A stretch of 64,000 nucleotides of DNA from Frigidibacter sp. (lineage in GTDB: Bacteria > Pseudomonadota > Alphaproteobacteria > Rhodobacterales > Rhodobacteraceae), in assembly GCF_030695035.1 (NCBI RefSeq), contig NZ_JAUYTT010000019.1:1-64000 (forward strand), in the 5' to 3' direction. A model generated the notes under the pieces. It made no database searches. It saw only the letters and a program-made list of their open reading frames with translations, and was not told where the DNA came from. Positions 1-64,000 of the stretch are shown here, one piece after another (the stretch's first letter is position 1; every line of letters starts with the position of its first letter). A program made the translations under genes and the position numbers.

Positions 1-90
1 AGACGGCGAAGCAACCGATCTCTCGGCTACAAGGCCTAACGTCCTAGTGGAGCGCAGAAGAGGCGCCGCTCAGCGGCGGCGCCGTCTCGA

Positions 91-127
91 TGTGCGGTTT
101 ATAGGCGCCACCCCCGCAAACTGTCAA
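91..127 (-). promoter_or_regulatory. Strong sigma-70 promoter of stable-RNA type, reading left
   Basis: On the minus strand a perfect -35 TTGACA (127-122) is followed after 17 bases by CTATAA (104-99). The transcript would start near 91 and run out of the left edge. It is followed by a GC-rich inverted repeat at 62-83 and no open reading frame. In Rhizobiales this arrangement is typical of rRNA or other stable-RNA operons. That assignment is inference, because the transcribed gene lies outside the window. Confidence 0.55.
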
Positions 128-320
128 CACGCTTTTTGAAAAAACTTCGCGCCGGGCCGCTGCCGCAGGGCGGGCAGGCTCCTCAAGGCGTCAATTTCAG
201 CCCGTAAACTGCCAGATTGGCGGTCTTGGGGTACGATTTACCCGCTAATCCGAGCTTTTTCGAATCGCGCGGGCGTGACACTCGAACCCTATCGCGCAGC
301 GAGCGACGGTTTCGTGACGC

Positions 321-1421
321 TCAGGCGCGGTTGAGCCTGCCGCCGGTCAACGGCTGGGGCACGCCGGTTGTTCCCGGCAGGCTGAGCGGCAGGCCCTTCA
401 CCGACCGGATCGCGAGATAGGCGAAGAGCTGCGCCTCCAGCGCATCGCCATCCCAGCCTGCCGCCTCGACCGGCTCGACGCGCACGCCGAGCCTGGTGCT
501 GAGGCGCTGCATCAGATGGCGGTTGAGCCGTCCGCCCCCGCCGACCAGCCAGCGGCGCGGCGCGCGCGGGACATGGCGCAACGCCGCGACCAGGCTCTCG
601 ACGGTGAAGGCGGCCAGCGTGGCGGCGCCATCGGCATCCGAGAGCGGCTCGACGATCTGGGCGCGGCGATGAAACTCGTTGCGGTCGAGCGATTTCGGCG
701 CGGGCCTGTCGAAGAAGGGATTGTCCATGAACGCCGCGACGAGATCCTCATGGATGCGGCCGCTCGCGGCGAGCGCCCCGTCCGCATCATAGGGCCGCCC
801 GAGCCGGCGCAGGACGAAGTCATCGAGCAGCGCACTCGCAGGCCCGGTATCGAAGGCGATGACCTCCTCGCCCTCGATCCAGGTGACGTTGCCGACACCG
901 CCGAGGTTCAGCACCATCACGGGCTGCTCCATGCCCTGCGCCAGCGCCCGGTGATAGAGCGGCGCAAACGGTGCCCCCTCCCCGCCTGCCGCGACATCGG
1001 CATGGCGGAAGCGGTCAACGGTCGCGATGCCCAGCACGGCTGCGATGGCGGGGCCGTCGATCAGCTGGCGGGTAAAGCGCTGCTGCGGGCGGTGATAGAC
1101 GGTCTGGCCGTGCAGGCCGACGAGGTCGATGCCGGCAGGGTCGATCTCGTGCTCGGCGATGAAGCGCCGGATCGCGGCGAGATGATCGGCGGTGACCTCG
1201 GCTTCGAGCTGATGGAGCGGCTCGGTCAGGGCCCGCTCGGCCTGTGCGATCAGCGCCTGCAGCGCGGCGCGCGTCGCCTCGCGATAGGGGTAGGAGGCTC
1301 CGGCCCCGAAACTGACGGCATCGTGCCCATCGCTGGTCACGATCGAGACGTCGATGCCGTCCATCGAGGTGCCGCTGATGACGCCCAGCGCGGTGAGGCT
1401 GTCCTGCCGAAGTCGGTCCAT
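321..1421 (-). CDS. anmK: Anhydro-N-acetylmuramic acid kinase AnmK
   Basis: Cytoplasmic kinase that hydrolyses and phosphorylates 1,6-anhydro-MurNAc to MurNAc-6-phosphate, returning cell-wall turnover products to metabolism. The protein has 366 residues, the normal family length. The ATP-binding motif GTSMDG is at residues 17-22, and the sugar-kinase motifs LNLGGVGN and DTGPASALLD follow in the second half. The start at 1421 places the GTSMDG motif at the usual distance from the N-terminus. It lies 26 bases downstream of two DUF1330 genes on the same strand, so it may be the last gene of a small transcription unit. Confidence 0.95.
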   Translation of the reverse strand: MDRLRQDSLTALGVISGTSMDGIDVSIVTSDGHDAVSFGAGASYPYREATRAALQALIAQAERALTEPLHQLEAEVTADHLAAIRRFIAEHEIDPAGIDLVGLHGQTVYHRPQQRFTRQLIDGPAIAAVLGIATVDRFRHADVAAGGEGAPFAPLYHRALAQGMEQPVMVLNLGGVGNVTWIEGEEVIAFDTGPASALLDDFVLRRLGRPYDADGALAASGRIHEDLVAAFMDNPFFDRPAPKSLDRNEFHRRAQIVEPLSDADGAATLAAFTVESLVAALRHVPRAPRRWLVGGGGRLNRHLMQRLSTRLGVRVEPVEAAGWDGDALEAQLFAYLAIRSVKGLPLSLPGTTGVPQPLTGGRLNRA

Positions 1422-1447
1422 CGCCTGCCGTCCGCGCTGCTGTCGGC

Positions 1448-1756
1448 CTACTCGCCCGGCTGGGCTCCGTCATAGCCGCCGATGATGACGAGATCGACCT
1501 TGCCGACCAGAGCCAGGTGCTTCACCGCTTCCTGGTATTCGGGCGAGGCATAGCAGGCGCGCGCCGTCTCCTCGTCCTTGAATTCGAGGACGACGTTATG
1601 CTTGCGGCCCTCGCCGCGGGCGAGCTTGTACTCGCCGCCGCGGACCAGAAACTTCGCGCCGTATTTCGCGAAAGCCACCGCATTCAGGGCGCGGTAGCGG
1701 GCATATTCTTCCTCATTGTCGACGTCGAGCCGAGCGATCCAGTAGCCCTTGGCCAT
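1448..1756 (-). CDS. DUF1330 domain protein (second of a tandem pair)
   Basis: A 102-residue protein starting MAKGYWIARLDV. It belongs to DUF1330, small dimeric alpha/beta-barrel proteins with the ferredoxin-like fold of antibiotic-biosynthesis monooxygenases. The motif VRGGEYKLARGEG followed by NVVLEF matches the family core. No biochemical role is established. The start is one base past the stop of the upstream paralogue, so translation is probably coupled. I prefer the ATG at 1756 because a longer reading runs back through the upstream gene and loses family similarity. Confidence 0.9.
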   Translation of the reverse strand: MAKGYWIARLDVDNEEEYARYRALNAVAFAKYGAKFLVRGGEYKLARGEGRKHNVVLEFKDEETARACYASPEYQEAVKHLALVGKVDLVIIGGYDGAQPGE

Positions 1757-1757
1757 G

Positions 1758-2045
1758 TCAGACGCCCTCGACCACGACGATGTCGATCTCGCCGGCGCCC
1801 TCGCGCAGCTTGCGGGCCTCGGCATAGTCCTGCGACATGGCATAGGCCTTGGCGGCCTCGAAGCTCTCGAACTCGATAACGACGTTGCGGGCCCGGCCTT
1901 CGCCTTCCGCCACGGTCATCATGCCGCCGCGCACCAGCGGGGTGCCGCCGAATTTCCGGATTGCTTCGGACGCCTTGGCGGCATAGGCTGCCCATTGCGT
2001 CGCGTTGCTGACCTTGGCGCGCGCCACGACATATCCCTTGGGCAT
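1758..2045 (-). CDS. DUF1330 domain protein (first of a tandem pair)
   Basis: A 95-residue DUF1330 protein starting MPKGYVVARAKV. It is a clear paralogue of the gene immediately downstream, with VRGGMMTVAEGEG and NVVIEFES at equivalent places. It carries no signal peptide or membrane segment, so it should be cytoplasmic. The pair is separated by one base. Duplication inside an operon suggests a heterodimer or two related substrates, but that is inference. The function is unknown. Confidence 0.9.
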   Translation of the reverse strand: MPKGYVVARAKVSNATQWAAYAAKASEAIRKFGGTPLVRGGMMTVAEGEGRARNVVIEFESFEAAKAYAMSQDYAEARKLREGAGEIDIVVVEGV

Positions 2046-2082
2046 GGTCCGAATCCTCTGAGAGATTGACTAGGGTCCGAGC

Positions 2083-2790
2083 TTAGGAGGCCGCAGCGAT
2101 CTCGTCCATGATCGCGGCCGCCGCCCCGCGCGGGTCGGCTGCGCGGATGATGGGACGCCCGATCACCAGATGATCGACGCCGGCGCGGATCGCCTCGCCC
2201 GGGGTCAGGGTCCGCTTCTGGTCGCCGGCGGCGCTGCCCGCGGGCCGGATGCCCGGCGTTACGATCAGCATGTCGGCGCCGATCACGTCCCGGACGATCT
2301 CGGTCTCGGCCGCCGAGCAGACGATGCCGTCGATGCCGGCGGTGCGGGCCTGTTCGGCGCGCAGACGCACGAGTTCGCGCACGGCCAGCCCATAGCCGGC
2401 ATCGCGCAGATCACCATCGTCATAGGAGGTGAGCGCCGTCACAGCGAGAAGCTTCAGATCCGCCCCATCGCGTCCCTCGACGGCGCCGCGCATGGTCTGG
2501 GGGTAGGCGTGGACGGTCAGCAGGTCGACCCCGAGATTGCTGAGGGAGGCGACGCCCTCGGTCACCGTGTTGCCGATGTCGTGGAGCTTCAGATCGAGGA
2601 AGACCTTCTTGCCCTCGGCCACCAGTTGCTGGGTGAGCTGCAAGCCACCTGCGAAGGCGAGCGCATAGCCGATCTTGTAGAAGCTCGCGGCATCGCCGAG
2701 TTGCGAAACGATGCGATAGGCGTCCCAGATCGTGGGAACGTCGAGCGCGACGATCATGCGGTCGCGCAGGTCGTTGATCTTATGCGTCAT
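2083..2790 (-). CDS. pyrF: Orotidine 5'-phosphate decarboxylase PyrF
   Basis: Decarboxylates OMP to UMP, the last step of de novo pyrimidine synthesis. The 235-residue protein has the catalytic Asp-Lys-Asp signature in [14 protein letters not shown]. The phosphate-binding TPGIRP is near the C-terminus, followed by GRPI. The start is placed at the ATG at 2790 (MTHKINDL), which has GGGAG seven bases upstream. A longer reading adds an N-terminal extension unlike the family. It lies upstream of the DUF1330 pair on the same strand, with a 37-base gap. Confidence 0.95.
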
Positions 2791-2994
2791 CCAGCGGCTC
2801 CCGAGTTTTGAAGGAAGGCGCATGATTCGACTGTGGACGCAAGAGAGAGGCGGCTCTCCGTCTTTCCGGGTCGTTCATAGGCTCGGCCCGCATATCCCGA
2901 CCGCGTGACTGACGCGCCACCCGCCCCTGCCGCATTGCCGGCCAAGGCGTATAGTCGGCGCGAGGCTTCACACCGATGGATTGGCGCAACGAGG

Positions 2995-4251
2995 ATGGTC
3001 GTGGACGAAAACGCCCTTCTGAGCCGCCTGGCGGTCTCCCTTGCGATTGGCCTGCTGATCGGACTCGAGCGTGGCTGGCGCAGCCGCGGCGAGGACGATC
3101 ACCTGCGGACCGCCGGTCTGCGCACCTTCGCTCTGTCCGGCCTGCTCGGCGGCGTGACCGGCCTCATCGGGCAGCAACAAGGCACCACGCTGATCGGCCT
3201 GGTTTTCCTTGGCTACAGCGCCGCCTTCGCGGCGTTCCACTGGCTGGAGGCCCAGGCAGAGCGCAATTTCAGCGTGACCTCGGTCGTCGCCGGCATGTCG
3301 ACTTTCATGCTGGGTGTCCTCGCCGTGGTCGGCGACCTTCGTGCCGCGATCGCCGGCGCCGTGGCGATGGCCGTGCTGCTGGCGATGCGCGAGCAATTGC
3401 ACCGCTGGGTTGCCTCGCTGAGCTGGGCGGAGATCCGCTCCGGTCTGACCCTGCTCGCCATGACATTCCTCTTGCTGCCGATACTGCCGAACCGGACGAT
3501 CGACCCGTGGGATGCCATCAATCCCTACATCATCTGGCTGCTGACCATTCTGATCGCGGCAGTGTCGTTCACCGGCTATGTCGCGATCCGCATCTTCGGC
3601 GATCGCCTCGGCGTGATGATGGCGGCGGTCGCCGGCGGCCTCGCCTCTTCGACCGCCACCACCATCACGCTCGCCGAGTTGGTCAGACAGCATCCCGAAT
3701 CCCGGAACTTGCTCGCCGCCGGAATCCTGACGTCGGGACTGGTCATGGTGGCCCGTGTCACCATCGTCGCAAGCGCCCTGAACCCGATGCTGCTACAGCC
3801 ACTGCTGCTGCCGCTCCTATCCGGCGGCTCCGTCCTGGCGGTCGGGGCCGGTCTGATGCTGGTGTTCAGCCGAGGCAGCTCCCAGCAGCCCGTGCTGAAA
3901 ATCGCGAACCCCCTCGAAATGGCCTCGGCGCTGAAGATGGCGGCCCTGCTGACCTCGGTCATGCTCGCCGCGCACCTGCTCCAGCGGTATTTCGGCGACG
4001 CCGGCGTGCTGGCGACGGCCGGCCTGTCGGGGATGGCCGATGTTGACGCCATCGTCATCTCGATGGCCCGCATGGCGATGGGAGCGGTCGATCCCGCGCT
4101 CGCGGCTCAGGCGATCCTGTTCGCTACCGCCGTCAACACGCTGGTCAAATCCGTGCTCGCGGCAGCGGCCGGCGATGGCAAACTCGGGCTTCTCGTCGCC
4201 CTCGTCAGCGTCGTCGCGGTCGCTGCAGGCGCTGTCACCGCGCTTGGCTGA
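2995..4251 (+). CDS. MgtC/SapB family membrane protein with DUF4010 domain
   Basis: A 418-residue inner-membrane protein with about twelve hydrophobic helices. The N-terminal part carries the MgtC hallmark LAIGLLIGLERGWRSR. The C-terminal half is DUF4010-like, with a conserved polar stretch GGLASSTATTITLAEL in the middle. Homologues are annotated as MgtC/SapB transporters, but the substrate is not known. The first plausible start is the ATG at 2995. Upstream in-frame codons give a hydrophilic leader unlike membrane proteins of this family. It is divergent from pyrF and convergent with the DsbA-family gene. Confidence 0.85.
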   Translation: MVVDENALLSRLAVSLAIGLLIGLERGWRSRGEDDHLRTAGLRTFALSGLLGGVTGLIGQQQGTTLIGLVFLGYSAAFAAFHWLEAQAERNFSVTSVVAGMSTFMLGVLAVVGDLRAAIAGAVAMAVLLAMREQLHRWVASLSWAEIRSGLTLLAMTFLLLPILPNRTIDPWDAINPYIIWLLTILIAAVSFTGYVAIRIFGDRLGVMMAAVAGGLASSTATTITLAELVRQHPESRNLLAAGILTSGLVMVARVTIVASALNPMLLQPLLLPLLSGGSVLAVGAGLMLVFSRGSSQQPVLKIANPLEMASALKMAALLTSVMLAAHLLQRYFGDAGVLATAGLSGMADVDAIVISMARMAMGAVDPALAAQAILFATAVNTLVKSVLAAAAGDGKLGLLVALVSVVAVAAGAVTALG

Positions 4252-4276
4252 GTGCGGCTACAGCGCCTGCAGCCGT

Positions 4277-4936
4277 TCAGGACTGCGGCATCGCGGGCTG
4301 CTGCTCCAAGGCCTGTGCGAAGACCTGCGCCCAGACATCGCCGGTCTGCGCGCCGGAGACCGCGAGCTTGCCGTCGACGATGAAGAACGGCACCCCGGTG
4401 ACGCCGACCTGCTGGGCGTGAGACTCGAGCCCGATCACGGTCTCGCGCAGCTCCTCGTTGGTCAGCTCGTCGCGCGCGGCCTGCTCGTCGAAGCCCTGCT
4501 CAACCGCGATGGCGACGAGCGTGTCGAGATCGCCGATATCGCGGCCATCCTGCCAGTAGGCCTTGAACAGCGCCGCCTTCATTTCGGTGCCACGCTGCAC
4601 GGTCGAGGCCGCAGCGACCAGCATGTGCGCCATGCGGGTGTTGACGCTCTTCGTCACGCGGGCCCAGTTGAAGGTGACGCCGCTTTCGAGCGCGGCTTCG
4701 GAGAGCCGGATCTCGATCTCCTTGCGCTTGCCAGCGCCGAACTTAGCATCGAGATAGGCGGTTCGGTCCATCCCCTCGGCCGGCATGTCGGGATTCAGCT
4801 CATAGGGCAGCCAGGTGATGGCGACACGGTCGGTCAGGCCATGGCTCTCCAGCGCCTTCTCCAGCCGCGCCTTGCCGATGAAGCACCAGGGGCAGGCGAG
4901 ATCGGAGACGATCGCGATGGGAAGTTTGTCTTTCAT
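4277..4936 (-). CDS. DsbA family (FrnE-like) oxidoreductase
   Basis: A 219-residue thioredoxin-fold protein with the redox motif CPWC at residues 15-18 and the cis-proline segment TGVPFFIVDG near the C-terminus. There is no signal peptide, so it is a cytoplasmic DsbA/FrnE-type disulfide oxidoreductase or isomerase. The physiological substrate cannot be read from sequence. The ATG at 4936 is chosen because it gives the usual spacing of the CPWC motif. It sits 13 bases downstream of the toxin gene on the same strand, which may give it read-through expression. Confidence 0.88.
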   Translation of the reverse strand: MKDKLPIAIVSDLACPWCFIGKARLEKALESHGLTDRVAITWLPYELNPDMPAEGMDRTAYLDAKFGAGKRKEIEIRLSEAALESGVTFNWARVTKSVNTRMAHMLVAAASTVQRGTEMKAALFKAYWQDGRDIGDLDTLVAIAVEQGFDEQAARDELTNEELRETVIGLESHAQQVGVTGVPFFIVDGKLAVSGAQTGDVWAQVFAQALEQQPAMPQS

Positions 4937-4949
4937 GGCGGTCTCCTTC

Positions 4950-5336
4950 TCAAACCTTCTGGATCGCGCCGCCATAGCGGGCCACCGTGTTGTCGGACGT
5001 CAACAGGGTGATTCCTTCGACCTTGGCCTGAGCGACCAGGATGCGATCGAACGGATCCCTATGGATCGGCGGCAATCCGTCGATCGCAACCGCATGCTCG
5101 CCCGTGACCGGCAACTCGGCAAAACCATGGTCGAGCAAGCCGCGTCTCAGAAGTCTCGCGTCAACCGAAAAATCACTCCGGCCGAGACTGGTCTTGATGG
5201 CGATCTCCCACAGGCTCGCCGCGCTGAAATACAACTCGCTGTCGGCTGAGTCGATGATGCGTCGCGCTTCCGCCGACAGCCGGTCGGGTCGACCCGCGTT
5301 CCACAGCAGAAGGTGCGTATCGAGAAGAGCCTTCAC
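4950..5336 (-). CDS. PIN-domain toxin, VapC-like ribonuclease
   Basis: A 128-residue PIN-domain protein. The first acidic residue is in LLDTHLLLW, the second in AASLWEIAIK and the next in DPFDRILVAQA, with LLTSD near the end. These form the Mg-binding site of VapC-type toxins, which cleave RNA (often initiator tRNA or the 23S sarcin-ricin loop). The start overlaps the stop of the antitoxin gene by four bases (ATGA), the usual coupling in this class. The target RNA cannot be predicted. Confidence 0.92.
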   Translation of the reverse strand: MKALLDTHLLLWNAGRPDRLSAEARRIIDSADSELYFSAASLWEIAIKTSLGRSDFSVDARLLRRGLLDHGFAELPVTGEHAVAIDGLPPIHRDPFDRILVAQAKVEGITLLTSDNTVARYGGAIQKV

Positions 5337-5578
5337 GATCGCCCGTTGAACATGGCTTCGATCTCTGCCCGCCCCATCTCATCGAAATCATCGGGCACCG
5401 TCATTTGCCCGACCATAAAACCAGTGCGTTGGAGCGGCTTGGCCTCGATCGGCTCCAACGGGACGACCTTGACCATGGGCTTCCCCGCCTTCGCGATGAT
5501 GAAGGCCTCGCCCTTCGCGGCGCGGTCGACCAGGCGCGACAGATGCGTCTTCGCGTCGTGGATGTTCACCTTCTCCAT
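5333..5578 (-). CDS. Phd/YefM-type antitoxin
   Basis: An 81-residue protein beginning MEKVNIHDAKTHLSRL, the characteristic DNA-binding N-terminus of Phd/YefM antitoxins, followed by FIIAKAGKPMVKVVPL. The C-terminal part should neutralise the PIN-domain toxin encoded immediately downstream. Such complexes repress their own promoter, and a repeat that could serve as the operator lies just upstream at 5591-5610. Both genes have base composition like their neighbours. Confidence 0.92.
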   Translation of the reverse strand: MEKVNIHDAKTHLSRLVDRAAKGEAFIIAKAGKPMVKVVPLEPIEAKPLQRTGFMVGQMTVPDDFDEMGRAEIEAMFNGRS

Positions 5579-5590
5579 TGCCGACCTCAG

Positions 5591-5610
5591 GTTAGTTCAA
5601 TTGAGTTAGT
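5591..5610 (-). promoter_or_regulatory. Candidate operator of the toxin-antitoxin operon
   Basis: Two direct copies of GTTAGT flank an eight-base palindrome TCAATTGA in the 53-base gap between epmB and the antitoxin gene. It is the only AT-rich island there, and a weak -10-like TAAACT overlaps it on the minus strand. Autoregulatory binding by the antitoxin is the family norm. Assigning it to this site is inference. Confidence 0.45.
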
Positions 5611-5631
5611 TTACCAGAGCAGCCATTGTCT

Positions 5632-6699
5632 TCAACCCGGTGGATAGAGGTGCCGCTCGCCATGGCGGTCCTCGGCAAAAGCCTCGACGCTGGGCGTCTC
5701 GCAGGCCGAGAGGAAGGCGGGGCCGACGGGGATCTTCCCCGCCCCGCCGGGGATGTCGAGGATATAGGTCGGCTGGCACAGCCCGGACAGATGGCCTCGC
5801 AGGCTTTTGACGAGGGCCTGGCCCTCCTCCAGCGAGAGCCGGAACGCCGCCGTGCCGGGCGCGAAGTCCGGATGGTGCAGATAATAGGGCTTCACCCGGT
5901 TCTCGACGAAGGCGCGCATCAGGGCCGACAGGGTTGCGACGTCGGCGTTGACGCCTCTGAGGAGCACGCTCTGGCTGATCAGGACATGGCCGGCATCCGC
6001 CAGCCGCGCCAGTGCGGTCCGTGCAGCGGGCGTGAACTCGCGCGGGTGATTGGCATGGATGGCGACATAGCTTGCCTTGCCCGGTATCCGCAGGGCGGCG
6101 GCATAATCGGCCGTGATGCGGTCGGGCTCGACCATCGGCACGCGAGTGTGCCAGCGCGCCACCTTGATATGGTCGATCGCGCCCAGACGCTGCGCCACCT
6201 CCCGCACCCGCCTGGCCGACAGGATCAACGGATCGCCGCCCGTCATGATGACCTCCCAGATCTCGGGATGATCGGCGAGATAGGCCAGCGCCGCCTCGAG
6301 CTTCCCACCCGTCAGCGCATCGCCGCCAGGGCCGACCATCTCGCGGCGGAAGCAGAAACGGCAATAGACCGGGCAGGCATGGACGAGCTTGAGCAGGGCG
6401 CGATCGGGATAGCGATGCACCACGCCCTCGACCGGCGAATGGGCCTCGTCGCCAATCGGATCGGCGCGCTCCTGCGGCAGGGTGACGAGTTCGGCCGGGT
6501 CCGGGACGAACTGGCGCGCGATCGGGTCGTCAGGATCGGCCGGGTCGATCAGCGCGGCCATGGCCGGCGTCACCGAGACGGCGTAGCGCGCAGCCACGGC
6601 TTCCAGCGCCTCGCGTCTTTCGGGCGCGACCAAGCCGGCCTCGACGAGGGCACCGACGCTGCGCAGCGGCTGTCCGCCGGGAGGCTGGTGAAGGGTCAT
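5632..6699 (-). CDS. epmB: EF-P lysine 2,3-aminomutase EpmB (KamA family)
   Basis: Radical-SAM, PLP-dependent enzyme that converts (S)-alpha-lysine to (R)-beta-lysine for attachment to elongation factor P. The 355-residue protein has the 4Fe-4S motif CPVYCRFC (Cys 109, 113, 116) followed by FRREMVGP. The later motif GGDPLIL fits SAM binding. It is shorter than clostridial lysine aminomutases and lacks their long C-terminal extension, as EpmB does. It overlaps epmA by four bases (ATGA). The ATG at 6699 starts MTLHQPPGG and gives the expected length. Proximity to epmA and efp makes the EF-P role firm. Confidence 0.93.
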
Positions 6700-7760
6700 G
6701 GCGTTCCCCTGCCCGGTTCCGCCACCGGCGTCCAGAGCACATCCTCGATCCGGCGGGCGCCGGTGCAGAGCATCACCAGGCGATCGAAGCCCAGCGCGAT
6801 GCCGCTGGCCTGCGGCATCACGGCGAGCGCGCTCAGGAAATCCTCGTCGACGGGATAGCGCTCGCCATAGATGCGCGCCTTCTCGTCCATATCGGCCTCG
6901 AAGCGCCGGCGCTGCTCGGCCGGATCGGTGAGTTCGCCAAAGGCATTCGCCAGTTCGACGCCGCAGGCATAGAGCTCGAAGCGCTCGGAGACGCGGGGAT
7001 CGCCGGGTTTCGGGCGCGCGAGCGCGGCTTCCGAAATCGGGTACTCGCACAGGATCGTTGCCCGCCCCCGGCCGAGATGAGGCTCGATCCGCTCCGAGAG
7101 AATGCGGCTGAAGATGTCCGACCAGCTGTCGTCATCGGCCACCCGGATGCCGGCTTCGGCCGCATCGGCGGCGAGACCGCCCCGGTCGACATTGTTGTCG
7201 GCGGTGACGGTGCGCAAGAGGTCGATGCCGGCGTGACGCTGGAAGGCGTCCTGCAGCGTCAGCCGCTCGGGCTCAGCGAAGGGATCAGCCTCGATGCCGC
7301 GCCAGCGCAGTGCGGTCACATCTGCTGCCTGAGCCGCCTCGGCCAGCAGAGAAGCCGCATCCTGCATCAGCGTCTCGTAGCCCTCGCCGGCGCGATACCA
7401 TTCCAGCATCGTGAACTCGGGATGATGCAGCGCGGTGCGCTCTCGGTTGCGGAAGACGCGGGCGAAATCGAAGATGCGGGGCTCGCCGGCCGCCAGCAGT
7501 TTCTTGGCCGCGAATTCGGGCGAGGTGTGCAGGTAATAGGGATGGCAGGTCCCGGCATCATCGATCAGCGTCGTGGCGAAGCCATGCAGATGCGTCTCGT
7601 TGCCCGGCGAGACCTGCAGGATGGCGGCCTCGACCTCGACGAAATCCCGAGTCTCGAACCAGCGGCGCAGCGCCGCCCTGATGCGGCCGCGCGCGAGCAG
7701 CGCGGGGCGGCGGTCGGCGTGGATGTCGGGCCGCCAGAACGGGGGAGGCTGGTTTTCCAT
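6696..7760 (-). CDS. epmA: EF-P--lysine ligase EpmA (GenX/PoxA)
   Basis: Class II lysyl-tRNA synthetase paralogue that attaches (R)-beta-lysine to the conserved lysine of EF-P instead of tRNA. The 354-residue protein contains the class II motif 2 region ([16 protein letters not shown]) and motif 3 ([12 protein letters not shown]). It lacks the N-terminal anticodon-binding domain of true LysRS. The ATG at 7760 (MENQPPPFW) is chosen; an in-frame upstream ATG adds about 21 unlikely residues. It is the first gene of the epmA-epmB unit and is divergent from efp, with 111 bases between. Confidence 0.93.
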
Positions 7761-7871
7761 CGTCTCAGGTTCGAACGTCTGCAAGCTTCCGTTTCGCCTG
7801 CAAATGCGGTAGTTGCGCGGCAACGAATGTCGATCCGGCGCCGGCGGCGCACAAGCTCAAGGACAAGTCAC

Positions 7872-8441
7872 GTGGTCAAGGTCATCGCATCCTCGGTTCG
7901 CAAGGGCAATGTGCTCGAACTCGACGGCCATCTCTGCTCGGTGCTCTCGGCAGAGAGCTTCTTCCCCGGCAAGGGCACCCCGACGACGCAGATCGACATG
8001 CGTCGCATCCATGACGGCACCAAGATGACCCAGCGCTACAAGACGACCGAGCAGGTCGAGCGCGCCTATGTCGAAGACCGCGACTTCACCTATCTCTACC
8101 AGGACGGCGAGCAGTACGTGTTCATGAACCCCGAGACCTTCGACCAGATCAATGTCGATGGCGACGTGGTCGGGAACATGGCGCCCTATCTCCAGGAGGG
8201 CATGAAGGTCTCGCTTTCGGTGTTCGAGGAGAAGGCCGTCTCGATCGAGCTGCCGCAGCGTGTCACCTGCGAGGTCGCCGAGACCGAGCCGGTCACCAAG
8301 GGCCAGACGGCCTCGTCCTCCTACAAGCCGGCGATGCTGACGAACGGCGTGCGCACCGCGGTGCCGCCGCATATCGGTCCCGGCGTTCGCATTGTCGTGC
8401 TGACGGAAGACGGCTCCTATGTGGAGCGCGCCAAGGACTGA
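7872..8441 (+). CDS. efp: Translation elongation factor P
   Basis: Relieves ribosome stalling at polyproline stretches by binding between the P and E sites. The 189-residue protein has three beta domains. The modifiable lysine is Lys34 in the loop FFPGKGTPT, the site that EpmA would beta-lysylate. The start is a GTG at 7872, with AAGGA about eight bases upstream. The downstream sequence [12 protein letters not shown] matches the family N-terminus directly. A rho-independent terminator follows at 8491-8514. Confidence 0.96.
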
Positions 8442-8490
8442 TCGCGACGGCCGGTGCAATCGCCGGCGATGTGATTATATCGGCGACGCG

Positions 8491-8514
8491 ACGGGCCCTT
8501 TCCGGGCCCGTTTT
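8491..8514 (+). terminator. Rho-independent terminator after efp
   Basis: An 8-bp perfect stem ACGGGCCC / GGGCCCGT with a five-base loop, followed by TTTCGTTTC. It lies 50 bases past the efp stop codon and ahead of the DUF1993 gene. Confidence 0.85.
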
Positions 8515-8532
8515 CGTTTCCGAGGATCACCC

Positions 8533-9051
8533 ATGACCATCACCGCCCGCTCCGCCGCCCTCACCGGCTTCGTCCAGACCCTGAAGGCGCTCGACGTCAT
8601 CATCGACAAGACCGTCGAGCAGGCGGCAACCCGCAAGATCGCGCCCGAGGTGCTGCTCGGGGCCCGCCTGGCGCCCGACATGCTGCCGTTTTCGCGCCAG
8701 ATCCAGCTCGCCTGCGATTTCGCCAAGAACGCCGCGGCCCGCCTTGCCGGCGGCGACAACCCCAAGCACCCCGACGACGAGAAGAGCTTCGACGAACTGA
8801 AGGCGCGCATCGCCAAGGTGCTGGCCTTCGTCGAGGGCATCGACGAGGCCGCCTTCGAGGTCGGCGTTTCGCGCGACGTGACGTTCCCGCGCGGCCCGAC
8901 GGCAACCATGACGATGCGTGGCGAGGCCTATCTGACGCGCTTTGCCGTGCCCAACTTCTATTTCCACGCCACCACCGCCTACGCGATCCTGCGCAAGAAC
9001 GGCATCCAGATCGGCAAGCAGGATTTTCTGCTCGGCGTTCTCGACACCTGA
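8533..9051 (+). CDS. DUF1993 family protein
   Basis: A 172-residue soluble protein of the DUF1993 family, predicted to be a four-helix bundle related to DinB-like proteins. Visible family features are the helix rich in LKALDVIIDKTVEQA, the central AFEVGVSRDVTFPRG segment, and the C-terminal NFYFHATTAYAILR with a conserved His. No function is established. The ATG at 8533 has GAGG nine bases upstream. It follows the efp terminator, so it probably has its own promoter. Confidence 0.88.
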   Translation: MTITARSAALTGFVQTLKALDVIIDKTVEQAATRKIAPEVLLGARLAPDMLPFSRQIQLACDFAKNAAARLAGGDNPKHPDDEKSFDELKARIAKVLAFVEGIDEAAFEVGVSRDVTFPRGPTATMTMRGEAYLTRFAVPNFYFHATTAYAILRKNGIQIGKQDFLLGVLDT

Positions 9052-9325
9052 CATGGGCGCCCTTGAAAGCGCCGCATTGCTCTCCCATATGAGGGTCACG
9101 GCGATGTCGAGGGCGTTCCACTGTCCTCCAGCGCTGGAGAAGACGGCCATGAGCTCGAAGTGTGACGCCGGATGTACGCGCACCCTTCAGGACATGGCCG
9201 TTAACGTTTTCAGCCCCGGCTGTTGCTGCCCCCCGCTGTTCCCTGCGATATATCGTCGAGGCTTTGAACGTGCATCGCCGCCGCCGCGACTGTCTTCATC
9301 ATGGGGATGAAGGCGGGAGGGGACG

Positions 9326-10492
9326 ATGGCGGAGCCGAAGGGAGCGGTCTACCTGCGTGCAGGGGGCGCTGAACAATTCCGGAAAGACACGTCGAAGCGC
9401 TTCGCGCGACGCGTCAACAAGACGCTTCTCAGGATCGACGCCGCGCTCCCGCGCTATGCTCTGATTCCGCGCGAGGAGCGTGCCATGCGGACGCAGGGCC
9501 TGCTCGCGCTCATCGCCCTTTGCGACCACTGGCTCAGCGACAAGCAGACCAAGATCGACCAACACGAATCCTTCAGGGCCGCGGCTATTCAGGACCTGCA
9601 CGAAGCGGCGGTGTCGCAACTACGCGGCTTGAACAATTGGGCCAAGGCGAAGACCGCCATGCGCAAGCTGATCCCCAAAGGGTCGATGAAGGGCCATGGA
9701 ACAGCTCCTGTGCGGCTCCTGCAGCAGGAGAACTGGCTCGAGCTACTCGACAAGCATCACCGCCTCGGCCAGGTCCTCAAGAAATACTTCGACGATTGGG
9801 TCCATTCCAACCAAACGTGCTCGTTTTGGGAGTACCTCGACAAGCTCGACCCCGACACCCTGAAGAAGCTGGCCAAAGTCTCGGTGCGTTATGTCGAGGA
9901 TTTGATTTACCGCGACCTGTTCGAGGTCACTTTCGACAATGGGCTGATGCGCTCCCGCATGTCGCCCATCGTCCAGAACATGGCCATCAGCGGGCTTCCG
10001 CGCGCCAACGTCTTCGGAAACGCCGACGACAAGTTGCTCGACACCAGCACATGGCCATCCAATGCTCTGACCAGCGCCTCAGCCGGCTGGGCCGCCTTCG
10101 TGCTCAGCCCGAAGGAGGTGCTCTATGCCGGGATGCATGTGAGCGGGGTCTTTCACCATTCGAGTTTCCTCTGCGGTGCTCCCGTCCTGGCCTCGGGCAT
10201 GATGCGCGTCGAGAACGGCCGCATCCGGGCAATCCATGAGAAGAACGGCCACTACCGCTCGCAGGAGATCCACCTGATGGCCTTCCTCAGGCTGCTCCAG
10301 CGCAAGCTGCCGGGCACGGACTGGCACGATGTCGACTACACGACCTTTGGCGGTACGACGATGACCGTCGGGCAGAAGCTGAACCTGCCACGCAAGCCGG
10401 CTCCGCCGCCGCGGCCCGCCCGCATGGCCCCGCCTCCGCCGCCCCGGCAGGGCAATGTGCGCAACCTGATCAACCGCTTCAATAACAGCTGA
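9326..10492 (+). CDS. Protein with plant-IQM-like HHSSF...GHY domain and proline-rich tail
   Basis: A 388-residue soluble protein with no signal peptide or membrane helix. The N-terminal 200 residues are helical and basic. Residues about 255-320 contain VLYAGMHVSGVFHHSSF (FHHSSF at 276-281), then a Gly-rich turn, VENGRIRAI and NGHYR (GHY at 308-310). From memory this pattern resembles the conserved core of plant IQM calmodulin-binding proteins and scattered bacterial and fungal proteins, where the function is unknown. The C-terminus is a proline-rich linker (PPPRPARMAPPPPP) and a short basic tail. The start has GGGAGGGGA directly upstream. The gene stands alone between DUF1993 and a convergent hydrolase gene. 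Confidence 0.75.
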   Translation: MAEPKGAVYLRAGGAEQFRKDTSKRFARRVNKTLLRIDAALPRYALIPREERAMRTQGLLALIALCDHWLSDKQTKIDQHESFRAAAIQDLHEAAVSQLRGLNNWAKAKTAMRKLIPKGSMKGHGTAPVRLLQQENWLELLDKHHRLGQVLKKYFDDWVHSNQTCSFWEYLDKLDPDTLKKLAKVSVRYVEDLIYRDLFEVTFDNGLMRSRMSPIVQNMAISGLPRANVFGNADDKLLDTSTWPSNALTSASAGWAAFVLSPKEVLYAGMHVSGVFHHSSFLCGAPVLASGMMRVENGRIRAIHEKNGHYRSQEIHLMAFLRLLQRKLPGTDWHDVDYTTFGGTTMTVGQKLNLPRKPAPPPRPARMAPPPPPRQGNVRNLINRFNNS

Positions 10493-10510
10493 GAGGGGAT
10501 CGCCCTCTGC

Positions 10511-11167
10511 TCAGCCCTGCAGAAACGGGTTGTTCGCCCGTTCCTCGCCAAGCGTTCCCGCTGGGCCATGCCCGGGCAGGAACTGCACGTCGTCGCCGAG
10601 CGGCAGCAGCTTGTCCCTGATTCCCGCGATCAGCGTCTCGTGGCTGCCATAGGGAAAATCCGTACGGCCGACCGAGCCGGCGAAGACCGTGTCACCGGCC
10701 AGCAGGAAGCGCAGATCCTTCTGGAAGAAGGTGACATGGCCCGGCGTATGGCCGGGCACATGCAGCACCAAGAAGGCGACGTCGCCGACCTCGACCTCGT
10801 CGCCCTCGGCGAGCCAGCGCGACGGCGTCACCGCCTTCATGTCGAGAATGTCGAAGCGCAAGCCTGAGCTGGGCAGATCATCCAACAGGAACTTGTCGGC
10901 CTCGTGCGGGCCGATGACGGGGATCGAGAGGGTTTCCGCCAGTTGCGTCGCGCCGCCGGCATGGTCGAGATGGCCATGCGTCAGCCAGATCGCCACCGGC
11001 GTGACGCCGATCTCCTTGAGCGCGCCCAGGATCAGCGGGACATCCCCGCCAGGATCGACGATCGCAGCCTGCATGGTCCTCGTGCACCAGAGGATAGAGC
11101 AGTTCTGCTGGAAGGCCGTCACGGGAACGACGGCAATCTGGAGGGGAGGCTGGGGCTGGTCGGTCAC
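10511..11167 (-). CDS. Metallo-beta-lactamase fold hydrolase, glyoxalase II-like
   Basis: A 218-residue protein of the metallo-beta-lactamase superfamily, close to the YcbL/glyoxalase II-type thioester hydrolases. The binuclear zinc motif is THGHLDHAGG. Further ligands are the His in VPGHTPGH, the Asp in LLAGDTVF and the His in LPGHGP. Its short length, without a separate glutathione-binding helical domain, argues for the YcbL type rather than classical GloB. It is cytoplasmic. It lies 55 bases downstream of the small secreted protein gene and may be in the same transcript. Confidence 0.9.
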   Translation of the reverse strand: MTDQPQPPLQIAVVPVTAFQQNCSILWCTRTMQAAIVDPGGDVPLILGALKEIGVTPVAIWLTHGHLDHAGGATQLAETLSIPVIGPHEADKFLLDDLPSSGLRFDILDMKAVTPSRWLAEGDEVEVGDVAFLVLHVPGHTPGHVTFFQKDLRFLLAGDTVFAGSVGRTDFPYGSHETLIAGIRDKLLPLGDDVQFLPGHGPAGTLGEERANNPFLQG

Positions 11168-11222
11168 GGGCGTCTCCGTCGGTGTCAGCGGCAGGGCGCG
11201 GCAGCGCCGCGCCCTTTCGGTC

Positions 11223-11570
11223 TCAGCGCTTGCCGCAACGGCCTGCGATCAGCGCGCGGTAGTCGGCGAGGTCGGAATCCATCGACGCGACGTTCTGCTC
11301 GCGCTCCGCTCGGGCCTGGCAGGTCGCGAAGACGGAGCGCGCGTTCTGCAGGAAGCCGACATGCTCGCGCCAGGTCCGGCACTGTGTCGCCTGATCAGCA
11401 TTGGCGACGGCGGAGAGTCGCGTCTGCTGCCGGCGCAATGCGCCCTCGTTCTGGAAGAGGTCGCGCGAGCAGGTCGCCGGCCGGGCCTGCGCCTCCGCGG
11501 GCTGAGCCGCGGGGAGCAGCACCGCCAGAAAGGCCAGCGTCGCGCAGGCCGCGAGAATCGCCGGCCTCAT
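11223..11570 (-). CDS. Small secreted Cys-containing protein
   Basis: A 115-residue protein with a clear signal peptide (hydrophobic residues about 4-22, AEA cleavage site near residue 27). The mature part is small, helical and charged, with four cysteines (ATCSRD, TQCRTW, ATCQAR and GRCGKR) that could form two disulfides in the periplasm. I recognise no domain. Its start overlaps the fumarase stop by four bases (ATGA), so it is translated from the fumarase mRNA. A functional link to fumarase is not evident. Confidence 0.75.
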
Positions 11571-13195
11571 CCGAGGTTTAGCTCCTTGAAGAAGTCGTTG
11601 CCCTTGTCGTCGATGACGATGAAGGCCGGGAAATCCTCGACCTCGATGCGCCAGACCGCTTCCATGCCGAGTTCGGGATATTCGAGCACCTCGACCTTGC
11701 GGATGCAGTCCTGCGCCAGCCGGGCGGCCGGGCCGCCGATCGAGCCGAGATAGAACCCGCCATGGGTCTTGCAGGCTTCCCGAACCGCCGCAGACCTGTT
11801 GCCCTTGGCGAGCATCACCATCGAGCCGCCGAAGGACTGGAACTGGTCGACGAAGGAATCCATCCGCCCCGCGGTGGTCGGCCCGAAGGAACCCGAGGCC
11901 ATGCCGTCGGGCGTCTTGGCCGGGCCAGCGTAATAGACTGGGTGGTTCTTGAGATAGTCGGGCATGCCCTGCCCGCTTTCGAGGCGCTCGCGGATCTTGG
12001 CATGGGCCGAATCGCGGGCGACGATGATGGTGCCGGTGAGCGAGAGGCGGGTTTTCACCGGATACTTCGTCAGGGTCGCCAGAATCTCGCTCATCGGCCG
12101 GTTGAGATCGACCTTCACCACATCGCCCCCCAGCGAGGCGTCCTCGACCTCGGGCAGGTACTTCGACGGATCGGTCTCCAGCGCCTCCAGGAAGATGCCG
12201 TCCCGCGTGATCTTGCCCTTGGCCTGGCGGTCGGCCGAGCAGGAGACGCCCAGCCCGATCGGCAGCGAGGCGCCATGGCGAGGCAGGCGGATGACGCGCA
12301 CGTCATGGCAGAAATACTTGCCGCCGAACTGCGCGCCGACGCCGAGCGACTGCGTCAGCTTGTGGACCTCCTCCTCCATGGCGAGGTCGCGGAAGGCGTG
12401 GCCGCTGGCTGAGCCTTCCGTCGGCAGCGCGTCGAGATATTTCGTCGAGGCGAGCTTGACCGTCTTCAGGTTCTGCTCGGCCGAGGTGCCGCCGATGACG
12501 ATGGCAAGGTGATAGGGCGGGCAGGCGGCGGTGCCCAGCGTCAGGATCTTCTCCTTCAGGAAGGCCATCATCCGGTCCTTCGTGAGGAGCGACGGAGTCG
12601 CCTGGAAGAGGAAGGTTTTGTTGGCCGAGCCTCCGCCCTTGGCGACGAAGAGGAACTTGTAGGCGTCCTCGCCATGGCCCTTGCCCTCGGCGTAAATGTC
12701 GATCTGCGCCGGCAGGTTGGTGGCCGTGTTCTTCTCCTCGAACATCGACAGGGCTGCGACCTGCGAATAGCGCAGATTGCGCTTGAAATAGGCGTCGGCG
12801 ACGCCCTCGCCGAGCGCCTGCTCGTCCTCGCCTTCGGTCCAGACGAGGCGGCCCTTCTTGCCCATGATGATGGCCGTGCCCGTATCCTGGCACATGGGCA
12901 GCACGCCGCCGGCGGCGATGTTGGCGTTCTTGAGCAGATCATAGGCGACGAACTTGTCGTTCGAGGTCGCCTCGGGATCGTCCAGGATCTTGCCGAGCTG
13001 CGCGAGATGGCCCGGCCGCAGCAGATGATTGATGTCGATGAAGGCCTGCTCGCTGAGGCGCCGGATCGCCTCGCGGGAGACGCTCAGAACTTCGCGGTCG
13101 CCGAGCTTCGCCACCGAGACCCCTTCGCTGCCGAGCGAGCGATAGGGCGTGCTGTCCTCTCCGAGAGGAAAGAGGTCGACATGGGTATAGGCCAT
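11567..13195 (-). CDS. fumA: Class I fumarate hydratase (4Fe-4S)
   Basis: Iron-sulfur fumarase interconverting fumarate and L-malate in the TCA cycle. The 542-residue protein has the N-terminal catalytic domain with cluster-ligand cysteines in [15 protein letters not shown] and TAACPPYH. The C-terminal swivelling domain carries TTAGRMDSF. Length matches FumA/FumB. The ATG at 13195 (MAYTHVDLF) has GGAG eight bases upstream and is preferred over the in-frame GTG at 13204. The oxygen-labile class I type is common in Rhizobiales. Confidence 0.94.
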
Positions 13196-13346
13196 CGGCG
13201 GCACTCCGGCATGGAACGGTTTCCCCGGACCGGTGGGGAAGAGGGCTGGCGGGATCGCATAACCGATGTTGCGATCTGGTCAAATGCAAGAGAGCGCGAA
13301 GGTTTGAAACGACAGCGCCGGCCCGTGCGAACCGCGCGGCCGCAGT

Positions 13347-13808
13347 TCAGGCCGCCTGGGCGGCCGAATCCGCCAGGATGGCGTAGATCGCAGCGGGATC
13401 GCGGACGCTGCGGATCTGTTCCAGAACCGTCTGGTTGCGCAGCACGCGCGCGACGCGGGCGAGCGCCTTGAGATGGTCGGCGCCAGCGCCTTCGGGCGCG
13501 ATCAGGACGAAGATGATGTCGACCGGCTGCCCGTCGAGCGCGTCGAAATCGAACGGCTTGTCAGCACGGGCGAACAGCCCGACCAGCCGATCGATGCCCG
13601 GCATACGACCATGAGGGATCGCGATGCCGTCGCCGATTCCGGTGGAGCCCAGGCGTTCACGCTGCAGCAGCGCCTCATAGAGATCGCGCTCTGTCAGCCC
13701 GGTAAGACGCGCCGCGTGCTGGGCCAGTTCCAGCAGCGCCTGCTTCTTGCCGTTGGCCCGCAGCGGCGAAATCACCGCCGCGGGAGTCAGGAGATCGGTC
13801 AGCGTCAT
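13347..13808 (-). CDS. ptsN: Nitrogen-PTS EIIA protein PtsN
   Basis: Cytoplasmic EIIA-Ntr, phosphorylated by the PtsP/NPr phosphorelay and acting as a regulator of potassium and nitrogen balance rather than sugar uptake. The 153-residue protein carries the phosphorylatable histidine at position 66 in IAIPHGR. It is the last gene of the conserved cluster lptC-lptA-lptB-rpoN-hpf-ptsN and lies 86 bases past hpf. Confidence 0.94.
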   Translation of the reverse strand: MTLTDLLTPAAVISPLRANGKKQALLELAQHAARLTGLTERDLYEALLQRERLGSTGIGDGIAIPHGRMPGIDRLVGLFARADKPFDFDALDGQPVDIIFVLIAPEGAGADHLKALARVARVLRNQTVLEQIRSVRDPAAIYAILADSAAQAA

Positions 13809-13894
13809 GCGCTAGTCCATGCATGTCCCATGCCGCCCTCGACGAGACTTTGCGGCCGGGCCCAGGTTGCGGCCCGCGCGATAGCCTGCGGAAC

Positions 13895-14482
13895 CTACGA
13901 CAGCGAAGCCGGCGGATCGATCCACCCGATATTGCCGTCGCGGCGGCGGTATACGACGTTCATCCGGCCATTGCCAGCATGCCGGAAGATCACCACCGGG
14001 GCTCCCGTCAGATCGAGCTCGGCGACGGCGTCGCCGACGGTCAGAATATGCAGCGATTTGGTCGATTCGGCGACGATCACCGGGTTATCGCCGGCATCAT
14101 CCAGATCGATCTCCTCGATCTCCTCATCGGGAGCGGCGATCACATAGCTGGGGATTTCGACGCCGGGCTCGCGACCATTGGCGCTCGCCGAGCGGTCCTT
14201 GAGCCGCCGCTTGTAGCGACGCAAGCGCTTCTCGATGCGCTCGGCCATCTTGTCGAGGCTGGCATAGGCGTCATGCGCCGTCCCCGAGGCTTCGAGCGTG
14301 ATGCCGGAGGACAGATGCAGCACGCCGTCCGTCTTGAAGGCCGTGCCGTCCTTGCCGACGGTGACATGCCCCTGATAGCCGCCTTCGTAGTATTTGCTGA
14401 GAGCGGCAGCGACGCGGGCCTCGGCCTGGCCGCGGAGGGCCTCGCCGACATCGAGGTTCTTGCCGGAGATTCGCAAGCTCAT
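13895..14482 (-). CDS. hpf: Long-form ribosome hibernation promoting factor
   Basis: Binds the small subunit decoding region and promotes 100S ribosome dimers in stationary phase. The 195-residue protein is the long form. Residues 1-100 are the RaiA/YfiA fold (SLRISGKNLDVGEALR, then RIEKRLRRYKRRLKD). The C-terminal domain, with VVIFRHAGNGRMNVVYRR, mediates dimerisation. The ATG at 14482 is chosen over one 24 bases upstream because it has GGGGAAG at good spacing. It sits between rpoN and ptsN. Confidence 0.93.
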   Translation of the reverse strand: MSLRISGKNLDVGEALRGQAEARVAAALSKYYEGGYQGHVTVGKDGTAFKTDGVLHLSSGITLEASGTAHDAYASLDKMAERIEKRLRRYKRRLKDRSASANGREPGVEIPSYVIAAPDEEIEEIDLDDAGDNPVIVAESTKSLHILTVGDAVAELDLTGAPVVIFRHAGNGRMNVVYRRRDGNIGWIDPPASLS

Positions 14483-14600
14483 GGAGTGCTTCCCCTTGTC
14501 AGTCACGGCCGGGAGATCGGCCGTCTTCGGGAGCTAAGAACTGGCCACCAGGTATGTCAATGATAAGGCCGCAACGGCCGGCCGCGCCCTGGCCTTCGCC

Positions 14601-16130
14601 TCAGCGGCTGCCCATCGCCATGGCGACCTTCTCGCGACGGCGTTCCATCGAGGACGGGATTCGCAGCGATTCGCGGTACTTCGCGACGGTGCGCCGGGCG
14701 ATGTCGATGCCGCCCTCCTTCAACCGCGCCACGATCGCGTCGTCGGAGAGCACATCGGCCGGGGCCTCGTCGTCGATCATCTGGCGGATGCGGAAGCGCA
14801 CGGCCTCGGCCGAATGAGCCTCGCCATAGCCGGTGGCGGCGATCGCGGCCGAGAAGAAGTACTTCATCTCGAAGACGCCGCGCGAGCAGATCAGATATTT
14901 GTTCGAGGTGACGCGCGAGACCGTCGATTCATGCATGCCGATCGCGTCGGCCACGGTCTTCAGATTGAGCGGGCGCAGATGCTCGACACCATGGGCGAAG
15001 AAGCCGTCCTGCTGGCGCACGATCTCGCTTGCCACCTTCAGGATCGTGCGGGCGCGCTGCTCGAGCGAGCGCGTCAGCCAGTTCGCCGTCTGCAGGCATT
15101 CGGCGATGAAGGCCTTGTCCTCATGGCTGCGCGCGGCGCTCGACACGCGCGCATGATAGGTCTGGTTGATCAGCACGCGTGGCAGCGTGTCCGGGTTCAG
15201 ATCGACGAGCCACGAGCCGTCCGGCGCCGCTCGGATGAAGACGTCGGGCACGACCGTCTCGGCCGTCGAGCCGCCATAGCCGCGCCCGGGCTTGGGATCG
15301 AGCCGCCGGATCTCGGCGACCATATCGGCAATATCCTCGTCATCGACGCCGCAGAGGCGCTTGAGCGCGGCGAAATCGCGCTTGGCGACGAGATGGAGAT
15401 TGGCAACGAGGGTCTGCATGGCCGGATCGAAACGATCGCGGTCGCGCAGCTGGATCGACAGGCACTCGCAGACGTCGCGCGCCGCGACGCCGGAGGGCTC
15501 GAAGCTCTGGACGATGCTCAGGACGCTCTCGACCCGCGCCAGCGTCACGCCGAGCCGCTCCGCGATGTCGGCGAGGGGCTCGCCGAGATAGCCGGCGTCA
15601 TCGACGGCATCGATCAGATGGCGGCCGATCAGGCGGTCGGCGGGGTCCTGTACGGCGAGATCGAGCTGCGCGCCGAGATGCTCGTGCAGGGAGGCTTCCG
15701 CCGTGAGGCTGCTTTCGAATCCGTCAGGCCCCTCCTCGAAGGACCCGCCCGAACCGCCATAGGCGCCGCCGATGATGGGCAGGCTGTCGGCACCGCTGGT
15801 GTCGAGCCGCGCCACGGTCGGCTGCTCGCCCTGGAAGACGTTGTCGAGCCCGGTGCCCAGCCGGTTCTCCATGCCTTCCTGGCTGTTGAGGCTCTCTGCC
15901 CGCTCAAAGCTCTCGGCGTCGGCGGCATGGATATTGTCGCCGCCATTGAGCTGCAGCGGACCCTCGGAGGTGTCATCGCGCTCCAGCAGCGGATTGCGCT
16001 CGAGCTCGCCCTCGACGAAATTCTGAAGTTCGAGATGCGACAACTGCAGAAGTTTGATCGCCTGCAGCAGCTGCGGCGTCATCACCAGGGACTGGCCCTG
16101 GCGCAACTCCATGCGCGGCATCATCGCCAT
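14601..16130 (-). CDS. rpoN: RNA polymerase sigma-54 factor
   Basis: Sigma factor for -24/-12 promoters of nitrogen, transport and motility genes, active with AAA+ activators. The 509-residue protein has the Gln/Leu-rich region I at the N-terminus (RQGQSLVMTPQLLQAIKLLQ), an acidic region II, the core-binding region and helix-turn-helix (ESTVSRVTSNKYL). The RpoN box ARRTVAKYRE lies close to the C-terminus. A sigma-70 promoter sits 54-89 bases upstream. lptB precedes it in the usual order. Confidence 0.96.
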   Translation of the reverse strand: MAMMPRMELRQGQSLVMTPQLLQAIKLLQLSHLELQNFVEGELERNPLLERDDTSEGPLQLNGGDNIHAADAESFERAESLNSQEGMENRLGTGLDNVFQGEQPTVARLDTSGADSLPIIGGAYGGSGGSFEEGPDGFESSLTAEASLHEHLGAQLDLAVQDPADRLIGRHLIDAVDDAGYLGEPLADIAERLGVTLARVESVLSIVQSFEPSGVAARDVCECLSIQLRDRDRFDPAMQTLVANLHLVAKRDFAALKRLCGVDDEDIADMVAEIRRLDPKPGRGYGGSTAETVVPDVFIRAAPDGSWLVDLNPDTLPRVLINQTYHARVSSAARSHEDKAFIAECLQTANWLTRSLEQRARTILKVASEIVRQQDGFFAHGVEHLRPLNLKTVADAIGMHESTVSRVTSNKYLICSRGVFEMKYFFSAAIAATGYGEAHSAEAVRFRIRQMIDDEAPADVLSDDAIVARLKEGGIDIARRTVAKYRESLRIPSSMERRREKVAMAMGSR

Positions 16131-16190
16131 ACGCTCGCGACCTTCCCCTGCCAGCGCGCCGGGATCGGCACACTTCTTGCTTTGAGATGA

Positions 16191-16219
16191 AGCCTATCGC
16201 CGTCGAAGCGACGCGTCAA
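16191..16219 (-). promoter_or_regulatory. Candidate sigma-70 promoter of rpoN
   Basis: On the minus strand TTGACG (16219-16214) and TAGGCT (16196-16191) are separated by exactly 17 bases. Transcription would start near 16184, about 54 bases ahead of the rpoN start, within the 281-base gap after lptB. No terminator-like hairpin is visible in that gap. Confidence 0.45.
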
Positions 16220-16411
16220 AGCCCTTGGCTCTGCAATGAGCGGAGAGGTTAATGCGCTGCAGCAAATCTTCGCAAGCGCAAAAAATTGGGCTCCCAGGCC
16301 AGACCGCGGCGCAATCGGGCGCCGGCGCGACGGACATTCGATTGCGCCCGCACCGACCCTGACTGGACGATGTCGAAGCGCGGCCCGGAAGGCTCACGCG
16401 CCCGAGTGATA

Positions 16412-17275
<864 letters not shown>

Positions 17276-17368
17276 GTCGGAGATCGTCACAGCGAAGGAT
17301 CGCGCCTGTTCTGGAGAGAAGGTAGGCATGAGCCCAGCCGGCGCGCCGGGGGCCGAGCCGAGCGGGGC

Positions 17369-18103
17369 TCAGTTGGTCGGCGTGGCCGGCTTGGCGCCCG
17401 CAGCGGGTTTGCCGGGTTCGGCCGCGTTGGGAACGAAGAACCCCTGCACGCGACCGCCCTTGTTGGTCTCGACATTGGCGATGCCGGTGACGGTGTTGTA
17501 GGTCAGCTTTTCGCCCCGGGTGATGTTGGGACCGTCATTGAGCGCCACGTTGCCGGTCATGATGACCTGATTGTTGGCACGGTCGAACACCGCATTGTCG
17601 GAGGTCGCGGCCTGGGTCTTCGAGACCACGGTGACAGGCCCCTTGCATTCGATGCGCTTGATCGAGCTGTCGCCCGACTGGCCGGGCGCGCCTGCGGGCG
17701 CGGCCGGCGCCGTCGCGGCAGGCGTGGCAGGCTTGGCTCCGGCGGCGCCCGGACCGCCGCGGCCCTCGTAGAACACGGTCATGATCGAGCAGCGTACGGT
17801 GGTCTCGCCCTGAACGGCGACGACATTGCCGCTGAAGACGGCGCGATTGTCCTTGTCGAGCACGTCCAACTTGTCGGCGTCGATCTTGATCGGCTCCTTG
17901 CTGTCGCCCCCAAGGCCGCCGAGCGGCGAACCGGCGGCGGCGCCACCGCGGTTGCGTCCTTGCGCCAGCGCATCCTGCGGCAGGACGGCGAGCAAGAGCG
18001 TGGCCAGCGCCGCAAGCGTGGCAAGCGGGCGAGACGCACCGGCGAGGCGGGCCAAGCCGGAGGCGTTGAGGCTGGAGCGGTTCATGGTGCCCTGCATTGT
18101 CAC
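17369..18103 (-). CDS. lptA: LPS transport periplasmic protein LptA (OstA family)
   Basis: Periplasmic beta-jelly-roll protein that forms the bridge carrying LPS from LptC to LptD. The 244-residue precursor has a signal peptide (hydrophobic residues about 24-44, cleavage after ALA near 47). The OstA/LptA core includes IKIDADKLDVLDKDN and later GPNITRGEKLTYN. A Pro/Ala-rich low-complexity insert interrupts the core, an extension seen in alphaproteobacterial LptA. The start is a GTG at 18103, overlapping the lptC stop by four bases (GTGA). Confidence 0.88.
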   Translation of the reverse strand: MTMQGTMNRSSLNASGLARLAGASRPLATLAALATLLLAVLPQDALAQGRNRGGAAAGSPLGGLGGDSKEPIKIDADKLDVLDKDNRAVFSGNVVAVQGETTVRCSIMTVFYEGRGGPGAAGAKPATPAATAPAAPAGAPGQSGDSSIKRIECKGPVTVVSKTQAATSDNAVFDRANNQVIMTGNVALNDGPNITRGEKLTYNTVTGIANVETNKGGRVQGFFVPNAAEPGKPAAGAKPATPTN

Positions 18104-18900
18104 TGTCCGGTCCCGTTAGGCTTGTTGCCCGCCGACGCGGCCTCGGCTGCGGGGGGAGACGCCGACCGCAACAACTCCAGCTGCGGCGTACTGCCTTCGC
18201 GCTCAGGGCCCGCGATCGTCCCGGCCGGCGCATTGGGAATGTACGCGCGAACGCGGCCCTGGAACGCGATCAGCGCGCCGTTGTCCTTGACGTCGAGCGA
18301 GTCGGCGTCGACCGTGGTGGTGCCGAGGACGACCTTGACCGGCTCCTTAGAGACGACCGTGCCGCCCTTGAAGTCGATATCGGCCGTCCGCATCCGGATG
18401 TCGTAGCCGCCTTCGGTCTTAACCCGGACGTCGTCGACGAGCCGCAGCTTTTCCTTCTGCGTGTCGAACAGGCCGGTTTTGGCGTTCACCGTCACCCAGC
18501 CCTCGCGCTCCATCTGCAGCCGCGCCGTCAGCGTTTGCAGCTCGACCTGCGTGGGATTGCGGATTTCCTGAAGCGCGGCCTCGGCCGTGACCTCATAAGG
18601 GCGGTTGTCCTTGCGAAACCCCGACAGCCGCGGCGTATCCATTTTCACCTTGCCGCCGGAGATGCCGACGGCGCCGAGCGACACACTGGCGATCCCCCGC
18701 AGCGGGTTCATGAAGGGCGCCACGATCAGGGCCAGCACCGCCACGACGGCGCCAACGGGAATGGCGCGGCGCAGGAACCGCACGAGCATGGTGTGCCGGC
18801 GTGCGGAGCCGAAGGCCGCCCGACGGCGCGCCAGGCTCCTGGCCTCCGTTCGCCCGTCGGGGGGGGCGGCCCAGTCACTGGATGTCATTGCCACAGTCAT
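18100..18900 (-). CDS. lptC: LPS export system protein LptC
   Basis: Single-span inner-membrane protein that receives LPS from LptBFG and passes it to LptA. The 266-residue protein has a basic cytoplasmic N-terminus, one transmembrane helix (AIPVGAVVAVLALIVAPF) and an OstA-like periplasmic domain with TADIDFKGGTVVSKEPVKV. The ATG at 18900 (MTVAMTSSD) is chosen because GGAG lies just upstream; other in-frame ATGs exist at 18987 and 18888. It is the first of the lptC-lptA-lptB run and lies 103 bases past rnd. Confidence 0.85.
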   Translation of the reverse strand: MTVAMTSSDWAAPPDGRTEARSLARRRAAFGSARRHTMLVRFLRRAIPVGAVVAVLALIVAPFMNPLRGIASVSLGAVGISGGKVKMDTPRLSGFRKDNRPYEVTAEAALQEIRNPTQVELQTLTARLQMEREGWVTVNAKTGLFDTQKEKLRLVDDVRVKTEGGYDIRMRTADIDFKGGTVVSKEPVKVVLGTTTVDADSLDVKDNGALIAFQGRVRAYIPNAPAGTIAGPEREGSTPQLELLRSASPPAAEAASAGNKPNGTGQ

Positions 18901-19003
18901 GCTCCGCGCAATGGCAGTCGCTAACGGCTTTTTCGTGTCATCCGGCACGCGCCCCCGCGCCGACGACCGACCGTCAGACTGACGCAAGACAGCTTAGAAA
19001 TTG

Positions 19004-19618
19004 TCAAGTATGCGCGAAAATGTCGGCTTCCGGCCAACCCGCCAGATCGAGCTGCGCCCGCACCGGCAAGAATGCGAAACAGGCTTTCGCCAGGTCGGCG
19101 CGCCCCTCGCGGGCGAGCATCGCTTCGAGCCGTCCATGGAGGGCGTGCAGATGCAGGACATCGGAGGCGGCATATGAAAGCTGGGCGTCGCTGAGCGTGT
19201 CGGCGCCCCAGTCGGATGATTGCTGCTGCTTGGACAGTTCGATGCCCAGAAGCTCGCGGACCAGATCCTTCAGGCCGTGCCGGTCCGTGTAGGTGCGCGT
19301 CAGCTTCGAGGCGATCTTCGTGCAATAGACCGGGCCCGTAACGACGCCGAAGGCCTGCTGCAGCACCGCGATATCGAAGCGGGCGAAATGAAACAGCTTC
19401 AGGACGGCCCGGTCCTCCAGCAGCGCGATCAGATTGACCGGACGGGGCCCTTCCTTGGGAATTTGGACGACATCGGCGGACCCGTCGCCGCGCGACAGCT
19501 GGACGACGCAAAGACGGTCGCGGTGCGGGTTGAGACCCAGGGTTTCGGTGTCGATCGCCACGCTGGCGCCGGCTTCGAACCCGTCCGGGAGATCGCCGCG
19601 ATGGAAACGGATGGTCAT
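19004..19618 (-). CDS. rnd: Ribonuclease D family 3'-5' exonuclease
   Basis: A DEDDy-type 3'-5' exoribonuclease acting on tRNA and other RNA 3' ends. The 204-residue protein contains ExoI (VAIDTETLGLNP), ExoII (LFHFARFDIAVL) and ExoIII (LSYAASDVLHLHAL). It lacks HRDC domains, so it is the short form common in alphaproteobacteria rather than the full-length E. coli RNase D. It lies directly upstream of lptC on the same strand, the usual place in Rhizobiales. Confidence 0.9.
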   Translation of the reverse strand: MTIRFHRGDLPDGFEAGASVAIDTETLGLNPHRDRLCVVQLSRGDGSADVVQIPKEGPRPVNLIALLEDRAVLKLFHFARFDIAVLQQAFGVVTGPVYCTKIASKLTRTYTDRHGLKDLVRELLGIELSKQQQSSDWGADTLSDAQLSYAASDVLHLHALHGRLEAMLAREGRADLAKACFAFLPVRAQLDLAGWPEADIFAHT

Positions 19619-19852
19619 GTCGCAAACCTCGCTCGGACGCCGGCGCGCCGCTTGAATTCGATGAGGTCCGACTGCGCCAAGGCTCTATCGCACTTGCGGA
19701 ATGTCAACACCGTCTGCCGCAGCTAGCGGCGCGGAGCGCGGCATTCAAGCCCTTTCTGCGTTAACGCGGCAATGGCTGCGTTAACCTTTTATTCACCATA
19801 TTCTTCCCGTCACCGCGGGGGCATGGCACAAGGACGTCATCGGAGCCCATCG

Positions 19853-20332
19853 ATGACCGTCTTCCGCCTCCTCACCGACTTCGACGGCCGCATCGGCCTC
19901 CGCCGCTTCTGGCTGGGAAGCGCGCTGGTTGCCTTCGCGCTGCTCGGCATCCAGAAGCTGGCCTCCACCTTCTTCTACTTCGAGGCTGAGAAGATCGTCG
20001 CCTTCGCGCAGGCCTTCGCGTTGTTCCCCTGGGCGGCGCTGGCGGCCAAACGCGCGACCGATCGCGGCAGCAGCGGCCTCTACGGCATCATCCTGATCTG
20101 CGTGATCGTGCTCCCGGCGCATCTCAAGCCCTGGCTGCCCTATCTCTGGGCGCCCTCGCTCGACACGGTCGCGCTGATCGCCTGGCTGTTCGCGCTGGTC
20201 GATCTGGGGCTGATGCCTTCGGCGCGAAGCCGCGAGCCGCTTGCAGCGGACGCCCCCGGTGGTAAAGCGGGCTCATGGACACAAGCGCGCTCGCAGACCT
20301 CGCCTTCGATCCCCTCGACCCCGTCGCACTGA
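19853..20332 (+). CDS. DUF805-like small membrane protein
   Basis: A 159-residue membrane protein beginning MTVFRLLTDFDGRIGLRRFW, which matches the DUF805 N-terminal signature (GRI.R..FW). Three to four hydrophobic segments follow, with AAKRATDRGSSGLYG as the conserved polar loop. No function is known. The ATG at 19853 has GGAG eight bases upstream. The hydrophilic C-terminus overlaps the start of dapE by 58 bases in another frame, so the two are probably translationally linked. Confidence 0.78.
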   Translation: MTVFRLLTDFDGRIGLRRFWLGSALVAFALLGIQKLASTFFYFEAEKIVAFAQAFALFPWAALAAKRATDRGSSGLYGIILICVIVLPAHLKPWLPYLWAPSLDTVALIAWLFALVDLGLMPSARSREPLAADAPGGKAGSWTQARSQTSPSIPSTPSH

Positions 20333-21486
20333 CGCAGGCGCTGGTTCGCTGCGCTTCGGTGACGCCGCATGAAGGCGGCGCACTGGCGCTGATCGACGCC
20401 GTGCTCTCCCCGGCAGGGTATCGCGTCGAGCGGCCGGTGTTCGGCGAACCCGGCACGCCCGATGTCGAGAATCTCTATGCCCGGATCGGCACCCAGGCAC
20501 CCGTTTTCGTCATTGCCGGCCATACCGATGTCGTGCCTGTCGGCGACGCGGCGGCTTGGACGCGCGATCCTTTCAGCGGCGCAGTCGAGGGCGGTCTGCT
20601 GCATGGCCGCGGCGCCTGCGACATGAAGGGCGGGCTGGCGGCGATGATGGCCGCCGCCTTGCGGTTCCGCCGCGACAACCCGCAGGCGCCGGGGTCGATC
20701 GCCTTCCTGATTACGGGCGACGAGGAGGGGCCCGCGATCAACGGCACCGCCAAGCTGCTGGCCTGGGCGCATGAGCGCGGCGAGCGCTTCGATCATTGCC
20801 TGCTGGGCGAGCCGACCAACCCGGCCGCGATGAGCGACATGATCAAGATCGGCCGGCGCGGCTCGCTGACGGGCGAACTGGTCGTTCACGGCAAGCAGGG
20901 CCATGTCGGCTATCCGCATCTGGCCGAGAACCCGATCCGCGGCATGGTGCGCCTGCTGGCGGCGCTCGATGCCGAGCCGCTCGATGGGGGCACCCCCTAT
21001 TTCGACGCCAGCAATCTCGAATTCACCACCGTCGATGTCGGCAACCCCGCCAGCAATGTCGTGCCGGCGCAGGCGCGGGCGGTGTTCAACATCCGCTTCA
21101 ACGACATCTGGACGCCCGACACCCTCGCGCAGGAGCTGGAGCGCCGCCTGGCGCAGGCGGCCGGCAACAGCGTGCGCTACGTCCTGACCTGCAAACCGAC
21201 CAATGCGGTCGCCTTCCTGACGCAGCCCGGCCCCTTCGTCGCGATGGTGGCCGATGCCGTCGAGGCGCAGACCGGCCAGCGGCCGGCGCTGTCGACGACG
21301 GGCGGCACCTCGGATGCGCGCTTCATCAAGAGCTATTGCCCGGTGGTGGAATACGGCGTCGTCGGACAGACCATGCATCAGGTGAACGAGTGCGTGGCGG
21401 TCGCGGATCTGCTGACGCTGGAGGCCATCACGCACCGGCTGCTGACCGCCTATTTCGAGGCGCCGGCCGCACCTGACCCTCAGTAA
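20275..21486 (+). CDS. dapE: Succinyl-diaminopimelate desuccinylase DapE
   Basis: Zinc metallohydrolase that releases succinate from N-succinyl-LL-diaminopimelate in lysine and peptidoglycan precursor synthesis. The 403-residue M20-family protein shows GHTDVVPVGD, GRGACDMKGG (bridging Asp), ITGDEEGP (catalytic Glu) and the late zinc ligand in MHQVNE. The dimerisation domain with GRRGSLTGELVVHGKQGH lies in the middle. The start lies inside the DUF805-like gene. It is convergent with truA, overlapping by seven bases. Confidence 0.95.
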   Translation: MDTSALADLAFDPLDPVALTQALVRCASVTPHEGGALALIDAVLSPAGYRVERPVFGEPGTPDVENLYARIGTQAPVFVIAGHTDVVPVGDAAAWTRDPFSGAVEGGLLHGRGACDMKGGLAAMMAAALRFRRDNPQAPGSIAFLITGDEEGPAINGTAKLLAWAHERGERFDHCLLGEPTNPAAMSDMIKIGRRGSLTGELVVHGKQGHVGYPHLAENPIRGMVRLLAALDAEPLDGGTPYFDASNLEFTTVDVGNPASNVVPAQARAVFNIRFNDIWTPDTLAQELERRLAQAAGNSVRYVLTCKPTNAVAFLTQPGPFVAMVADAVEAQTGQRPALSTTGGTSDARFIKSYCPVVEYGVVGQTMHQVNECVAVADLLTLEAITHRLLTAYFEAPAAPDPQ

Positions 21487-22217
21487 TCCACACCCGCCAG
21501 ATACAGCCCGCAGGGCGGGGCCAGCGCCGCGCATTGCGAGCGGTCGCAAGCCGCCAGGACCTTGCCCAGCTTGTTTTCCGGCCAGCGCCCGGCCCCGACC
21601 ATCTTCAGGCAGCCGACGATGGAGCGGACCTGATGATGCAGGAAGGAGCGGGCATGGGCATAGACGACGATCTCGTCGCCCTCGCGGCGGACGTCGAGCC
21701 GGTCCAGCGTGCGCATCGGGCTGTTGGCCTGGCATTCGGCGGCGCGGAAGGTGGTGAAGTCGTGATGGCCGAGCAGAGCTTTGGCGGCGCGGTCCATCGC
21801 CTCGTGGTCGAGCTTGACCGGCACATGCCAGAGCCGGTCGCGGTCGAGCGCCGGCTGCGCGCGGCGGTCGATGATGCGGTAGATGTAGTAGCGTCGTTTC
21901 GCCGAAATCCGCGCGTCGAATTCATCGGTCACGGCCTGGGCGCTGACCACAGCAACCGGCAGGCGCTTGAGGCGGGCATTGCTGGCGTCGCGCACGACAT
22001 CCGTGCGCCAGTCCTTGTCGAGATCGACATGGGCGACCTGGTGCGTGGCGTGGACGCCGGCATCTGTGCGCCCGGCGCAGTGCAGCCTGACGGCATGGCC
22101 GCAGAAGGCCTCGATCGCCTCCTCGACGCTTTGCTGAACCGACGGCCCGTTGGCCTGGCGCTGCCAGCCCGAGAAGGGCGTGCCGTCATATTCGATGACG
22201 AGCTTGTAGCGCGGCAT
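21480..22217 (-). CDS. truA: tRNA pseudouridine synthase A
   Basis: Converts uridines 38-40 of tRNA anticodon stems to pseudouridine. The 245-residue protein has the catalytic aspartate in CAGRTDAGVHAT and an N-terminal IEYDGTPFSGWQ motif. The start codon shares one base with the fmt stop (TGATG), showing translational coupling to fmt. The order def, fmt, truA, with dapE convergent, is conserved in Rhizobiales. Confidence 0.95.
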   Translation of the reverse strand: MPRYKLVIEYDGTPFSGWQRQANGPSVQQSVEEAIEAFCGHAVRLHCAGRTDAGVHATHQVAHVDLDKDWRTDVVRDASNARLKRLPVAVVSAQAVTDEFDARISAKRRYYIYRIIDRRAQPALDRDRLWHVPVKLDHEAMDRAAKALLGHHDFTTFRAAECQANSPMRTLDRLDVRREGDEIVVYAHARSFLHHQVRSIVGCLKMVGAGRWPENKLGKVLAACDRSQCAALAPPCGLYLAGVDY

Positions 22218-23146
22218 CAGAGCCTGCCGCCGGCGCCGAGGCGCGCGCCGCGCAGGAACTCCGCGCCGCTAACGGGACGCCCGCCCGCCCGCTGGACTTG
22301 GAGCAGTTTCACCGCCCCTTCCGCGCAGGCGACAGTACCATCCTCGTCCAGCAGTATGCCCGGCTCGGCCGCACCGCCCGCGAGCGCGGTGCGCAGGATC
22401 TTGAGCCGCTCGGGCCCCTTGCCGAGATCGATCTCGGCGAAAGCGCCCGGGAATGGCGCCAGGCCGCGCACGAGGTCATGCACCTGCCGCGCCGGCCTCG
22501 CCCAGTTCAGCTTCGCCTCGGCGTTTGCGATCTTGGCGGCGTAGGTCACGCCCTCGTCCGGCTGTGGCGTGAAACGCAGAGCGCCGCGCCCCAGCGCGGC
22601 CAGGGCGCGCACCATCAGATCCGCGCCCAGCGGCGCGAGCGCGTCGTGCAGCTCGCCCGATGTCATATCCGGGCCGATCTCCAGCCGCTCGACCATGCCG
22701 ACGGGGCCGGTGTCGAGGCCGGCTTCCATCTTCATGACGCAGACGCCGCTTTCGGCATCGCCCGCCATCACCGCACGCTGGATAGGCGCCGCGCCGCGCC
22801 AGCGCGGCAGCAGCGAGGCATGCAGGTTCAGGCAGCCGAGCTCCGGGATGTCGAGGATGGCCTGCGGCAGGATCATACCATAGGCGACGACGACGGCGAC
22901 GTCGGCCTGATGGGAAGCGATCTGGTCGGCGATGTCGGGCGTCTTCAGGGTCGAGGGCGTGAAGACGGGGATGCCGAAGCGCTCGGCCGCCCTGTGCACC
23001 GGCGAGGGTTTCAGTTCGAGGCCACGACCGGCCTGGGCCGGGGCGCGGGTGTAGCAGCTGACGACCTCGTGGCCCTGGCCGATGATCTCGGTCAGCGTCG
23101 GCACCGCGAAATCGGGCGTGCCCATGAAGATGACGCGCAAACTCAT
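22217..23146 (-). CDS. fmt: Methionyl-tRNA formyltransferase
   Basis: Formylates initiator Met-tRNA using 10-formyl-THF. The 309-residue protein has the Rossmann N-terminus ([13 protein letters not shown]), the catalytic segment [17 protein letters not shown] with its conserved Asn and His, and the C-terminal OB-like tRNA-binding domain. It is paired with def, 194 bases upstream on the same strand. That gap is largely filled by a palindromic repeat, so the two genes may not share one uninterrupted operon. Confidence 0.95.
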
Positions 23147-23200
23147 ACGCTGGATTCTACCTCAACTGGACAGGCATGGCCCGCCGAATGATCATTTGAA

Positions 23201-23314
23201 CCCTCATCCTGAGGCGCCGCGCAGCGGCGTCTCGAAGGAGGGTCCAGGAGGCTCCGGAACCATCTGGAGCATCCTTCGAGACGCGCTCGTGCCGAGCGCT
23301 CCTCAGGATGAGGG
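23201..23314. repeat. 114-bp imperfect palindromic intergenic repeat
   Basis: It begins CCCTCATCCTGAGG and ends with its complement CCTCAGGATGAGGG, and the interior arms (GCGTCTCGAAGGA / TCCTTCGAGACGC) also pair. Elements with these ends are dispersed in many copies in Bradyrhizobium, Methylobacterium and Bosea genomes. It sits between def and fmt and would fold as a long hairpin in their transcript. Confidence 0.85.
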
Positions 23315-23340
23315 CTGCGGAAGCTCTTGTGTCAGTTGCG

Positions 23341-23916
23341 TCACGCTTCGCGCTTTGCCTGCTTGGCGAAGCGCTTGGTGACGCGCTCGCGCTTGAGGCG
23401 CGAGAGATGGTCGATGAACAGCACGCCGTTCAGATGGTCGATCTCATGCTGGATGCAGGTGGCAAGCAGGCCGTCGGCCTCGATCTCCTGCGGCTTGCCG
23501 TCGAGATCGGTATAGCTGACCTTCACGAACGCCGGACGCTCGACCTCCTCGTAATATTCGGGGATCGAGAGGCAGCCTTCCTCATAGACGCTGCGCTCCT
23601 CGGACGACCAGGTGATCTCCGGATTGATGAAGGCGATCGGGTTGCGCGGCTGGGCGTCGCGCTTCGCCTGATCGTCTTCCGCTTCGGTGCCTTCCGCGTC
23701 TGCCTGTTCGCTGGCCGCACGCTTGGCGACATCGAGCGTCACCACGCGCCAGGGCACGCCGATCTGGATGGCGGCAAGGCCGATGCCCGGCGCATCATAC
23801 ATCGTCTCGAACATGTCGGCGACGAGCGTACGGATCTCGGGCGTGATCTGCGCGACCGGGGTCGAAACCAGGCGAAGCTGGGCGTCGGGCAGGATGACGA
23901 GCGGGCGGATGGCCAT
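23341..23916 (-). CDS. def: Peptide deformylase
   Basis: Metalloenzyme that removes the N-formyl group from nascent proteins. The 191-residue protein carries motif 1 [10 protein letters not shown], motif 2 EEGCLSIP (metal-binding Cys) and motif 3 QHEIDHLNG (two His ligands and the catalytic Glu). Between motifs 1 and 2 there is an acidic low-complexity insert of roughly 20 residues (about 68-92) that E. coli Def lacks. It lies on the surface loop after strand 3 and should not disturb catalysis. It is the first gene of the def-fmt-truA run. Confidence 0.95.
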
Positions 23917-24035
23917 GGGGAGCGTTCTACGCGATTTTTCAATGACGAGACGGCGACATAAGCGCTTGTGCCCCGCCGGTCAAACTGTTCCGCTTTCGTT
24001 CGAATTCGTTCACCCGAATCGGTTATCGTTTCCGC

Positions 24036-25220
24036 ATGAACGAGATCGCCTTCATCCTGCTCGACCGCCCGGTCACCTGGGGCGAGGCCGCGATCGGCTT
24101 TGCGACCCTCAGCCTCGCCCTGCTGCTGATCATGACGCTTTCATCCTGGCGGGCGAGCCGAGGCCGCGCGCTGGAAGCGGCCATCGCCGCCGAGCGGGCC
24201 CGCGAGACCGACGACAAGGTCGCCGAGACGAACCGCCTCCAGGCGGAGCTGACCGGCCGGATGCAGTCCATGGCCGAAATCCTCTCCACCCGGCAGGGCG
24301 ATCTCGCGCGCCTCGTCGCCGACCGCATGGAGGGCCTGCGCCATCAAGTCGGTCAGGGGCTGGAGCAGAATGTCCGCCAGACCAGCGAGAGCCTGGGCCG
24401 GCTGCAGGAGCGGCTGGCGGTGATCGACAGCGCCCAGAAGAACCTGACCAACCTCACCTCCGAGGTGGTCACGCTGCGCGACGTGCTCTCCAACAAGCAG
24501 GCGCGCGGCGCCTATGGCCAGGGCCGGATGGAGGCGATCATCCGCGACGGCCTGCCCGGCGCCTTCTTCGCTTTCCAGCCTCAGCTCTCGAACGGCAAGC
24601 GGCCCGATTGCCTGGTGACGCTGCCCGGCGACGGGCGCGGGCTCGTCATCGACGCCAAGTTTCCGCTGGAGAGTTTCACGCAATTGCGCGAGGCCCGCGG
24701 CGAGGAGGCGCGCAAGGCAGCCGCCGCCCGGGTGCGCAACGATGTCGGCGTGCATGTGAAGGACATCGCCGAGCGCTATTTTCTGCCGGGCGAGACGCAG
24801 GACCTCGCCTTGCTCTTCGTGCCCTCGGAATCGATCCATGCCGATCTGCACGAGCATTTCGACGACGTAATCCAGAAGGCGCATCGCGCCCGGATCATGA
24901 TCGTCTCGCCCTCGCTGCTGGCGCTCGCGATCCAGTTGATGCAGTCGCTGGTGCGCGACGCGCGGATGCGCGAGGAGGCGCAGGTGATCCAGAGCGAAGT
25001 CGGCAAGCTCCTGGCCGATGTCCGGCGGCTCGGCGAGCGGGCGGAAAAACTCGACCAGCATTTCCGCCAGGCGCAGGACGACGTCGCGGGTCTGCGCACC
25101 TCGGCGGGCAAGATCGTGGGCCGTGGCGAGCGCATCGTGGCGCTCGATTTCGACGAGGCGAAGGGCGAGCCGACGCTGCCCTTCGCCGAGGGTCTGGCCT
25201 TGAAGAAGGCGGCCGAGTGA
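24036..25220 (+). CDS. rmuC: DNA recombination protein RmuC
   Basis: Membrane-anchored coiled-coil protein with a PD-(D/E)XK-type nuclease-like domain, reported to limit inversions at short inverted repeats. The 394-residue protein has one N-terminal transmembrane segment (about 19-36) and a coiled coil to about 160. The RmuC core follows, including GAYGQGRMEAIIRDGLPG, RPDCLVTLP and GLVIDAKFPLESF. It is divergent from def, the usual partner in Rhizobiales. The start matches a signal-anchor N-terminus. Confidence 0.92.
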   Translation: MNEIAFILLDRPVTWGEAAIGFATLSLALLLIMTLSSWRASRGRALEAAIAAERARETDDKVAETNRLQAELTGRMQSMAEILSTRQGDLARLVADRMEGLRHQVGQGLEQNVRQTSESLGRLQERLAVIDSAQKNLTNLTSEVVTLRDVLSNKQARGAYGQGRMEAIIRDGLPGAFFAFQPQLSNGKRPDCLVTLPGDGRGLVIDAKFPLESFTQLREARGEEARKAAAARVRNDVGVHVKDIAERYFLPGETQDLALLFVPSESIHADLHEHFDDVIQKAHRARIMIVSPSLLALAIQLMQSLVRDARMREEAQVIQSEVGKLLADVRRLGERAEKLDQHFRQAQDDVAGLRTSAGKIVGRGERIVALDFDEAKGEPTLPFAEGLALKKAAE

Positions 25221-25232
25221 GCGGCCGGGCGA

Positions 25233-25742
25233 TCAGGCGACCGCCAGGGTCGCGCTCAGCTCGGGTTTGACGTTCAGCGTCTGGAACACGACGCAGTAGC
25301 GCTCGGTCAGCTTCAGCAGTGTGTCGAGCTTCTCCTGCGGCGCATCGGTCTCGACCTCGAAGGACAGCCGGATCGCCTTGAAGCCGACGGCGGCGTCCTT
25401 TGCGACACCGAGCGTGCCGCGGAAGTCGAGATCGCCCTCGGCATGGACGATGCCCTTCTTCAACTCGATCTCGAGCGCGGTGGCCACCGCCTTCAGCGTG
25501 ACGCCGGCGCAGGCGACAAGGGCCTCCAGCAGCATGTCACCGGAGCAGAGTTCGGCGCCCGAGCCGCCGGTGGCCGGGTGCAACCCCGCCAGCGCGATCG
25601 CACGGCCGGTCTCGACCTTGCAGGCGATGTGCTGGTCGTCGAGCTCGCCCTTGGCCTTCAGGGTGACGACGGCTGCGCCGGGATCGGAACGGTAGGAGTC
25701 CTTGAGCGGCGCCTGCAGGGCGCGGAGAGCGGTGACGTCCAT
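25233..25742 (-). CDS. OsmC family protein
   Basis: A 169-residue OsmC/Ohr-fold protein, potentially a thiol-dependent peroxidase. The conserved pair of cysteines would be Cys66 (GAELCSGD) and Cys78 (ALVACAG) at the start of the central helix. GGSGAELCSGDMLLEAL is the recognisable core. The preferred peroxide (organic or hydrogen) cannot be told from sequence. It is convergent with rmuC and downstream of the ABC importer genes. Confidence 0.88.
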   Translation of the reverse strand: MDVTALRALQAPLKDSYRSDPGAAVVTLKAKGELDDQHIACKVETGRAIALAGLHPATGGSGAELCSGDMLLEALVACAGVTLKAVATALEIELKKGIVHAEGDLDFRGTLGVAKDAAVGFKAIRLSFEVETDAPQEKLDTLLKLTERYCVVFQTLNVKPELSATLAVA

Positions 25743-25837
25743 GATGTCAGAACCTCAAGTCGAATGAAGCGGTCGGGATCGCTGATAGAGGCTCGGGCGG
25801 TCACAGGCCACCGGAAAGCGATACCCCGTGACGCGGC

Positions 25838-26620
25838 TCACCACCACATCCCGGCGGTCTCGGCAGCCTTCTGCTGGTGCGGGGCCTCGTCGCGCAGCGA
25901 ACGATCGAGGCTGCGCAGGATCTCGCGCTTGGCCGCCTCGAAAGCCGGCGAGAGCCGGTCGCGCGGGCGGGCGAGCGGGTTATCGAAGGCGTCGAAGACC
26001 CGCCCCGGCTTGGGCTGCATCACCACGATCCGGTCGGCCAGCGTCACGGCCTCCTCGACGTCATGGGTCACCATGACGACGGTGGGCCGGCTCTCGCCCC
26101 ACAAAGCGAGCAGATGGCCGTGGAGGCTGGCGCGGGTGGTGGCGTCGAGCGCCGAGAACGGCTCGTCCATCAGCAGCAGCTTGGGTCGCGTGACGAGGGC
26201 GCGGGCGATGGCGACGCGCTGCTGCTGGCCGCCGGAGAGTTCGCGCGGCCAGCGCCGGTCGTGCCCGCCGAGCCCGACACGAACGAGGGCGTTGGTGACC
26301 AGCCCCTCGCGCTCGAAGGCGGAGAGATGCGAGAGGCCGAAGCCGACATTCTCGGCCACCGATAGCCAGGGGAACAGGCGCGGCTCCTGGAAGATCACCC
26401 CGACATCGGCGCGCGGCTCGGCGATCGCCTCGCCATCGAGCAGGATGCGCCCGGCGCTCGGCCGGTCGAGACCGGCGATCAGGCGCAGCAGCGTGGTCTT
26501 GCCGCAGCCCGAGCCGCCGACCAGCGCCAGGATCTCGCCCTGTGCGACATCGAGGGTGACGGCCGACAGCGCCTGCGTGCCGTCGGCATAGGTTTTCGAC
26601 AGGGTCTCGAAGCTCAGCAT
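25838..26620 (-). CDS. Sulfonate/nitrate/taurine-type ABC transporter ATPase
   Basis: A 260-residue ABC ATPase of the SsuB/TauB/NrtD type. Walker A is GGSGCGKTT, the Q-loop FQEPRLFPW, the signature LSGGQQQR, Walker B LLLMDEPF and the switch His in VTHDVEEA. It starts at the ATG at 26620, eleven bases past the permease stop, and is the last gene of the three-gene importer. It energises uptake of an organosulfur compound, if the upstream riboswitch is a guide to the substrate class. Confidence 0.92.
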   Translation of the reverse strand: MLSFETLSKTYADGTQALSAVTLDVAQGEILALVGGSGCGKTTLLRLIAGLDRPSAGRILLDGEAIAEPRADVGVIFQEPRLFPWLSVAENVGFGLSHLSAFEREGLVTNALVRVGLGGHDRRWPRELSGGQQQRVAIARALVTRPKLLLMDEPFSALDATTRASLHGHLLALWGESRPTVVMVTHDVEEAVTLADRIVVMQPKPGRVFDAFDNPLARPRDRLSPAFEAAKREILRSLDRSLRDEAPHQQKAAETAGMWW

Positions 26621-26631
26621 CGAGGGCTTTC

Positions 26632-27462
26632 TCAGAGTTTGTCGCGGGCCGTGTCCTGCCAGGCGAGAACCGGCCGCGTCAGGGCGACGAGGAGGCCGTC
26701 GGCCAGCTTTCCGAGCACGGCGAAGCTGATGATGGCCGCGATGATGGTGTCGGGCCGGCCGAGTTGCTGGCCATCGACGAGGAGGTAGCCGAGGCCTTCG
26801 CTGGCGCCCATGATCTCGGCCGCGACCACGAACATGAAGCCCAGCCCGAGCCCCGAGCGCAGCGCCGTGATCCAGGCCGGCAGGATCGCCGGCAGCAGCA
26901 CCCGTCGCGCCATCGCCAGCCGGCCGAGCCTGAAGACACGGCCGACCTCGACGATCTTGCGGTCGATGCCCTGGATCGCGGCGGCCACACCGAGATAGAC
27001 CGGGAAGAACACGCCGACCGCGATCAGCGCCACTTTCGACGCCTCGAAGATGCCGAGCCAGAGGATGAAGAGCGGCACCCAGGCGATCGAGGGAATGGCG
27101 CGCAGGGCCTGCAGCGTCGGGTCGATCAGACCGCGCGCCACCGGAAGCGCGCCGGTGACGGCGCCGAGCAAGGTGCCCGCCGCAGCGCCGAGGGCAAACC
27201 CGGCAGCAACCCGCCAGAGCGTCGCCGCGGCATGGGTGAAGAGTTCGCCCGAAGCCGCGAGAGACCAGAGGGTGGCGCCGACCACGCTCGGCGGTGGCAT
27301 CAGGCGCCCATTGGCGAAGCCCGACCTGACGGCGATCTCCCACAACACGGCCAGCACGACCGGCAGCGCGAAACCCGCCAGCGCCACGCCCGCCCGGCGT
27401 GGCCGCGGACGAGCGGGACCGCCCTGCTCATCCGCAGCCGTCTCGATGCCGAGCGCACTCAT
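26632..27462 (-). CDS. Sulfonate/nitrate/taurine-type ABC transporter permease
   Basis: A 276-residue inner-membrane permease with about six helices and the cytoplasmic EAA-type loop (AIQGIDRKIVEVGRVFRLGR...) that contacts the ATPase, as in SsuC/TauC. The Pro/Arg-rich N-terminal 25 residues are hydrophilic. It is the middle gene of the importer, with 18 bases to the binding-protein gene upstream and 11 bases to the ATPase downstream. Confidence 0.92.
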   Translation of the reverse strand: MSALGIETAADEQGGPARPRPRRAGVALAGFALPVVLAVLWEIAVRSGFANGRLMPPPSVVGATLWSLAASGELFTHAAATLWRVAAGFALGAAAGTLLGAVTGALPVARGLIDPTLQALRAIPSIAWVPLFILWLGIFEASKVALIAVGVFFPVYLGVAAAIQGIDRKIVEVGRVFRLGRLAMARRVLLPAILPAWITALRSGLGLGFMFVVAAEIMGASEGLGYLLVDGQQLGRPDTIIAAIISFAVLGKLADGLLVALTRPVLAWQDTARDKL

Positions 27463-27480
27463 CGGGGGGCCGACGCGACG

Positions 27481-28446
27481 TCAGTTGGTAACGGCGAAGC
27501 GACGGTCGAGCAGGTCATCGACCACGGCCTTCACATCGGTCTTGGCGGGCACGACGCCGGCTTCCTGCAGCGCGAGGCCAGCCGCGATGATCGTCTCGGC
27601 CTGGGCCTGCCCGATCGTGGAATGCGTGAGTTCGGTCCGGGTGAGCTGCCGCTCGATCACCGCATCGGACAGCTTGGTGTAGGCGACCAGCGTCTTCTTC
27701 AGCTCGGCCGGGTTGGCGAGCGCATAGGCGCGCGCCTCCTCGTAAGCCGCAAGAACCTTGCGCACGAGGGCCGGATTCTCCCTGGCAAAGGCCTCGCGGA
27801 CGTTGAGCACGCCCCAGGTGTTGTCGGCGGCCTTGCGGTGGAACAGCTTGGCGCCGCTCTCGACCTCGGCGGCGGCCATCAGCGGGTCGAGACCAGCCCA
27901 GGCATCGACGTCGCCGCGCTCGAGCGCCAGGCGCCCGTCGGCATGCTGCAGGAGGACGAGCCTGACGTCCTTCTCCGTCAGCTTGGCCTCGGCCAGCGCC
28001 CGGACGAGGAAGATATGCGGGTCAGTGCCGCGAGTGACGGCGACGCGCTTGCCCTTGAGGTCGGCGACCTTGGTGATCTCGCTCTTGGCGCCGGTGACCA
28101 GCGCCGTCCATTCCGGCCGCGAATAGACATAGATCGTCTTGATCGGGTTGCCGTTGATCTTGCCGATCAGCGCGGCTGCGCCGGCCGTCGAGCCGAAGTC
28201 GAGCGAGCCGGCGTTGAGGAACTCCAGTGCCTTGTTGGAGCCGGCGGACTGCACCCAGCGCACGGTGATGCCGTCGGCCGCCAGTGCCTTCTCGAGGATG
28301 CCGCTGTCCTTCAGGACGAGGCTGACCGGGTTATAGGTCGCGAAGTCGACGCGGATTTCCTTGGGCGCCTGGGCGAAGGCCTGTCCGGCAGAGAGAACGA
28401 GCGACACGGCAAGGCCGGCGACGGCTAGACGGCGGGAAATGGTCAT
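27481..28446 (-). CDS. Aliphatic-sulfonate-type ABC transporter substrate-binding protein
   Basis: A 321-residue periplasmic binding protein of the SsuA/NMT1-like fold. It has a signal peptide (cleavage after AFA near residue 25), KEIRVDFATYNPVSLVLKD at the start of lobe 1, and GKRVAVTRGTDPHIFL at the ligand-facing loop. Homologues bind alkanesulfonates, taurine or related compounds. The mRNA leader carries a SAM-II riboswitch and a hairpin covering the ribosome site, which points to sulfur or methionine supply. Exact substrate unknown. Confidence 0.9.
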   Translation of the reverse strand: MTISRRLAVAGLAVSLVLSAGQAFAQAPKEIRVDFATYNPVSLVLKDSGILEKALAADGITVRWVQSAGSNKALEFLNAGSLDFGSTAGAAALIGKINGNPIKTIYVYSRPEWTALVTGAKSEITKVADLKGKRVAVTRGTDPHIFLVRALAEAKLTEKDVRLVLLQHADGRLALERGDVDAWAGLDPLMAAAEVESGAKLFHRKAADNTWGVLNVREAFARENPALVRKVLAAYEEARAYALANPAELKKTLVAYTKLSDAVIERQLTRTELTHSTIGQAQAETIIAAGLALQEAGVVPAKTDVKAVVDDLLDRRFAVTN

Positions 28447-28450
28447 TCAG

Positions 28451-28476
28451 GGTCCCTTTCGATGCGCGAAGGGACC
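28451..28476 (-). promoter_or_regulatory. SD-sequestering hairpin before the binding-protein gene
   Basis: On the minus strand an 8-bp stem GGTCCCTT / AAGGGACC closes five bases before the start codon at 28446. Its 3' arm contains the only plausible Shine-Dalgarno sequence (AAAGGGA). It lies between the SAM-II aptamer and the gene, so it is a natural expression platform. Coupling to the aptamer is inference. Confidence 0.55.
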
Positions 28477-28502
28477 GAGCGACAGGTTGGCGCCCATGCC
28501 CC

Positions 28503-28557
28503 ACGCTTTAGCTGCACTTGTTTCGCGCCCGCAAGCTGGTGGCTCAAATCGGCGCGT
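28503..28557 (-). ncRNA. SAM-II riboswitch aptamer
   Basis: Reading the minus strand, GCGCC (28555-28551) is followed at once by the conserved GATTTGAGCC (28550-28541). Then come CTTGC (28535-28531) and GGCGC (28529-28525), which pairs with the first arm as P1. AAACAAGTGCAGCTAAAGC (28523-28505) supplies the pseudoknot strand with the invariant GCTAAAG. Spacing and order match SAM-II aptamers such as metX leaders of alphaproteobacteria. It begins a few bases after a predicted transcription start and ends 58 bases before the ABC importer start codon. SAM binding would lower expression. Confidence 0.85.
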
Positions 28558-28563
28558 ATCCGC

Positions 28564-28592
28564 CTTTTAGGTCCATTCGTTCTGTATGTCAA
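28564..28592 (-). promoter_or_regulatory. Promoter of the SAM-II-controlled importer
   Basis: TTGACA (28592-28587), a 17-base spacer, then TAAAAG (28569-28564) on the minus strand. Predicted initiation near 28557 coincides with the 5' edge of the SAM-II aptamer, which supports both calls. Confidence 0.6.
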
Positions 28593-28609
28593 ACAGTACG
28601 GCTCTTTCT

Positions 28610-28628
28610 GTTGAATCGGATATTCAAC
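28610..28628. promoter_or_regulatory. Inverted repeat, possible operator
   Basis: Seven-base perfect arms GTTGAAT / ATTCAAC with a five-base spacer (CGGAT), in the AT-rich divergent region between the importer and glnD. It could bind a dimeric regulator of either gene. No regulator is identified. Confidence 0.4.
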
Positions 28629-28731
28629 ATTGAACAACGTGTAATTAAACCGCTTTCCGAATCCGCCTCTCATGCTAACCAGCCTTGGGCGGCTTCCGAG
28701 CCGGACGCCACAGCGAACGAGGTCAGGCCGG

Positions 28732-31533
28732 GTGTCATCCGCCAATCAACCGGTGCTCGAACTTGCCGCCGTTCTGGCGAGCCCCCGACGGGCCATGACC
28801 GATCTGCTCGCACGCAGCGGTCCGGGGGCCGATACGCGCGGCCTGCTCGTGGCGGCGCTGCGGGACATCCTCGACCAGGGCCACGACTCCGCCCGCGAAC
28901 TGCTCAAGCGACCACGCCATGGCTTGATCTGTGCGCAGCATCTTTCGGCGGTGATGGATGGCGTCGTCGGCTGCCTGCATGTCGCGGCGACGGAGCATTT
29001 CTATCCGGCGCTGAACCCCTCGCAATCGGAGCGGATCGCGGTCGTCGCGGTCGGAGGCTATGGGCGGGGGACGCTGGCCCCGGGCTCGGACGTCGATCTG
29101 CTCTTCCTGTTTCCGCACAAGCAGACCGCCTGGGGCGAGAGCGTGGTCGAGGCGATGCTCTACCCGCTCTGGGACCTGAAGCTGAAGGTCGGGCATTCGG
29201 TGCGCTCGCTCGATGATTGCGTGCGCGAGGCGCGCGCCGACATGACGGTCCGCACCGCCCTGCTCGAGGCCCGTTTCGTCACCGGCGACGTGCTGCTGTT
29301 TCACGACATGCTGCGTCGGTACGGCGCCGAGGTCGTCGAGGGCACGGCCCCGGCTTTCACCGAGGCCAAGCTGCAGGAGCGCGAGACGCGCGTGCGCCGC
29401 GCCGGAACCTCGCGCTATCTCGTCGAGCCCAACGTCAAGGACGGCAAGGGCGGCATGCGCGACCTGAACACGCTGTTCTGGATCGCCAAATATGCCTACC
29501 GCGTCGACGATGTGCGCGAGCTGGTCGCGGCCGGCCTGTTCGACCGCAAGGAACTGCTGATGTTCCAGCGCTCGGAGGAGTTCCTCTGGCGCGTGCGCTG
29601 CTGGCTGCATTTCATCACCGGGCGGGCTGAGGAACGGCTGTCCTTCGACCTGCAAAGGCAGGTAGCGGCGGCGATCGGCTATGCCGGCCGCAGCGGGCAG
29701 GCCCCGGTCGAGCGCTTCATGAAAGCGTATTTCCTCGTCGCCAAGGATGTCGGCGACCTGACCGCGATCGTCTGTGCCGCGCTGGAGGCGCGCCAGCAGA
29801 AGCCGCGTGCCTCGCTGTCGCGCCTGCTAGGCTCCTTTGCCAAGCGCAAGCGGGTGCGCGCGCTCGGCCATCCCGACTTCACGCTGAAGAGCCAGCGCCT
29901 CAACGTGGTCGATCCCGACGCCTTCCGGCGCGACCCGGTCAACCTGCTGCGACTCTACGAAATCGCCAGCCGGGACGATCTGGCGATCCACCCCGATGCC
30001 AGCCGGTTGGTGACGCAGTCGCTGCGGCTCATCACACCGCAGCTGCGCAACGATCCCGATGCCAACCGCATCTTCCTCGAGATCCTCACCGCGCGGCGCT
30101 CGCCGGAGGCGGTGCTGCGGCGAATGAACGAATCCGGGCTGCTGGGCAAGTTCGTGCCGGATTTCGGACGCGTCGTGGCGATGATGCAATTCAATATGTA
30201 TCATCACTACACGGTCGACGAGCACCTGATCCGGAGCATCGGCGTTCTCGCCGAGATCGATGCCGGCGTGCTGCAGTCGGAGCATCCGCTCGCCAACGAG
30301 ATCATGCCGACGATCGCCAATCGCCGGGCGCTCTATGTCGCGCTGCTGCTGCACGACATCGCCAAGGGGCGGATCGAGGATCATTCGGTCGCCGGCGCCC
30401 GGATCGCCCGCAAGCTCGGGCCGCGGCTCGGCCTGACCGAAGGACAGACCGAAACCGCCGCCTGGCTGGTCGAGCACCATCTCGACATGTCGACCGTCGC
30501 GCAGAGCCGCGATCTCGGCGACCCAAAGACGATCGAGAGCTTCGCCGCCACCGTGCAGACTCTGGAGCGGCTGAAGCTCCTGCTCGTCCTGACGGTGGCC
30601 GACATCAAGGCCGTCGGCCCCGGCGTCTGGAACGGCTGGAAGGGCCAGCTCCTGCGCACGCTCTATTATGAGACCGAGATCGTGCTCGCCGGCGGCCATT
30701 CCGCGATCGAGCGCAAGGCGCGGGTCGAGAAGAAGCAGGATGCGCTGAAGGAGCGACTCTCTGACTGGGGGGCCGCAGCGCGCGACGCCTATCTCGCCCG
30801 GCACTACCCAGCCTACTGGATCAAGACCGATGTCGGCCGGCAGGAGAAGCACGCGCGCTTCATGGCCCGCGCCGAGGCCGAAGGGCGCACCACCGCGACG
30901 CTGGTCGAAACCGACCAGTTCCGCGGGATCACCGAGCTCACCATTCTGGCGCCGGACCATCCGCGTCTGCTCGCCATTGTCACCGGCGCCTGCGCGGCGT
31001 CGGGCGGCAACATCGTCGATGCCCAGATCTTCACCACCACGGACGGGCTGGTGCTCGATACGATCTCGGTCTCGCGCGCTTTCGACATGGATGACGATGA
31101 ACTGCGCCGCGCCGAGCGGATCGCGGCGGCGATCGAGCGGGCGCTCAAGGGCGAGATCAAGATCGCCGATCTGGTGGCGCAGCGCCGGGCGCCGCCGGCG
31201 CGCGGCCAGACCTTCCAGGTCGCGCCCGAGGTCATCATCGACAACGTGCTGTCGGCCCGCCACACGGTGCTGGAGATCGCCGGGCTCGACCGGCCGGGCC
31301 TGCTCTACGATCTCACCACCGCGATCGGGAAGCTCAACCTCAACATCGCCTCGGCCCATATCGCGACCTTCGGCGAAAAGGCCGTCGACGTGTTCTACGT
31401 CACCGACCTGACCAACGCGAAGATCGTCTCGACGCAACGCCAGCTCGCGATCCGCCGGGCCCTGCTCGACGTGTTCAGCTTCTGGCACGACAAGGCGGCC
31501 GCGCCCAAGGCGAAGACGCCCGCCCGCGCTTGA
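28732..31533 (+). CDS. glnD: PII uridylyltransferase / uridylyl-removing enzyme GlnD
   Basis: Bifunctional nitrogen sensor that uridylylates PII proteins when glutamine is low and deuridylylates them when it is high. The protein of about 933 residues has the nucleotidyltransferase motif GGYGRGTLAPGSDVDLLF. A central HD domain (LLLHDIAKGRIEDHS) gives the uridylyl-removing activity, and two C-terminal ACT domains (TILAPDHPRLLAIVTG and EIAGLDRPGLLYDLT) sense glutamine. I prefer the GTG at 28732, with GAGG about nine bases upstream; an in-frame ATG at 28672 lacks a ribosome site. It is followed by grpE. Confidence 0.95.
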   Translation: MSSANQPVLELAAVLASPRRAMTDLLARSGPGADTRGLLVAALRDILDQGHDSARELLKRPRHGLICAQHLSAVMDGVVGCLHVAATEHFYPALNPSQSERIAVVAVGGYGRGTLAPGSDVDLLFLFPHKQTAWGESVVEAMLYPLWDLKLKVGHSVRSLDDCVREARADMTVRTALLEARFVTGDVLLFHDMLRRYGAEVVEGTAPAFTEAKLQERETRVRRAGTSRYLVEPNVKDGKGGMRDLNTLFWIAKYAYRVDDVRELVAAGLFDRKELLMFQRSEEFLWRVRCWLHFITGRAEERLSFDLQRQVAAAIGYAGRSGQAPVERFMKAYFLVAKDVGDLTAIVCAALEARQQKPRASLSRLLGSFAKRKRVRALGHPDFTLKSQRLNVVDPDAFRRDPVNLLRLYEIASRDDLAIHPDASRLVTQSLRLITPQLRNDPDANRIFLEILTARRSPEAVLRRMNESGLLGKFVPDFGRVVAMMQFNMYHHYTVDEHLIRSIGVLAEIDAGVLQSEHPLANEIMPTIANRRALYVALLLHDIAKGRIEDHSVAGARIARKLGPRLGLTEGQTETAAWLVEHHLDMSTVAQSRDLGDPKTIESFAATVQTLERLKLLLVLTVADIKAVGPGVWNGWKGQLLRTLYYETEIVLAGGHSAIERKARVEKKQDALKERLSDWGAAARDAYLARHYPAYWIKTDVGRQEKHARFMARAEAEGRTTATLVETDQFRGITELTILAPDHPRLLAIVTGACAASGGNIVDAQIFTTTDGLVLDTISVSRAFDMDDDELRRAERIAAAIERALKGEIKIADLVAQRRAPPARGQTFQVAPEVIIDNVLSARHTVLEIAGLDRPGLLYDLTTAIGKLNLNIASAHIATFGEKAVDVFYVTDLTNAKIVSTQRQLAIRRALLDVFSFWHDKAAAPKAKTPARA

Positions 31534-31683
31534 TTTAAACCGGCGCAAGCCCGATATCGGCCGGGAACGCGGTCGCGCGCCGATGTCGCGGCCAGGTCTT
31601 CGATGGAAGCCGAGAGCCTTGGTTTCAGCGGAAGCCGGATGTCGGATTTCGCGCAAGACGATCGATATGGATTGGATCACGCC

Positions 31684-32289
31684 ATGACGCAGAACCCCTC
31701 GCCGGAACATCCGAACGCAGAGCCCGTCATCGACGACACCGCGCTGCAGTCACCCGAGGAGATCATCCAGGCGAATTTTGCCCGGATCGAGGCCGAGCGC
31801 GACGATCTCAAGGACAAGCTGCTGCGGACGCTGGCCGACATGGAAAATCTGCGCCGTCGCACCGAGCGCGAGATCGGCGACGCCAAGGCCTATGCGGTGA
31901 CGAGTTTTGCCCGCGACCTGCTGGGGTCGGCGGATAATCTGCGGCGCGCAATCGAGAGCCTGCCCGAGACGGCCCGCGCCACCGAGGAGCCCGCGCTCAA
32001 GGCCCTTATCGAGGGCGTCGATCTGACCGAGCGCGACTTGCTCAAGACGCTGGAGCGCCACGGCGTTCGCAAGATCGAGCCGCTCGGCGAGAAGTTCGAC
32101 CCCAACATGCACCAGGCGATGTTCGAGGCGCCCGATGCCGAGGTCGCCAAGGGGCTCGTCTCCAAGGTCGTTCAGTCGGGCTACAAGATCGGCGAGCGCG
32201 TGCTGCGGCCGGCGCTGGTCGGGATCTCCGCCGGCGCGCCCAAGCCCCCTGCCCCCGAGGGCGCCGATCCCGCCATCACCGGCCACTGA
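31684..32289 (+). CDS. grpE: Nucleotide exchange factor GrpE
   Basis: Dimeric co-chaperone that drives ADP release from DnaK. The 201-residue protein has the long N-terminal coiled coil (IEAERDDLKDKLLRTLADME) and the C-terminal beta domain with GEKFDPNMHQAMFEAP and GYKIGERVLRPALVGIS. The ATG at 31684 (MTQNPSPEHP) is preferred over an upstream in-frame ATG at 31603, which would add an unusual leader. In many Rhizobiales grpE follows hrcA. Here glnD precedes it and hrcA is absent. Confidence 0.94.
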   Translation: MTQNPSPEHPNAEPVIDDTALQSPEEIIQANFARIEAERDDLKDKLLRTLADMENLRRRTEREIGDAKAYAVTSFARDLLGSADNLRRAIESLPETARATEEPALKALIEGVDLTERDLLKTLERHGVRKIEPLGEKFDPNMHQAMFEAPDAEVAKGLVSKVVQSGYKIGERVLRPALVGISAGAPKPPAPEGADPAITGH

Positions 32290-32292
32290 CCG

Positions 32293-32916
32293 GTGCTTGA
32301 GGCTGCCGGCGTCGCCGTCTTCGCGCTGACCGGCGCCCTCGTCGCGGCCCGCAAGGGCATGGATCCGTTCGGCTTCATCCTGCTGGCCACCGTCACCGGC
32401 GCCGGCGGCGGCACCTTGCGGGATCTGCTTTTGGCGCGCACGGTCTGGTGGGTCGAGGCGCCGCTCGGCGTGATCATCTGCGCCGGCGTGGCGCTCGTTG
32501 CCTGGACGATCGCCTATCTGCGCCCCGGCCGGCTCGACGGCTGGAGCGCCAAGCGTCTGCTGCTCTGGGCCGATGCGGCGGGGCTGGCGCTGTTTGCGGT
32601 GTCGGGCACCCAGAAGGCGCTGGCGGCCGGGGTTCCGGTGCTGTCCGCGATCGCGCTCGGGGCCGTCACCGCCTCCTTCGGCGGCATCCTACGCGACATC
32701 CTGGCGGGCGATCGCGCCATGGTGCTGTGGAGCCGGGATTTCTACGTCACCGCCGCAGCCGCCGGCGCCACCGCCACGGCTCTGCTCACGCAACTCGGCT
32801 TCGGCCCGGCCATCGTGATGGTCGGCGGGCTTGCCGCCGGGTTTGGGCTGCGCGCCGGGTCGATCCTGCTGGGCTGGTCGTTTCCGCGCCTGCCGGGGTC
32901 GGACGAGCCGCGCTGA
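32293..32916 (+). CDS. TRIC-type cation channel family protein (UPF0126)
   Basis: A 207-residue membrane protein made of two UPF0126 repeats, each with three helices. GAGGGTLRDLLL in the first repeat and FGGILRDILAGD in the second are the matching Gly-rich signatures. Prokaryotic homologues form trimeric potassium-permeable channels. It starts with GTG three bases after the grpE stop, so the two genes are cotranscribed. Confidence 0.9.
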   Translation: MLEAAGVAVFALTGALVAARKGMDPFGFILLATVTGAGGGTLRDLLLARTVWWVEAPLGVIICAGVALVAWTIAYLRPGRLDGWSAKRLLLWADAAGLALFAVSGTQKALAAGVPVLSAIALGAVTASFGGILRDILAGDRAMVLWSRDFYVTAAAAGATATALLTQLGFGPAIVMVGGLAAGFGLRAGSILLGWSFPRLPGSDEPR

Positions 32917-32930
32917 CGCTTCTGCGTCTT

Positions 32931-32988
32931 TGCGAGCGTAGCGAAGCAATCCAGAACCTCGAAGCTGGATTGCTTCGCTACGCTCGCA
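32931..32988. repeat. Perfect 24-bp-arm inverted repeat (rhizobial palindromic element)
   Basis: The left arm 32931-32954 begins TGCGAGCGTAGCGAAGCAAT; the right arm 32965-32988 is its exact complement; the spacer is ten bases. The same core is dispersed in many Rhizobiales genomes. It lies between two convergent genes and reaches into the 3' end of alkB, where it supplies the last codons and the stop. As RNA it would form a very stable hairpin and could act as a bidirectional terminator. Confidence 0.88.
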
Positions 32989-33625
32989 ATGACGATGAGG
33001 CGCAGGCGTCGGGCTTCGTCACGCGCCTCAGGGTCAGGTTGATTCGCCCGCTCTGCGGCAGCAGCGCCGAGGAGCCGGCGAGGATGCGGTCGATGCCGTG
33101 ATAAGCCAGCCGGGCCTCACCGCCGAAGAGCAGGGCATCGCCCGAGGCCAGCTTCAGCGACACGGTCTTGCCGCCGCGCTGCGTCCCGCCGATCCTGAAG
33201 ACCGCGGTGTCGCCGAGCGAAAGTGATACGACCGGCGCGTCGAAGTCCTGCTCGTCGCGGTCCTGATGCAGGCCCATCTTCGCATCGGCCTGATAGAAAT
33301 TGACCAGACAGGCCTCTGGCGGGTGCGGATAACCCGCGAGATCTCGCCAGGCTTGCTTGAGGATCGCCGGCATCGGCGGCCAGGGCGCGCCGGTCGCGGG
33401 ATGAAGCGGCTGATAGCGGTAACCCGTCTCGTCCGAGACCCAGCCGAGATCGCCGCAATTGGTCATGCGGACGGAGAAGGGCTTGCCGGTCTTGGGCATG
33501 CGCGGCTGGAAGAAAGGCGCGATGCGAGCGACCTCGCGCAGATCGGCGACCAGAGCCGTCTGTGCGGCCGGCGGCAGGTAACCCGGCCAATGCACGACAC
33601 CGGGCGCGACGACGAGCCGGGTCAT
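32978..33625 (-). CDS. alkB: AlkB family 2-oxoglutarate/Fe(II) DNA repair dioxygenase
   Basis: Oxidatively removes methyl lesions (1-meA, 3-meC) from DNA or RNA. The 215-residue protein has the iron-binding HxD in MGLHQDRDE, the distal His in LAYHGIDR and the oxoglutarate-binding RINLTLRR. Substrate-pocket residues NFYQADAKMG precede the HxD. The last few codons and the stop fall within a dispersed palindromic repeat, so the natural C-terminus has been replaced or extended there. It is convergent with the TRIC-type gene and ten bases downstream of dapB. Confidence 0.93.
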   Translation of the reverse strand: MTRLVVAPGVVHWPGYLPPAAQTALVADLREVARIAPFFQPRMPKTGKPFSVRMTNCGDLGWVSDETGYRYQPLHPATGAPWPPMPAILKQAWRDLAGYPHPPEACLVNFYQADAKMGLHQDRDEQDFDAPVVSLSLGDTAVFRIGGTQRGGKTVSLKLASGDALLFGGEARLAYHGIDRILAGSSALLPQSGRINLTLRRVTKPDACASSSLRA

Positions 33626-33634
33626 CCCGAGGGC

Positions 33635-34450
33635 CTACAGCGAATCCAGTCCGAGCACGTCGGCCATCGCATATAAGCCGGGCTCGCGGCCCCTGCCCCA
33701 GAGCGCGGCCTTCACCGCGCCTTGCGCGAACAACCCGCGATCTTCCGCGATATGGGCGAGTTCGAGCCGCTCGCCCGCGCCGGCGAAGATGACCTTGTGA
33801 TCGCCGACCACCGTGCCACCGCGCAGGGTCGCAAAGCCGATCGTGCCCGGTTCGCGGACGCCGGTCTGCCCGTCGCGGACGGCGACGCGCTGCTGGGAGA
33901 GCTCGACCGCACGCCCCTGCGCCGCCGCTTCACCCAGCAGGACCGCGGTGCCCGACGGCGCATCGACCTTCATGCGGTGATGCATCTCGACGATTTCGAT
34001 GTCCCAGTCGGTGCCCAGCGTGGCGGCGACCTTGCGCACCAGCGCCGCCAGCAGGTTGACGCCGAGGCTCATATTGCCGGAGCGGATGATGGCGGTATGC
34101 CGCGCCGCTTCCGCGAGGCTCGCCAGGTGCTGCGGCTCCAGCCCGGTGGTGCCGACGATATGAGCGATGCGCGCCTGAGCGGCGAGGCCGGCGAAGGCCA
34201 CCGTCGCGTCGGGGGTGGTGAAGTCGAGCACGCCCTCGGCGGATGCGAATGCCGGTCCGGCCGCGTCGGTCACGGGGATGCCGCTCGCCGAGAGCCCGGC
34301 GAGCAAGCCCGCGTCCTGGCCGAGATGGGGCGATCCCGGGCGCTCGACCGCCGCCGACAGGGTGCAGCCCGGCGCCTCATGGATCGCCCTGATCAGCATC
34401 CGGCCCATGCGGCCTGCAGCACCGACGACGACGAGACGCATATCGGACAT
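33635..34450 (-). CDS. dapB: 4-hydroxy-tetrahydrodipicolinate reductase DapB
   Basis: NAD(P)H-dependent reductase of the diaminopimelate/lysine pathway. The 271-residue protein has the dinucleotide motif VGAAGRMGR, the catalytic [15 protein letters not shown] and the substrate-binding [10 protein letters not shown]. The ATG at 34450 ([10 protein letters not shown]) has GGAG eight bases upstream; ATGs at 34456 and 34441 are alternatives. It lies just upstream of alkB on the same strand. dapE at 20 kb is on the same pathway but not linked. Confidence 0.95.
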
Positions 34451-34493
34451 GGGCATGGCTCCGCAGGCAGCAGAATGGCAGGACAGGGCATTC

Positions 34494-34602
34494 CGTCATC
34501 CCGGACAAGCGGCGAAGCCGCGCCGATCCGGGATCGATCATCGAGCAGTGTCGTGCCTTATGATGGATCCCGGAGCTTCGCTTCGCTCCGTCCGGGATGA
34601 CG
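34494..34602. repeat. 109-bp palindromic intergenic repeat
   Basis: The ends are CGTCATCCCGGAC and its complement GTCCGGGATGACG; the interior contains GATCCGGGATC and GGATCCCGGAGC, which also pair. It belongs to the dispersed rhizobial 'GTCATnCCGGG' class. It lies in the gap between the Tim44-like gene and dapB. Confidence 0.82.
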
Positions 34603-34668
34603 TCGCGTTTCAGTCTTGCCTATAAAGCGCTTTCGACGGCCGCGACACCCGAAACCACGAAACTAAAC

Positions 34669-34690
34669 ACGGCCGGGTTGCCCCGGCCGT
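34669..34690 (-). terminator. Terminator-like hairpin after the Tim44-like gene
   Basis: A 9-bp perfect stem (ACGGCCGGG / CCCGGCCGT) with a four-base loop, 28 bases past the stop codon. On the minus strand it is followed by GTTTAGTTTCG, a weak U-tract. Confidence 0.55.
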
Positions 34691-34717
34691 TTCCAAAATC
34701 GTCCGTCGATGTGAGGC

Positions 34718-35710
34718 TCAGGCCGCCGGCTGGATGCCCGAGAGCTTCCAGGCGCCGCCGCGCGGGCGCACGAAGGTCCAGTGCTCCGTGACCTCCTGCG
34801 GCACGGTGGCGTCGCCTTCGACGACCTTGCCGCTGGCGCGCTCATAGAGCGCGTTGATCAGGCTGAAGCGCATCGCGACGGTGGCGTAGTCGAGGTTGCC
34901 CTCGCGCCAGGCTTCCGCAAGGTCGCCCTGCAGCAGCTTTACGTCGGAGACGCGATCGACGAGGCCCTTCTGGGCGTTGCCGGAGAGATCCTCATCGAAG
35001 AAGCCGAACATCTCGGGCGTGACGCGCTCGCGCAGGCCCTTCTCGTCCTCGTTCGAATAGGCCGTGTTGACCTCCGATAGCAGGCGCTCGAAATGGCCGA
35101 AATCGTCACCAGACAGTTCGATCGGCGTGGTCTGGGGCGCTGCGGTCGCGCCCCCCATGCCGGCCATAGCGCCCATGCGACCCATCGTGGTCATGCCGGC
35201 CGGCTGAGGCCGGTCCATGTCACGCGGCATCGGCGCACCGGCACCCGCCAGCTGCGGCTCCGAGCGGCGACGGAAGAAGCGCATGGCCAGCCAGATGGCC
35301 CCACCGATCAGGGCGAGCTGCAGCAGGAAGCCGAACACGCCAGCCAGCGAGGCGAGCCCGCTGAAGAAGCCGGCGCCCGACAGCATGCCGAACAGGCCGG
35401 CGCCGAGAAGACCGGCCCCGAGGCCCATCATCAGGTTGCGGGCCATGGAGGGCCGGGCGGCCTGGGCCGCGGCGGCAGCACCCGCCGCCGGAGCGGCCTG
35501 CGCGGGCGACGGCGTCGCGCTGCGCTGGAAGGGCTGGGCGCCATTGGGCGCGGTGTTGGTGCGAGCGGGAGCCGATTCCGTGCGCGAACCCCGGCTGCCG
35601 AAACCACCCTTGCCGCCGGGCCGCGCTTCGGCGATCACGGGGACGAGCAGCAGGGCGCCTGCGAGCACGGCGACGACACGACCACGGCGGGCGAGCGAAA
35701 TCAGAGACAT
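34718..35710 (-). CDS. Tim44-like domain membrane protein
   Basis: A 330-residue protein with an N-terminal signal or anchor (residues 10-29), an Ala/Gln/Pro-rich linker, two hydrophobic segments (about 100-145), and a C-terminal Tim44-like domain (about 205-330) with HFERLLSEVNTAYSNED and RFSLINALYERASGKVVEGD. The bacterial family (MlaC/NTF2-like fold) is associated with the inner membrane but has no settled function. It is followed by a terminator-like hairpin, so it is probably monocistronic. Confidence 0.88.
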   Translation of the reverse strand: MSLISLARRGRVVAVLAGALLLVPVIAEARPGGKGGFGSRGSRTESAPARTNTAPNGAQPFQRSATPSPAQAAPAAGAAAAAQAARPSMARNLMMGLGAGLLGAGLFGMLSGAGFFSGLASLAGVFGFLLQLALIGGAIWLAMRFFRRRSEPQLAGAGAPMPRDMDRPQPAGMTTMGRMGAMAGMGGATAAPQTTPIELSGDDFGHFERLLSEVNTAYSNEDEKGLRERVTPEMFGFFDEDLSGNAQKGLVDRVSDVKLLQGDLAEAWREGNLDYATVAMRFSLINALYERASGKVVEGDATVPQEVTEHWTFVRPRGGAWKLSGIQPAA

Positions 35711-35797
35711 GGTTCCTCCCGGAGCCCCCCTTGGGCTCTCTTGGCGACAATATGGGGCAGCCCAGCCCGTTCCGCAAGATGAGTTCCGTAGGGGGGT

Positions 35798-35827
35798 TTG
35801 ACATATAACAATATTTTGAAACTATAG
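35798..35827 (+). promoter_or_regulatory. Strong promoter of the small secreted Cys-rich gene
   Basis: A consensus TTGACA (35798-35803) and CTATAG (35822-35827) with an 18-base spacer that is almost entirely A/T. This is the most AT-rich spot in the neighbourhood. Initiation near 35834 leaves a leader of about 75 bases before the ATG at 35910. Confidence 0.65.
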
Positions 35828-35909
35828 CGACGCGGGCTCGATCGACGCCTCGCCGTTAGACTGCATAGTCAGCCGACACCCATGACCTTTCGTCGCATGG
35901 GAGGGACTT

Positions 35910-36245
35910 ATGACAGCCGCTGTCGCGGGTCTTTTCAAGACAAGACGCAAACAGCCGGGGCCTGCCCCAGCGTTGCGAAAGATCGCGCCAGCGCTGTTGT
36001 TGAGCGTCCTTTCGCTCCTCGGCGGGGCGGCCGTCCGGGCGGCCGAGCCGGCCGTCCCGCTCGACCCGCCAAGGCCGGCGCAGGCGCCCGAGCCGCTCTG
36101 TTTCTGCTGGAACGATGGCCGCAAGATCACCGAAGGCGCCACGGCTTGCATCCGCACCTCCCAGGGGCGCCGGCTGGCGGCGTGCGGGCGGGTGACGAAT
36201 GTGATGTCCTGGCACGTCACCGAGACGCCCTGCCCCGAGAGCTGA
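35910..36245 (+). CDS. Small secreted cysteine-rich protein, function unknown
   Basis: A 111-residue protein with a basic N-terminus, a hydrophobic segment (ALLLSVLSLLGGAAV) and a probable cleavage site after VRAAE near residue 45. The mature part is only about 65 residues and holds five cysteines, in LCFCWNDG, TACIRT, LAACGR and TPCPES. I recognise no family. GGAGGG lies about five bases before the ATG, and a strong promoter lies upstream, so high expression is expected. A 28-base perfect palindrome lies beyond its end. Confidence 0.75.
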   Translation: MTAAVAGLFKTRRKQPGPAPALRKIAPALLLSVLSLLGGAAVRAAEPAVPLDPPRPAQAPEPLCFCWNDGRKITEGATACIRTSQGRRLAACGRVTNVMSWHVTETPCPES

Positions 36246-36329
36246 GCCGGCCTGAAAAGCGCCGTATCGCAAAAACCAGAATCGACCGGCCTCCGGTCAA
36301 GCCGCGGCGAGTGCAGGCCGAAAATCAAA

Positions 36330-36357
36330 CACCGCCGGGACGATCGTCCCGGCGGTG
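36330..36357 (-). terminator. Perfect 28-base palindrome, terminator between convergent genes
   Basis: Arms of 14 bases (CACCGCCGGGACGA and its complement) without a spacer. Read on the minus strand it is followed by TTTGATTTTCGG, a U-rich tail, so it should stop the transcript of the micro-gene at 36403-36486. On the plus strand the tail is not T-rich. Confidence 0.65.
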
Positions 36358-36402
36358 CGATTGAAGACTCTTGTGGTCTCAGCGACTCGAGACTGACGGC
36401 AG

Positions 36403-36486
36403 TCAGAACGCTCCAAAAACGACCAGCATCACGAAAGCAAATGCCGCACCCATGGCCAGTCGGTCGAGACGTAGCGTGAGGCTCAT
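36403..36486 (-). CDS. 27-residue single-helix membrane micro-protein
   Basis: A short reading frame that automated callers miss. It starts MSLTLRLDRLAM, continues as one hydrophobic segment (GAAFAFVMLVVFGAF) and stops. The ATG has an ideal ribosome site, AAGGAGG five bases upstream, the best in the region. The N-terminal half is amphipathic and basic, which predicts a small inner-membrane peptide with the C-terminus outside. A terminator palindrome follows at 36330-36357 and a CtrA-type box lies about 100 bases upstream. No family recognised. Confidence 0.72.
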   Translation of the reverse strand: MSLTLRLDRLAMGAAFAFVMLVVFGAF

Positions 36487-36588
36487 CACACCCTCCTTTG
36501 TCATTGACCTGACATCAAGCTAGCAGAACTGGCGGCGGCCGCAAGGGGGCCGGAAGGTGGCCTGATCGCGGCAAAGCCAAGAGTATCC

Positions 36589-36603
36589 TTAAACATCGAT
36601 TAA
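36589..36603. promoter_or_regulatory. CtrA-type box (TTAA-N7-TTAA)
   Basis: TTAA (36589-36592), seven bases, TTAA (36600-36603) matches the binding consensus of the alphaproteobacterial cell-cycle regulator CtrA. It lies between the amidase stop and the micro-gene, 103 bases upstream of the latter's ATG on the minus strand. Confidence 0.5.
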
Positions 36604-36633
36604 AGCATTGAAGAGTTTTGGGGATAAGCTCGC

Positions 36634-37878
36634 TCACGCGTGTGTTTCAACAAGCTTTTCCAGTCCCTTCGCCACCGCGATGACGTGGTCGTCGCGCCCG
36701 AAAGCAGCGATGATCTGGATACTGGCCGGGAGTCCGCGCGGACCGCGCATCAACGGCACGGTCACACAAGGCACGCCGAGCAATGTCCAGAGGCGGTTGA
36801 ACCGGGAATCGCCGGTCGATCCGAGGGTGTCGGGCGCTTCCCCCGGCGCGGCATAGCTGACCACGACATCGACCTCGCGAAAGAAGGCACGCGCGGCGTC
36901 GCGACCGCGCCGCGAGACGCGCCGCGCCTCGTCATACTGCGCCGGCGTGGTCGCCCTCGCCATATCGAGATAGGCGCGCAGCTTGGGCGGCAGGGCGTCG
37001 CGATGATGGGCATACTCCCAGGCGAGCGCCTGCGTGGCCTCGTAATCCTGAAGCGGGCCATGCGCCTGATAGGCTTCCGCCAGCGCCGAGGGGCCCTCAT
37101 GCGGCACGAGGATCGCACCGGCGGCCGTGGCCAGATCCGCAAAGCGCTGCAATGCGGCCTCGGAGGCCGGCTCGGCCGCGCCTGCGTAGATCTGGTGGTC
37201 GATGCCGATACGCAGACCCGAAAGGCTCACGGCCGGCGCATCGAGCTCGGGGCGCTTGGTGATCGCGGCGAGTGCCAGGCCCACATCGTCGGCACGCGCC
37301 GCCATCAGACCCAGCGTATCGAGCGACCAGGAGAAGGGTTTGACTCCAACGGTCGGCATCAAGGCATAGGAGGGCTTGATCGCAGCCACGCCGCAATAGG
37401 CGGCTGGGCGTATCACCGAGCCGCCGGTCTGCGTGCCCAAGGCGAGCGGGATCATCCCCGCCGCAACGGCGGCGGCCGAGCCCGCCGAGGACCCGCCCGG
37501 GCTCGCTGTTTGATCATGGGGGTTGTGGGTCGGCGCCGGATCGAGGAAGGCGAAGGCGGTTGTGTGGGTCTTCCCCGCAACGGTGGCACCGGCCGCCTTC
37601 AGCGCCATGACGATCGGCGCATCGGCCTTCGGCCGCCAGTCCTGATAGATCGCGGAGCCCATGCCTGTCGGCAGGTCGGCCGTGTCGATGATGTCCTTGA
37701 CGCCGCAGGCGATGCCGGCGAGCGGACCCGTACCGGGCAGAAGAGTGTCCGGACGGCTGGCGAAGGCCTGGATGGCGGGCTCCCGCTCCGCAATCCGCGC
37801 GGCGCTGGCGGCCAAGGCCTCCGCTGGGCTGGTCTGGCCGGCCTCGATGCGGTTCAGGATATCGCGCAGGCTTTGCAT
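36634..37878 (-). CDS. Amidase-signature family amidase
   Basis: A 414-residue amidase-signature enzyme hydrolysing an amide to acid and ammonia. The Ser-cisSer-Lys triad is visible: Lys in ACGVKDIID, cis-Ser in SPGGSSAGSAAAVA and the nucleophile segment TQTGGSVIRPAA. It is not GatA: the neighbours are not gatB/gatC and the length is shorter. The substrate is unknown. It starts one base after the stop of the DUF2798 gene, so the two are cotranslated. Confidence 0.9.
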   Translation of the reverse strand: MQSLRDILNRIEAGQTSPAEALAASAARIAEREPAIQAFASRPDTLLPGTGPLAGIACGVKDIIDTADLPTGMGSAIYQDWRPKADAPIVMALKAAGATVAGKTHTTAFAFLDPAPTHNPHDQTASPGGSSAGSAAAVAAGMIPLALGTQTGGSVIRPAAYCGVAAIKPSYALMPTVGVKPFSWSLDTLGLMAARADDVGLALAAITKRPELDAPAVSLSGLRIGIDHQIYAGAAEPASEAALQRFADLATAAGAILVPHEGPSALAEAYQAHGPLQDYEATQALAWEYAHHRDALPPKLRAYLDMARATTPAQYDEARRVSRRGRDAARAFFREVDVVVSYAAPGEAPDTLGSTGDSRFNRLWTLLGVPCVTVPLMRGPRGLPASIQIIAAFGRDDHVIAVAKGLEKLVETHA

Positions 37879-37879
37879 A

Positions 37880-38107
37880 TCACTCTCCGATGACGCGGAT
37901 GATCAGCCCGGTGGCGCGGCGCGCGACGGGAATGGCGACGAAGGCGGTGGCGGCGGCGCAGGGCCAGGCGATGGCGAAGGCGGCAAGCCAATGGCGAATG
38001 AAATCCGGCGGCAGGCCGAGATTGAGCCAGGTCACCAGCGCCGTCATCAGGAAGGCCATGATGCCCGCCATCAGGATGGGGAAGATGAAACGCGCCTTGC
38101 CCGTCAT
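37880..38107 (-). CDS. DUF2798 small membrane protein
   Basis: A 75-residue protein with two transmembrane helices, beginning MTGKARFIFPILMAGIMAF. The FIRHWLAAFAIAWP segment identifies DUF2798. No function is known. GGGAG lies eight bases before the ATG at 38107. It is immediately upstream of the amidase gene, with a single base between. Confidence 0.85.
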   Translation of the reverse strand: MTGKARFIFPILMAGIMAFLMTALVTWLNLGLPPDFIRHWLAAFAIAWPCAAATAFVAIPVARRATGLIIRVIGE

Positions 38108-38287
38108 GGGCGGATCTCCCTGCTGGAGCTGCGGCTCCCACGGCTCTGTCGCATAAGCGTCCGCGCCTTCGCCAGCGACGTTTCGATCATGTCGGGATGC
38201 GCTGAACGGGGCTCGCAGCCCGGCTCGGCAGCGGCGGGGCTTGACGCCGCGCCAGCGCGGGAGGAATGCGAACGAAATCTGCATTCG

Positions 38288-38704
38288 ATGGTCGATCCGA
38301 TGCCCACCCTCGCGCCCCTGGCCGCCGCCTCGCCCGTCATCCAGGCGCATGTTACTGCAGCGCTGGCGGCGGTGCTGGCGGGGCTCGCCGTGGCGGCGCT
38401 GCCAAAAGGCACCATCCTGCACCAACGCATCGGCTGGCTTTTCGTGCCGGCGATGGCCGTCGTGGCCCTGACCTCGCTGTTCATCACGCGCAACGGCCAT
38501 TTCAGCCTGATCCACCTGCTGACGCTGCTCACCCTCGTCAGCTTGCCCTATGCCGTGATCTCGCGTCGCAGGGGCAACATCAAAGCCCATGCATCGGCCA
38601 TGGCAGGCCTGGTCCTGGGGCTCGTGATCGCCGGCGCCTTCACGCTGCTGCCTGGCCGGATGATGCATGCCGTGACCTTCGGACAGGCGCAGGCCGCGCG
38701 TTAA
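38288..38704 (+). CDS. DUF2306-like membrane protein
   Basis: A 138-residue integral membrane protein with four hydrophobic helices and the family pattern IQAHVTAALAAVLAGL, then GTILHQRIGWLFV and a charged cytoplasmic loop ISRRRGNIKAHASAM. The histidine-containing helices resemble DUF2306 proteins; no role is established. The start is uncertain (ATG at 38288 or 38300), since the nearest GGAGG is 25 bases upstream. Its stop codon forms part of the CtrA-type box that precedes the next gene. Confidence 0.75.
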   Translation: MVDPMPTLAPLAAASPVIQAHVTAALAAVLAGLAVAALPKGTILHQRIGWLFVPAMAVVALTSLFITRNGHFSLIHLLTLLTLVSLPYAVISRRRGNIKAHASAMAGLVLGLVIAGAFTLLPGRMMHAVTFGQAQAAR

Positions 38705-38716
38705 GGAGGCGTTAAC
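38701..38716 (+). promoter_or_regulatory. CtrA-type box (TTAA-N7-TTAAC) upstream of the extensin-like gene
   Basis: TTAA (38701-38704), GGAGGCG, TTAAC (38712-38716) is an exact match to the CtrA consensus. A further half-site AGTTAAT follows 13 bases later. It is centred about 95 bases before the ATG of the extensin-like gene, consistent with an activator or repressor site. The first TTAA overlaps the preceding stop codon. Confidence 0.6.
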
Positions 38717-38802
38717 TGCGGCGCCAAAGTTAATCCGGCTGTGTCGCCGCGGGCTCACTCGGTTGAGAAACCGTTCACGAAGCGGGTCGCATTTGATCGG
38801 TC

Positions 38803-39936
38803 ATGCGACGCGCTCATCTCGCCCTCATCGCCCTTGGCCTGCTCGGATCGGGCCTGGCCGGCTGCGGCCAGTTCCAGAAGCCGCAGCGCGCCGCCTGGCG
38901 CGATCAGGCGGAAGCCGCCTGCCTGTCGGCACGCCAGGTGCAACTCTCGGCCTATGTCAGCCTGCGCGGCAAGCCGATCGAAGGGCCAGGCACCTGCGGC
39001 ATGGAGAAGCCGCTCAAGGTCGCGGCCTTCGCCAATGGCGGCATCGGCCTGACCAGCAACGCCACGCTCGCCTGCCCCATCGTCGCGACCACCGACAGGT
39101 GGCTGGCCGAGGTGGTGCAGCCGGCGGCGCAGAACGTGCTCGGCGCGCAGGTCATCGAGATGCGGGCCGGCTCCTACTCCTGCCGCGCGATGAACAACGG
39201 CACAGGCACCAGCCGCACCTCCGAGCATGCCTTCGGCAACGCCGTGGACGTGTTCTCCTTCCGCCTCAACGACGGCCGAAACGTCACGGTGAAGGATGGC
39301 TGGCGCGGCTCGCCCGAGGAGCAGAACTTCCTGCGCGAGATCTTCGTGGGCGCCTGCGAGCATTTCTCGACCGTGCTCGGCCCGGGCGCGGACATGTTCC
39401 ACTACGACCATTTTCATATCGACCTGGCGCGGCACTCCAAGGGGCGACGCATCTGCAAGCCGGTGATCAAGTATACGCCGAACTACAATCTGCCGCCGCC
39501 CGACCCGGCGCGCCCCTACTCGATGGCGCAGCCGAGCCTGCGCGACGGCGCACCCGCGATGGTTGCCGGTGGCGCGCTGCTACGCCAGCCCGCAGGCGGC
39601 ATGCGGCCGCCGGGGTCGGTTGCCGGTGGATACCCGGTCGCCAACCATGCCGGACAGGGCCTCGAGAGCCAGCGACGCTTCCTGGAAGAGTATGACGGCA
39701 AGCCGCTGAACCAGCCCCGCGCGAACCGGCTGAACGAGACCCAGGCCCTGCCCAGCGAACAGCGCGGACCTCTGATGTTGCCCGGCGCGATGCCGCCGAC
39801 CGAGGAGGTCATCCTGGGAGACGACGAGGGAACCGGCGTTCTCGATCAGGAGGGCTACGACCAGGCCCAGCCCGCCATCACGCCGCAGCGCGACCCCTTC
39901 GCGTACAGTTCGGGGCGGACCAGCCTGCGACGCTGA
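38803..39936 (+). CDS. Extensin-like (DD-peptidase fold) lipoprotein
   Basis: A 377-residue predicted lipoprotein: signal peptide with lipobox LAGC (Cys21). The extensin-like domain, a D-Ala-D-Ala carboxypeptidase/VanY-like zinc fold, spans about 35-225. SEHAFGNAVDVFSF and MFHYDHFHIDLAR carry the presumed zinc ligands (His, Asp, His). The C-terminal 150 residues are proline-rich and disordered. A role in peptidoglycan trimming is likely. A CtrA-type box upstream suggests cell-cycle control. It is convergent with another murein enzyme, mepA. Confidence 0.88.
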   Translation: MRRAHLALIALGLLGSGLAGCGQFQKPQRAAWRDQAEAACLSARQVQLSAYVSLRGKPIEGPGTCGMEKPLKVAAFANGGIGLTSNATLACPIVATTDRWLAEVVQPAAQNVLGAQVIEMRAGSYSCRAMNNGTGTSRTSEHAFGNAVDVFSFRLNDGRNVTVKDGWRGSPEEQNFLREIFVGACEHFSTVLGPGADMFHYDHFHIDLARHSKGRRICKPVIKYTPNYNLPPPDPARPYSMAQPSLRDGAPAMVAGGALLRQPAGGMRPPGSVAGGYPVANHAGQGLESQRRFLEEYDGKPLNQPRANRLNETQALPSEQRGPLMLPGAMPPTEEVILGDDEGTGVLDQEGYDQAQPAITPQRDPFAYSSGRTSLRR

Positions 39937-39945
39937 ACGCCGGAT

Positions 39946-40914
39946 TCAGCGCGACACCAGAACCTGGCGGCATTCATCCGGTAGCGCGTCGAGCGACATC
40001 GGCGGCTTGGGTTTCGGTGCGGGGCCCGTTCGCGGCGGCTTGGGCGGGGCGAAGAGCGCGGCGCGCTGACGCTCGATCCAGTCCGTCAGTTCCTGGCCGC
40101 AGCCATCGCCGAAATTCGGCGGCTCCTGTCCACTGCAACTGGCCATGCCGGCCGGACAGCTCATGCGGATGTGGAAGTGATAGTTGTGGCCCCAGATCGG
40201 CCGGACCTTGTTCAGCCATGCGCGGTCGGCGCTGGGATCGCGGCAGAGCGCGACCTTGAGGGCCGGGTTGACGAAGATCCGCTCGACGCGCGGCTCGCTC
40301 GCGGCAGCCTTGATCAGCCGGGTGTGGGCCGGCGTCCAATGCCTGGGATCGACGTCGCGCCAGTCGGCCCGGGCCATATTGACGGCGGGCATGTTCTCGC
40401 GCGCCTCGCGGTCGAGCCGGGCGCGCGGCATCGGGGTAAGCCAGATATCGGCGTCGAGACCGATCTGGTGAGAGGCATGGCCGGTCAGCATCGGTCCGCC
40501 GCGCGGCTGCGAGATGTCGCCGACCAGCAACCCGGGCCAGCCCGTGATCCTGGGCACGTCGCGGGCGAGGTCCTCAAGATAGTCGATCAGGACCGGGTGC
40601 CCCCAGTTCCGGTTGCGATTGAGCCGCATCACCTGCCAGCTCGGCCCGTCCACCGGCAGCGCGGTCGCGCCCGCCAGGCAGCCCCGTGCATAGGAGCCGA
40701 TCGCGCGCGCCTGCATGCTCGCCGGGGCGCTCTTCTGACCGAAGAGGGCCCGCGCGGCATCCGGATAGGCGGCGATGTTGGCGGCGCGGCGTTTCGCTTC
40801 CTCATCGGCGGTCGATTGCGCGCGGACCGCCGTCGGCAGACATGCCGCGAGCGGCAGCAGCGCCCCGATCAGGAGCAGGGTGGCGGCGAGCCTCGGGCGA
40901 TTCAAGTATACCAT
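39946..40914 (-). CDS. mepA: Penicillin-insensitive murein DD-endopeptidase MepA (M74)
   Basis: Periplasmic LAS-type zinc peptidase that cleaves peptide cross-links in murein. The 322-residue precursor starts MVYLNRPRLAATLLL, with a signal peptide and a possible lipobox LAAC. Zinc and catalytic motifs are TGHASHQIGLDADIW and HNYHFHIRM. Paired cysteines near residues 78 and 220-260 match the disulfides of the family. The start is at 40914; upstream in-frame sequence is hydrophilic and unlikely. It ends ten bases from the extensin-like gene in convergent orientation. Confidence 0.92.
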   Translation of the reverse strand: MVYLNRPRLAATLLLIGALLPLAACLPTAVRAQSTADEEAKRRAANIAAYPDAARALFGQKSAPASMQARAIGSYARGCLAGATALPVDGPSWQVMRLNRNRNWGHPVLIDYLEDLARDVPRITGWPGLLVGDISQPRGGPMLTGHASHQIGLDADIWLTPMPRARLDREARENMPAVNMARADWRDVDPRHWTPAHTRLIKAAASEPRVERIFVNPALKVALCRDPSADRAWLNKVRPIWGHNYHFHIRMSCPAGMASCSGQEPPNFGDGCGQELTDWIERQRAALFAPPKPPRTGPAPKPKPPMSLDALPDECRQVLVSR

Positions 40915-41063
40915 GATCGGAGAATCGGCCGGGCCGCTGCCTGCGGTCAAGCGCGGTCGACGATTTGACGATGGACAAGCCGACCTCGAGGCGGCAGCCT
41001 CGCGACCACAACACGGGTCGATCCGCTCACGACCCGCTGCGACCCGGGGGAAGGATACCAGCC

Positions 41064-42050
41064 ATGACGTCATTTTCGATCGACCGCCGCGCCCTGCTCG
41101 GTGGCCTGGGAGCGACCGCGCTTCTGGCTCCGGCCGCCGGTTACGCACAGGCCCCCTGGCCGCAGGGCCGCACGCTCAAGCTGGTCGTGCCGTTCCCGCC
41201 GGCCGGCGCGACCGACGTGCTCGGCCGCCTCGTCGCCGACAAGCTCGGCCAGACCTGGGGCACCAACTTCGTCGTCGAGAACCGGGCCGGCGCCGGCGGC
41301 AATATCGGCACTGACGCCGTCGCCAAGGCCGAGCCGAACGGCGATACGTTGCTGATCGTCTCGGTCGGGCTGGCGACGAACCAGTATCTCTACGCCAAGC
41401 TCAACTACGATCCCATCAAGGACCTGGCGCCGATCACCATGGTCGCGCTGGTGCCCAATCTGCTCGTCGTCAACAAGGACCTGCCGGTCAATTCGGTCGC
41501 GGAGCTGGTCGCCTATGCCAAGGCCAATCCGGGCAAGCTGAGCTACGGTTCGTCGGGGATCGGCACCTCCGTGCATCTTTCGGGCGAGCTGTTCCAGAAG
41601 CTCACCGGCACGAAGATGGTGCATGTGCCCTATCGCGGCACCGCACAGGCGACGCAGGACCTGATCGGCGGACGCATCGACCTGATCTTCGACAACATCA
41701 CCCAGGCACTGCCGCATGTCCGGGCGGGTTCGATCAAGGGGCTGGGAATTACGACGGCAAAGCGCTCGGCCGCCGCGCCCGAATTCGCGCCGATCGCGGA
41801 AACGGTGCCGGGCTTCGACGTGTCGTCTTGGTTTGCCCTGTTTGCGCCGGCCAAGACCCCGCAGGCGATCATCGACAAGATCCAGGCCGACACCAAGGCC
41901 GGCCTCGCCGACCCGGCACTGCGCGCCAAGATGGACAATCTCGCCGCCGAGCCCGTCGGCGGAACGTCCGCGGAACTCGCAGCCTTCCTTCAGGCCGAGA
42001 TGAAGAAATGGGGCGACCTGATCAAGGAGATCGGGGTCAAGGTCGACTGA
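41064..42050 (+). CDS. Bug/TctC family tripartite tricarboxylate transporter substrate-binding protein
   Basis: A 328-residue periplasmic receptor. The N-terminus SIDRRALLGGLGATALLAPA is Tat-like (RR) and is followed by AQA cleavage. The Bug hallmarks are LKLVVPFPPAGATDVLGR, VENRAGAGGNIGTD and VPYRGTAQATQDLIGG. No TctA/TctB membrane subunits are nearby, which is usual for the large orphan Bug families in Bordetella-like and rhizobial genomes. The ligand (carboxylate or amide) is unknown. GGAAGGA lies upstream of the ATG. Confidence 0.93.
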   Translation: MTSFSIDRRALLGGLGATALLAPAAGYAQAPWPQGRTLKLVVPFPPAGATDVLGRLVADKLGQTWGTNFVVENRAGAGGNIGTDAVAKAEPNGDTLLIVSVGLATNQYLYAKLNYDPIKDLAPITMVALVPNLLVVNKDLPVNSVAELVAYAKANPGKLSYGSSGIGTSVHLSGELFQKLTGTKMVHVPYRGTAQATQDLIGGRIDLIFDNITQALPHVRAGSIKGLGITTAKRSAAAPEFAPIAETVPGFDVSSWFALFAPAKTPQAIIDKIQADTKAGLADPALRAKMDNLAAEPVGGTSAELAAFLQAEMKKWGDLIKEIGVKVD

Positions 42051-42182
42051 ACGGACACGGCCGATCCGGCCGCTGGCCGTGGTCAGTGCCCGGAGCCGGT
42101 TTTGCCGCCCATCAGTCTTTCGCATGCCCAAGGGCTGCCAGGGGGAACCGGCGGCCTGCCGCCACGTTTCCTTCTGCAACAG

Positions 42183-42206
42183 GTCGCATCGACATCGCGA
42201 TGCGAC
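42183..42206 (+). other. 9-bp-stem hairpin in the DUF3309 leader
   Basis: Perfect arms GTCGCATCG / CGATGCGAC with a six-base loop end five bases before the AAGGA ribosome site of the DUF3309 gene. It may stabilise the mRNA or set ribosome access. It lacks a T-tract, so it is not a terminator. Confidence 0.5.
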
Positions 42207-42223
42207 ACAGAAGGACTTCCGCC

Positions 42224-42397
42224 ATGTCCACGCTCGTCATCGTACTTCTCGTCGTGCTGCTGCTCGGCGGCGGCGGCTATTATGGCCATCGCTCCTATGG
42301 CACGGCCGGGCTCGGCGGCGCGCTCGGTCTGGTGCTCGTCGTCCTGCTGGTGCTCTGGTTCCTGGGCGTGCTGGGCGGCGCCCCGATGCGCGTCTGA
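42224..42397 (+). CDS. DUF3309 small membrane protein
   Basis: A 57-residue protein with two hydrophobic segments around a Gly/Tyr-rich turn (LLLGGGGYYGHRSYG), the DUF3309 signature. It is common in Rhizobiales as a tiny membrane protein of unknown role. AAGGA lies nine bases before the ATG, and a stable hairpin lies just upstream. It stands alone between the Bug protein gene and the convergent ornithine cyclodeaminase homologue. Confidence 0.85.
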   Translation: MSTLVIVLLVVLLLGGGGYYGHRSYGTAGLGGALGLVLVVLLVLWFLGVLGGAPMRV

Positions 42398-42433
42398 GCG
42401 CGCGTCTGCGGCGGTGAGGGCGCTTGCGCGCCG

Positions 42434-43384
42434 TCACACCGAAACGCGGTTCTCCCAGACGGCCATCGCGGCCACGAGATCTTCGAGCGACATACCGACC
42501 GATTTGAACATCGTGATCTCGCCGTCTTCGGCGTGGCCGGGGATTAGGCCATTGCAGAGATCGGTCAGCGTGCCCGCGACCCGCTCGGCGGCATAGCTGC
42601 CCTCTTCGATCCCGATCGCGACATCACCGCCCTCGTCGATCGCCTTTTCGGAATCCACCACCACGCGCGCGCGTTCCAGCGCATTCGCGTCGGCTTCCCG
42701 CATCTGCATGGTGAAGGCGCCGACCAGATCGAGATGGGCGTCGCGCTTGAGCCAGTGACCGTGGATCAGCGGCTGCGTCGCATTGGTGGCGCAGGAAATG
42801 ATGTCTGCGGTGCGCGCCTCGCCCTCGAGATCGGTCACGGCGCGGGCCTCGATTCCTTCACTGACAAGTTGGGCGGCGACGACCTCCGCCGCTTCGGGCC
42901 GCCGCGCCCAGATCGCGATATCGGTCAATGGCCGCACCGCGCGATGGGCCTTGATGAGGAAGGGAGCAAGGCCGCCCGCCCCGACCATCAGCATCTTGCT
43001 CGCAGTCGGGTTGGCGAGATAGCGCGAAGCCAGCGCGGAGGCCGCAGCCGTGCGCCAGAGCGTCAGGCGGTTGCCATCCATCACGGCCAGCGGCTCGCCG
43101 GTGCGGCCGTCCATCAACAGATAGGCGCCCATCACGCCCGGCAGGTTGCGCGCACCATTGCCGAAGAACACCGAGACGATCTTGGTGCCGATATAGGGAC
43201 GCTCCGCATCAGGCGCGCTCCAGGCCGGCATGACCAGCAGGATCGCCTCCTCGCCCGGGCGCTCGATGCGATGATGGGCGCGCGGCGGCACGACCGCGTT
43301 GCCGCGAAAGGCTTCTGCCAGCGTGTCGATCAGCCCGGGGAAGCTCAGCGCCGCGTCGATCTCGGCCGGACCGAACAGCCGCAT
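42434..43384 (-). CDS. Ornithine cyclodeaminase / mu-crystallin family protein
   Basis: A 316-residue NAD(P)-dependent protein of the OCD/mu-crystallin family. RLTLWRTAAASALASRYLA is the diagnostic helix and MLMVGAGGLAPFLIKAH the dinucleotide-binding loop. EGEARTADIISCATNA and HLDLVGAF follow in the usual order. Members catalyse ornithine cyclodeamination, alanine dehydrogenation or imine reduction, and the substrate cannot be fixed here. Its ATG shares one base with the stop of the upstream LapA-like gene (TGATG). Confidence 0.9.
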   Translation of the reverse strand: MRLFGPAEIDAALSFPGLIDTLAEAFRGNAVVPPRAHHRIERPGEEAILLVMPAWSAPDAERPYIGTKIVSVFFGNGARNLPGVMGAYLLMDGRTGEPLAVMDGNRLTLWRTAAASALASRYLANPTASKMLMVGAGGLAPFLIKAHRAVRPLTDIAIWARRPEAAEVVAAQLVSEGIEARAVTDLEGEARTADIISCATNATQPLIHGHWLKRDAHLDLVGAFTMQMREADANALERARVVVDSEKAIDEGGDVAIGIEEGSYAAERVAGTLTDLCNGLIPGHAEDGEITMFKSVGMSLEDLVAAMAVWENRVSV

Positions 43385-43722
43385 CACATGCGCCCGTTGG
43401 TCAGCGCCGGCAGGGCGGAATCGGGAACGGCCGAGCGCAGCATCTGCGCCTCCGAGCGGAGTACTTCGGCTTCGCGCCGGTTGCGGCGGGCCGCCTTGCG
43501 ATGCTTGCCCTGGGCCAGCCATGCGGCCAGCCCGCCGATCAGCACGCCGACGGCGAGCGCCGCGAGCACGACGGCAAAGAGCGGCACGTCGAAGGCGAAG
43601 AGCGGAGCATCGCGGCTGATCGGATCGAAGGACACCCGGACCGGCGCGCGGTTGGCGACGGCAAACAGCACGATCGCGAGAGCGATCGGCACCAGGACCA
43701 AGGCCTTGAAGAAGGATTTCAT
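43384..43722 (-). CDS. LapA-domain (DUF1049) inner-membrane protein
   Basis: A 112-residue protein with two transmembrane helices and a basic C-terminal coiled coil (KHRKAARRNRREAEVLRSEA), matching the LapA/YciS family. That family helps assemble LPS with LapB in enterobacteria; in alphaproteobacteria the role is untested. AGAGGA lies seven bases before the ATG at 43722. It follows ihfB by 94 bases, as in many Rhizobiales. There trpF usually comes next; here the OCD homologue does. Confidence 0.85.
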   Translation of the reverse strand: MKSFFKALVLVPIALAIVLFAVANRAPVRVSFDPISRDAPLFAFDVPLFAVVLAALAVGVLIGGLAAWLAQGKHRKAARRNRREAEVLRSEAQMLRSAVPDSALPALTNGRM

Positions 43723-43816
43723 CGGGATTCCTCTTTGCGATCGCTCGACCGGCGGCGAGCAGGCGTTCCCCTGAGCCTGCTCCACAGCAGAAAGCTCGAA
43801 ACGACGGCTGGGACGA

Positions 43817-44101
43817 TCAGGCCTTATCGTTCAGCCGGAGCCGCAATTCCTTGCCCGTCTTGAAGACTGGGACGAATTTCTCCTCGACCTCGACCGCATC
43901 GCCCGTGCGCGGATTGCGGCCGACGCGGGCGGACCGCGCCTTGCGCGAAAAGGCCCCGAAACCTCTCAGCTCGACGCGGTCCCCGCGCGACAGCGCCTTG
44001 ACGATTTCGTCGAGGATCGCCGTGACGATGTTTTCGATGTCGCGCTGATAGAGATGCCCATTGCGCTCGGCGATGCGTTGAACGAGTTCTGATTTAATCA
44101 T
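43817..44101 (-). CDS. ihfB: Integration host factor subunit beta
   Basis: Nucleoid-associated DNA-bending protein, forming a heterodimer with IHF-alpha that acts in sigma-54 transcription, recombination and replication. The 94-residue protein starts [14 protein letters not shown], has the core [18 protein letters not shown] and the minor-groove arm with the intercalating proline ([12 protein letters not shown]). It lies 28 bases downstream of sppA, a conserved rhizobial order. Confidence 0.95.
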
Positions 44102-44129
44102 CGTTGCAATCTAACCGCTTGTATCGACA

Positions 44130-45098
44130 TCATTTTTCGAGGGCAGGCTGCCAGAGCGCCATGGGCGCGTCAAGCCGCAAACCGAGAGGCTGATCGGCGG
44201 CTCGGGCAAGGATCGCCGCCAGCGTGTCGAGGCCTGCGGCGCGGGCCAGCGCCTCGCTGGCGCTCCACAGCCCATAGGATGAGGATTCACTGGCGCGACG
44301 CCAATCGCGCACCCGCAAGCCCTTCGCGACCCCCTTCTCGCGCTCCAGCCAGGCGATCGCTTCCGGCTCCCCGCCGATCTCGTCGACGAGTTTGAGGGCA
44401 GCCGCCTGGCGACCGGTATGAACACGCCCGTCGGACACCGTCGTAACGTCGGCGGCGGCCAGCTTGCGGCGCTCCTGCACCACGCGCTTGAACCAGTCGT
44501 AATTGTCATCGACGACGCGCTGCAGCGCCGCCCGCGCTTCCGGCGAGGTCGGCTCGAACCCGCTGGGTGCCGCCTTGAGAGGGCTGGACTTGATCGACTC
44601 GACCTTGACGCCGACCGTGTCCAGCAGCTGTCCCACATTGGGGATCTGGAAAAGGACGCCAATCGAGCCGACGAGCGAGGTCTGGCGCGCCACGATCCGG
44701 TCGGCGCCGATCGCCGCGATGTAGCCGCCCGACGCCGCCAGCCCGTCGACGACCGCGACCATCGGCTTCTTCGCGGCAAGGCGGCGCAAGGCGTCGTAGA
44801 GCGCCTCGGACCCGCTGACGGTGCCGCCCGGGCTGTCGATGCGGACAACGACCGCAGCGGCACGGCTGTCTTCGAGCGACTTGATCAGATCGAGAGTGCG
44901 CCGGTCGCCGGAGATGAAACCCGAAATCGTCACCCGGGCGATGTGCGCCTGCGACAGGGAGCCTGGAGCCCGCCCCGTCCAGGCGAGGCCTGCGACGATG
45001 GCGGCACCGATGACGCCGACGACCGCGAGAAGGCGCCAGAGCGTCACCTTGCGGCGCAGGCTGCGGCGATCGGCGAGCAGATCGGCATCGGACGACAT
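44130..45098 (-). CDS. sppA: Signal peptide peptidase SppA, 36K type (S49)
   Basis: Membrane-anchored serine peptidase that degrades cleaved signal peptides on the periplasmic side. The 322-residue protein has one N-terminal anchor (residues about 22-42). The nucleophile serine is in VDGLAASGGYIAA and the general-base lysine in SSPLKAAPSG; GSIGVLF lies between. It is the short (one-domain) form. The ATG at 45098 has AGGAG eight bases upstream; another in-frame ATG at 45167 has none. It precedes ihfB directly. Confidence 0.92.
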   Translation of the reverse strand: MSSDADLLADRRSLRRKVTLWRLLAVVGVIGAAIVAGLAWTGRAPGSLSQAHIARVTISGFISGDRRTLDLIKSLEDSRAAAVVVRIDSPGGTVSGSEALYDALRRLAAKKPMVAVVDGLAASGGYIAAIGADRIVARQTSLVGSIGVLFQIPNVGQLLDTVGVKVESIKSSPLKAAPSGFEPTSPEARAALQRVVDDNYDWFKRVVQERRKLAAADVTTVSDGRVHTGRQAAALKLVDEIGGEPEAIAWLEREKGVAKGLRVRDWRRASESSSYGLWSASEALARAAGLDTLAAILARAADQPLGLRLDAPMALWQPALEK

Positions 45099-45228
45099 CA
45101 AGGCGCTCCTGTCGGCTTCGTGTTCGAGATCATGGCGAGGCGGGAACCAGATGTTCCGATCCGCCATCACGACCCGGCGCCCGTGATGTAGCCCCGCACC
45201 GGCGCTGGGGCAAGGCGAGGCCCGCCGA

Positions 45229-46518
45229 TCAGGCCGCGACGCAGGCGCGCGTGCGGTCGAGCGCGAGCAGGGCGAGCCCGCTCGCAACCGAGCGGAAGGC
45301 GTCGCCGATATGGATGCGCCCGGCGCCGAAGCGGCGGTCGAACAGGGCCCTGACGGCCGGGACATGCGAGGTCCCGCCGGTCATGAACACGGCCTCGATC
45401 GCCTCCGGCGCGACCTTGGCCTCTGACAGCGCCCGGTCGAGCGCGGTCTCGATGGCGGCGACATCGGCGGCGATCCAACCATCGAAATCGGCACGGGTGA
45501 TCGTGCGCTCGAGCGCAATGCCCATCTGGTTGAAGCGGAGCACGGTCTCGCCGGCGCCCGAGAGCGCGATCTTGGCCGCGGAGACGGCGCGGTAGAGCTC
45601 GTAGCCGAGGTCGTATTCGATCACGGTCAGCAGATCCTCGAGCTTGGCGGGCTCGACCGCGTCCCGGATGAGCGCCTTGAGCTCGGCCATGGTTTCGCGG
45701 CTCTTCATCAGCGACAGCCGGTGCCATTGCGCGAAGGCAGCATGGTAATGCGCCGGGATCGGCAGCAGCTTCTCGAAGGAGCGGTAATCGGTGCCCTTTC
45801 CGAGCGCGGGCGAGATCGCGTGCTCGATGATGCGGTAGTCGAAGGTGTCTCCGGCCACGCCGACGCCGGCATGGGAGAGCGGAATCGCCTCCAGCCGCCC
45901 TGCCCCGCCGGGCTCGAAGCGCATCACCGAGAAGTCGCTGGTGCCGCCGCCGAAATCGGCGACGAGCATGGTCTGCGGCTGCTTCAGGTCGCGGGCATAC
46001 CAGTAGGCAGCGCCGAGCGGCTCATAGGCGAAGTCGACCTGCGGCATGCCGGCCTTGGCGTAGGACGCCTTCAGCCGGCCCAGCGCCAGCTCCTCGTCGG
46101 GGCGCTCGCCGGCGAAGACCACCGGCCGGCCCGACACCAGCGGCGTCTCGGCGAGACCGTCGAGCCCGGCCGCGATGTCCGACAGGAAGACACCGATCAG
46201 GTCCTCCAGCTTGAAGAGCTTGCCGAACAGCCGCGTCTCCTGGAAGGCGCGGCTGGAGAGATGCGTCTTGAGCGATTGCAGGAAGCGGTGCTCGGTCGTC
46301 ATCCCCAGGGCCATGTCGAGCGCGTCCGGCCCGCTAACATGGGCGATGCTCGTCGCGGGCGGGCGCCCTTCGCGCCAGAACATCAGCGCCGAGCGATAGG
46401 CATCGACCGCGCCCTGCCTGGTGGCAAAGGAGCGCGTCGTCACCGAGCCATTGGCGTTGGCGAGCGCGACGACGCTGTTGGTCGTCCCGAAATCGATGCC
46501 GATGGCGGCGGGCGTCAT
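45229..46518 (-). CDS. Hsp70 family protein (YegD-like, no substrate-binding domain)
   Basis: A 429-residue actin/Hsp70-fold ATPase. Phosphate-1 motif GIDFGTTNSVV, phosphate-2 motif VADFGGGTSDFS and adenosine motif FMTGGTSHVPAV are intact. The C-terminal substrate-binding and lid domains of DnaK are missing, as in E. coli YegD. A chaperone role is therefore unlikely; the function is unknown. It lies between rpsA and sppA, which are adjacent in many Rhizobiales, and a palindromic repeat separates it from rpsA, so it may be an insertion into that cluster. Confidence 0.9.
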   Translation of the reverse strand: MTPAAIGIDFGTTNSVVALANANGSVTTRSFATRQGAVDAYRSALMFWREGRPPATSIAHVSGPDALDMALGMTTEHRFLQSLKTHLSSRAFQETRLFGKLFKLEDLIGVFLSDIAAGLDGLAETPLVSGRPVVFAGERPDEELALGRLKASYAKAGMPQVDFAYEPLGAAYWYARDLKQPQTMLVADFGGGTSDFSVMRFEPGGAGRLEAIPLSHAGVGVAGDTFDYRIIEHAISPALGKGTDYRSFEKLLPIPAHYHAAFAQWHRLSLMKSRETMAELKALIRDAVEPAKLEDLLTVIEYDLGYELYRAVSAAKIALSGAGETVLRFNQMGIALERTITRADFDGWIAADVAAIETALDRALSEAKVAPEAIEAVFMTGGTSHVPAVRALFDRRFGAGRIHIGDAFRSVASGLALLALDRTRACVAA

Positions 46519-46552
46519 GGTGGCTTCCTATCTCATGGGCCAGATTCAGCGT

Positions 46553-46682
46553 GTCATTCCGGGGCTTCGCGTCAGCGAAGAACCCGGAACCCACGACCGG
46601 GCGAGCGTGTCCCAGCCGCGGCGATCGGGGCGCGCCCGGTCATGGGTTCCGGGTTCGGCCCTGCGGGCCGCCCCGGGATGAC
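46553..46682. repeat. 130-bp palindromic intergenic repeat
   Basis: It begins GTCATTCCGGGGC and ends GCCCCGGGATGAC-like (GCCGCCCCGGGATGAC), with inner GAACCCGGAACCCA and GGGTTCCGGGTTC arms and a central CCGGGCG / CGCCCGG pair. It belongs to the dispersed rhizobial 'GTCATTCCGGGGC' class. It sits between the Hsp70 homologue and the rpsA terminator. Confidence 0.82.
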
Positions 46683-46700
46683 AAGGGGGCCCGAAACAAA

Positions 46701-46728
46701 AGCCCGCGCGGATTTCTCCGCGCGGGCT
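46701..46728 (-). terminator. Rho-independent terminator of rpsA
   Basis: A 12-bp perfect stem (AGCCCGCGCGGA / TCCGCGCGGGCT) with a four-base loop. On the minus strand it is followed by TTTTGTTTCGGG. It lies 36 bases past the rpsA stop codon. Confidence 0.88.
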
Positions 46729-46763
46729 GGTCGAGATATCCGGCCGCTTGCGCGGCCGAACGA

Positions 46764-48467
46764 TCACTTCTTGTCGGTGGTCGCCTTCTTGAGGGCGGCG
46801 CCGAGGATGTCGCCAAGCGAAGCGCCGGAATCGGCGGAGCCGAACTGCGCCATCGCTTCCTTCTCTTCCGCCATTTCCAGAGCCTTGATCGAGACCTGGA
46901 TCTTGCGCGCCTTCTTGTCGAACAGGATGACGCGGGCGTCGACCTTCTCGCCGGCCGCGAAGCGCTCGGGGCGCTGCTCGGACCGCTCACGCGCGATTTC
47001 GGCGCGCTTGATGAAGGTGGTCATGTCGGTGCCGGCGATCTTGACGTCCAGACCGGCTTCCTTGACCTCGATCACCTCACAGGTGACGACCTGGCCCTTC
47101 TTGAACTCGCCGGCATCCACGAAGGGATCGCCGCCGAGCTGCTTCAGGCCGAGCGAGATGCGCTCCTTCTCGACGTCCACATCGAGAACGACAGCCTGCA
47201 GCATGTCGCCCTTCTTGTATTCCTCGATGACCTGCTCGCCCGGACGGTTCCAGTCGAGATCCGAGAGATGGATCATGCCGTCGATGTCGCCTTCGAGACC
47301 CAGGAACAGGCCGAACTCGGTCTTGTTCTTGACCTCGCCCTCGACCGTCGAACCGCTCGGATGGGTCTCCGCGAAGACCTCCCAGGGGTTGCGCAGGGTC
47401 TGCTTGAGGCCCAGCGAGATACGGCGCTTGACCTGATCGACCTCGAGGATCGCGACGTCGACTTCCTGCGAGGTCGAGACGATCTTGCCGGGGTGGACGT
47501 TCTTCTTGGTCCAGGACATCTCGGAGACGTGGATGAGGCCCTCGATGCCCGGCTCCACTTCGACGAACGCGCCGTAGTCCGTGATGTTGGTGACGCGACC
47601 CTTGAGGCGCGCGCCGACCGGGTAACGCGCTGCGATGCCATCCCACGGGTCAGCAAGCAGCTGCTTAATGCCGAGCGAGATGCGGTGCGTGTCCTGGTTG
47701 ATCTTGATGATCTTGACCTTGACCGTCTGGCCGATGGTCACGACCTCGGACGGATGGTTGACGCGACGCCAGGCCATGTCGGTGACATGGAGCAGGCCGT
47801 CGATGCCGCCCAGATCCACGAACGCACCGTATTCGGTGATGTTCTTGACGACGCCGTCGATGACCTGGCCCTCTTCGAGCGAGGCGACCAGCTCGGAACG
47901 AGCCTCGGCGCGGGTCTCTTCGAGCACGGTGCGGCGCGACACGACGATGTTGCCGCGGCGGCGATCCATCTTGAGGATCTCGAAGGGCTGCGGCTGGCCC
48001 ATCAGCGGGCCGACGTCGCGGATCGGACGGATGTCGACCTGCGAACGCGGCAGGAAGGCCACGGCGCCGTCGAGATCGACGGTGTAGCCGCCCTTGACGG
48101 TGTTGAAGATGACGCCCGAGACCTTCTCGCGAGCCTCGAAGGCCTTCTCGAGCTTGACCCAGCTCTCTTCACGACGAGCCTTGTCGCGCGAGATGACGGC
48201 TTCGCCGAGCGCGTTCTCGATCCGGTCCAGATAGACCTCGACCTCGTCGCCGACCTTGATGTCCTGGTCACGGCCGGGGCCGTTGAATTCCTTGAGCGCG
48301 ACGCGCCCTTCCGTCTTCAGACCGACATCGATGATCGCCATGTCTTTTTCGATGGCGACGACGATGCCCTTGATGACGGAACCTTCGAGGGCTTCGTTCT
48401 GACCGAAGGATTCCTCGAGAAGGGCGGCGAAATCCTCGCGGCCCGAAAAGCTTTCTACGGCTGACAT
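46764..48467 (-). CDS. rpsA: 30S ribosomal protein S1
   Basis: Large RNA-binding ribosomal protein that brings structured mRNAs to the 30S subunit. The 567-residue protein is composed of six S1 repeats. The first two are divergent, and later ones show the typical [22 protein letters not shown] and [19 protein letters not shown] patterns. AGGAGA lies six bases before the ATG. A strong terminator follows. Upstream is a 449-base stretch without a gene, holding a likely promoter and structured leader. cmk, the usual upstream neighbour in Rhizobiales, is absent. Confidence 0.96.
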
Positions 48468-48757
48468 GCATTCTCCTGACGCCGGCCGCGTATCCCGCGG
48501 ATGTCCGGCAAGCGCCCGATTGGGTTGGTGTTGCAGGCCGGATGCTCCCGTCGGCGCCTCCTGAGAGGCTGGTCCGCCACCCCGCGCATCACAGCGCCGG
48601 GACGACGAACGGCGCTAGGCCGCCGGTTTTACATCCGCATCCGAACGATCCGCCCCAAACACGAAACGGGAGCCGGCCGAAAAGGCCGCCCCCGGCTGTG
48701 ATCGATCACGGCCTTATCGGACAGGCGCGATGTAGTGGAAACGGGGCGCGAGGGCAA
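48468..48757 (-). promoter_or_regulatory. rpsA promoter and long structured leader
   Basis: TTGCCC (48757-48752), 17 bases, TACATC (48734-48729) on the minus strand is the best promoter candidate. It gives a leader of about 255 bases with no reading frame. Just inside lie a 12-base palindrome GTGATCGATCAC (48709-48698) and an imperfect GC-rich hairpin with a UUUUC loop (about 48694-48668) followed by TTTCGTGTTT. The latter resembles a terminator or attenuator. The remaining 48758-48916 before lemA holds nothing I can name. Confidence 0.45.
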
Positions 48758-48916
48758 GGGCGATGGGCGAGGCCTCAGCTTGGTCGGAAGAGCGCTACAG
48801 CGGGGACTAAGTCGTCGCGGCGGTCACGCGACCGGCCAGATCCTTCAGCGCTTCCCCAGCGCGATCCTTCATGCGAGGTTGCGCACCGGATTTCGCCTGC
48901 GCTTGAGGAGTATGCC

Positions 48917-49474
48917 ATGGGCTGGGTTGTCTTGGGGCTGATCGCCGCGATCGCCGTCTATCTGATCATGACCTATAACGGCCTCGTGGCGATGCGGCAG
49001 CGCGTCAACCAGGCTTTCGCCGACATCGACGTGCAGCTGAAGCAGCGCCACGACCTGATCCCCAATCTCGTCGAGACGGTGAAGGGCTACGCTACGCATG
49101 AGAAGACGACATTGGATGCGGTGATTTCGGCGCGCAACGCCGCGCAGGGTGCGTCCAGCGTCCATGACAAGGCGGCGGCCGAGCAGCAATTGTCCGGCGC
49201 GGTCGGGCGGCTGCTGGCACTGGGCGAGGCCTATCCCGACCTCAAGGCGAGTGCCAATTTCCAGCAGCTCCAGGTCGATCTCGGCAATGTCGAGGACAAG
49301 CTCGCCGCGGCGCGGCGCTTCTTCAACAACGCCGTCAGCGAGTTCAATGCCGCGATCCAGGCCTTCCCGGCCGTGCTCTTCGCGCCGCAGATGGGCTTCA
49401 GCCAGCGCGAATTCTTCGATGTCGGCGAAACCACGCGGGCCCAGATTGAGGTGGCGCCGAGCGTGAAGTTCTGA
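48917..49474 (+). CDS. LemA family protein
   Basis: A 185-residue protein with an N-terminal membrane anchor (GWVVLGLIAAIAVYLIM) and a helical LemA domain. Recognisable segments are VNQAFADIDVQLKQRHDLIPNL, the YPDLKAS turn and ARRFFNNAVSEFNAAIQ. LemA proteins are widespread and their role is unclear; many are encoded next to membrane metallopeptidases, as here. GAGGAG lies eight bases before the ATG at 48917. The downstream M48 protease gene starts 34 bases later, so the two form an operon. Confidence 0.92.
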   Translation: MGWVVLGLIAAIAVYLIMTYNGLVAMRQRVNQAFADIDVQLKQRHDLIPNLVETVKGYATHEKTTLDAVISARNAAQGASSVHDKAAAEQQLSGAVGRLLALGEAYPDLKASANFQQLQVDLGNVEDKLAAARRFFNNAVSEFNAAIQAFPAVLFAPQMGFSQREFFDVGETTRAQIEVAPSVKF

Positions 49475-49508
49475 GGCGACGCCGCAGGCGGCGAACGGGG
49501 CGGCTGCG

Positions 49509-50606
49509 ATGCTGGGCCAGGCCTTCGGGCTCTATAGCCACATGCGCAACAACCGGATCAGGTCGGGTTTCCTGATCGCCGGCCTGTTCCTCCTCGTCTA
49601 TGTCACGGTCTGGGGCCTGCTGCTGGTGGGCTACGGCTATGGCGGGGTGCCGCGCGGGACGACCGCCTATGCGCAGGCCGGCCGGACCTTCTGGAACTGG
49701 CTGCCCTTCACCACGCTGGCGGCCGGCGCCTGGGTCTTCATCGGCTTTCGCATCAATGTCGGGCTCATCGGCGCCGTGTCCGGCGCCAAAGGCCTGACCC
49801 GCGAGGACAATCCCAAGCTCTACCGGATGCTGGAGAACCTGTGCATCTCGCGCGGCCTGACCGTCCCCAAGCTCGCCATCGTCGAGAGCGAGGCGCTGAA
49901 CGCCTTCGCCAGCGGCGTGAACGACAAGCAGTTTACGGTGACGGTGACGAGCGGCCTGCTGGCGCAGCTCAACGACGCCGAGGTCGAGGCCGTGCTGGCG
50001 CATGAGCTGACCCATATCCGCAATGGCGATGTCCGGCTGATGATCATCGCCGTCGTCATCGCCGGCGTCATCTCGCTCGTCGGCGAGATCATCTTCCGCG
50101 GCCTGTCGCGCAGCCGCCTCCGAATGTCCTCGGACGATTCGAAGAAGGGTGGCGCGATCGCGATCCTGATCGGCTTCGCCGTGATCGCGCTGGCCTGGTT
50201 CCTGGCCGTGGTCATCCGCCTGTCGCTGTCACGCTCGCGGGAGTACCTCGCCGATGCGGGGGCCGTCGAACTGACCAAGAACCCGGATGCGATGATCTCG
50301 GCCCTGCTCAAGATCGCCGGTCGCGCCGACATCGAGGGCGTGCCGTCGGGCGTGATGGACATGTGCTTCGAAAACGACCCGGACGATTTCGCCGACCTGT
50401 TCTCGACCCACCCTTCGGTGACCAAGCGCGTGCAGGCGCTGGTCCAGACCGCCGGTGGCCGGATGCCGGCGATGCCGCCGCATCCCCCGCGCGTCGCCGA
50501 GCGGCAGGACCTGCAGACCATGGTGGCGGAATCGGCGGCGGGCATCGACCCAGCCGCCCGGGGCCCCTGGGCGCGGCCGACGGGCGGCGGCAGCGCCAGC
50601 CCCTGA
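49509..50606 (+). CDS. M48 family membrane zinc metallopeptidase (HtpX-like)
   Basis: A 365-residue inner-membrane peptidase. The zinc motif is HELTH (in AVLAHELTHIRNGDVRL) and the third ligand is in SREYLADAGAV. Two hydrophobic segments precede the catalytic domain and two follow it, the HtpX/Ste24-like topology. The C-terminal 60 residues are proline-rich. Its place directly after lemA suggests a shared envelope quality-control or signalling role, which is inference. It is convergent with the isomerase gene. Confidence 0.92.
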   Translation: MLGQAFGLYSHMRNNRIRSGFLIAGLFLLVYVTVWGLLLVGYGYGGVPRGTTAYAQAGRTFWNWLPFTTLAAGAWVFIGFRINVGLIGAVSGAKGLTREDNPKLYRMLENLCISRGLTVPKLAIVESEALNAFASGVNDKQFTVTVTSGLLAQLNDAEVEAVLAHELTHIRNGDVRLMIIAVVIAGVISLVGEIIFRGLSRSRLRMSSDDSKKGGAIAILIGFAVIALAWFLAVVIRLSLSRSREYLADAGAVELTKNPDAMISALLKIAGRADIEGVPSGVMDMCFENDPDDFADLFSTHPSVTKRVQALVQTAGGRMPAMPPHPPRVAERQDLQTMVAESAAGIDPAARGPWARPTGGGSASP

Positions 50607-50611
50607 TCGCT

Positions 50612-51220
50612 TCAGCGGCCGTGCCTGGCCCAGTCCAGCGCTTCTTCCAGCCGGTCGTCGCCCCAGAACAGCTCACCGTCATCAGTGACGAAGGTCGGCC
50701 CGCCGAAGATGCCGATCGACTTGGCGTATTCGATCTCGGCGCGCAGCCGGCCCTTGACGTCCTCGCTGCGCGAGGCCGGAAAGGCGACCCCCGGATCGGC
50801 GCCGGCCTCTTTCAGGGCCGCATTCAGGACGGCCTCCTCGGCGATGTTGCGACCCTCCCCGAACGCCGCCCTGAACAAGGCCTTCGAAAAGGCCGGCATC
50901 CAGCCGGCCTCGCGCCCTGCCAGCGCCAGGCGCGCCGCGATCAGCGAGTTCTGGGGAAAGGTCTCAGGCTTGACCAGCGAAAGTCCGTTGCGTCCGGCCC
51001 GGCGCTCGACATCGCGCCACATGTAGCGGCCCTTGCTGGGGTAAAGAGCAAACGGCGAGGTCGACAAGCCCTGGGCAGCGAAAATCGGCCCGAGCAGAAA
51101 CGGGCGCCAGCGCAGGGTCACGCCGGCGGCCTCCGCCAACGGCTCGATCCTCAGCGCGCTCAGGAACGAATAGGGCGATGCGAACTCATACCAGAAGTCC
51201 AGAACAGGACGATTCGGCAT
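50612..51220 (-). CDS. 2-hydroxychromene-2-carboxylate isomerase family (DsbA/kappa-GST fold)
   Basis: A 202-residue thioredoxin-fold protein beginning with [20 protein letters not shown], the signature of NahD-type 2-hydroxychromene-2-carboxylate isomerases and kappa GSTs. The SPYS serine replaces the redox cysteines, so it is a glutathione-dependent isomerase and not an oxidoreductase. [20 protein letters not shown] contains the cis-proline and C-terminal active-site motif. No naphthalene or aromatic pathway genes are near, so the true substrate is open. It is the last gene with left-type codon choice. Confidence 0.9.
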
Positions 51221-51470
51221 TCAGCCTCCGAGTCGGTGTCTAGGTTTCACGCCGCGTCCCGAGAGCCTATCCCCCGGACGCGCGACTGCAAGATGGGGAG
51301 GGTGTCCAAACGTCAATGAGCCGGCGTCATCAACACCGATCCATCACGCGAGGACGCGCGACCGATCAGAAGGTTCCGATTGCGTCGCCACCGGGGCTGG
51401 GATAGTGCGCCATTGCGTTCGAAAAGCGGCCCGCGTGGCCGGCATGCGCAGCAGCGGGAAGATGATCAAG

Positions 51471-52706
51471 ATGACCGATAAATCCGTGAACAAGGTCGTG
51501 CTCGCCTATTCCGGCGGCTTGGATACGTCGATCATTCTAAAGTGGCTGCAGATCACCTATGGCTGCGAGGTCATCACCTTCACCGCCGATCTCGGCCAGG
51601 GCGAGGAGCTAGGACCGGCGCGCGACAAGGCGCTGCTGCTCGGCATCAAGCCCGAGAACATCTTCATCGAGGATCTGCGCGAGGAGTTCGTTCGCGACTA
51701 CGTGTTCCCGATGTTCCGGGCCAACGCCGCCTATGAGGGCGTCTATCTGCTGGGAACCTCGATCGCGCGGCCGCTGATCGCCAAGAAGCTGATCGAGATC
51801 GCCGAGAAGCTCGGCGCCGACGCCGTCTCGCATGGCGCCACCGGCAAGGGCAACGACCAGGTCCGCTTCGAGCTGACCGCCTATGCGCTGAAGCCCGACG
51901 TCGTGGTGATTGCGCCCTGGCGCGAATGGGACCTGCGCTCGCGCGAGCAGCTCATCGCCTTCGCCGAGCAGCACCAGATCCCGATCGCCAAGGACAAGCG
52001 CGGCGAATCGCCGTTCAGCGTGGACGCCAACCTGCTGCATTCCTCCTCGGAAGGAAAAATCCTGGAGGAGCCGTGGGACGCGCCGGATGAGATGGTCTGG
52101 CAGCGCACCGTCAGCCCGGTGGACGCGCCTGACAAGGTCACGGAAATCACCATCGAGTTCGAGCGCGGCGACGCGGTCGGCATCAATGGGGAGCGCATGT
52201 CCCCGGCCACGCTGCTGACCAAGCTGAACGCGCTGGGCAAGGAGAACGGCATCGGCCGGCTCGACCTGGTGGAAAACCGCTTCGTCGGCATGAAGTCCCG
52301 CGGCTGCTACGAGACGCCGGGCGGCACCATCCTGCACACGGCGCATCGCGCCATGGAAAGCATCACGCTGGACCGCGAGGCCTGCCACCTCAAGGACAGC
52401 CTGATGCCGCGCTATGCGGAGATCATCTACAACGGCTTCTGGTTCGCCCCCGAGCGCCGGATGCTGCAGGCGCTGATCGATGAGAGCCAGCACAGCGTGA
52501 CCGGCACGGTTCGCCTGAAGCTGTACAAGGGCAACACCATCGTCACCGGCCGGCAGTCGCCGAACAGCCTGTATTCGATGAAGCACGTGACCTTCGAGGA
52601 CGACCAGGGCGCCTATGACCAGTTCGATGCCCAGGGCTTCATCAAGCTGAACGCGCTGCGGCTGCGGCTGGGCGCCATGGCGGGCCGCAAGGGCGGCGCG
52701 CTGTAG
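51471..52706 (+). CDS. argG: Argininosuccinate synthase
   Basis: Condenses citrulline and aspartate with ATP in arginine synthesis. The 411-residue protein has the PP-loop [14 protein letters not shown], the citrulline/aspartate-binding [14 protein letters not shown] and [13 protein letters not shown], and a C-terminal tetramerisation helix. The reading frame is intact. The ATG at 51471 (MTDKSVNKV) has GGGAAG nine bases upstream. Synonymous codon choice looks left-type near the 5' end and closer to the right-hand genes from roughly 52.0 kb, which makes this conserved gene the likely place where two different genomes meet in the contig. Confidence 0.94.
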
Positions 52707-52767
52707 GGAACGCGCTTTCCGGCCTGGCCCTCGCCGCGCTATGTCCCGGCCGCATGGGACAGCGCGG

Positions 52768-53505
52768 ATGAGCCAGCAGACGGAGTTGGAGAAGGTGAAG
52801 GGCCGCATCCGCGCCCTCGCCGCCAAGACCATCGACCGTGGCTGTTCCGAGGCCGAGGCGCTGATCGCCGCGCAGAAGGTCGGCGAGCTGCTGGAGGTCT
52901 ATGGCCTCACCATGTCCGAGGTGGAGCTGCGGCAGGAGGCCTGCCTCCAGCGCCAGGTCACCATCACCGGGCCGCGCCTGCAGGCGGTGGCCATCATCTT
53001 CATGGCGGTGATCCGCCTGACCGGCACCCGTGGCTGGACCAATGGCCGTGGCAATCTGGTGCTGTTCGGGCTGGAGCCGGATGTGCTGATGGGCGAGTAC
53101 CTGCTGCATCTGGTGGCCGGCGCGGTGGACCATGAGGAAGCGGCGTTTCGCGCCAGCGAGGCCTACCGCCGCAGCCGCCAGGCGCCGCAGCAGCGCCTCC
53201 GCAGCTTCCGCTACGGCTTCGCCGAGCGCGTCTCCGCCCGGCTGGACGAGATCGCCGAGCACCGGGAGGCGGCGGAGGCCGCGGCACAGCAGCCCGGGGC
53301 AACCGGGACCGCCTTGGTGGTGGCGAAGGAACGGCGGATCGAGGACGCCTTCCGCGACCTCGGCATCCGCCTGCGGTCACGCTCCACCACGCGGCGCGTC
53401 TCCGACCGTGGCGCCTATCGCCATGGGCAGGCGGCGGGTGGGCGGGTCAGCCTGGAACGGCCGGTGGGCGCCGGCGCCGGGCGGCGCGTGCTGCCGCGCG
53501 GATGA
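52768..53505 (+). CDS. DUF2786 domain protein
   Basis: A 245-residue soluble protein. Residues about 5-45 match DUF2786 (KGRIRALAAKTIDRGCSEAEALIAAQKVGELL). The central part, with LFGLEPDVLMGEYLLHLV and a basic FRYGFAERVSARLDEI helix, resembles the region following DUF2786 in phage and bacterial proteins. The C-terminus is Arg/Gly-rich. The function is unknown. Its stop overlaps the start of a metallopeptidase gene by four bases (ATGA), a tight pair that suggests a shared task. Confidence 0.85.
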   Translation: MSQQTELEKVKGRIRALAAKTIDRGCSEAEALIAAQKVGELLEVYGLTMSEVELRQEACLQRQVTITGPRLQAVAIIFMAVIRLTGTRGWTNGRGNLVLFGLEPDVLMGEYLLHLVAGAVDHEEAAFRASEAYRRSRQAPQQRLRSFRYGFAERVSARLDEIAEHREAAEAAAQQPGATGTALVVAKERRIEDAFRDLGIRLRSRSTTRRVSDRGAYRHGQAAGGRVSLERPVGAGAGRRVLPRG

Positions 53506-53957
53506 AAGCGGACGCCCGCCGCGTCTATGCCTGGGAGGATCGGGTGGTGGCGCCGCTGGACAAATCCCGCGTGCCCTTCGCGCAGATGCAGGCGATCATC
53601 GACCATGTCTGGGCGGCGGAAGGCCTGCGCTGGCCGCCGCGCATCCGCCCCCGCAAGGCCACCCGCGCCACCCTGGCCACCGGCAGCCGCCTGGCGATCG
53701 AGGCGCCGGAGGAATTGCCGAGCTGGGTGCTGCTGCACGAGGTCGCCCACGCCCTGGCCGACCGGGATGATGGCAGGCCTGGCGACCACGGCCCGGATTT
53801 CGTCGGCCTGTACGTGAACCTCCTGGTGCGGCATGCACGGCTGGACCGGGACATGCTGGCGGCGTCCCTGGCGGCGGCCGGCATCCCCTGGAACCCCGCG
53901 GCGCGCCCTGCCTTGCTTGTTTCGCCGCCTCTTACTTCGCCGGCAGCCGGACGATGA
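53502..53957 (+). CDS. Small SprT-like / TIGR04338-type zinc metallopeptidase
   Basis: A 151-residue predicted metallohydrolase. The motif HEVAHALADR (HExxH) follows a strand PSWVLLHE, with GDHGPDFVGLYVNLL as the probable third-ligand region (His/Asp). It has no signal peptide. It resembles small SprT-like or TIGR04338-type proteins. It is translationally coupled to the DUF2786 gene. The 3' end overlaps the convergent sensor kinase gene by 26 bases. The substrate is unknown. Confidence 0.82.
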   Translation: MKADARRVYAWEDRVVAPLDKSRVPFAQMQAIIDHVWAAEGLRWPPRIRPRKATRATLATGSRLAIEAPEELPSWVLLHEVAHALADRDDGRPGDHGPDFVGLYVNLLVRHARLDRDMLAASLAAAGIPWNPAARPALLVSPPLTSPAAGR

Positions 53958-55629
53958 AGCGGGCGCCCAGGATGGCGCCGCTGGCATCGCGCCGGTTCTC
54001 CGCCGCGATGCGCCCGCGCAACCCCTCGACGATCTGCTTCGAGATGGACAGGCCAAGGCCGGAATGCTGGCCGAACCGCTCCCCGGTCGGGCGTTCGCTG
54101 TAGAAGCGGTCGAAGATCGATTCCAGCTTGGCATCGGGGATGCCTGGCCCCTCATCCTCGACGATGAACTCCACCATCTGCCCCACATTGCGCGCCCGCA
54201 TCACCACATGCCCGCCCTTCGGGCTGAAGGAGATGGCGTTGCCGATCAGGTTGCGGAATACCTGCACCAGCCGCCCCTCCACACCGCGCACCACCAGGCC
54301 TTCGGCCGGCGCCTCGATCTCCAGCGTCGGGTCCTCCTCCTCCCGCGTCGCGGCGTGCAGCTCGCCCAGCGCACCGAGGATGGGCGCGATATCGACCGGC
54401 GTGGCGATGGTGCGCGACAGCTCGGCATCCACCCTTGAACTGTCGGCGATGTCGTTGATCAGCCGGTCCATCCGCACTGCGTCGTCGGAGATGATGGCGA
54501 GCAGGCGGCGCTGCTTCACCGGGTCCTCGATGCGGCGCAGTGTCTCGATGGCCGACCGCACGCTGGTCAGCGGGTTGCGCAGCTCATGCGCCACATCCGC
54601 CGCGAAACGCTCATTGGCGTCGATCCGCGCCCACAGCGCGCGCGCGGCGGTCTGCAGGTCTCGCGCCAGCACGCCGATCTCATCCTCCCGCCGCAGCAGG
54701 GGGGGCGGCACGCTGCCGCCACGGCCCTCGCCTTCGCGCATCGCGGCGGCGGCGCTGGCGAGTTGCAGGATCGGCGTCGCGATGGTGCGCGACAGATACA
54801 GCGACAGCAGCACCGTCAGGATCAGCGCGAGCGAGAACAGCGCCAGCACGGAGACGCGGATATCCAGCAGCCGCGCATCCACCTCCCGCGCTTCCCGCGT
54901 CAGCAGCACGATGCCGACGGAAGCGGCGCCGCTGCGCGCGGGTTCGGCGACCGAGACCAGCAGGCGGCCATCCGCGGTGCGGCGGATGTAGGGGCGCACG
55001 CCGCCCTCCAGCGCCAGGCGCAGCTCCTCCCGCCGATCGGTTCCGGTCCTGTCAGTTCCGGTCCTGTCGGTGCCGCCGAATTCGGGCTGCCAGTCGAAGG
55101 ACGGGGCGTTGGGGTTCACATCCACCAGCATCTGGTCCTGCGCGCCACGCGGCAGGATGGTCAGCACCCGTTCATAGATGCCGGCGATGGTGCCGGCGAA
55201 GGCGTCGCGCGGCTCCGGCGGGGGCAGGGGTTCCGTCACGATGGCGCCGCCGGGGCCTTCGCGCACGCGGCTGTCGGCCACCAGCAGGCCGGTATTATCG
55301 AACAGCCGGGCCTGGGTGTTGGGCGATGGCTCCACCAGGCGGCGCAGCAGCGGACGGGCGGCTTCCGGCACCAGGATGGTGCGGTCGTCGCGCGGGCGGG
55401 CGGCAGCCTCCCCGATCGCGGCGGCATAGATGCGCGCCTGGGTGCGGAGCGACTCGACCTCGGCCGCCAGCAGTCCGTTCTGGTACTGGTCGAGATACAG
55501 CAGCGTGGCCGCCAGCAGGGCCGGCGGCAGGGCGTTCATCAGCAGGATGCGGCGCAGCAGCGGCGAGAGCCAGCGCCGGCGCCGCTTTTCCGTGACGGGG
55601 GGAGGGGGGGCACCGCCCGCATCGGGCAT
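53932..55629 (-). CDS. chvG: ChvG-type sensor histidine kinase
   Basis: Inner-membrane sensor of the ChvG-ChvI (ExoS-ChvI) system controlling envelope, acid and symbiosis responses. The 565-residue protein has two transmembrane segments (about 25-47 and 265-290), a large periplasmic domain between them, and a HAMP segment. The H-box is FAADVAHELRNPLTSVRS, the N-box NLIGNAISFSPKGG, and the G-boxes DEGPGIP and GLGLSI. A 15-base tandem repeat in the periplasmic part encodes GTDRTGTDRTGTDR. The start at 55629 has AGGAAA upstream. The matching regulator gene is 3 kb away rather than adjacent. Confidence 0.88.
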   Translation of the reverse strand: MPDAGGAPPPPVTEKRRRRWLSPLLRRILLMNALPPALLAATLLYLDQYQNGLLAAEVESLRTQARIYAAAIGEAAARPRDDRTILVPEAARPLLRRLVEPSPNTQARLFDNTGLLVADSRVREGPGGAIVTEPLPPPEPRDAFAGTIAGIYERVLTILPRGAQDQMLVDVNPNAPSFDWQPEFGGTDRTGTDRTGTDRREELRLALEGGVRPYIRRTADGRLLVSVAEPARSGAASVGIVLLTREAREVDARLLDIRVSVLALFSLALILTVLLSLYLSRTIATPILQLASAAAAMREGEGRGGSVPPPLLRREDEIGVLARDLQTAARALWARIDANERFAADVAHELRNPLTSVRSAIETLRRIEDPVKQRRLLAIISDDAVRMDRLINDIADSSRVDAELSRTIATPVDIAPILGALGELHAATREEEDPTLEIEAPAEGLVVRGVEGRLVQVFRNLIGNAISFSPKGGHVVMRARNVGQMVEFIVEDEGPGIPDAKLESIFDRFYSERPTGERFGQHSGLGLSISKQIVEGLRGRIAAENRRDASGAILGARFIVRLPAK

Positions 55630-55751
55630 GGGTCTGGGATTTCCTGAGGCTGCTTGCGGGAAGGTAACGCGGCAGCCTGCCGCAAGGCCATGGCCGTTGC
55701 ATGGCGGCCGCGAAGGGCCAAGACTTACCGGCAAGAACCAGGGGGAACGCG

Positions 55752-57368
55752 ATGCTCGGGCTGATGCAGGACTGGCCGCTTCGGATCCACCGGCTGATCG
55801 ACCACGCCGCCCGCCACCATGGCGGCCGGACCATTGCCAGCCGCAGCGTGGAAGGGCCGATGCATCGCACGGACTACGCCACCCTGCGCCGCCGCTCGCT
55901 CGCCCTGGCGCAGCGCCTGGTGCGGGAGGGGGTGCAGCCCGGTGACCGCGTGGCGACGCTGGCCTGGAACACCTGGCGGCATATCGAGGCCTGGTACGGC
56001 ATCACCGGGGCGGGGGCCATCTACCACACGCTGAACCCGCGCCTGTTCCCGGACCAGATCGCCTGGATCCTGAACCACGCCGAAAGCCGTCTGATGTTTC
56101 TGGACCTGTCCTTCGTGGCGCTGGCGGAGGGCATCGCGGCGAAACTGCCGCATATCACCCGCTACGTGGTCATGACCGACGCGGCCCACATGCCCGCCAC
56201 CAGCCTGCCCGGCGCGGTGGATTACGAAAGCTGGCTGGCCGAGGCCGATGGCGACTTCGCCTGGCTGCCCGGTGAGGAGAATGCCGCCGCCGGCCTCTGC
56301 TACACCTCCGGCACCACCGGGGAGCCGAAGGGGGTGCTGTATTCGCACCGCTCCAACCTGCTGCACGCGCTGGCGGTGGCGGCGCCGGACATGATGGGGC
56401 TTTCGGCGATGGACCGGGTGATGCCGGTGGTGCCGATGTTCCACGCGAATGGCTGGTGCCTGCCCTTCGTCGCGCCGCTCACGGGCGCCGGGCTGGTGCT
56501 GCCCGGGCCGAAGCTGGACGGGCCTTCGCTGCACGCGCTGATGCAGGCGGAAGGCGTCACCTTCACCGCCGCCGTGCCCACCGTCTGGCTCGGCCTGTTG
56601 CAGCATATGGAGGCGACGGGCAGCGAACTCACCACCCTGAAGCGCGTGGTGATCGGCGGTTCCGCCTGCCCGCGCGCCCTGACCAGCGCCTTCGAACAGC
56701 GCGGCATCCATGTGGTCCACGCCTGGGGCATGACCGAGACCAGCCCGATCGGCACCATCTGCGGCGTGAAGCCGGAAGTGGCGGGACGGGATGCGGAGGG
56801 TGTGCTGGATCTGCAGGAAACCCAGGGATTCCCCCCCTTCACGGTGGATATGCGGATCGTCGGCGATGATGGTGTGGAGAAGCCCTGGGACGGCGCCACC
56901 TTCGGCAACCTCCAGGTGCGCGGTCCCACCGTCACGCGCGGCTATTTCCGCACCGGGGATGCGCTGACGGAAGATGGCTGGTTCGAGACGGGCGATGTCG
57001 CGACCATCGATCCTGCCGGCTACATGCACATCACCGACCGCACCAAGGACGTGATCAAGTCCGGCGGCGAATGGATTTCCTCCATCGCGCTGGAAAACCT
57101 GGCGATGGGCCACCCGGATGTGGCGGAAGCCGCCGTGGTCGCCGCCCGCCATCCGAAATGGGATGAGCGGCCGCTGCTGGTGGTGGTGGCGAAGCCCGGC
57201 CGGACGGTGACGCGGGAGGGGATGGTGGCGCATCTGGCGCCGCATGTCGCGAAATGGTGGCTGCCTGATGATGTCGTGGTGGTGGAGGAAATCCCCCACA
57301 CGGCGACCGGCAAGATCCTGAAGACGAAGCTGCGGGAACAGTTCGCGGGGTATTTCGGGGTGCCCTGA
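55752..57368 (+). CDS. AMP-dependent acyl-CoA ligase (fatty acid--CoA ligase type)
   Basis: A 538-residue adenylate-forming enzyme activating a carboxylic acid to its CoA thioester. The P-loop is CYTSGTTGEPKGVLYSH, motif AWGMTETSPIGT, the Asp hinge FETGDVATID and the C-terminal catalytic lysine in TATGKILKTKLRE. The best analogues are medium/long-chain acyl-CoA synthetases of AlkK type (length about 540). The ATG at 55752 has AGGGGG seven bases upstream. It lies between chvG and chvI on the opposite strand, next to a patatin-like lipase. Confidence 0.92.
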   Translation: MLGLMQDWPLRIHRLIDHAARHHGGRTIASRSVEGPMHRTDYATLRRRSLALAQRLVREGVQPGDRVATLAWNTWRHIEAWYGITGAGAIYHTLNPRLFPDQIAWILNHAESRLMFLDLSFVALAEGIAAKLPHITRYVVMTDAAHMPATSLPGAVDYESWLAEADGDFAWLPGEENAAAGLCYTSGTTGEPKGVLYSHRSNLLHALAVAAPDMMGLSAMDRVMPVVPMFHANGWCLPFVAPLTGAGLVLPGPKLDGPSLHALMQAEGVTFTAAVPTVWLGLLQHMEATGSELTTLKRVVIGGSACPRALTSAFEQRGIHVVHAWGMTETSPIGTICGVKPEVAGRDAEGVLDLQETQGFPPFTVDMRIVGDDGVEKPWDGATFGNLQVRGPTVTRGYFRTGDALTEDGWFETGDVATIDPAGYMHITDRTKDVIKSGGEWISSIALENLAMGHPDVAEAAVVAARHPKWDERPLLVVVAKPGRTVTREGMVAHLAPHVAKWWLPDDVVVVEEIPHTATGKILKTKLREQFAGYFGVP

Positions 57369-57483
57369 AGGCGGGCTAGCCTCGCACCCGGATGATACGG
57401 GATGCCGGACATGGCGGGCGCGGAACTGGAGACCGGCGCGGCGGCGCGCTCCCTCACCCCTGGCTGCGGCGCGGCCGGCTGAC

Positions 57484-58440
57484 ATGGCGCGTCCCCGGCT
57501 CGGCATTGCCCTCGGCAGCGGCTCCGCGCGTGGCTGGGCGCATATCGGCGTGCTCGACGCGCTGGCGGAAGCCGGCATCGCCCCCGACATCGTCTGCGGC
57601 ACCTCGATCGGCGCCCTGGTCGGTGCCGCCCATTCGGCCGGCCACCTGGCGAAGCTGCGGGAATGGGTGGAGGCGGCGACCTGGCGGGAGATTGTCGGCC
57701 TGCTGGATGTGCGGCTGACCGGCGGCGGGCTGATCGAAGGCAAGGAACTGCTGGGCTTCCTGAACGGCCTGGGCCTCGCCGGCCCGATCGAGAGCCAGCC
57801 GCTTCGCTTCGCCGCGGTGGCGACGGAACTCGCCACCGGGCGGGAGATCTGGCTGCAGTCCGGCCCGATGCATGAGGCGGTGCGCGCCTCCGCCGCCCTG
57901 CCTGGCCTGTTCAGCCCGGTGCTGCGGGACGGCAAGTGGCTGGTGGATGGCGGGCTGTGCAACCCGGTGCCGGTCTCGGTCTGCCGGGCGCTGGGGGCGG
58001 ATGTCATCATCGCCGTCAACCTGAACGGGGACCTGGTTGGCCGGCGCTTCGAGACCACCCCGCCCACGCCCACGCCCACGCCCACGCCGTCGCCCTCGTC
58101 GTCGCCGGGCCCGGGCGGGGAGGGCATGGCCCGGGCCCTGGCCCAGCTTCCCGCGGCGCTGCGGGACCAGGCGGAGGCGCTGGGGGCGCGGCTATTTCCG
58201 AATGGCGGCGCCCGGAACGGCCTGGCCAGCCCCGGCTATTTCGACGTGCTGGCCAATTCCATCAACATCATGCAGGACCAGATCACCCGCACCCGGCTGG
58301 CCGGGGAGCCGCCGCATGTGCTGCTGCTGCCCCGGCTGCGCGACATGGCGCTGATGGATTTCCACCGGGGGCGAGAGGCCATCGCCGAGGGCCGCGCCTG
58401 CGTCGAACAGGCGCTTCCCGCACTGCGGCGGTATCTTTGA
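57484..58440 (+). CDS. Patatin-like phospholipase, RssA type
   Basis: A 318-residue cytoplasmic serine lipase. The oxyanion-hole loop is GSGSARGWAHIGV, the nucleophile elbow CGTSIGAL and the catalytic dyad Asp in VDGGLCNPVP. It is similar to bacterial RssA/NTE-type patatins. A tract of four CCCACG units at 58063-58086 encodes a Pro-Thr-rich linker before the C-terminal helical segment. That hexamer repeat could vary in length without shifting frame. It is downstream of the acyl-CoA ligase, so released fatty acids could be activated locally. Confidence 0.9.
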   Translation: MARPRLGIALGSGSARGWAHIGVLDALAEAGIAPDIVCGTSIGALVGAAHSAGHLAKLREWVEAATWREIVGLLDVRLTGGGLIEGKELLGFLNGLGLAGPIESQPLRFAAVATELATGREIWLQSGPMHEAVRASAALPGLFSPVLRDGKWLVDGGLCNPVPVSVCRALGADVIIAVNLNGDLVGRRFETTPPTPTPTPTPSPSSSPGPGGEGMARALAQLPAALRDQAEALGARLFPNGGARNGLASPGYFDVLANSINIMQDQITRTRLAGEPPHVLLLPRLRDMALMDFHRGREAIAEGRACVEQALPALRRYL

Positions 58441-58564
58441 CGCGCGCACCGAAGGTGGCCGCGCGGCTGACGCCGCGTAGCCATTCGGAGCATCGTCCCG
58501 AGGCCCGAGGCCTCGTCGTCACGCCCTTGGCGTGCCTGCGGCACGACCGAGCTCAAGGATCTCC

Positions 58565-59266
58565 TCAGGCTTCCTTGTAGCGATAGCCCAGCCCGTACAG
58601 CGTCTCGATCTGCTGGAAATCGTCATCCACCGCGCGGAACTTCTTCCGCACGCGCTTCACATGGCTGTCGATGGTGCGGTCATCGACATAGATGTTCTCG
58701 CCATAGGCGCCGTCGATCAGCTGGTCGCGGTTCTTCACCATGCCGGGGCGCACGGCCAGCGCCTTCACCAGCAGGAATTCCGTGACCGTCAGCTGCACCT
58801 GCTTTCCCTTCCACATGCAGGTGTGCTTCGTCTCATCCAGCACCAGGTCGCCGCGGGCGATGATGCCGCCGGCCGGCGTGCCGCTGCCCTCGGCGCGGCC
58901 GGCCTCGTTGCGGCGCAGCAGGGCGCGGATACGCTCCAGCAGCAGGCGCTGGCTGAACGGCTTGGTGATGTAGTCATCCGCGCCGAGTCGGAGGCCCATC
59001 AGCTCATCCAGCTCGTCATCCTTGCTGGTCAGGAAGATCACCGGCATGGCGCTGCGCTGGCGGAGGCGCTGCAGCAGCTCCATCCCATCCATGCGCGGCA
59101 TCTTGATATCGAGCACCGCGAGGTCCGCCGGCCGGGCCATCAGCCCCTGCAATGCGCTTTCCCCGTCGGTGAAGGTGCGGACGGTGAAACCTTCCTGCTC
59201 CAGGGTCATGGAGACGCTGGTCAGGATGTTGCGGTCGTCATCCACCAGGGCAATGGTGTGCGGCAC
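58565..59266 (-). CDS. chvI: ChvI-type OmpR-family response regulator
   Basis: DNA-binding partner of ChvG. The 233-residue protein has the acidic pocket in [10 protein letters not shown], phosphoacceptor Asp in [13 protein letters not shown], switch Thr in [12 protein letters not shown] and the conserved Lys in YITKPFS. The winged-helix domain runs from about 130, with the recognition helix in [16 protein letters not shown] and the final YGLGYRY. High similarity to ChvI is clear. It is divergent from the HugZ-like and pckA genes; chvI next to pckA is common in alphaproteobacteria. Confidence 0.93.
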
Positions 59267-59379
59267 GGGGTGCTCCTCATGGCGCGGGGCGCCGCTAACA
59301 CGGACGCAAGGGCGCCGGTCCGATTCTCTGTAACCGCAGATTGTGGCAAAGCCGGGTCACGCAAAGGGCTGACGAGGAA

Positions 59380-60093
59380 ATGAGCGAGGACGACCACGGA
59401 TTTACCGCCCGCCGCCTGCTGCGCGGTGCCGCTGCCGCCACCCTGGCGACCTCCGCCGAGGGCCAGCCCTTCGCCAGCCTGGTGACGCCTGCGGTGCTGC
59501 CAGACCTGACCGTGCTGCTGCTGCTGTCCGACCTGTCCGAGCACACCCGCCACCTGAAGGCGGAGCCCCGCTGTTCGCTGCTGGCCCAGGGGGTGCCGGA
59601 GAACGCCAACCCGCAGACCGCGCCGCGCGTGACCATCACCGGGCTGGCCGAGCTGGCGCCGGCGGATCTCAAGCCGCGCTGGCTGGCGCGCCACCCCTAT
59701 GCCGCCTTCTACGCCGGTTTCGGCGATTTCCGCCTGTGGCGCATCCGCCCCGCCGCCGCCCTGCTGGTGGCCGGCTTCGCCCGCGCCACCCGGCTGCGCC
59801 AGGCCGATCTGCTGCCCGATCCCGCCGCGGTCGAAGCCCTGGCGGCGGCGGAGGCCGGGATCATCGGCCATGTGAATGATGACCACGCCGATGCGCTGTC
59901 CGCCATCGCCACCGGCCTGCTCGGCAAGCCCGCGGGCGATTGGCGGATGACGGGGGTGGACCCGGATGGCTGCGACCTGGCGGCGGGGGAGGTTGTGGCC
60001 CGGCTGGACTGGCCCGCCCCGGTTGCAGATGCTGGCGGGATTCGCGTGGCGCTTGTGGCGGCGACGCGCGAGGCCCGGGCAAAAATCGGCTAA
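59380..60093 (+). CDS. HugZ-like flavin/heme-binding split-barrel protein with DUF2470
   Basis: A 237-residue protein: an N-terminal pyridoxamine-phosphate-oxidase-like split barrel (LLRGAAAATLATSAEGQPF, then DLSEHTRHLKAEPRCSLLA) and a C-terminal DUF2470 domain (GIIGHVNDDHADALSAIA) with the HVNxDH motif seen in HugZ heme oxygenases. A heme or flavin-linked role is likely; the cofactor is not decidable from sequence. The start at 59380 has GAGGAA close upstream. It precedes pckA by 147 bases. Confidence 0.88.
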   Translation: MSEDDHGFTARRLLRGAAAATLATSAEGQPFASLVTPAVLPDLTVLLLLSDLSEHTRHLKAEPRCSLLAQGVPENANPQTAPRVTITGLAELAPADLKPRWLARHPYAAFYAGFGDFRLWRIRPAAALLVAGFARATRLRQADLLPDPAAVEALAAAEAGIIGHVNDDHADALSAIATGLLGKPAGDWRMTGVDPDGCDLAAGEVVARLDWPAPVADAGGIRVALVAATREARAKIG

Positions 60094-60129
60094 ACAGCGA
60101 AGGTTGAACAAGTAACCAACCGGTTCGCG

Positions 60130-60158
60130 TTGATTGTGACAGCTTACCCGCCCTAATT
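60130..60158 (+). promoter_or_regulatory. Candidate pckA promoter
   Basis: TTGATT (60130-60135) and CTAATT (60153-60158) with a 17-base spacer, in the only AT-rich stretch before pckA. Initiation near 60165 gives a leader of about 75 bases. Confidence 0.35.
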
Positions 60159-60240
60159 TGGCCGCCACGAGCGCCTATCAGGGGACGCACGGTGCGGCTG
60201 GCGCGTTTATGGTCCTGGCGCACCTTTTTGGAGGCTTGCG

Positions 60241-61836
<1,596 letters not shown>

Positions 61837-61950
61837 GGCAGTATCGCGTGATGACTGAGGTGGACCGACCGAAAGTCTGAACCACGCGACCGGACCAGGC
61901 GGGCCCATGATGCGTGGTGAACGCATCCTGGGCCAGCGGGCCGGCCCGGA

Positions 61951-63114
61951 TCAGTCCGGCCGCTCCGTCTCCGCATGCAGCTTGGCGGGCAGGCGGTAGC
62001 TGATCGGGCCCTTGTCGTCGTAGGACATGCCCAGCATGTGGCTGTACTGCCCCGCCCGCCGGCGGCCTTCCTGCCCGGGAATCCACTTCCGCATCAGCCG
62101 GTCCGTCCTGGCGCGGAGCCGGAAGAAGGGCAGCACCCCGAAGGTCGAGAGCTTCGGAAAGTTCAACTGGTCCGCCATCTCGTCGCCGAGCAGGGCGCGT
62201 GAAACGCGATAGACATACTGCGCCAGCTTGCGCCGCTTCCCGGGGTCCGTGATCCCGGCCACCAGGGCGGCGGAGTTGATCAGGCCATTGGCCACCAGGA
62301 TCGCCTCCATATGCGGCGGTGGCTCGCACATCCGCCCGATCCGGACGATGCGCTGCGCATCCTCGGCCGTCACCGCCTGCATCTCCGCCGGCACGCCCAT
62401 CAGGTGGCCGGAGTAGCGCCAGGTGTGCATGAAGCTGTCCACCTCCTCCTGCGTCATCTGCAGGCCGAGCTGCTTGCCGCGCATCAGCAACTGGCCGGAG
62501 AAGGCCGAAGCCGCGAAGGCGATATGCGAGGCGCTGAGCGGCACGCCCCAGGCCGCCTTGTCCCATTCCTCGGAGCGGTTCAGCATCTGGCGGACGCGCG
62601 CATGGATCATCCGGATGCGGACGGACAGTTTCCAGCCTTCCGCCTGCCGGTCCAGCCCGCCCATCATGAAGATCTCGACCAGGTGGCGGTTGTTCTGGTG
62701 CATCCGCGACACGCCGGTATCCGTCACCCGCCCGGTGATGGCGAAGGATTTGCTGATCATCGTGGCGAAGCCCTCGACCAGCACGGCGCCGACGAAGGCG
62801 CCGAGCAGCAGTTCGAGGTTGGCGTGGAAGGCATGGCTGCCGGCGCGCGTGGCCTCCGGATCGTACCAGTCCGGCACGCGCTCGATCTCCGCGAACAGGG
62901 CGCGCATCGGCTCCGGCGCCTCGGCCAGGGCCGCGCCGCCCTCCTCGATACCCTTCTGGATCCAGATCTTTTCCTCGCCAGGCTTGAGCGAGGCGAGCGC
63001 CGCATCGGCCAGGGGGTCGCCCTCGGTGATGAAGCGGAGGTAGGTTTCCGCCATCTGCGGATCGTGCTTGCGTGCCTCGGCGAAGCCAGCAGCATATTCC
63101 GTCGGGATGTTCAT
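61951..63114 (-). CDS. Oxygenase MpaB family protein (DUF2236)
   Basis: A 387-residue soluble protein of the DUF2236/MpaB-type oxygenase family, related to latex-clearing and mycophenolic-acid oxygenases that bind heme b. Family features are the helical core with NNRHLVEIFMMGGLDRQ, KLSVRIRMIHARVRQML (presumed heme-proximal His) and FMHTWRYSGHLMGVP. The substrate is unknown. The ATG at 63114 (MNIPTEYAAG) is chosen; an in-frame ATG further upstream adds an unlikely leader. It is divergent from the SDR gene. Confidence 0.88.
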   Translation of the reverse strand: MNIPTEYAAGFAEARKHDPQMAETYLRFITEGDPLADAALASLKPGEEKIWIQKGIEEGGAALAEAPEPMRALFAEIERVPDWYDPEATRAGSHAFHANLELLLGAFVGAVLVEGFATMISKSFAITGRVTDTGVSRMHQNNRHLVEIFMMGGLDRQAEGWKLSVRIRMIHARVRQMLNRSEEWDKAAWGVPLSASHIAFAASAFSGQLLMRGKQLGLQMTQEEVDSFMHTWRYSGHLMGVPAEMQAVTAEDAQRIVRIGRMCEPPPHMEAILVANGLINSAALVAGITDPGKRRKLAQYVYRVSRALLGDEMADQLNFPKLSTFGVLPFFRLRARTDRLMRKWIPGQEGRRRAGQYSHMLGMSYDDKGPISYRLPAKLHAETERPD

Positions 63115-63240
63115 GGCCGGCGGTTTCCTTCCATTATGGGAGCAGGTCCACGGCCCCACCGCCGCGAACAGCCAACCGGGGCCTGAGCCTGTGCTGCCGA
63201 TCCGATTCAACTTGAATGCAAATCAACGGGGGAAACGCGC

Positions 63241-64000
63241 GTGAATCAAGCGCATTTGCAAAAATTCGACCTGACCGGGCGGGTCGCCCTGGTCACCGGT
63301 GCCTCGCGCGGCCTCGGCGCCGCCATGGCGCGCGGGCTGGCCCAGGCGGGGGCGGAGGTGATCCTGAACGGCCGCGACCAGGCCGCGCTGGAAGCCCAGG
63401 CGGGGTCCCTGCGCGCCGAGGGCCTGGCCTGCCGCATCAGTGCCTTCGACGTGACAGATGGCCCGGCGGTGGAGGCGGCGGTGGCCGGCCTCGGCCCGAT
63501 CGACGTCCTGCTGCACAATGCCGGCAACCAGCACCGCGCGCCGATCGAGGAGACGACGGAGGAAGGCTGGCACAGCGTGATCGACACGCACCTGACGGCG
63601 CTGTGGCGGCTGTCCCGCCTGATCGTCCCGGGGATGAAGGAACGCCGCCGCGGCAAGGTGATCGCCACCGGCAGCCTGGCGAGCGACCTCGGCCGCGCCA
63701 CCATCACGCCCTATGCCTCGGCCAAGGGCGGGCTGAAGATGTTCATCCGCGCGCTGGCCGTGGAACTCGGGCCGTGGAACATCCAGTGCAATGCGATCGG
63801 GCCGGGCTGGTTCGACACGGATATGAACAAGGCGCTGCTGACCAACCCGGACTGGCTCGCCATGGTGCAGCGCCGCTGCCCGGCCGGGCGCTATGCGGAT
63901 CCGGAGGAGATTGCGGGGACGGCGGTTTTCCTGGCTTCCCCGGCGTCCGACTTCGTCTCGGGGCAGTTGCTGTTCGTCGATGGTGGCGTCACGGCCAGCA
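63241..64000 (+). CDS. Short-chain dehydrogenase, gluconate 5-dehydrogenase-like (cut by window edge)
   Basis: An open frame of 253 codons running off the right edge. It starts with GTG at 63241, with GGGGGAA upstream. TGASRGLGAAM is the cofactor-binding Gly motif, HNAGNQ the central Asn motif, and PYASAKGG supplies the catalytic Tyr and Lys. It ends near the cut with VSGQLLFVDGG, so only a few residues are missing. Order and spacing resemble gluconate 5-dehydrogenase and related NAD(P)-dependent SDRs. The substrate is inferred from resemblance only. Confidence 0.88.
   Translation, partial: MNQAHLQKFDLTGRVALVTGASRGLGAAMARGLAQAGAEVILNGRDQAALEAQAGSLRAEGLACRISAFDVTDGPAVEAAVAGLGPIDVLLHNAGNQHRAPIEETTEEGWHSVIDTHLTALWRLSRLIVPGMKERRRGKVIATGSLASDLGRATITPYASAKGGLKMFIRALAVELGPWNIQCNAIGPGWFDTDMNKALLTNPDWLAMVQRRCPAGRYADPEEIAGTAVFLASPASDFVSGQLLFVDGGVTAS

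Follow-up and report, generated by a model that had tools for sequence, protein, structure and literature searches.

A probable SAM-II riboswitch in front of an SsuABC-like importer on a Bosea-like contig

The minus strand of the window, a stretch of 64,000 nucleotides analysed at its full length, carries an RNA element in front of the genes of an SsuABC-like importer, and its assignment to SAM-II is sound by comparison with related sequences. We regard a SAM-II OFF switch on the translation of an organosulfur importer as the best explanation of this arrangement, and as one that is probably correct; what we infer in it is that SAM is the ligand, that its binding turns translation off, that P2 is coupled to the hairpin ahead of the start codon, that the genes are co-transcribed, and which cargo is carried. 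The role described for SAM-II so far is the switching of enzymes of methionine synthesis. The novelty is the importer target and a SAM-II subtype, while the kind of device is already known. If the reading is true, importers in a large group of soil and plant bacteria are under SAM-II control, an importer with unassigned cargo can be tied to methionine in a testable way, and the shift of targets from metY to importers is a clean case of a redeployed riboswitch class; catalogues of regulons that rely on the Rfam cut-off would then leave out an entire branch of sulfur control.

The aptamer, its leader and its relatives

The preliminary description had placed a promoter box, a SAM-II aptamer and a Shine-Dalgarno hairpin in series on the minus strand, and all three are found at those places (Table 1). 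The check that it proposed against the covariance model was borne out in part: RF00521 (SAM_alpha, SAM-II) matches at 28565-28488 over its full length (model positions 1-79 of 79) with 33.5 bits and, against 4227 Rfam families, E values of 4.3e-6 within 300 bases and 9.2e-4 over the whole window, but the Rfam gathering score of 36 bits is not reached. The window copy was found by a permissive search only; a search of the whole window at the gathering threshold lists no family, SAM-II included. Our own model R1, for which relatives and the window copy itself were the input, gives 92.5 bits at 28558-28493. Further sub-threshold Rfam matches in the window (P10, OmrA-B, Atu_C9 and others) were taken as chance.

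Table 1. Features of the leader and of the genes behind it, in window coordinates
Feature	Position	Strand	Basis
-35 box TTGACA	28587..28592	-	read from sequence; TTGAC conserved in leaders
candidate -10 box CTAAAA	28565..28570	-	read from sequence; weak against the sigma-70 consensus
SAM-II aptamer (SAM_alpha, RF00521)	28488..28565	-	full-length covariance-model match, 33.5 bits
P1 stem, 5' strand CGCGCC	28551..28556	-	paired in 99.6% of cells over 42 aptamers; covarying across ssu/metN/metY/metX types
conserved core GAUUUG (loop)	28545..28550	-	letters as in the Rfam consensus; invariant in 42/42
P2b pseudoknot, 5' strand GCCACCAGC	28535..28543	-	columns 22/59 pair in the 42-aptamer alignment
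core UUGC; GC at 28532-28531 is the P2a 5' strand	28531..28534	-	invariant in 42/42
P1 stem, 3' strand GGCGCG	28524..28529	-	pairing and covariation
core GCUAAA; GC at 28512-28511 is the P2a 3' strand	28507..28512	-	invariant in 42/42
P2b pseudoknot, 3' strand GCGUGGGGC	28498..28506	-	42-aptamer alignment
Shine-Dalgarno-masking hairpin GGUCCCUU...AAGGGACC	28451..28476	-	folding energy; arms changing together in relatives
SsuA-like substrate-binding protein, 321 aa	27481..28446	-	TIGR01728, 223.9 bits (cut-off 163.5); PF09084; nearest PDB entry 2x26
SsuC/TauC-like permease	26632..27462	-	PF00528; best NCBIfam SsuC model 175 bits (cut-off 347)
SsuB/TauB/NtrCD-type ABC ATPase	25838..26617	-	PF00005; no NCBIfam model over cut-off among the 25 matches listed
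OsmC-like protein	25233..25742	-	PF02566; behind the ABC genes in 20 or more of 28 relatives

The conserved core that marks SAM-II is present, and we take its letters GAUUUG, UUGC and GCUAAA, invariant among the ssu-type aptamers, to be the SAM pocket of the SAM-II crystal structure. Beside the nearly complete pairing of P1, P2a is paired in 100% and P2b in 76.8% of cells of the 42 ssu-type aptamers. P2b is the irregular part: its columns 22/59 hold GC in 20 rows, CG in 11, GU in 3 and UG in 1, with 7 of 42 unpaired; columns 26/55 are unpaired in 5 of 42 once five Microvirga leaders with a variant core are included, and two of the eight proposed P2b pairs are unpaired in at least half of the rows. 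Covariation over the whole structure of the 42 aptamers is 0.083 against 0.039 after shuffling, a value that none of 500 shuffles reaches; the tally of double-change pairs is ordinary (155 of 500 shuffles). An alignment of ssu, metN, metY and metX types (29 distinct rows) has P1 98.2% paired, with double changes in four of its six pairs, so that P1 covaries as expected of SAM-II; its double-change cells and its covariation score exceed every one of 500 shuffles, and its count of double-change pairs is ordinary (93 of 500). Because the aptamer sequences are related, such shuffles overstate significance. An RNAalifold fold of alignment A1 was left aside, since RNAalifold draws no pseudoknots. 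Together, the RF00521 match and the covariation of P1 and of one P2b pair support the class named in the preliminary description.

The sample comprised 80 named relatives of the binding protein, those ranking best among 335 confirmed, and 52 of these 80 carry the element upstream at the same position, which makes a chance origin of the window element very unlikely. It stands at all 42 loci of the Bosea/Microvirga clade and at 10 of the 38 others; at the 28 loci without it, among them Afipia and every one of the 20 Bradyrhizobium loci, our own model does not exceed 13.6 bits across the whole locus. On a quick protein tree the trait takes 5 changes against about 24 with shuffled labels, a contrast that near-copies inflate. 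Five of the ten carriers outside the clade (L110, L111, L115, L118 and L129) carry additional sequence between P1 and GCUAAA and are absent from alignments A1 and A3. Five Microvirga leaders (L094, L096, L097, L099 and L107; core AGAUUGC) were missed by the strict core pattern; they are inside the 80-relative count and alignment A3, and outside the counts given below for TTGAC, the hairpin, the anti-sequester pairing, the palindrome and the cysteine-codon frames. A SAM_alpha match at E 0.01 occurs in 21 of 22 genomes of relatives; in the ten of Bosea/Microvirga type the copies score about 27-38 bits, none over 38.0 and all but one under the cut-off, and among ssu-type copies in named genomes 4 of 14 pass it. 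The comparison of relatives thus extends the link of SAM-II to an Ssu-like importer over several genera. Of 28 relatives examined for gene order, 20 or more have a divergent glnD upstream; the counts from these 28 are lower bounds, the simple gene caller having been led to shadow frames and having missed the window's own importer genes.

In all 48 leaders examined (the window and 47 relatives with the strict core pattern), TTGAC lies 41-43 nt 5' of the aptamer core. The promoter a few nucleotides before P1 that is typical of SAM-II is thus represented here by the TTGACA box with a weak -10; a consensus promoter scan of the leader reported no promoter. Five orthologues without an aptamer (L113, L114, L116, L125 and L143) still have the TTGACA..GAAC promoter element, and promoter and aptamer are therefore separable. 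As a common operator, the palindrome GTTCTTTAAAAGAAC was rejected as too patchy: it occurs in 8 of 47 ssu, 7 of 27 metN-type and 1 of 10 metY leaders, and is absent from the window.

The contig itself resembles Bosea. The binding protein is 96% identical to a Bosea protein, and in the window assembly's own family, where a match at E 0.001 is found in 104 of 149 genomes (its own included), the best identity is 33%. A second glnD, 45% identical and the only core gene tested for duplication, lies on another contig of the assembly. By these sequences, the window contig is likely Bosea DNA inside another organism's assembly, that is, contamination; a very recent large transfer of Bosea DNA may be the cause instead. 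The assembly holds a second SAM-II, of 58.1 bits, upstream of a metY-like gene, which, given the Bosea-like window contig, probably belongs to the non-Bosea organism.

Control of translation and its rivals

The hairpin at 28476-28451 has a folding energy of -14.4 kcal/mol (z is -2.23 for a 38-nt segment and -1.4 for one of 48 nt), and its 3' arm contains the Shine-Dalgarno-like AAGGGA and stops 4 nt short of the ATG at 28446. Over 48 leaders the masking hairpin scores 11.3 against 7.7 for mononucleotide shuffles, and in 43 of them it exceeds the mean of the leader's own shuffles; against dinucleotide shuffles it is only mildly special (mean z -1.45, with z below -1.5 in 23 of 47 leaders). Across relatives the arms change in compensating pairs, namely GGTCCCTT/AAGGGACC, CGATCCCT/AGGGATCG, TCCCATG/CATGGGA and TCCCTCCT/AGGAGGGA. 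A scan of the leader for intrinsic terminators found none, and translation is therefore the likelier level of control.

On the reading that we prefer, the promoter directly upstream would yield a short leader folding as the H-type pseudoknot of SAM-II. When SAM is plentiful it would bind and P2 would form, the hairpin before the start codon would keep the Shine-Dalgarno sequence paired, and the SsuABC-like importer and its OsmC partner would be poorly translated. When SAM is low, P2 would open, the hairpin would yield and uptake of organosulfur compounds would rise. This resembles the metA SAM-II of S. meliloti in the translational control proposed here and in a start codon tens of nucleotides downstream; as described in excerpts of PMC9373788, the Shine-Dalgarno sequence there lies inside the riboswitch and a terminator follows, whereas here a separate hairpin precedes the ATG.

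Energy models do not support a dependence of the hairpin on the state of the aptamer. The fold of the whole leader is ordinary against shuffles (z -0.89), with no switch visible, and an anti-sequester pairing between the 3' strand of P2 and the 5' arm of the hairpin was rejected as a candidate: it reaches -9.5 kcal/mol where composition predicts -8.7, is better than composition in 34 of 46 leaders and is stronger than the hairpin in only 15 of 46. The invisibility of this coupling lends some weight to a different reading, in which the aptamer controls transcription (by Rho-dependent or early arrest) or RNA stability and the hairpin is a static damper of translation; terminators also follow many SAM-II RNAs, according to the part of Corbino 2005 (PMC1273637) available to us. 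The lack of an intrinsic terminator in the leader speaks against it, as does the pairing of at least half of the bases -14 to -5 before the ATG in the predicted fold of 43 of 47 leaders, a figure without a control, and we hold this reading to be rather unlikely. It is improbable that the fold has been kept and the ligand changed to SAH, methionine, a thioether or the cargo: such a look-alike would agree with a closely knit subtype whose scores mostly stay under the threshold and whose P2 is irregular, and with targets that are chiefly importers and not biosynthetic enzymes, but the Rfam-consensus letters GAUUUG, UUGC and GCUAAA are all kept. That the element is a decayed, functionless relic, as its score under the Rfam cut-off and its irregular P2b might suggest, is hardly credible, since a near-invariant core and covarying stems across Bosea, Microvirga and others are unexpected of a relic.

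The importer, its cargo and known systems

The sulfonate-type importer named in the preliminary description holds as a family assignment: TIGR01728 is passed over its cut-off by the binding protein, whose N-terminus resembles a signal peptide, and the nearest sequence neighbours of known structure are 2x26 (an aliphatic sulphonates-binding protein) and 3e4r, which we take to be SsuA of E. coli and Xanthomonas. The PRK11553 SsuA model (NF008588) gives 127.2 of the 299 bits required and the PRK11365 SsuC model (NF008470) 175 of 347, so membership of the SsuABC family is supported and orthology is not. Like SsuABC of E. coli, the window's importer combines a protein of the SsuA family (TIGR01728), an SsuC-like permease and an SsuB-like ATPase; unlike it, no SsuD or SsuE adjoins, an OsmC-like gene stands in their place, and control by RNA is predicted, whereas E. 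coli SsuABC is under Cbl/CysB control. The OsmC-like gene is probably the last of the operon.

No desulfonase (SsuD/SsuE) adjoins the importer in the window, and SsuD (TIGR03565) passes its cut-off in only 2 of 12 importer-bearing genomes, a set without the window's own source genome, so a classical alkanesulfonate cargo is not secured. The earlier proposal that the cargo feeds methionine and SAM synthesis gains indirect support from the SAM-II class before metN or metQ in Bosea and Microvirga genomes and before an ssuA-ssuD pair in two other genomes (below). Most probably the importer carries an organosulfur compound, which may be a sulfonate and whose sulfur would end in methionine.

In excerpts of Corbino 2005 (PMC1273637), SAM-II is the metA element, alphaproteobacterial like the RNA of the window and like it in having a promoter just before a single P1, a conserved core and a P2 pseudoknot, the last being predicted for the window. 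The differences are that the target here is an importer and not metA, metX, metY or metC, that P2b is irregular, and that 5 of the 52 element-bearing relatives have the extra stretch between P1 and GCUAAA. The available text of PMC1273637, PMC2258182 (Barrick and Breaker 2007), PMC9373788, PMC5069961 and PMC2704228 names no importer as a SAM-II target, and the main text of Leyn 2014 (PMC4239095), in the part at hand, names none for SAM_alpha, giving metY as the core and hom, metA, metX, metC and metW as further targets. Among the matches listed, the open-access literature does not describe SAM-II ahead of ssu or metN genes. In Bacillota, SAM-family riboswitches precede the same two importer types, metNIQ and ssuABC-type, according to sections of PMC12452182; the case differs in phylum, in tandem arrangements and in the pooling of SAM classes as one family, and those sections take the ssu-type genes for an importer of a pyrimidine (HMP). 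Extracts of PMC5069961 and PMC2704228 on Candidatus Pelagibacter give osmC as a SAM-riboswitch target, while in the window an OsmC gene follows SAM-II-preceded importer genes; the riboswitch there is SAM-V, and organosulfur importers are stressed as not induced. By analogy, the OsmC-like gene kept behind the importer genes and the osmC target of SAM-V in Pelagibacter (PMC5069961, in the same extracts) hint at a common role in sulfur stress.

SAM-II copies in the Bosea family

Among the Bosea/Microvirga-type genomes of the 22-genome survey, one target of SAM-II is the Ssu-like binding protein. Six Bosea-type genomes have SAM-II followed by a short ORF, an ORF of about 80 aa, metN (78-100% identical to the Bosea thiooxidans copy) and, further down, metQ; metQ stands behind SAM-II in one Microvirga genome, and a degenerate SsuB-like ATPase in three Bosea-type genomes. 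R1 matches in 43 of 119 Bosea-family genomes, and 40 of the listed R1 places were tallied by target: 16 precede an Ssu-like gene, 11 MetN or MetQ, 3 other sulfonate genes, 2 a rhodanese, 2 metY, 1 a degenerate ATPase, 2 the ~80-aa ORF without metN within reach, and 3 nothing recognisable.

Some metN-type SAM-II RNAs stand before sulfonate genes. In L226 (335-2645) the RNA precedes a protein of the SsuA family (242.4 bits against a cut-off of 163.5) and an SsuD (TIGR03565, 584.4 bits, cut-off 518.2), in L227 another SsuA-family member (239.0 bits) with an ORF that by eye resembles SsuD, and in L223, which also holds an SsuA-like protein under its cut-off, an MsuE-type FMN reductase (218.9 bits, cut-off 212.5). 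As annotated from their sequences, these three are direct links of SAM-II to the use of sulfonates. In L221 and L222 a gene with a rhodanese (sulfurtransferase) domain, PF00581, follows the metN-type RNA. Orthologues of metY, the classic SAM-II target, are present in 12 of 12 genomes tested, with an upstream SAM-II match in only 2.

The position of the relatives' RNA before importers of sulfur compounds and methionine suggests that it is used to control sulfur uptake. A wider proposal is that an overlooked, mostly sub-cut-off SAM-II subtype runs a sulfur-uptake regulon of the Bosea family, comprising the Ssu-like importer with OsmC, MetN/MetQ, ssuA-ssuD and rhodanese, with metY often without SAM-II, and that leaders of the metN branch read both SAM and charged cysteine tRNA. 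We consider this joint reading evenly poised between true and false, having raised it slightly to that level because of the ssuA-ssuD targets.

The second part of that proposal concerns a short leader ORF in which cysteine codons stand in a row (for example M..MCCCRR-stop), seen 3' of metN-type SAM-II cores in, among others, L181, L182, L184, L211 and L227. It is present in 15 of 27 leaders with a metN-type core, where mononucleotide shuffles predict 0.125, the 15 being related and not independent cases, and in none of 47 ssu-type leaders. From its sequence it may be an attenuator that senses cysteine, placed in series with SAM-II; the open-access literature, among the matches listed, has no cysteine leader peptide like it. 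The ~80-aa ORF between leader and metN (L181, 1397-1642, and counterparts) is conserved in the six Bosea-type genomes, and the L181 copy has no Pfam or NCBIfam match.

Several further observations concern these genomes. A third SAM-II copy stands before an SsuB-like ATPase in L076 (7645-7709), L078, L079, L103 and L202, in the first four of these 2.8-3.4 kb behind the first copy; the N-terminal part of the ATPase is missing in the one copy searched. One Bradyrhizobium locus, L187, has a 30.2-bit SAM-II match before a metallophosphoesterase gene, which fits no sulfur reading. Six Bosea metY leaders (L242, L243, L245, L246, L249 and L250) contain, by eye, palindromes such as CGTTC..TTTACGAACG and CCGTTATA..GAACGG where SAM-II would be expected, and these look like the operators of some regulator.
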